Origin: a virus | DNA: 23,071 nucleotides | Virus record (IMG/VR): IMGVR_UViG_3300030012_000301 | Location: 1-23,071 of that record | Direction: 5' to 3' (one strand) | Shown here: positions 1 through 23,071 of the stretch, piece after piece | Layout: every line of letters starts with the position of its first letter | Position numbering within the stretch: position 1 is the stretch's first letter | The notes under the pieces: model-generated | What the model was told of the DNA's origin: nothing | Databases searched by the model: none | The model's input: only the letters and a program-made list of their open reading frames with translations | Position numbers and translations under genes: made by a program

Positions 1-81
1 GGTAACTTCATGGCCCAAAATTTTTCTAGGCACAAATTTACAAATGTATTTACATTGCTTACAAGCCGACCTTTTTCTGAC

Positions 82-111
82 TTGTTAACCCTAATCAGGG
101 CCGTATATTAT
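82..111 (+). promoter_or_regulatory. Candidate sigma70-type promoter for the late operon
   Basis: TTGTTA at 82-87 could serve as a -35 box. It is followed after 16 bases by TATATT (104-109) or after 18 bases by TATTAT (106-111), each one mismatch from TATAAT. Transcription would start near 117, about 50 bases before the small terminase start codon. It is the best promoter-like site before the first gene of the operon. The assignment is by eye and the -35 box is only moderate. Confidence 0.4.
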
Positions 112-115
112 ACCA

Positions 116-143
116 TATTTACACAAGTACGCTATTGTAAATA
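116..143. promoter_or_regulatory. Inverted repeat, possible operator
   Basis: TATTTACA (116-123) and TGTAAATA (136-143) form an 8-base perfect inverted repeat with a 12-base spacer. It lies over the expected transcription start of the candidate promoter at 82-111, where a repressor or activator dimer could act. The half-sites share the TTTACA core scattered through the rest of the leader. It could equally be part of a packaging site. Confidence 0.4.
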
Positions 144-168
144 GAAATAGCATTATCGGATTTACACT

Positions 169-669
169 ATGGCTCTTATCACCAGAAAAGAAGCAGCAGA
201 GAAAATGGGTGTGACTATACAAGCGGTATATATGGCGATTAAGCAAGGTCGTCTTACAGCAATGGAAGATAATCAAGGCAATATTGTTATTAATGAAGAC
301 ACTATGGTTGCAGAGTGGAACAAAAAATCTGCTTTTAGACAGATGAAGTCGAATCCACAAACATTAGCACCAAAACGTAAACGGTCTTCTGTAACAACAG
401 ATCTTATACCTGAGTATGAAGAGAGTAGAGCTAGAACAGAACATTTAAAAGCTGAGTTGCTTGAGTTAGAACGTAAGCAAAAAGAAGATAGTCTTGTACC
501 TATGAAAGAAGTACAACAGAAATGGACAGAAGTTATAACAACAGCAAGAACAAAATTATTAGGTATATCATCTAAAGCAAAACAACGATTACCTGATTTA
601 GATACAAATGCAGTTAGTTGTATAGATGACATTGTTAGAGAAGCATTAGAAGAATTATCTGCTGCATGA
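169..669 (+). CDS. Terminase small subunit (Nu1-like)
   Basis: This 166-aa protein would recognise phage DNA and hand it to the large terminase for packaging. Residues 1-35 look like the winged helix-turn-helix of Nu1-type small terminases: 'TRKEAAEKMGVT' as first helix and turn, then 'IQAVYMAIKQGRL' as recognition helix. Residues 80-115 are highly charged and helical, a likely coiled coil for oligomerisation. The C-terminal part would bind TerL. The start has no good Shine-Dalgarno sequence, but it begins just before the helix-turn-helix, so the choice is secure. Its stop overlaps the TerL start as ATGA, which suggests translational coupling. Position directly before a gpA-type large subunit supports the call. 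A transcription-factor role is possible for the N-terminal domain alone but unlikely here. Confidence 0.88.
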   Translation: MALITRKEAAEKMGVTIQAVYMAIKQGRLTAMEDNQGNIVINEDTMVAEWNKKSAFRQMKSNPQTLAPKRKRSSVTTDLIPEYEESRARTEHLKAELLELERKQKEDSLVPMKEVQQKWTEVITTARTKLLGISSKAKQRLPDLDTNAVSCIDDIVREALEELSAA

Positions 670-2534
670 GCAATATTTTATCTCTAGAAAAAATAGCATT
701 TGATAGTTTTAAACCTCCTAAAAAGTTAAGTCTTAGCGATTGGGCAGATGAATATGCGTATTTATCAGCAGAAAGTAGTGCAGAGGGTGGGAGATGGAAA
801 ACATTGCCATACCAAAAAGGGATGATGGATGCGATAACTAATCCTGATATAGAGCAAGTAACAATAATGAAATCAGCTAGGGTCGGATATTCTAAAATTC
901 TTAATCATGTCATTGCTTATCACATACATCAAGATCCATGCCCAATTATGGTTGTGCAACCGACTATAGAAGATGCAACTGGTTATTCTAAAGAAGAGAT
1001 TGCACCTATGCTTCGTGACAGTAAATGTTTACATGGTCTTGTGAGTGATGCAAAAGCAAAAGATGGTCAAAATACACTTTTACAAAAACAGTTTCCCGGT
1101 GGCACATTATCTTTAGTAGGTGCTAACTCACCAAGAGGATTTAGAAGAGTTAGCAGAAGAATAGTTTTGTTTGACGAGATAGATGGCTACCCTGCATCGG
1201 CTGGTACTGAAGGAGATCAAATAAAGCTAGGTATTAGAAGAACAGAATATTATTGGAATCGTAAAATCGTATCTGGATCTACACCGACTGTAAAAGATTT
1301 TTCTCGTATAGAAAAAATGTTTTTACAGACAAATCAGCAGCGTTTTTACTTGCCATGTCCTCATTGTGGTCATATGCAATATTTAAGATGGGCGCAGTTT
1401 AAATGGCAAAATGATGATCCTGATACAGTCCATTATCAATGCGAATCTTGCACAAAAGGAATACCACATAACAAGAAAAGATGGATGGTAGAACGTGGCG
1501 AGTGGAGAGCTACAGCTCCCGGAAAATCTAAACATGTTGGTTTTCATATATGGGCTGCATATTCTTACTCACCTAATGCAAGTTGGGCAAATCTAGTGGA
1601 AGAGTTTTTGTTGAGTAAAGATGATCCAGAACAATTAAAGACATGGATAAATACGATATTAGGTGAGACATGGGAAGATGAGTATCAAGCAAAGGTTGGT
1701 GCAGATGCCTTAATGATTAGAGCATCAGAAGCAACTTATGAAAGAGCAAAACCTCCAGAAGAAGTCTTATTATTAACTGCTGGTATTGATACACAGGATG
1801 ACAGATTAAGTTTGTCCGTTTTTGGTATTGGTAGAAATGAAGAAATGTTTTTGATAGATCGACAAGTTTTATATGGCTCACCAGCCAGAGCAGATGTATG
1901 GAAACAGTTAGATGAGGTTTTGTTGGGCAAATTTAAAAACGTAAATGATAAAGAGTTAAAAATTGAGAGTGCTGCTTTGGATACTGGAGGACACTACACT
2001 CAAGAATGTTACCAGTACGTTAGAGAAAGATCTCATATTGGTTTAATTGGTATTAAGGGTGTTGGTCAGAAAGGAAAACCACCATTGGGCAAGCCTACAA
2101 AAGTAGATATTAATTTTACAGGTAAAGCACTTAAGAAAGGAGTGCAATTATTTCCTGTAGGTGTAGATATGATTAAAACAACTCTTAGCAACAAGTTAAA
2201 AGATGCAGAAGTGGGCAAAGGTTATATACATTTCTATCCAACCATTACACCAGACTATTTCCAAGAGCTTACAGCAGAAAAACAGGTATTAAAATACAAA
2301 AATGGCTATCAAGAACGTGTTTGGGTTAAAAAAAGCAATGCTAGAAACGAAGCATTAGATGAAATGGTCTATGCGTGGGCTGCATATCAGCGATTATTGC
2401 AAAAATATGACCGAAGAACTATATTTGATCAATTTGAAAGAAAAATTAACCCTAAAAAGCCTCTAAAGGAGACTAAGGTAGACTTAAAACGTACTAATTC
2501 TCCTAAAAAGACGAATTTTGTCGCTAATTGGTAA
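666..2534 (+). CDS. Terminase large subunit (lambda gpA family)
   Basis: This 622-aa ATPase/nuclease is the packaging motor that cuts concatemers and pumps DNA into the prohead. Visible motifs: Walker A-like 'KSARVGYSK' at 69-77, very close to the lambda gpA form; Walker B 'RRIVLFDEID' at 164-173; coupling motif 'SGSTPT' at 203-208; a zinc-knuckle pair CPHC (231-234) and CESC (259-262), usual in this family; then the C-terminal nuclease with 'AGIDTQDD' (372-379), 'AALDTGGHYT' (436-445) and 'DEMVYAW' (555-561) supplying acidic residues. Length matches the family (lambda gpA is about 640 aa). In lambda-like phages this family makes cohesive ends, so cos packaging is the default inference. It overlaps the small subunit by 4 bases. 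Confidence 0.96.
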   Translation: MSNILSLEKIAFDSFKPPKKLSLSDWADEYAYLSAESSAEGGRWKTLPYQKGMMDAITNPDIEQVTIMKSARVGYSKILNHVIAYHIHQDPCPIMVVQPTIEDATGYSKEEIAPMLRDSKCLHGLVSDAKAKDGQNTLLQKQFPGGTLSLVGANSPRGFRRVSRRIVLFDEIDGYPASAGTEGDQIKLGIRRTEYYWNRKIVSGSTPTVKDFSRIEKMFLQTNQQRFYLPCPHCGHMQYLRWAQFKWQNDDPDTVHYQCESCTKGIPHNKKRWMVERGEWRATAPGKSKHVGFHIWAAYSYSPNASWANLVEEFLLSKDDPEQLKTWINTILGETWEDEYQAKVGADALMIRASEATYERAKPPEEVLLLTAGIDTQDDRLSLSVFGIGRNEEMFLIDRQVLYGSPARADVWKQLDEVLLGKFKNVNDKELKIESAALDTGGHYTQECYQYVRERSHIGLIGIKGVGQKGKPPLGKPTKVDINFTGKALKKGVQLFPVGVDMIKTTLSNKLKDAEVGKGYIHFYPTITPDYFQELTAEKQVLKYKNGYQERVWVKKSNARNEALDEMVYAWAAYQRLLQKYDRRTIFDQFERKINPKKPLKETKVDLKRTNSPKKTNFVANW

Positions 2535-2540
2535 AAAAAA

Positions 2541-3125
2541 ATGACATTTCCACAAAGTATAAGAGCAGGCGATTTTATTCAATGGAACATTCCAGCGAGT
2601 CAAGATTATTACGGAAACTCTATAAGCAGTCCAGATTGGTCGGTTGTTTACTATTTAAGAACAAACGCAGGGCCAGTTGGAGCTACAGTAAATAGTTCTG
2701 CATATAATGATGGTTTTAAATTTGAAATTGCGAGTAATGTTACTGCAACATTTTTAGCTGGTAATTGGTATTACCAAGCAGTTGCAAATAAATCAGGAGC
2801 GCAAAAACAAACAATTTATTCTGGAAGTTTTGAAGTTTTAAAATCTTTAGAATATTCTGGATCTATCTTTAACTACGATGGAAGATCACAAGTAGAAAAA
2901 GATTTAGAAACTATTCAAACAGCTATTAGAAATATTATTAGTGGTGGTGCAATACAAGAGTATAAAATTGGTACAAGAAATGCAAAGAAATATGAATTAT
3001 CAGAGTTGATAATGTTAGAGGCTAGATATAAAGCAGAACTTGTTAGAGAAAAACAAGCAGAATTAATTGATAATGGTCTTGGTAATCCAAGAGCTACATT
3101 TGTTCGTTTTAACGAGGCATACTAA
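2541..3125 (+). CDS. Head-tail connector protein, Ig-like domain plus gpW-like tail
   Basis: This 194-aa protein sits where lambda has gpW, between TerL and portal. Residues 1-101 look like a beta sandwich: alternating hydrophobic strands, 'AGDFIQWNIPA' early and 'LAGNWYYQAVANKSG' near 72-86. Residues 113-194 resemble gpW in pattern: a helix ('LETIQTAIRNIISGG'), a short beta pair ('EYKIGTRNAKKYELS'), a second helix ('ELIMLEARYKAELVR') and a basic tail. Lambda gpW is only 68 aa and joins the head after packaging. I recall similar two-part proteins at this position in other phages, so this is probably a recognised variant. There is no Shine-Dalgarno; the start follows an A-tract directly after TerL. 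Confidence 0.6.
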   Translation: MTFPQSIRAGDFIQWNIPASQDYYGNSISSPDWSVVYYLRTNAGPVGATVNSSAYNDGFKFEIASNVTATFLAGNWYYQAVANKSGAQKQTIYSGSFEVLKSLEYSGSIFNYDGRSQVEKDLETIQTAIRNIISGGAIQEYKIGTRNAKKYELSELIMLEARYKAELVREKQAELIDNGLGNPRATFVRFNEAY

Positions 3126-4678
3126 TGGGAATACGATCTAATATCGCCAACACAGTAAAAAGAGTTTTTGGTTTTGGTAAAAAACCTACACCTCTTGGCA
3201 GTTTGAAAAGAGCATATCAAGGTGCATTAGTCTCTAGGCTTACTTCCGATTGGATGAGTAGTCAGTTAAGTGCTGATGCTGAAATACGAAATAGTTTGCG
3301 TAAGCTAAGAGATAGATCAAGAGAACTTGTAAGGAATAATCCTTATGCTAGGCAAGCAAAGCGTACAACACAAATAAATATTGTTGGTACAGGTATGAAA
3401 TTTCAATCTCTTGTTTTACAACAAAGAGGTGGTAAAAGAGATCAAAGAGTTAATAACCTAATAGAGGAAAAATGGGCAGAGTGGTCACAAGCTGATAGTT
3501 GTGATTGTGCTGGTAAATATAGTTTTCACGAATTTGAATGGTTAGCTGCTGGTGCGTTGTGTGAATCAGGAGAAGCAATATTTAGGATTGTTAAACAACA
3601 GTTTGGAGATTCAAAAGTACCTCTTGGATTGCAACTTATAGAAAGTGATTTGTTAGATGAAGAATATGATGGCAAGACACTTACAAAAGGAAATGAGTGG
3701 CGCAATGGTGTGGAAGTGGACTCATGGGGTAGACCTGTTCGTTATGCAATTCTTAAAAAACATCCCGGAGATGCGTTTTACTTAGATTATGCAAATAAAC
3801 AGTCATTGCATATCTTTATAAATGCGTCTGAAATTATACATTTGTTTATGCCAGAACGACCCGGCCAAAACAGAGGAGTACCGTGGTTTCATAGTGTAAT
3901 GAATGATATGCACCAATTACAGGGATATGAGGAAGCTGCTGTTATACGAGCTAGGGCTGGTGCAAGTATTATGGGATTTATTCAAAACGATCAAGGTGAA
4001 TTGATTGGTGATGATGTACAAAATGCACAAAGGATACAAAATTTTGAGCCGGGTACATTTAGGTATTTAATGCCTAATGAATCTGTAAATGTTCCTGACA
4101 TTGATTATCCAAGTCAACAATATGAGATGTTTGTTAAAAACAAAATTAGACGTTTTGCAACTGGAATTGGATGTAGCTTTGAAACAATTAGTAAAGACTT
4201 TAGCGAGACTAACTATTCAAGTTCAAGACTTAGCTTGTTAGAAGACAGACAACATTGGAGTTTTTGTCAAAAGTATATGATTAAAAACTTTCATTTGAGA
4301 GTTTTTAAAATGTGGATAGAACTTGCAGTATTAACAGGAGAGTTAGATTTTCCTGATTATTCTGCAAATGCAATGAGATATTGCAAACCTAGATGGACTC
4401 CACCAGCACAACACTACGTTGATCCTTTGAAGGAAATAAAGGCTTACCGAGAGGCAGAGCAAGCTGGTTATATGACTAAATCACAAGTTATAGCACAGAC
4501 AAATGGTGGTGATTATGACGATATTGTTTCTGAGATTGCAAGAGAACAGGATGTCGCACAAGGGTTAGGAGTTACATTAGATAAAGATTTAGATTTAGAG
4601 GTAGAAATAGGACAGGAAGCACCTCCTGTTACAGAACCTACTAGAGCTAAAAAAACACGCAAAAAGAAAACTGACTAG
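3125..4678 (+). CDS. Portal protein (lambda gpB family)
   Basis: This 517-aa protein would form the dodecameric portal ring at one capsid vertex, the docking site for TerL and the head-tail connector. It carries the lambda-family signature near the N-terminus: 'SDWMSSQLSADAEIRNSLR' then 'NNPYARQAKRTTQINIVGTG' (about 71-90). The body includes 'GEAIFRIV', 'GLQLIESDLLDEEYDG', 'EIIHLFMPERPGQNRGVPW' and 'SFETISKDFSETNYSSSR', all typical of this family. The C-terminus is highly basic ('RAKKTRKKKTD'). Length agrees with lambda gpB (533 aa). The start overlaps the previous stop by one base (TAATG), so translation is probably coupled. The polyprotein gene starts two bases after its stop. Confidence 0.95.
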   Translation: MGIRSNIANTVKRVFGFGKKPTPLGSLKRAYQGALVSRLTSDWMSSQLSADAEIRNSLRKLRDRSRELVRNNPYARQAKRTTQINIVGTGMKFQSLVLQQRGGKRDQRVNNLIEEKWAEWSQADSCDCAGKYSFHEFEWLAAGALCESGEAIFRIVKQQFGDSKVPLGLQLIESDLLDEEYDGKTLTKGNEWRNGVEVDSWGRPVRYAILKKHPGDAFYLDYANKQSLHIFINASEIIHLFMPERPGQNRGVPWFHSVMNDMHQLQGYEEAAVIRARAGASIMGFIQNDQGELIGDDVQNAQRIQNFEPGTFRYLMPNESVNVPDIDYPSQQYEMFVKNKIRRFATGIGCSFETISKDFSETNYSSSRLSLLEDRQHWSFCQKYMIKNFHLRVFKMWIELAVLTGELDFPDYSANAMRYCKPRWTPPAQHYVDPLKEIKAYREAEQAGYMTKSQVIAQTNGGDYDDIVSEIAREQDVAQGLGVTLDKDLDLEVEIGQEAPPVTEPTRAKKTRKKKTD

Positions 4679-4680
4679 CC

Positions 4681-7161
4681 ATGGCAAATGTAAATGGAAC
4701 AGACATAAACCTGATGCCTACTGACGGCATGAGGAAAGAAGCAGAAAGATATAGAGAATGGAAAAAGGAAGGAGAAGGTGGTGGTACAGATGACGCAAGA
4801 ACAAGAGCAACACAAATATTAAGCGGAAACGAACTATCACCAGATACAGTTATTACAATGAACGCATGGTTCGCCCGCCATGAGTCAGATAAATCGGGAA
4901 AGGGTTTCCGACCCGGTGAAGATGGCTATCCTAGTAATGGTAGAGTAGCTTGGGCTGCTTGGGGCGGTGATGCTGGTCAAACATGGGCTAGGTCAAAGTC
5001 TAATTCAATCAAAAAAGCAAGAGAACGCACTATGACTGAAGAAACCAAAACAGAACACAGAGCCGAACCCGATGGGTTAAAGGTTGGTGATTTTGTGAGA
5101 TGGAACTCTAGCGGTGGTACAGCTAGAGGAAAAATTGATCGTATCGTAAGAGATGGATCAATAGATGTACCTGATAGTTCTTTTACTATTACTGGAACAG
5201 CAGAAGACCCTGCTGCACTTATAACTTTGTATCGAAATGGGGAGGCTACCGATAGAAAGGTCGGCCATAAATTTTCGACACTTACAAAAATTGCAGCGAT
5301 TAGAAGTGTTGATGCTGGAGATAGATTTGAACGTAAAGAGGTTACGGATTTCAAAAATGTGAAATCACGCACATTTGAGTTTCCTTTTAGTTCTGAATAC
5401 CCAGTAAAAAGATATTTTGGTAACGAAGTATTAAGCCATGAAGATGGTGCTGCCGATCTTAGCAGGCTAAATGATGGTGGTGCTGTTCTCTTTAATCACA
5501 ATATGGACAAGCCTATAGGTGTGGTTGAGAGTGCATATATTGGAGAAGATAAAAGAGGTTATGCCAAGATTCGTTTCTCTAGAAGTAAGTTTGCATCTGA
5601 GATTTTAGAAGATGTCAAGGACGGAATCTTGAGAGGTATAAGCTTTGGATACTCTATAAATGACATGGATGAGACTTCTGATGGTATGCTTGCAAGATCT
5701 TGGTCAGTTCACGAATTGTCAGTTGTGACAGTTCCGGCTGATCCAACAATCGGCTTCGGCAGAAGCTTGATCTCACCCTCACAAGGCAATAGTATTACTA
5801 TGGAAGATAAATCACCTCAACAGGAGATTATTTCTGCGGAAGAATCCGCATCACCCTCGGTTCGCACTATGGAAGAATCAACTAAAGAAACTGCGGTTGA
5901 AGCGGAGAAATCCGTTGAGATCGACATCAAAGCCGAAGTTCAACGTGCTTTAGATGAAAATAATGCTCGTACAGCAGCAATCACTTCATTATGTCGTGAG
6001 TTTGGAAAGTATGGAGCAGAAGAGCTTACTGACTCACTTATTAAATCTAATAAGTCACCAGCAGAAGCTAAAGCAGCTATCCTCGATCTTGTTAAAAACA
6101 AGGCAGAGGCAGTTAATACACCAATACGTTCTACTGACATGAGTAACAATGAAGTTGGCTTAGACCAAAAAGAAGTTAAGCAATTCTCTTTCTTAAGAGC
6201 ATTAAACGCATTAGCAAATCCAACAGATCGTGCTGCACAAGAAGCAGCAGCTTTTGAGAGAGAAGTATCTGACGCAGCTTCTAAAAAGTATGACAAGCCT
6301 GCAAACGGAATTTTAGTTCCTAACGAAGTTTTAAGAAGAGACTTGAATGTAGGTACTGCAACTGCTGGTGGTAACTTAGTTCCAACAGAATTATTAGCAG
6401 GCTCATTTATAGACATTCTTCGTAAAAGAATGGCTGTGATGGCAACAAACCCAACAATGTTGACCGGATTAAGTGGGAATGTGAGCATCCCCAGAATGAC
6501 ATCTACATCAACTGCGTACTTCGTGGGCGAGTCTGGCGCACCAACAGAGAGTCAACAGGCGTTTGATCAAATAAATATGACACCAAAGACTATTGGTGCA
6601 TTTGTTGATTACTCAAGACGCTTGTTATTGCAGTCATCTATAGACATTGAAACTATGATTAGGGATGACATAGCAAAGGTAATTGCCACTAAATTAGACA
6701 ACGCAGCTATCTATGGTTCTGGTAGTTCTAACGAGCCACTAGGTATTAAAGATACAACTGGTGTAGGCACACAGACAATCACAACATTTGGTACATTCGC
6801 AGAATATATTGGGATGGAAACTGATGTTGCAGCAGCAAACGCTGATGTAGCTAATATGTTCTACCTGATTAATGCTTCTGCTAGAGGTGCTTTAAAGTCA
6901 ACAGAGAAAGCTACAAACACAGCGCAGTTTGTATTTGAGAACAACGAAATAAACGGCTATCCAGTTGTTGTTTCTAATCAACTTGCAAACAATGATGTAC
7001 TCTTTGGAGACTTCAGCCAGTTCTGTATTGGTATGTGGTCAGGTTTAGATCTAACAGTAGATCCTTATGCAAACGCAACAAGCGGTAGCGTAAGAATAAT
7101 TGCGTTACAGGATGTGGATTTTGCGGTCAAACAGCCAACCGCATTTTGTTTCGGAACATAG
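4681..7161 (+). CDS. Prohead protease-major capsid polyprotein
   Basis: This 826-aa protein combines functions usually split among genes. Residues 1-116 have a conserved-looking domain ('GKGFRPGEDGYPSNGRVAW', then 'WGGDAGQTWA') that I recall at the start of some phage proteases. Residues 133-204 resemble a small Tudor-like domain ('VGDFVRWNSSGGTARGKIDR'). Residues 220-362 match HK97-type prohead protease, with 'LFNHN' (His273), 'RGISFGYSI' (Ser321 or Ser325) and 'HELSVVTVPADP' (344-355) as likely active-site motifs. Residues 375-540 are helical and charged, like a scaffold or delta domain. Residues 545-826 are HK97-fold capsid ('VPTELLAGSFIDILR', 'KTIGAFVDYSRRLLL', 'YGSGSSNEPLGI'). The protease would self-cleave and remove the delta region, leaving mature capsid near 270-290 aa. 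No frameshift or stop separates the parts. Cleavage positions cannot be read from sequence alone. Confidence 0.9.
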   Translation: MANVNGTDINLMPTDGMRKEAERYREWKKEGEGGGTDDARTRATQILSGNELSPDTVITMNAWFARHESDKSGKGFRPGEDGYPSNGRVAWAAWGGDAGQTWARSKSNSIKKARERTMTEETKTEHRAEPDGLKVGDFVRWNSSGGTARGKIDRIVRDGSIDVPDSSFTITGTAEDPAALITLYRNGEATDRKVGHKFSTLTKIAAIRSVDAGDRFERKEVTDFKNVKSRTFEFPFSSEYPVKRYFGNEVLSHEDGAADLSRLNDGGAVLFNHNMDKPIGVVESAYIGEDKRGYAKIRFSRSKFASEILEDVKDGILRGISFGYSINDMDETSDGMLARSWSVHELSVVTVPADPTIGFGRSLISPSQGNSITMEDKSPQQEIISAEESASPSVRTMEESTKETAVEAEKSVEIDIKAEVQRALDENNARTAAITSLCREFGKYGAEELTDSLIKSNKSPAEAKAAILDLVKNKAEAVNTPIRSTDMSNNEVGLDQKEVKQFSFLRALNALANPTDRAAQEAAAFEREVSDAASKKYDKPANGILVPNEVLRRDLNVGTATAGGNLVPTELLAGSFIDILRKRMAVMATNPTMLTGLSGNVSIPRMTSTSTAYFVGESGAPTESQQAFDQINMTPKTIGAFVDYSRRLLLQSSIDIETMIRDDIAKVIATKLDNAAIYGSGSSNEPLGIKDTTGVGTQTITTFGTFAEYIGMETDVAAANADVANMFYLINASARGALKSTEKATNTAQFVFENNEINGYPVVVSNQLANNDVLFGDFSQFCIGMWSGLDLTVDPYANATSGSVRIIALQDVDFAVKQPTAFCFGT

Positions 7162-7176
7162 TCATACTAATAGATT

Positions 7177-7509
7177 ATGAAGGTTAAATTGCTAAGAGCA
7201 ACAATGATAGCTGGAGTCCCAACGGACTCTGGCACTATCGTTGATGTTGATAAGCAAGCTGGTGAATATTTAGTTGCAGTAGAAAAAGCTGAATTTGTTG
7301 TTGACGCTTGTGAAGCTCCTATTGCCAGTACAGAACCAGTTGACGAGCAAGAGTCTTCCAATAGTGACGAAGTTGAGTTTTCTCAAATGACAAAAGCTCA
7401 ATTAGAAACTTATGGTCGTGAGCTTGGAATAGAACTCGATAAAAGACAAAACAAAACTGAACTAATTTCAAAATTAGAAGAGTTTATTTCTACACAGGAG
7501 GAATCTTAA
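7177..7509 (+). CDS. FI-like small head protein with SAP/HeH-like C-terminus
   Basis: This 110-aa protein follows the capsid gene, where lambda has gpFI, which helps terminase engage the prohead. Residues 1-45 look like a small beta domain ('KVKLLRATMIAGVPTDSGTI', then 'AGEYLVAVEKAEFV'), a family common near phage capsid genes. Residues 48-70 form an acidic linker. Residues 75-106 ('MTKAQLETYGRELGIELD', then 'NKTELISKLEEFI') match the helix-extended-helix pattern of SAP/HeH/LEM domains, which often bind DNA. Lambda gpFI also has a helical N-terminal segment and a small beta C-terminal domain, so the order here looks reversed. Function is inferred from position and fold pattern. No clear ribosome binding site is seen at this start. 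Confidence 0.55.
   Translation: MKVKLLRATMIAGVPTDSGTIVDVDKQAGEYLVAVEKAEFVVDACEAPIASTEPVDEQESSNSDEVEFSQMTKAQLETYGRELGIELDKRQNKTELISKLEEFISTQEES
7496..7503 (+). promoter_or_regulatory. Strong Shine-Dalgarno for the putative decoration gene
   Basis: AGGAGGAA lies 7 bases before the ATG at 7511 and overlaps the end of the preceding gene. Most genes in this window have weak or no Shine-Dalgarno, so this site suggests high expression. Confidence 0.8.
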
Positions 7510-7510
7510 A

Positions 7511-7894
7511 ATGTCTGTTTTACAGCAAAACTTAGACAAATTAACTATTACTGCTGGTGTTGCGACTGCTGCTGTAACTAGCACAGCTACATCTAGTGCT
7601 ATAGATCTTCTCGACTTTGATGGAGATGTGTTGCTTATTCTAGATTCTGCTGCTGGCGGTGGTTCTAGTCCAACATTAGACGTAAAGTTAACTGAGTCTG
7701 ACGCTAGTGGAGGTACTTATACAGATCTCTCAGGAGCTACTTTTACACAAGTTACTGATTCTGCATCAATGCAAACACTTGTTATTAACAAAGATAGTTC
7801 TAAGCGTTTTATCAAGATCGTACAAACAATCGGTGGATCATCCCCAACATTTACTTTTAGCATCAACTTAGTTGCTGTTAAGAAGTATGGTTAA
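7511..7894 (+). CDS. Putative capsid decoration or other abundant structural protein
   Basis: This 127-aa protein is rich in Ser, Thr, Ala and Gly and predicted mostly beta. It has alternating hydrophobic strands such as 'FDGDVLLILDSAA', 'LDVKLTESD', 'TLVINKDSSKRFIKIVQTI' and 'TFTFSINLVAVKK'. It has no Cys, no signal peptide and no membrane segment. I do not recognise a family with certainty. Three features point to an abundant head protein: it directly follows the capsid and FI-like genes, it has the strongest ribosome binding site in the head module, and a transcription terminator follows directly. Lambda's decoration protein gpD is of similar size (110 aa), but no clear gpD sequence likeness is seen. 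A connector role is an alternative. Confidence 0.45.
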   Translation: MSVLQQNLDKLTITAGVATAAVTSTATSSAIDLLDFDGDVLLILDSAAGGGSSPTLDVKLTESDASGGTYTDLSGATFTQVTDSASMQTLVINKDSSKRFIKIVQTIGGSSPTFTFSINLVAVKKYG

Positions 7895-7900
7895 ATAAGT

Positions 7901-7924
7901 AGCCCTCAAACGAGGGCTTTTTTT
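7901..7924 (+). terminator. Rho-independent terminator between head and tail modules
   Basis: AGCCCTC (7901-7907), loop AAAC, and GAGGGCT (7912-7918) form a perfect 7-base, mostly G:C stem. It runs directly into a T-tract (7918-7924). It starts 6 bases after the stop of the putative decoration gene and ends 3 bases before the next ATG (7928). This is a textbook intrinsic terminator on the + strand. Downstream tail genes must then rely on read-through, antitermination or their own promoter. Confidence 0.9.
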
Positions 7925-7927
7925 CTC

Positions 7928-8206
7928 ATGGCTTTTACAGAGGATATAGATACTTTCTTTGGAGATTTTTCAGAGAGTGTATTCTATGACGGAACTACAT
8001 ATAAAGGAATTTTAGAGCAGCCTGATGAAATCGTTGCTGATGATCGTGTGTTGACTACTGATTATCAGTTAACAGTTAAAACAACTGATTTAGGTTCGTT
8101 AGTATATGACACTCAGATAGAAGTCAGTCATGTCAAATATAAGGTAAGAAGTGCTAGAAAAATAGATGATGGTACTTTATCTGTAATTTCATTAATGAAG
8201 GTTTGA
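7928..8206 (+). CDS. Head-tail joining protein (FII-like)
   Basis: This 92-aa beta-rich protein has the size and position of lambda gpFII (117 aa), the last head protein added, which forms the platform for tail docking. It begins 'MAFTEDIDTFFGDFSESVFY' and continues with 'YKGILEQPDEIV', 'TTDYQLTVKTTDL' and 'IEVSHVKYKVRSARKIDDG'. This is the usual layout of FII-type joiners: an N-terminal strand or helix, a short beta barrel, and a late 'Y.V......DDG....L'. The start codon comes only 3 bases after the T-tract of the terminator, so there is no Shine-Dalgarno; the leader is U-rich. Read-through transcripts would need to unfold the hairpin for initiation. Confidence 0.65.
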   Translation: MAFTEDIDTFFGDFSESVFYDGTTYKGILEQPDEIVADDRVLTTDYQLTVKTTDLGSLVYDTQIEVSHVKYKVRSARKIDDGTLSVISLMKV

Positions 8207-8207
8207 G

Positions 8208-8636
8208 ATGGCTAGTAAAAGAGAACAGATATTAGCAAAAATCAAAACAAATCTTACAGGAACTACAGGTGTAGGAACTCGCATTTATAGAAGTAGAGTT
8301 GAGCCAATGACAAGAGATGAATCACCTTCTTTAGTCATTGAGTTTGTCACAGATGAACCTACTATTAATAGCGCAACTCATTTAAAAATTGACTGGACAT
8401 TAAGAGTAAGAATAGTTGTTGTTGTTAGATCACAAACACCTGATACTACAGCAGATGCAACAGTTGAAAGTTTACATACTAAGGTTGTTACCGATCCAAC
8501 TCTAGGAGGACTTGCGATTGATGTAAGGCCAGCCACAGTAACATTCGATGTTGTTGAGGCAGATCAACCAGCAGGGATAATTTCCTGTGAGTATGAGGTA
8601 GATTACAGGAGTAGTTATAACGATTTGTCAACATGA
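8208..8636 (+). CDS. Tail terminator protein (gpU-like)
   Basis: This 142-aa protein probably caps the tail tube at the head-proximal end and sets the end of tube polymerisation. It starts with a helix ('KREQILAKIKTNLTG'), then 'GTRIYRSRVEPMTRDESPSL', a strand pair, a second helix ('ADATVESLHTKVV') and a final strand ('GIISCEYEVDYRSSY'). This is the alpha/beta order of gpU and related tail-completion proteins. Lambda gpU has 131 aa. It lies between the FII-like joiner and tail tube, where lambda has Z then U; no separate Z-like gene (192 aa in lambda) is present. A weak GAAGG at 8197-8201 precedes the start, which follows the previous stop by one base. Confidence 0.6.
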   Translation: MASKREQILAKIKTNLTGTTGVGTRIYRSRVEPMTRDESPSLVIEFVTDEPTINSATHLKIDWTLRVRIVVVVRSQTPDTTADATVESLHTKVVTDPTLGGLAIDVRPATVTFDVVEADQPAGIISCEYEVDYRSSYNDLST

Positions 8637-8678
8637 TCTACAATGAAACTGTTACCCTAACAACCCTTAAGGATTATT

Positions 8679-8831
8679 ATGGAGTATGAAATTCCAAATG
8701 AGGGCGGTACTTACATACTGAACCCGAAAACTGGCGAATGTAAGCTAGTTCAACAAACACAAAAAGCTGAACCCCCCACAGAGGTAACTACAGATGGCAC
8801 AACTGACAAGGAAGAGAGTAATTCTAATTGA
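8679..8831 (+). CDS. Short 50-aa phage protein, overlapping the tail tube gene
   Basis: A 50-codon frame begins at ATG 8679 with AAGGA at 8669-8673, five bases upstream. Its product starts 'MEYEIPNEGGTYILNPKTGE' and ends in a Thr/Glu/Ser-rich acidic tail ('TDGTTDKEESNSN'). The 'GG.Y..(N/D)PKTG...LV' pattern is one I recall in short proteins encoded before tail tube genes in other phages and prophages; their function is unknown to me. The frame fills the otherwise empty gap of about 155 bases between the tail terminator and tail tube genes, and runs 38 bases into the latter in another frame. The ribosome site, gap filling and pattern support a real gene. It could act as a tail-tube chaperone, but this is a guess. 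Confidence 0.6.
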   Translation: MEYEIPNEGGTYILNPKTGECKLVQQTQKAEPPTEVTTDGTTDKEESNSN

Positions 8832-9726
8832 AGCTGAGAGCAGCTATGGAACAGATCCGACTCCAGCAGCAACAGACGTTGTTCTTGTAAGAGATCTGTC
8901 AATCACACCGCAATCAAGTGACGTTGTTAACAGAGATGTTGTTAGACCTTATTTAGGCGCATCTGAGCAACTTCTTGCAAATACTAAAGTTGAGTGTACG
9001 TTCAGCGTAGAACTTGCTGGGTCTGGAAGTGCTGGTGTTGCTCCGAGATACGGAACTGCCCTTAAAGCCTGTGGGTTTAGTGAAAGTATTGTAAGTAGCA
9101 CAAGTGTCACTTACGCACCAGTATCAAGCAGTTTTAGTTCTGTAACGATCCATTACAACGTAGATGGTGTAAGGCATATTGTCACAGGATGCAGAGGGAC
9201 ATTTGTTGTTAATGCTGCGGTGGGTGAAGTGCCTTCGATAGATTTTTCTTTTACTGGAATTTATAACAGTCCAACAGATACAGCATTACCTTCTGTGACT
9301 TATGGAAACCAAGCAACACCATTAATCTTTAAAAACGGTAATACAAGTGGATTCCAATTATTGTCTTACTCCGGTGCTTTGATGAATTTAACAATGGATG
9401 TGGCTAATACGTTGGTATATAGAGAACTTGTAGGTGGCACAAAAGAAGTTTTAATAACAGACAGAGCTGCAAATGGTTCTGTGACTATAGAAGCTCCAAC
9501 TTTAGCTCAAAAAGATTATTTTACTGCTGCATTAACAGATTCATCATTAGGAAATCTTACTTTCTTGCATGGAACAACAGCAGGCAATAAGGTTCAGTTA
9601 ACAAGTACAAAAGTAGATATTGGCGATGTAGCTTATGGGGAAGCTGACGGAGTAACAATGTTAGAGATTCCATATACATTAGTACCAAGCGCAGCCAATA
9701 ATGAGGTCAGCTTAATTTTTACTTAG
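8794..9726 (+). CDS. Major tail tube protein
   Basis: This 310-aa protein would form the hexameric rings stacked into the tail tube. Its start 'MAQLTRKRVILIEAESSYGT' and the following 'DPTPAATDVVLVRDLSITP' match the second phage tail-tube family (Phage_tube_2 type), as does 'RPYLGASEQLLANTKVECTFSVEL' in the next part (split here from a longer stretch). 'PRYGTALKACGFSE' near 88-101 is another hallmark. The rest is strand-rich: 'VTIHYNVDGVRHIVTGCRGT', 'PSIDFSFTGIYN' and a final beta stretch. It is longer than lambda gpV (246 aa). An AGAGG at 8780-8784 lies 9 bases before the ATG. It sits in the V position, just before the chaperone pair. Confidence 0.88.
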   Translation: MAQLTRKRVILIEAESSYGTDPTPAATDVVLVRDLSITPQSSDVVNRDVVRPYLGASEQLLANTKVECTFSVELAGSGSAGVAPRYGTALKACGFSESIVSSTSVTYAPVSSSFSSVTIHYNVDGVRHIVTGCRGTFVVNAAVGEVPSIDFSFTGIYNSPTDTALPSVTYGNQATPLIFKNGNTSGFQLLSYSGALMNLTMDVANTLVYRELVGGTKEVLITDRAANGSVTIEAPTLAQKDYFTAALTDSSLGNLTFLHGTTAGNKVQLTSTKVDIGDVAYGEADGVTMLEIPYTLVPSAANNEVSLIFT

Positions 9727-9773
9727 TAAGTATTGACTACTAAGGTAGAGTAAAGAAGTATATATCTTAATTT

Positions 9774-10106
9774 ATGGCATTTGTTAGAAAAAAGACCAAG
9801 GTTTATTCTTGGCCTGTCGAGGTTAAAACACCTTCTGAAACTAATATTGGTGAGTTTGAAATAAATGAATTTGTTGGTAAATTTAAGCGTTTATCAAGAT
9901 CTGAGTTATCTTCATTTGATGAAGACTCTGAATTTAAAGCTTTAGAAAAAGTATTGGTTGGTTGGGAAGGTTTAACAGAGGAAGATGGAACACCAATACA
10001 GTTTTCAAAAGCAGAATTACAAAATTTTTCAGAGGATACAGATTTTGTCGCAGGGGTTTTAGATGCTTTTAAAAAGTTTTATTCCAATGCACAAGTGGGA
10101 AACTAA
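9774..10106 (+). CDS. Tail assembly chaperone, short form (gpG-like)
   Basis: This 110-aa protein sits between tail tube and tape measure, where siphoviruses encode the G chaperone that keeps the tape measure soluble and recruits tube protein. The sequence fits: beta-rich N-terminus ('KVYSWPVEVKTPSETNIGEF', 'INEFVGKFKRLSRSEL'), then 'EFKALEKVLVGWEGLTEEDG' and 'FVAGVLDAFKKFYSNA', as in many tail assembly chaperones. Such proteins are typically small and acidic, as here. The stop codon TAA (10104-10106) directly follows the slippery heptamer GGGAAAC, so a share of ribosomes should continue in the -1 frame to make the longer form. No strong Shine-Dalgarno is seen. Confidence 0.85.
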   Translation: MAFVRKKTKVYSWPVEVKTPSETNIGEFEINEFVGKFKRLSRSELSSFDEDSEFKALEKVLVGWEGLTEEDGTPIQFSKAELQNFSEDTDFVAGVLDAFKKFYSNAQVGN

Positions 10107-10444
10107 CTGATGCTGCTAGATACTGGGCTTCGGGTGGCAAACAAGTTATAGATGAAACACAAAAAGACGCTGCTGCGTTTGGTGTAAAAATCGAGGAGCA
10201 ACCAGAGGAGAGAACAGATTTTGAGGTTTTTGATGAGAATTGGGATATTGTAATGATGTTTTTACGTTGTCAAACACAATGGAACACAACTTTTGGAGGT
10301 GTAGTAGGATTGAAATATGAGGTATTATTACTTGATGGAGGACTATTTGACCTTTATCATGTAGATAACCGAAAAGAAATGCTTGAAGGATTACAACTAA
10401 TGGAATTTGTTGCTATTAGAGAATCAAACAAGGAGAGAAAATAG
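9774..10444 (+). CDS. Tail assembly chaperone, frameshifted long form (gpGT-like)
   Basis: A -1 frameshift at 10097-10103 joins the 110-aa short form to 113 more residues read from CTA at 10103 to the TAG at 10442-10444, giving about 223 aa. The extension is open throughout and starts 'LTDAARYWASGGKQVIDETQ'. It includes 'FDENWDIVMMFLRCQTQWNT' and then 'FGGVVGLKYE', which match the 'W....fl...TQWr..~GG~vGldY' pattern of gpT-type chaperone extensions. The frame has no good start codon of its own near the beginning; the internal ATG at 10253 would cut this conserved part. In lambda GT bridges the tape measure and tail tube protein. The overlap with the tape measure start is one base. Confidence 0.85.
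10097..10103 (+). promoter_or_regulatory. Programmed -1 frameshift site (GGGAAAC)
   Basis: In the zero frame the codons are GTG GGA AAC TAA. The heptamer G-GGA-AAC fits the X-XXY-YYZ rule, and lambda uses the close variant GGGAAAG in the same gene pair. After slippage the tRNAs re-pair with GGG AAA, and reading continues CTA ACT GAT GCT. The zero-frame stop comes directly after the heptamer. I see no obvious strong hairpin after it. Confidence 0.88.
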
Positions 10445-12549
10445 TGGCTAATAATATAAATTTTGAAACTGTTAAGTTTAAATTAGAAGGCTTTGGTAAA
10501 TTAAAAGCTGTTGGTGGGGCTTTTAATAAATTAAATAAAAGTCTTTCTTTCACACCAAAACAAATAAATGAAGCAATAAAATCAATAACAAAATTTGACC
10601 AAAGAAGTAAAGGAGCTAATAATACATCTGTTCGTAGTGTCGCTACATATAACAAACAAATAGCAGCACTAAGAGAATTACAAAATAATGTTGCTATAGG
10701 TGGTAAAGCGTATAGAGCATTTGGAGCAGAGGCAGATAGATTAAGGGCGCAATTAGAAGCTCTAACTAATACTCAAAAGAAACAGAAAGGTTTCTTTGGA
10801 AAGATAGGTGTTGGAGGAAGAGCAGCACTTGGAGCAGCAGCAGGCTCAATAACAGCAGGGTTGGGGAGTACAGCTCAACTTGCTCTTACTGGTGGAGCTG
10901 TTGGTGGGGCTGCTGGAGCAGCTATTGGTGCTGGGGCTGGTTTAGCTATTGATACTGTGACATTCGCTGCTGATGCTGCTAAATACGCATCAGAAATACA
11001 GAAGCTTGAAATTGCGTTGATGGGTGTGACGAAAGATCAGGAAACTTTTGAAAAAGGAATGGCTGTTATTACAGAAACCTCGAAAAGACTAAACGTACCC
11101 ATAGCTGCATCTACCAAACAATTTACTACGTTAGCTGCTTCTGTTTTAGGTTCTGGTGGAACTATTGAGGATGCAGAAACAGTATTTGTCGGTGTTTCAG
11201 AAGCGATTAAGGCAACTGGTGGTAATGCAGAAGACGTACAATCTGCGATACGAGCCATGTCGCAGATCTTTGGTAAAGGTAAGGTGTCGGCAGAAGAGCT
11301 ACAAGGCCAGCTCGGTGAAAGATTGGCTGGTGCAGTTGTGAAATTTGCGGAAGCTAATGGTAGTAGTTTGCAAGATTTACAAAAAGATTTAAGAGATGGT
11401 GTTGTTGGTCTAGATCAAGTTATTGCGTTTGCCAAAAAGTTAAATATAGATTTTGGTGAAACAGCAGAAAAAGTTGCTAATTCATCTGCTGACGCAGGCC
11501 AAAGATTAAAAGTACAAATGGATAATTTTAAATTAATTATAGGAAGATCAGTACTTCCTATTGGTGCTGCGTTTCAAGGAATGATGAGTGACATTGTGCT
11601 GGGAATTACTGAGAATGAAGGTATTATGAATGGTTTGGCTCTGACATTTAAAACTATAGGTGCTGCTGCATTTATAACTGTTGCTGGAGTAAGATTTTTA
11701 ATTAGAACTTTAGCCGATTTATTTTTAATACAACAAGCAATTTTAAGATTAGATTTTGAAGAAGTTGGAAATATTATTAGTAAAGGTTTAAAAGATACAA
11801 AAGAAAACTTTGAACAAGATTCTGAAGCTTTAAAAAATATGTTTATTATTAAACCAAAGATAGAAGCTCCAGAGGGCGGTACTAATGACGGTACTGGAAC
11901 AGGAAGTGGTTTTGAAGATTTAGGTGGAGATGCAAACAAAGGGCCATTACAATCATTTGCTAAAAGTGCATTTGATCTCGCAAAACAAACTGAGGAAGCT
12001 TTTGTAAATGCTTTTAAAGGGATGGAAGATGCTTTAGTTAAGTTTGTCAGGACAGGAAAGTTAAACTTTACAGATTTAGCAAACTCTATTATTGCTGATT
12101 TGACGAGGATGCTTGTAAGGTACGCTGTTGTACAGCCTTTGTTCAAAGCAATATTTCCAAATATCAAAATTGGAAGCGCAAATGGAAATGTATTTAATAA
12201 TGGTGAGGTTGTACCAAGTGCTAAAGGTAATGTCTTTGCTAAAAATAAAATTGTTCCATACGCTTATGGAGGCATAGTAAACAAACCAACGATATTCCCA
12301 ATGGCAAACGGCATGGGGCTTATGGGCGAGGCCGGCCCAGAAGCTATTATGCCTTTGAAACGTGGTGCTAACGGAAAACTTGGAGTGCAAAGTTCTGGAG
12401 GTGTTGGTAATATTGTTGTAAATGTAGATGCTTCTGGTAGTTCTGTTCAAGGGGATTCTGCTCAGTCAGAACAATTTGGTAGGGCTTTAGCTGCTGCTAT
12501 ACAATCAGAAATAGTACAACAACAAAGACCGGGAGGGTTACTTACTTAA
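10444..12549 (+). CDS. Tape measure protein (lambda gpH position)
   Basis: This 701-aa protein would fill the tail tube, set its length and enter the cell envelope at DNA ejection. It starts at GTG 10444 with AAGGAG (10430-10435) eight bases upstream, overlapping the chaperone stop by one base (TAGTG). Residues 1-120 are helical. A Gly/Ala-rich hydrophobic stretch spans about 124-175, a likely membrane-active segment. Residues 180-345 match tape-measure N-terminal domains ('ALMGVTKDQETFEKGMAVIT', 'KGKVSAEELQGQLGERLAGA'). A second hydrophobic stretch lies near 405-430. The C-terminus has the motif 'GGIVNKPTIFPMANGMGLMG' then 'EAGPEAIMPLKRG', shared by many tape measure proteins. At roughly 0.15 nm per residue the tail would be about 100 nm. 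Confidence 0.92.
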   Translation: MANNINFETVKFKLEGFGKLKAVGGAFNKLNKSLSFTPKQINEAIKSITKFDQRSKGANNTSVRSVATYNKQIAALRELQNNVAIGGKAYRAFGAEADRLRAQLEALTNTQKKQKGFFGKIGVGGRAALGAAAGSITAGLGSTAQLALTGGAVGGAAGAAIGAGAGLAIDTVTFAADAAKYASEIQKLEIALMGVTKDQETFEKGMAVITETSKRLNVPIAASTKQFTTLAASVLGSGGTIEDAETVFVGVSEAIKATGGNAEDVQSAIRAMSQIFGKGKVSAEELQGQLGERLAGAVVKFAEANGSSLQDLQKDLRDGVVGLDQVIAFAKKLNIDFGETAEKVANSSADAGQRLKVQMDNFKLIIGRSVLPIGAAFQGMMSDIVLGITENEGIMNGLALTFKTIGAAAFITVAGVRFLIRTLADLFLIQQAILRLDFEEVGNIISKGLKDTKENFEQDSEALKNMFIIKPKIEAPEGGTNDGTGTGSGFEDLGGDANKGPLQSFAKSAFDLAKQTEEAFVNAFKGMEDALVKFVRTGKLNFTDLANSIIADLTRMLVRYAVVQPLFKAIFPNIKIGSANGNVFNNGEVVPSAKGNVFAKNKIVPYAYGGIVNKPTIFPMANGMGLMGEAGPEAIMPLKRGANGKLGVQSSGGVGNIVVNVDASGSSVQGDSAQSEQFGRALAAAIQSEIVQQQRPGGLLT

Positions 12550-13118
12550 TGGCTACTTTTCCATCTATTGACCCAAGCTTTAGCGTTAAAAAAGATCAAG
12601 CTCCAGTAAGTAAAGTTGTACGATTTGCTGATGGTTACGAACATCGTTTAATTTTTGGTTTACCAAATAATCAAAACCCAAGACTTTATAGTTTAACTTG
12701 GGAAAATATTACTGAAGAAGAATCTGATATTATTGATTATTTTTTACAAGAAAGAGCTTTTGATAAAGCTAGTTTTGATTATGCTCCACCAAGAGAAAAT
12801 TTTACAAAAACAGGAGTATATACACAAAACGCAACTGTTATTACTATTACGATAAACAATCATAGATTATTTGCTGGTGATTCAATAGTTATTGACTTTA
12901 CGTCTGGATCTTCATCTGATGGAACATATGTAGTTTCTTCTGTGACTAATGCAAATGTTTTTAAAGTAACTGCTTCTGGAAGTGCAACGACAAATGGAAA
13001 CGTATCAATAACAAAAACTGGGTCTGGTAAGTTTGTATGTGAAAAATGGACTAAAACTATTAATTTTCCTACTGTTGCGACTATAGACGCTACATTTAGA
13101 GAAGTATTTGAGCCATGA
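12549..13118 (+). CDS. Minor tail protein (gpM-like) with an inserted beta module
   Basis: This 189-aa protein occupies the M position after the tape measure. Residues 1-88 match gpM-type tail tip proteins ('VVRFADGYEHRLIFGLPNNQ', 'YSLTWENITEEESDIIDYFL'). The family core resumes after residue 158 ('GSGKFVCEKWTKTINFPTVA') and ends 'ATFREVFEP'. Between them, residues 89-154 form a 66-aa beta-rich module that recurs twice in the J-like protein. The module is bordered by TKTG at 86-89 and 155-158, so removing it and one border would restore a continuous family domain. Lambda gpM has 109 aa; without the insert this protein would be about 120. It would form part of the ring at the distal tail end. 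The start overlaps the tape measure stop (TAATG). Confidence 0.82.
   Translation: MATFPSIDPSFSVKKDQAPVSKVVRFADGYEHRLIFGLPNNQNPRLYSLTWENITEEESDIIDYFLQERAFDKASFDYAPPRENFTKTGVYTQNATVITITINNHRLFAGDSIVIDFTSGSSSDGTYVVSSVTNANVFKVTASGSATTNGNVSITKTGSGKFVCEKWTKTINFPTVATIDATFREVFEP
12813..13010 (+). repeat. 66-aa beta module, copy 1 (in gpM-like protein)
   Basis: Encodes residues 89-154 of the gpM-like protein. It aligns without gaps to the two copies in the J-like gene at 17866-18063 and 18187-18384. Against the first J copy I count about 31 identities in 66 positions. Key shared positions are Tyr3, Gln5, the I-T pair near 12-13, His17, Gly22, Gly32, Gly37 and V-T near 44-45. Similar 'HG...G..v...' modules recur in marine phage structural proteins, and some resemble small FCCH-like beta barrels. 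Confidence 0.85.
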
Positions 13119-13696
13119 GTACTGCGCCTGTTTTTAGTGATTTACAAAAAGTAAATCCATCATCAATAATAGAGCTATTCACATTAACTCTAGACTCTGC
13201 TTTGCATGGTGCAAATACTGTATATAGATTTCATTCTGGATCTAATCTTAATGCAAATGGCGAAATAGTCTGGAAGGGAAATAGTTATCTTCGTTTTCCT
13301 ATACAAGCAACAGGTTTTGCTTATAAGAGAGGACAGTTACCAAGACCACAAATAAGCATTAGTAATATGGGAACTCCATCCATATCAGCCATATTATTAA
13401 CTGTAAATCAAACAACTGAGGGTAATGACTTAGGAGGTGCAAAAGTTGTAAGAATTAGAACAATGGCAAAATTTTTAGATGCTGCAAACTTTTCTGGGGC
13501 TGTTAATCCTTTTGGAACTCCAGACCCAAATGCAGAGTTTCCCCAAGAAATATATTTCATAGATCGCAAGTCAGCAGAAAATAGAGAAGTAGTAACTTGG
13601 GAACTTGCTGCTGTTTTTGACCTTGCTGGGATTCGTGCGCCAAAACGTCAATGCACAAGAGCTTTATTCCCAACAATAGGTACATTTGTTCAATGA
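13115..13696 (+). CDS. Minor tail protein (gpL-like), short C-terminus
   Basis: This 193-aa protein is in the L position. Its N-terminal and middle parts match the L family: 'LQKVNPSSIIELFTLTLDSA', 'GEIVWKGNSYLRFPIQATGF', 'KRGQLPRPQISISNMG' and 'EIYFIDRKSAENREVVTWEL'. The region 'LAGIRAPKRQCTRALFPTIG' corresponds to the hinge before the C-terminal domain, where lambda gpL (232 aa) carries cysteines that bind an iron-sulphur cluster. Here the protein ends about ten residues after that first Cys (Cys183), so the cluster-binding region is missing. The following DNA encodes the K-like protein in another frame and holds no remnant of it. The start and stop are both ATGA overlaps with neighbours. 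Confidence 0.82.
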   Translation: MSTAPVFSDLQKVNPSSIIELFTLTLDSALHGANTVYRFHSGSNLNANGEIVWKGNSYLRFPIQATGFAYKRGQLPRPQISISNMGTPSISAILLTVNQTTEGNDLGGAKVVRIRTMAKFLDAANFSGAVNPFGTPDPNAEFPQEIYFIDRKSAENREVVTWELAAVFDLAGIRAPKRQCTRALFPTIGTFVQ

Positions 13697-14394
13697 ATTG
13701 GAAAGATAAAGCATTGGCTCATGCAAAAGAACAAGACCCAAAAGAATCGGTAGGCTTATTGTTAAATATAAAAGGCAAAGAAAGATATTTTCCTTGCAAT
13801 AATTTATCTATATCTAATCATCAAGAGTTTATTCTTGATCCCGAAGATTATGTAAAAGCAGATAATCTTGGTTCAATTATGGCAATAATCCATAGCCATC
13901 CAATCTCTCCACCTACACCAAGTCAAGCAGATAGGATAAGTTGTGAACAAAGTAAATTGCCTTGGTATATAGTAAATCCAAGAACAGAAGAATGGGGAGA
14001 GTGTATCCCTAATGGCTATGTGGCAGATTTGTTAGGAAGGACTTGGGTTTGGGGTATAACTGATTGTTGGTCTTTAGTTCGTGATTGGTATAAACAAGAA
14101 AGGAATATAGAACTTATTGATTACGAAAGAAATATGACTCCCGAAGATTTTTTAAAAAAACCATTATTTGAAAAATATGCAAAAGATACTGGTTTTAGGG
14201 AATTAAAAAGTGATGAACCATTACAAAAAGGCGATGTATTATTAATGTCAATAGCACACCCAACTTTAAATCATGTAGCTATTTTCCTTGGGGATATGGT
14301 TTTACATCATTTAGCAGATAGACTATCTTGTAGAGAACCATATTCAGAATGGTTATTAAAAAGTACTGGTAAGAGGTATCGTTATGCTTCGTAA
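13693..14394 (+). CDS. Tail tip protein with JAMM and NlpC/P60 domains (gpK-like)
   Basis: This 233-aa protein is in the K position and has two enzyme-like domains. Residues 1-96 are a JAB/MPN (JAMM) metallopeptidase: Glu18, then 'HSHPISPPTPSQAD' with His67, His69 and Asp80 in the H-x-H-P-x6-S-x2-D pattern. Residues 110-233 are NlpC/P60-like: 'ITDCWSLVRDWY' with Cys125, 'NHVAIFLGD' with His204, and 'HHLADRLS' near 215-222. All predicted catalytic residues are present. Such proteins act in tail tip assembly and may cut peptidoglycan stems at infection. I chose ATG 13693, overlapping the L stop as ATGA, because it begins right at the family start; an in-frame ATG at 13651 would add 14 residues inside the L gene. 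It overlaps the next gene by 11 bases. Confidence 0.88.
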   Translation: MNWKDKALAHAKEQDPKESVGLLLNIKGKERYFPCNNLSISNHQEFILDPEDYVKADNLGSIMAIIHSHPISPPTPSQADRISCEQSKLPWYIVNPRTEEWGECIPNGYVADLLGRTWVWGITDCWSLVRDWYKQERNIELIDYERNMTPEDFLKKPLFEKYAKDTGFRELKSDEPLQKGDVLLMSIAHPTLNHVAIFLGDMVLHHLADRLSCREPYSEWLLKSTGKRYRYAS

Positions 14395-15004
14395 AGTAAA
14401 ATTATATGGAGAACTTGCAGAGTTTGTAGGCCATAAAGAATTAAAAGCTGTTGTAAAAAATCCAGCAGAAGCGGTCAGATTTCTTATTACTAATTTTCCA
14501 AAATTAGAAGCACATATGGCTAATCAATATTATCAAGTTTTAGTAGGTAAAGAAGATATTGATGAGGAAGACTTGCATAATCCTATGGGTCAATCAGATA
14601 TATCTTTTGTTCCTGTAATTACTGGTGCTGGTGGTAATAGTCCATTTGGAAGGATTTTGCTTGGAGCAGCATTAATAGGAGCTAGTTTTTTATTTCCGGG
14701 TGCTGGTTTGTTTGGTAAAGCTGGAGCAGAATTAACAGGAGGTATTGTTACAGGGTTTGCTGCAAAAATAGGAACTGCTGTTAGTGCTATAGGTGCTGGT
14801 TTAGTTTTAAATGGCGTTTCAGAATTATTGTTTCCTATATCACAACCAGAAGCTCAAGAAGATGATCCAAGAATATCATTTGGATTTTCTGGAGTGCAAA
14901 ATACATCACGAGCCGGAACTAGCGTTCCTATAGTTTATGGAGAAGTTGTGACTGGATCTGTCGTGATTTCTGCTGGTATTGATACAAATCAGGTGCAAGT
15001 ATGA
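14384..15004 (+). CDS. Tail assembly protein (gpI-like)
   Basis: This 206-aa protein lies between K and J, as gpI does in lambda (223 aa). Residues 1-80 look like the ubiquitin-like fold of this family ('LRKVKLYGELAEFVGHKELK', 'PAEAVRFLITNFPKLEAHM', ending 'SDISFVPVITGAGG'). Residues 85-150 are Gly/Ala-rich and hydrophobic, with possible membrane segments ('ILLGAALIGASFLFPGAGLF', 'AVSAIGAGLVLNGVSELLF'). The end ('SRAGTSVPIVYGEVVTGSVV') resembles the conserved gpI C-terminus, which is similar to tail tip segments. It has an AGAGGT-like ribosome site (about 14372-14377) and overlaps the J start by 4 bases (ATGA). It may insert J or be shed during maturation. Confidence 0.85.
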   Translation: MLRKVKLYGELAEFVGHKELKAVVKNPAEAVRFLITNFPKLEAHMANQYYQVLVGKEDIDEEDLHNPMGQSDISFVPVITGAGGNSPFGRILLGAALIGASFLFPGAGLFGKAGAELTGGIVTGFAAKIGTAVSAIGAGLVLNGVSELLFPISQPEAQEDDPRISFGFSGVQNTSRAGTSVPIVYGEVVTGSVVISAGIDTNQVQV

Positions 15005-18000
15005 CAGATAAAATTATTAGAGGTTCTGGTGGGCCTCCTCCTACACCTCCACCTCCGTATCGTGCGCCAGACACCTTAAATAGTAGGCAGTTTGCAACCA
15101 TACAAGACTTATTATCAGAGGGAGAAATAGAAGGTTTTGCAACCCCCTCTAAAGCAGGCTTAACAAGAAATACTTCTGCTTATAACAATGCAGCTTTAAA
15201 AGATATATTTTTAAACGATACTCCAATATTAAGAGAAGGTGCAAGTAACACTAATCCTTCTGCTGGAGACTTTGCTTTCCAAAACGTAGGTTTTAAAGTT
15301 AAATTTGGAACTTCAAACCAAACTCCTATGACAGGTATTGTTAAAGAGGGCGGTGAAAACACACATGCAGTCGGTGGTAAACCTAGTAATCCGCTTGGAA
15401 CAAACGCATCAGCAGCAGCTAATTCAGTTACTAAAAGAGTTCAAAATAATAATATTGATGCTGTAAAAGTTACGATTACATTTCCACAGTTGCAAGAGGC
15501 AAAAGACAACGGTGATTTAATAGGAGCAGAGGTTACATTACGAATAAAAGTATCTTATGACGGTGGTTCTTACTCTACAAAAATTACAGATACAATTAAA
15601 GGTCGATCTGCTGATTCATATTCCAAGCAATATAGATTTGATTTAGATACATTTTCTAACTCATGCGATGTTCGTGTAGAAAGAGTTACTAAAGACAGCG
15701 AAAGTGAGAGTTTAAAAGATGAGTTCACATATGTCTCATTAGGAGAGATAGAAGACACACGACAATCGTATCCTGATAGTGCTTACGCAGCTTTACGCTT
15801 AGATTCAGAACAGTTTAACTCTATACCTAAACGTGCTTTTAGAATAAGAGGAATAAAAATTAAAATACCAGCTTCAAATAATACTGGTACTCCAACAGTT
15901 GTAAATAACCAAGCCGAGGCTACTGCGTTAGGTCTTGGTACTGTGAGTAGTTTTGGATTTATACATTATCCTTCTAACTATGTTTTTGACGGAACAATGG
16001 GAGCAGCTCAATGGTGTAGTTGTCCTAGTATGGTGTTACTTGATTTGCTTACAAGCCAAAGGTATGGTTTCGGAACACAGATCTCACCAGACCAGTCAAC
16101 AGATGCTAAAAGATACGAAAATTTAGATCTATTTAGTTTTGTAGCAGCTAGTAGATATGCAAATACATTAGTAAGTAATGGCTTCGGCCATGACGAACCA
16201 AGGTTTAGCTGTAATGTAAATATCCAGTCATCAAAAGAAGCTTTTAATTTAATTAAAGATTTAGCATCGGTTATGAGATGTATGACTATATGGAGTTCTG
16301 GATCTATTACAATTTCTCAAGACAGTCCAACAGATCCAAGTTATTTATTCAGTTTATCTAATGTAACTCCAGAAGGTTTTAACTATACAGGCTCTAGCCT
16401 TAAGCAAAGGCATACCGTTTTATCTGTCAGTTATTTCAATATGGAGAGCAGACAGATAGATTATGAAGTTGTAGGAGATGATGTTTCCGGCCCAAACGCA
16501 TTACAAGAAGATATTGATAGACAGGCAAAATTTGGAATTATTAAACGAGATATTAGAGCTTTTGCTTGTACATCAAGAGGCCAAGCAAGAAGACTTGGTA
16601 AGGCAATATTACTAAGCGAAGAATCAGAGACAGAGATAGTTAATTTTTCTACCTCAATAGAGGCTGGGGCGATTGTTAGGCCCGGTGCTGTTATTAATGT
16701 ACAAGACCCAGTAAGAAGAGGTGAAAGGAGATCAGGTCGTATAAAATCTGCAACGACAACACAAATTACTATTGATGATGAGATACAAAATTTTACAGGT
16801 GCTAATCAAAAATGTAGTGTTATTTTGCCTGATGGAAGTGTTGAGACTGGATCAATATCAAATCTTGATGGATCTGTTTTAACTGTTAATAATATTACAA
16901 GGAAAGATGGATCTATAAATAATTCTTCGTTTACAGAAGCTCCAAATATAAATTCAATATGGTTAGTACAGAGTGATGGAACAGGAGAAAAACCTGCGAC
17001 TTATAGGGTCATAAGTATTGAGGAGCAAGATGGTATTAATTATTCAATAACAGCAATAACATATCGTCCAGAAAAATATGCAGCTATAGACAATATGCAG
17101 GGCATAACTTTACCTCCAAGAAGCATATCTCTACTGAATCAACCCAAGCAACCCCCATCAAGTATTTCAGCAGAGGAAAGAGTTGTAGTTATCAATGCTC
17201 TTGCTGTCGTAAAATTAATTGTTTCTTGGCAGGCAGTTCAAGGAGTAACTCAATATTTGTTGCAATATAGGTATCAAGGAGGAAACTGGACAAATGTAAT
17301 CGTATTTAGACCTGATTTTGAGATTGTTGGAACTGATGCTGGTCTGTATGAATTTAAAGTTTTTTCTTATAATGCTGCATTAAAATTATCAACATCTTCT
17401 GCTGATTTATCCTTTAATGCTATAGGTAAAACAGCACCTCCATCTGATGTAGAAAATTTATCAATAGAACCTGTCACTAATAAATTTGTGAGATTAAGAT
17501 GGGATCTATCAAGAGATCCAGACGTTATACATGGTGGTCGAGTTTATGTAAGACATTCAAATAAAACTGATGGTAGTGGTACATTTCAAAATTCAGTAGA
17601 TTTAATACCGGCTTTAGCTGGTAATACAACTGAGGCAACTTTACCAAATCTTGAGGGAGAATATATTTTAAAATTTCGTGATGACCAAGGAAATTTCAGC
17701 ACAGGAGAAACTTCAATAATATTAGACCTTCCAGACTTAATAGATGAAAAGGTAGTATTGCAAGATAGAGAAGATACTGATAGTACACCGTTTGGAGGCA
17801 CTAAAGTTAGGACAAGCCTTGTAAGTGGAGGATTAGAACTAACAGATCCTACATCTACTATTACAGGCACATATAGTCAGTCCGGAAAAACTGTAACTAT
17901 TACGATTTCAAATCATGGTGTTATTGTTGGAGAAAAATTAGATATTACTTATATAACTGGAGGATCAATTAGTGGCACATTTCAAGTCGCAAGTGTTACT

Positions 18001-19005
18001 AACACAAATGTTTTTACAGTACAGGCAAAAGACAATCGAACAATAACAGGTAATGTTTCTATTGCTGTTGGCTTAAGAGGTACATATAGTTTTGCTAATA
18101 AAATTGACCTTGGTGGTATTTTCTCTTTAAATTTAAAAAGATTAATGCAAAGTATTGGCTTTGCAGAAGGGGGTCAAACGATAACTGCTACTTATACGCA
18201 ATCTGGAACTACCGTTCAAATTACAAGCGCAAGTCATGGTCGTTCTGTAGGGAATTATATAGATTTCAATGCTATTTCTGGTGCAGGGGTTGATGGTATA
18301 TATCAAATCACAGCAGTAACTACAAACACTTTTGATTTTACTTCTGCGACCTCACAGACTGTTTCTACATCTAATTGTACATTTGCTTTTGTTAATACAA
18401 TAGATCAACTAATACCAGCAGGGACTTTTTGGGATGATTATGCTCCTAACGGTAATTTTGATGGCCCAGAAGTAAATGATGTTAGTGCAAATATTAATGT
18501 TAGAACTACAAATAATGACCCAGCATCCAATAGTGCAATATTTAGTCCTTTTAATAGATTTGCAAATGGAACTTTTAAAGGTCGAGGGTTTGATTTTAGA
18601 GTAAATATAGAATCTGAAAATATTGCTCATAATATTAATATTCAACAATTAGCTATAATTGCTTCTTTTGAATCAAGAACAGAGCTTAGCCATATTTTGT
18701 CTAATGGAGATATAAGTAGTGAGAAAATCACATCATCAGGGACATCATCAGGTACTACAGTTGAATTTGCTAATCCTTTTTTCGTGGGAACTTCTACATT
18801 AGGAGGACTTGATAAATTTTTACCATCAATAGGGATTACAATTCAAGATGCTCAAGGCGGTGATTTTTTTCAATTAGAACATGTAAATGATGCAAATGGT
18901 TTGAAGGGTCGAAAATTTAATATAAAGATTATGAATGGAAGTACATCAAATCACGTTCAAAGAGATTTTACATTTCAAGCTGTCGGTTATGGCAAAGGGG
19001 TGTAA
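15001..19005 (+). CDS. Tail tip attachment protein, host specificity (gpJ-like)
   Basis: This 1334-aa protein is the central tail fibre or tip that contacts the host receptor. A proline-rich stretch (10-20) precedes 'LNSRQFATIQDLLSEGEIEG', close to the lambda J start. Further J marks are 'SAYAALRLDSEQFNSIPKRA', 'GFGHDEPRFSCNVNIQSSKE', 'LASVMRCMTIWSSGSITISQ' and 'FACTSRGQARRLGKA' (from about 521). Two fibronectin-III-like domains lie near 716-808 and 810-905. Two copies of a 66-aa beta module follow at 956-1021 and 1063-1128. The rest (1130-1334) is beta-rich and probably holds the receptor-binding part ('FFQLEHVNDANGLKGRKFNI', 'DFTFQAVGYGKG'). Lambda J has 1132 aa. The two modules add about 170 residues with their spacer, so they account for most of the extra length. 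Confidence 0.95.
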   Translation: MTDKIIRGSGGPPPTPPPPYRAPDTLNSRQFATIQDLLSEGEIEGFATPSKAGLTRNTSAYNNAALKDIFLNDTPILREGASNTNPSAGDFAFQNVGFKVKFGTSNQTPMTGIVKEGGENTHAVGGKPSNPLGTNASAAANSVTKRVQNNNIDAVKVTITFPQLQEAKDNGDLIGAEVTLRIKVSYDGGSYSTKITDTIKGRSADSYSKQYRFDLDTFSNSCDVRVERVTKDSESESLKDEFTYVSLGEIEDTRQSYPDSAYAALRLDSEQFNSIPKRAFRIRGIKIKIPASNNTGTPTVVNNQAEATALGLGTVSSFGFIHYPSNYVFDGTMGAAQWCSCPSMVLLDLLTSQRYGFGTQISPDQSTDAKRYENLDLFSFVAASRYANTLVSNGFGHDEPRFSCNVNIQSSKEAFNLIKDLASVMRCMTIWSSGSITISQDSPTDPSYLFSLSNVTPEGFNYTGSSLKQRHTVLSVSYFNMESRQIDYEVVGDDVSGPNALQEDIDRQAKFGIIKRDIRAFACTSRGQARRLGKAILLSEESETEIVNFSTSIEAGAIVRPGAVINVQDPVRRGERRSGRIKSATTTQITIDDEIQNFTGANQKCSVILPDGSVETGSISNLDGSVLTVNNITRKDGSINNSSFTEAPNINSIWLVQSDGTGEKPATYRVISIEEQDGINYSITAITYRPEKYAAIDNMQGITLPPRSISLLNQPKQPPSSISAEERVVVINALAVVKLIVSWQAVQGVTQYLLQYRYQGGNWTNVIVFRPDFEIVGTDAGLYEFKVFSYNAALKLSTSSADLSFNAIGKTAPPSDVENLSIEPVTNKFVRLRWDLSRDPDVIHGGRVYVRHSNKTDGSGTFQNSVDLIPALAGNTTEATLPNLEGEYILKFRDDQGNFSTGETSIILDLPDLIDEKVVLQDREDTDSTPFGGTKVRTSLVSGGLELTDPTSTITGTYSQSGKTVTITISNHGVIVGEKLDITYITGGSISGTFQVASVTNTNVFTVQAKDNRTITGNVSIAVGLRGTYSFANKIDLGGIFSLNLKRLMQSIGFAEGGQTITATYTQSGTTVQITSASHGRSVGNYIDFNAISGAGVDGIYQITAVTTNTFDFTSATSQTVSTSNCTFAFVNTIDQLIPAGTFWDDYAPNGNFDGPEVNDVSANINVRTTNNDPASNSAIFSPFNRFANGTFKGRGFDFRVNIESENIAHNINIQQLAIIASFESRTELSHILSNGDISSEKITSSGTSSGTTVEFANPFFVGTSTLGGLDKFLPSIGITIQDAQGGDFFQLEHVNDANGLKGRKFNIKIMNGSTSNHVQRDFTFQAVGYGKGV
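17866..18063 (+). repeat. 66-aa beta module, copy 2 (in gpJ-like protein)
   Basis: Encodes residues 956-1021, beginning 'GTYSQSGKTVTITISNHG' and ending 'TGNVSI'. It aligns without gaps to the module in the gpM-like protein (about 31 of 66 identical) and to copy 3 (about 23 of 66 identical), both counted by eye. It sits after the second fibronectin-like domain. Confidence 0.85.
18187..18384 (+). repeat. 66-aa beta module, copy 3 (in gpJ-like protein)
   Basis: Encodes residues 1063-1128, beginning 'ATYTQSGTTVQITSASHG'. It is the most diverged of the three copies and loses similarity toward its end. About 41 residues separate it from copy 2. Confidence 0.8.
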
Positions 19006-19027
19006 TATAAGAAAAAACGATTTGTAG

Positions 19028-20260
19028 ATGACACAGCAAGTTCCTAATAAAGTTATAGCTAACGCTTCTGGTCAAGTTGTAAGACTTGATATAGAAAACT
19101 CACTTAAAGCTACGGCTGCTAATAATTTTGGGCCTTTGTCATCCGGAGGTGAGTTGTTACCTTGTGAATTTTTTGCACAATCAGATCAATCAAAAAAATT
19201 ATTTATAAGAGGAACAACTGGGGGAAACATAGCTGATCAAAGTCATACACCTCTTTCAGAGAGAGCAACATTGTTTGAGGTTGGTAATTTAGACGAGGCT
19301 AATCTAGGTTTACTTCCTAAAGCTGGTGGTACTATGACTGGTCAGTTATTAGGAGATGATGGATCTGTTTCGGGGAGTCCGGCTTATTCCTTCGATAATG
19401 ATGAAGATACAGGAATGTTTAGGCAAGGTTCTGATTCTATTGGGCTTAGTACTGGTGGCACACAAAAATTACAGATAGATAATAATGGTATTACTGTTTT
19501 TGGTAATACCACAACCTCAAGATCTTTGGTTTTAAGAGAAGCATCTAATAACGGTACTGCACAAGTTTCAATTAAATGTAGAAATAATTTATCTGGAGGC
19601 AGCTACACTCTTACTTTACCTCCTAATGATGGCAGTTCTGGTCAGTTTTTGCAGACTAATGGTTCTGGTAGTTTATCATTTGCAACGGTAACTACGTTTT
19701 CTGGTGCTGCATCTGCTTTAACTGGTAACACATTAGCAAGTGGAGTGACCTCCTCTAGCTTAACTTCTGTGGGTACATTGACAGGACTTTCAGTAAATGG
19801 TGGTTTAACAGTTTCACAAAATATTACCGCTAATGGAAATATAAATGGAGATGGCAATACAAATATTTCAAGTATTAATCAAGTAGCAGCAACCACCCAC
19901 AAAGCTACACGATTCCGAAGTAATAATAGTAGTACCCCCGTATTTCAAAATTCAAGTGGTTCTGAAACAGCAGCAGGGAGATTAGTAAGAGCTTTTTGTC
20001 ATTTTGATTCTTTTAGAAATCAAGGTGCAAACGATAACTATGCAAGCATAAGAAGATCATTTAACGTCAGTTCTGTTACTGATCATTCAGAAGGTGTATT
20101 TACAATTAATTATCATAGATTTACTTTTGGTAATCATTGTCAATGTTATTTAGATTCAGAGAATGGTGCTAATGCTGGTAATGTAAAAATTAGAATTATT
20201 GCCTCAACAAACTCAGGTGGAGTTTTAGATAAAAGTAGTGTTAATGTTACATGTTGTTGA
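19028..20260 (+). CDS. Tail fibre protein
   Basis: This 410-aa protein is rich in Gly, Ser, Thr and Asn. Its start ('NKVIANASGQVVRLDIENSL' from about 7, then 'KATAANNFGPLSS') and 'FEVGNLDEANLGLLPKAGG' match fibre proteins I know from marine phages. 'LPKAGGTMTGQLLGDDGS' (96-113) is the common phage fibre repeat motif. Residues 118-158 ('AYSFDNDEDTGMFRQGSDSI' and the following strand) form a frequent cyanophage-like fibre segment. Residues 210-290 are a low-complexity Ser/Gly/Thr shaft. The last 110 residues, with several Cys, Phe and His ('FCHFDSFRNQG', 'FTFGNHCQCYLDSENG', ending 'VNVTCC'), look like a globular tip, possibly receptor-binding. There is no clear Shine-Dalgarno. A conserved AT-rich motif precedes the gene. 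Confidence 0.75.
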   Translation: MTQQVPNKVIANASGQVVRLDIENSLKATAANNFGPLSSGGELLPCEFFAQSDQSKKLFIRGTTGGNIADQSHTPLSERATLFEVGNLDEANLGLLPKAGGTMTGQLLGDDGSVSGSPAYSFDNDEDTGMFRQGSDSIGLSTGGTQKLQIDNNGITVFGNTTTSRSLVLREASNNGTAQVSIKCRNNLSGGSYTLTLPPNDGSSGQFLQTNGSGSLSFATVTTFSGAASALTGNTLASGVTSSSLTSVGTLTGLSVNGGLTVSQNITANGNINGDGNTNISSINQVAATTHKATRFRSNNSSTPVFQNSSGSETAAGRLVRAFCHFDSFRNQGANDNYASIRRSFNVSSVTDHSEGVFTINYHRFTFGNHCQCYLDSENGANAGNVKIRIIASTNSGGVLDKSSVNVTCC

Positions 20261-20279
20261 TAAAATATAAGTAAAAACT

Positions 20280-20519
20280 ATGGCAGAAACTAGACGTATT
20301 CTTTATCCAAACGAATCAGGTGGAGTTGATATGTTAATCCCATCAGGAGAAATTCCTTTTGAAGATGTTTGTAAAAAAGATGTACCAAAAGGAAAACCTT
20401 ATATAGTAGTTGATGCCACAGAGCTTCCTGATGGCTATTTTAGATCTGCATGGAGAGCAGATTTTTCTTCTCCTGATGGTACAGGTATAGGAGCAGATGC
20501 TTATTTTGAATCATTATGA
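20280..20519 (+). CDS. Small fibre-associated protein, unknown function
   Basis: This 79-aa protein contains 'IPFEDVCKKDVPKGKPYIVV' (about 25-44) followed by 'DATELPDGYFRSAWRADFSS'. This pattern, with 'P.G......V.D...LPd..FR.AW', is one I recall in small proteins beside tail fibre genes of many phages, usually paired with the kind of protein encoded next. Their role is not established; fibre assembly is a reasonable guess. It has no signal peptide or membrane segment. Its stop overlaps the next start as ATGA, so the two are probably translated together. The same AATATAAG-type motif lies before this gene as before the fibre gene at 19028. Confidence 0.55.
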   Translation: MAETRRILYPNESGGVDMLIPSGEIPFEDVCKKDVPKGKPYIVVDATELPDGYFRSAWRADFSSPDGTGIGADAYFESL

Positions 20520-20782
20520 ACTCTAAACTTTCTATTGATATGTCTGTAGCAAAAGAGCTACATAAAAATAATATAAGAGCAGCAAGAGAATCAAAACTTC
20601 AATCATTAGATATTGAATTTCAACGTGCTATTGAGACTTCTGCTGATACAAAAGATATTGTTGCTAAAAAACAAGCACTTCGAGATGCTACATCTGCATC
20701 AGACATTGCAAATGCAACATCAACTGATGACTTGAGAAAACAATGGGATAGCAGTATTCTAGGTACAACTCCTTATACATAA
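20516..20782 (+). CDS. Small helical fibre-associated protein, unknown function
   Basis: This 88-aa protein is almost wholly helical: 'SVAKELHKNNIRAARESKLQ', then 'LDIEFQRAIETSADTKDIVA' and 'KKQALRDATSASDIANATS', ending 'LRKQWDSSILGTTPYT'. The 'K.....I R..R...L..LD.ef.rA.e....  ...KK..LRD' arrangement is one I recall as the usual partner of the preceding gene. It may be a chaperone for fibre folding or attachment, as in other phages where short helical proteins follow fibre genes. No enzyme motif is present. The next gene begins one base after its stop. Confidence 0.55.
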   Translation: MNSKLSIDMSVAKELHKNNIRAARESKLQSLDIEFQRAIETSADTKDIVAKKQALRDATSASDIANATSTDDLRKQWDSSILGTTPYT

Positions 20783-20783
20783 A

Positions 20784-21125
20784 ATGGCAATTCAACCAGC
20801 CACATATAATATGACGATCCAAAGAAGATCGGATCATAAAATTCAAATTATTTTTAAAGATAGTACTGATACTCCAATAAATTTAACTGGATATACAGTA
20901 GAAGCACAGGTTTGGGAAGAAACACGCACAACAAAATATGCTGATTTTACTGTGGATTACACAAATAGATCTGGAGGTACGGTTGATATTTCGTTGACAG
21001 ATACACAAACCGCTACTTTTGCTCCCAAAAATTTAAAATATGATGTATTACTAACTAATGGTAGTGGATTAAAAGAGTATTATTTAGAAGGAGATATAAA
21101 AATGAGTGAGGGCTACACCGCATGA
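20784..21125 (+). CDS. Small Ig-like baseplate or fibre protein
   Basis: This 113-aa beta-rich protein begins 'MAIQPATYNMTIQRRSDHKI' and continues 'QIIFKDSTDTPINLTGYTVE', 'ADFTVDYTNRSGGTVDISLT' and 'LKYDVLLTNGSGLKEYYLEG'. This is the pattern of the N-terminal domain of upper baseplate (BppU-like) proteins and of short proteins common among marine cyanophage fibre genes. Such domains usually bridge the tail tip and a fibre. It stands alone here instead of being part of a longer fibre. Its stop overlaps the next start as ATGA. The family likeness is strong, but the exact partner is unknown. Confidence 0.6.
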   Translation: MAIQPATYNMTIQRRSDHKIQIIFKDSTDTPINLTGYTVEAQVWEETRTTKYADFTVDYTNRSGGTVDISLTDTQTATFAPKNLKYDVLLTNGSGLKEYYLEGDIKMSEGYTA

Positions 21126-21361
21126 CATCCGTAAACATTACTACAACTAAAAATACTGTTACAGTTAATGAAGGAGAATCAACAGTTCTTACTGTTGTAA
21201 CTCGTGGCCCACAAGGTCAAAGCTTTTCTGTGACTGGTACAACTCTTGATGATTCTGCAAAAGTTGATAACTCGGTACTGTATTTTAACCAAAGTAGTGG
21301 TACATTTAAAGCAGATGCTACTCGTACTGTAGAAAATTTAGTCGATGGGGGTAATTTTTAG
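21122..21361 (+). CDS. Small fibre-associated protein with a GPQG motif
   Basis: This 79-aa protein starts 'MTSVNITTTKNTVTVNEGES' and 'TVLTVVTRGPQGQSFSVTGT'. The first 30 residues form a short beta pair, and the collagen-like GPQG at 29-32 marks a turn to a second part. Proteins of this type often come just before fibre genes in marine phages. It could be an adaptor that seats the fibre encoded next. Its TAG overlaps the GTG start of that gene by one base. I know of no defined function. Confidence 0.5.
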   Translation: MTSVNITTTKNTVTVNEGESTVLTVVTRGPQGQSFSVTGTTLDDSAKVDNSVLYFNQSSGTFKADATRTVENLVDGGNF

Positions 21362-22842
21362 TGGCAAACACAATCCGAATCAAAAGATCTACTGGTACGT
21401 CAGCACCGGGAAGTTTAGAAAATGCTGAATTAGCGTTTGCTGAAGGCAGTAAAAAGCTATTTATTGGTATTGGTACAGGTGGGTCTGGGGGTTCTGCAAC
21501 AACCATCGAGGCTATTGGTGGGTCTGGTAGTTTTGCAGATTTATTTACAAGTAGAACACAGAATACATTCTTAGCTGCACCAGATGGAAGTAACGGTGCT
21601 GCAACATTTAGGGCAATGGTAGCCGATGACGTACCTTCGTTGTTGCATACAAAAATAAGTGATTTTGATACTGGTGTAAGAACAAATAAATTAAATGAAA
21701 TGGCTGCTCCTACAGCCTCAGTCTCATTAAATAGTCAAACAATTACTAATCTAGCTGATCCTGTAAATACACAGGATGCAGCGACTCGTGGATTTGTTGA
21801 AGCTACTGCACAAGGACTTGATGTTAAAGATTCATGCGTGGCAGCGACTACAGGAAATATTACAATCGCTACTGCACTTAATAATGGAGACACTCTTGAT
21901 GGTGTTACTCTTTCTGATAATGATCGAGTATTAGTTAAAGATCAAAATACTTCTTCCGAAAACGGTATCTATGTTGTTGGATCTTCTCCAGCTAGAGCAG
22001 TTGATCTAGCTGCTGGTGCAGACGCAGCAGGGATGTTCACTTTTATTGAGCAAGGAACTGTCAATGCTGATAATGGGTTCGTTTGCACTAGCAATAAAGG
22101 ATCAGCAGTTGTTGGTACGAATAATCTTACTTTTGCTCAATTTTCTGGTGCTGGTCAAATAACTACAGCAGATGGCATACAAAAGTCAGGGAATACAATA
22201 TCAGTTGATCTTAAATCTAATGGGGGACTTGTAATTGAATCTAGTGAAGTAGCTGTAGACCTTGCAGCTAGTTCTATTACAGGGACTCTTGCGATAGGAG
22301 ATGGAGGAACAGGTGCTACAAGTGCAAGTGCAGCTAGAACATCATTAGGGCTTGTCATCGGTACAGACGTAGAACCCCATAGCGACAAGTTGACAGAACT
22401 TGCAACGATGGCTCAAACAACAGCCAATAGTTTAGCTGATTTAAGTGCTACAGAAGTACAAATATTAGATGGGGCTACATTAACAACTACTGAACTTAAT
22501 TTTGTTGATGGTGTTACTTCTGCAATTCAAACACAATTAAATAATAAGCAACCTTTAGATTCTGAGCTAACAGAACTCGCAACCATGTCTAGTGGTACGG
22601 CAAGTGCTTTAGCAGATTTAACAGGAACAGAAGTAGCTATTTTAGATGGTGCTACAGTAACCACTACCGAGTTAAACATTATAGATGGAAATACATCTGC
22701 GACTTCAACGACTCTTGCTACTGCTGATCGAATGGTTATAAACGATGCAGGGACTATGGTTCAAGTTGCATTATCTGATCTTGTTACTTTTCTTGAAAAT
22801 GAAAGTGTATCAGGTTTCAATATAGACGGTGGTACTTATTGA
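21361..22842 (+). CDS. Tail fibre protein with Mtd-N-like start and tandem repeats
   Basis: This 493-aa protein starts at GTG 21361, overlapping the previous stop (TAGTG). Residues 1-55 ('ANTIRIKRSTGTSAPGSLEN', 'AELAFAEGSKKLFIG') match the trimer-forming N-terminal domain found in Mtd and many marine phage fibres. Residues 95-250 hold a 'TRGFVEATAQGLDVKDSCVA' segment and further strands, also typical of phage fibres. Residues 341-399 and 400-458 are a tandem 59-aa repeat. The end ('GFNIDGGTY') is short and no C-type lectin fold or variable repeat is visible. A second gene with the same kind of N-terminus begins downstream, so this protein and that one may form parts of a composite fibre. Confidence 0.75.
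   Translation: MANTIRIKRSTGTSAPGSLENAELAFAEGSKKLFIGIGTGGSGGSATTIEAIGGSGSFADLFTSRTQNTFLAAPDGSNGAATFRAMVADDVPSLLHTKISDFDTGVRTNKLNEMAAPTASVSLNSQTITNLADPVNTQDAATRGFVEATAQGLDVKDSCVAATTGNITIATALNNGDTLDGVTLSDNDRVLVKDQNTSSENGIYVVGSSPARAVDLAAGADAAGMFTFIEQGTVNADNGFVCTSNKGSAVVGTNNLTFAQFSGAGQITTADGIQKSGNTISVDLKSNGGLVIESSEVAVDLAASSITGTLAIGDGGTGATSASAARTSLGLVIGTDVEPHSDKLTELATMAQTTANSLADLSATEVQILDGATLTTTELNFVDGVTSAIQTQLNNKQPLDSELTELATMSSGTASALADLTGTEVAILDGATVTTTELNIIDGNTSATSTTLATADRMVINDAGTMVQVALSDLVTFLENESVSGFNIDGGTY
22381..22734 (+). repeat. Tandem 177-base repeat in the fibre gene
   Basis: Units 22381-22557 and 22558-22734 encode 59 residues each and align without gaps. Shared cores are 'LTELATM', 'S?LADL' and 'TEV?ILDGAT', then 'TTTELN'. 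The second half of each unit is more diverged ('FVDGVTSAIQTQLNNK' versus 'IIDGNTSATSTTLATA'). Such units are common in the shaft of phage fibres. Confidence 0.85.
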
Positions 22843-22846
22843 AGCT

Positions 22847-22853
22847 AGGAGGT
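22847..22853 (+). promoter_or_regulatory. Strong Shine-Dalgarno for the last fibre gene
   Basis: AGGAGGT lies 8 bases before the ATG at 22862. This perfect anti-Shine-Dalgarno match contrasts with the weak sites of most neighbours and settles the start of this partial gene. Confidence 0.85.
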
Positions 22854-22861
22854 AATAGCTC

Positions 22862-23071
22862 ATGGCTAATCAAATAAGATTAAAAAGAGCATCAGGTAGT
22901 GATCCAACTGCAAGTGATCTTGTTTTAGGCGAACCAGCCGTTAGAACTGATACTGGAGAATTATTTTTTCTTAAAGATAATGGAAACGTAGCTAAAGTAT
23001 CAGGAGGTGGTGGTGTCTCCGATGGCGATAAAGGAGATATTGTAGTTAGCAACACAGGCGATACTTTTACT
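22862..23071 (+). CDS. Tail fibre protein, partial (Mtd-N-like start)
   Basis: The gene is open to the window end; the first 70 residues are visible. It begins 'MANQIRLKRASGSDPTASDL', then 'VLGEPAVRTDTGELFFLKDN', a paralogue of the N-terminus of the preceding fibre protein and a match to the same Mtd-N-like trimerisation domain. Glycines at 48-51 and 'SDGDKGDIVVSNTGDTF' follow. This last segment often continues into fibre shaft repeats in marine phages. Its full length and function cannot be judged here. The 5' gap to the preceding gene is 19 bases. Confidence 0.7.
   Translation, partial: MANQIRLKRASGSDPTASDLVLGEPAVRTDTGELFFLKDNGNVAKVSGGGGVSDGDKGDIVVSNTGDTFT

Follow-up and report, generated by a model that had tools for sequence, protein, structure and literature searches.

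The window, by which we mean the whole analysed stretch of 23,071 bases from a virus record, carries a tail-tip operon in which the tape measure gene is followed by M, L, K-like (JAB plus NlpC/P60), I and J genes, the order found in lambda. The gpM-like protein matches lambda gpM in a sequence search against the PDB (8iyk, E 3.9e-5), and its Pfam Phage_min_tail match is split into two stretches. The gpJ-like protein matches the lambda gpJ structures 8iyk and 9e7m, and Pfam and PHROG place no sialidase domain in either protein. Both proteins contain copies of a small module, which lie, together with the sites discussed below, as follows:

12549..13118, + strand: gpM-like distal tail (Dit ring) protein, 189 aa, with inserted module (Pfam Phage_min_tail, PHROG 14)
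12798..13022, + strand: gpM insertion segment, about residues 84-158, from empty-site alignment with module-less gpMs
12813..13010, + strand: module copy M, 66 aa, in frame with the gpM-like ORF
15001..19005, + strand: gpJ-like central tail fibre or hub protein, 1334 aa (FNIII-A_GpJ, Phage-tail_3, PHROG 31)
15885..15886, + strand: J site A, about residue 301, empty in the window and filled in L044, L056 and L089
17725..19002, + strand: J-like C-terminal region, host of both J modules, from alignment and AF2 model
17866..18063, + strand: module copy J1, 66 aa, in frame with the gpJ-like ORF, filling J site B (about residue 961 of the module-free alignment)
18187..18384, + strand: module copy J2, 66 aa, in frame with the gpJ-like ORF, filling J site C (about residue 1002 of the module-free alignment)
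18531..18532, + strand: J site D, about residue 1051, empty in the window and filled in L073 and P-HS2/MED4-184 (L004)

Elsewhere in the window, one ORF at 4681-7161 joins Hva1_TUDOR, S78 prohead protease and phage capsid domains in a protease-capsid fusion, and the gpK-like ORF (13651-14394), if started at its first ATG, shares 46 bases with the end of gpL.

An earlier note on this DNA had described three 66-residue segments, and their coordinates and reading frames proved exact. Its matches by eye, about 31 of 66 residues between M and J1 and about 23 between J1 and J2, agree with ungapped counts of 31/66 and 23/66, M and J2 sharing 18/66. Smith-Waterman z-scores against 2000 shuffles are 20 for M-J1, 14 for J1-J2 and 9 for M-J2, and with these identities the claim that one domain is common to two otherwise unrelated tip proteins holds. 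At the nucleotide level the same pairs are identical at 119, 103 and 91 of 198 positions, and identical residues use the same codon in under half of cases for M-J1 and J1-J2 and in 10/18 for M-J2; this low nucleotide identity and codon sharing indicates that the three copies are old. A three-copy HMM run over all six frames found no fourth copy in the window. The alignment is gapless only in that 66 residues face 66, since J2 has one deletion (near residue 46) that is offset by one insertion (near residue 61). Because modules across the family span 64-79 residues, with 66 the usual length, the equal length that had been taken as a sign of a surface ring is no evidence of a shared structural ring, and a fixed 66-residue length was rejected as a ring constraint.

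Alignment of the window gpM with module-less gpMs, namely those of Marine virus AG-345-A17, Synechococcus phage S-H1 and seven further examples, gives a clean boundary, the empty protein reading ...APGE-SASQ-KFVC... and the window protein ...PPRE-[~75 residues]-KFVC.... The module occupies the hairpin that follows the ring helix. Proteins lacking it measure 115 residues in AG-345-A17, 112 in S-H1 and 109 in lambda, and 113 of the 185 gpM frames that we collected are without it. At least 596 IMG/VR stretches are related to the AG-345-A17 gpM, although filled and empty sites were not told apart for all of them, and the best 80 were kept. One contig of a Maricaulis MAG also matches the gpM profile, and there too the module is absent. 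With so many module-less relatives, lambda gpM among them, and a clean empty site, the ordinary gpM family domain does not include the M copy, whose inclusion was an alternative that the earlier note had raised against itself.

Among J proteins gathered by homology, modules occur only at the four sites A to D of the module-free alignment. Occupancy varies from three sites in L044 to one or none in others, and L097 carries a tandem pair at site C. Phages with modules in both M and J, in M only, in J only and in neither all exist in our sample, which was not random and implies no frequencies, so M and J copies do not form an obligate pair. The most decorated tip that we saw is that of L073 (905-7936), a single contig with the module in its M, L, I-like and J proteins; the gpL-like proteins of L297 (2579-3829) and L301 (612-1862) each have two N-terminal copies.

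AF2 models were obtained for gpM (pLDDT 79, pTM 0.55) and for the J C-terminal region (mean pLDDT 69, with the module segments mostly at ~70-92). Rather than three different folds, J1 and J2 repeat the four-strand pattern of the M module, and each window copy is predicted to form a distinct small barrel. The gpM model matches T5-type Dit proteins including pb9 (E ~1e-7) and lambda gpM (TM 0.73 on target), as well as the phi92 and K1F endosialidases and UBA1, UBA6 and UBA7, while the J model gives weak fold matches to endosialidase and UBA. In Foldseek the UBA matches of the two models have probabilities mostly of 0.94-1.00 over ~115-150 columns, at modest E values of 0.02-0.1. In BFVD, the tail spike of Bacillus phage Mater superposes at 1.7 Å over 76 columns. 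The module does not match the Ig fold, its fold matches being the endosialidase barrel and FCCH.

Against PDB sequences, a profile built from 21 copies finds only endosialidases below E 0.001 (phi92, 4hiz, E 2.4e-7; K1F, 1v0e, E 8.3e-5), and in Pfam 17/21 of these copies match PF12195 and 2/21 match E1_FCCH. The window copies score 24.8, 28.3 and 15.3 bits with PF12195, under its gathering cut-off of 35 bits, which the capsid copy of phage P-SSP2 clears at 39.5 bits; a hand-written consensus also passes, but as it is not a natural sequence we gave it no weight. The guess of an FCCH-like fold is therefore upheld by profile and fold searches alike, and the family is best explained as a mobile domain of about 66 residues in the endosialidase-barrel/E1-FCCH fold group. 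The phage endosialidase barrel (PF12195; K1F, phi92), related by profile homology and by fold, likewise lies within a virion adhesin protein, but the window proteins have neither sialidase propeller nor active site. E1 FCCH (PF16190), which fits the M and J models in fold, presumably shares the fold group only, as the window module lies outside any ubiquitin-activating enzyme.

The module is found well beyond the tail tip. It occurs in the major capsid protein of the cyanopodoviruses P-SSP2 and P-SSP3, in the tail fibres of P-HM1, P-HM2 and MED4-213, in the tail-tube B protein of NATL1A-7, in spike or fibre proteins of one Bacillus and one Aeromonas phage, and, among uncultured phages, in baseplate-wedge proteins and T7-type tail-tube proteins. 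P-HS2, a cultured Prochlorococcus phage related to that of the window, has it in both gpM and the J-like protein. That similar modules exist in other marine phage proteins, as had been supposed, is thus confirmed for many virion proteins, and, occurring on capsid, tube, fibre and baseplate, the module is a general virion decoration rather than a tip-specific part. A bolder extension, that the module is one shared adhesive unit by which unrelated marine podo-, myo- and siphovirus virions all recognise the same widespread marine surface glycan, we consider unlikely; if it were true, a single binding specificity would be reused on every particle layer, from capsid, tail tube and distal ring to fibre and baseplate.

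In 62 gpM genes that carry the module at one shared position, mean identity is 83% in the module and 73% in the gpM core, and pN/pS is 0.127 versus 0.186, so purifying selection acts more strongly on the M copy than on the core. Two of our six search patterns fall inside the module; with the pattern columns excluded the identities are 82% versus 72%, and in eight strongly thinned sequences the contrast is weaker, at 64% versus 59%. Such conservation speaks for a structural task or a conserved partner rather than for a receptor-binding surface that evolves fast. In composition the barrel is rich in serine and threonine, charged residues are rare, and tryptophan is present in 0/72 copies.

By analogy with known phage tails, we see an even chance that the modules act as a weak multivalent adhesive decoration of the distal-tail ring and J fibre, binding a host-surface glycan. 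In lambda, a gpM hexamer joins tube and hub, and gpJ is a trimer (PMC10721106). With a barrel domain inserted in loops of virion proteins, the gpM ring, if hexameric, as known only for lambda and T5, would carry six copies, and a trimeric J fibre with two loops of its C-terminal region filled would add six further modules. Together these tip modules could present a weak multivalent adhesive surface, and reversible binding to host-surface glycan would precede the irreversible receptor step. Outward orientation and glycan binding are plausible by comparison with related structures: the barrel of the K1F endosialidase is a polysialic-acid site and a hotspot of host discrimination (PMC12632334), the OB domain of the T5 pb9 ring has been proposed to bind cell-surface carbohydrate (PMC10038345), and in some 'evolved Dits' carbohydrate-binding modules have been shown to bind in this way (PMC7291167). 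Moreover, HHpred aligned lambda gpM 4-77 with pb9 12-85 (PMC7291167), which implies that the T5 extension begins near the gpM hairpin holding the module. Counting against the adhesive reading are the lack of tryptophan and the few charged residues, unlike many carbohydrate-binding modules, and the independent presence of modules in M and J, while the copies on major capsid and tail-tube proteins mean that a tip-specific role is not required.

The main rival holds that the modules are structural, bracing neighbouring subunits or covering the joint between tail tube and tip, and so stabilise the virion in seawater with no ligand. Stronger conservation of the M copy than of the core fits such a role at least as well as it fits a host-tracking adhesin, and a Ser/Thr-rich barrel without tryptophan that is also present on capsid, tail-tube and baseplate-wedge proteins speaks for it too. 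However, assembly in this clade can do without the module, since close relatives are missing the M copies, the J copies or both, and among solved structures its nearest relative is a barrel that binds glycans; a purely structural role is possible, though in our judgement rather unlikely. It is decidedly unlikely that the modules dock a different protein of the virion, for example one of the side-fibre products whose genes lie downstream (19028-22842). In Gram-positive siphophages, receptor-binding proteins are indeed anchored on the distal tail protein as a platform (PMC10038345), but T5 pb9, with its OB domain, binds only the tube-forming proteins (PMC10038345), module-less relatives are abundant, and we identified no conserved partner.

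Mapped onto a tree of the gpM core, presence of the module requires 3 changes, compared with 22.6 for shuffled labels, so the notion of an exchangeable decoration, in the sense of current swapping, finds no support in gpM. The same stable inheritance, with the strong purifying selection on the M copy, makes it very unlikely that the module is a nearly neutral mobile domain lodged in permissive loops with no selected function, despite its many unrelated host proteins and patchy distribution. In a tree of 72 module copies, which rests on 66 columns and leaves many forks open, six site groups need 6 label changes, against a minimum of 5 and a shuffled mean of 37, and 0/200 label shuffles gave a value as low. 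Sites A, C and D each form one side of a branch in this tree, and a single clade is not rejected for M (p 0.49) or for site B (AU p 0.21). Identity between M and J1 is the same within genomes (0.430) as between genomes (0.435); when 72 M copies are ranked by identity to the window J1, the window's own M comes only 52nd.

Copies thus group by insertion site and not by genome. Of the origin proposed in the earlier note, a common source stands, and spread between genes within this operon is unsupported. Recent intra-operon duplication or gene conversion was rejected on the tree and identity tests, and ongoing copying and homogenisation between M and J, to which the 31/66 identity of M and J1 might point, is extremely improbable in view of the same results. 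Judged from these sequences, the module is not passing between the M and J genes of the window phage; the copies derive from a common source, entered M and J long ago and have been inherited with their sites since. In keeping with the adhesive reading, the module probably decorates the virion surface as an old and stable feature, and so helps the virus to cling to cells.

That distal tail and tail-tube proteins can carry decoration domains is already recognised (PMC13243795; PMC7291167). T5 pb9, among the best PDB fold matches of the M model, joins an additional beta domain, departing from near the same point, to a ring domain of the gpM type, but there the decoration is an OB fold, whereas that of the window gpM is an endosialidase/FCCH-type barrel. 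The evolved Dits and Tals of Gram-positive siphophages likewise carry extra domains in loops of distal-tail ring and hub proteins (PMC7291167). Like a decorated Dit, the window gpM has a gpM/Dit ring domain with a loop insertion absent from relatives. It lacks the CBM-bearing galectin domain of the classical evolved Dit: whereas evolved Dits carry BppA-like CBMs in the galectin domain (PMC7291167), here a single module type is inserted straight into the lambda-type ring domain, and into the C-terminal region of J. Phage capsid, tail-tube and fibre proteins also bear Ig-like decorations, which are small beta domains too but of another fold. Our literature search, which covered sources outside most subscription journals, returned no paper on this module in gpM or gpJ of marine phages, and nothing relevant on FCCH in phages or on PF12195. 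Distal-tail rings with decorations, known best from T5 and Gram-positive siphophages, thus also occur in the lambda-type tails of abundant uncultured marine phages, where the decoration is another domain, one that is traceable at each insertion site. Because M and J naturally occur with and without the module, the function of tail decoration can be tested in the cultured P-HS2.

The window gpL (13115-13696) and 120 further homologues end 19 residues past the start of an APK motif, and all 121/121 examined in the marine clade have at most one cysteine after that start, so that they apparently lack the four-cysteine [4Fe-4S] domain found at the C-terminus of lambda gpL. In the module-less clade, the gpL of Marine virus AG-345-A17 (L005:7418-8410) contains an inserted domain of ~130 residues with a cupredoxin-like pattern; the stretch has no Pfam match, and its motif (...HPLRI...YYCSTHGNSM...) was seen by eye in AG-345-A17 only. 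Judging from this motif, the insert may possibly provide a copper site in a tail-tip protein. About 35 further loci have gpL frames of ~331 residues and were grouped with AG-345-A17 gpL by frame length. A similar cupredoxin-like motif, YYC..HSGMG, occurs in large proteins, matching neither gpL nor gpJ, that are encoded by frames at 7627 in L114, 11127 in L172 and 10966 in L190.
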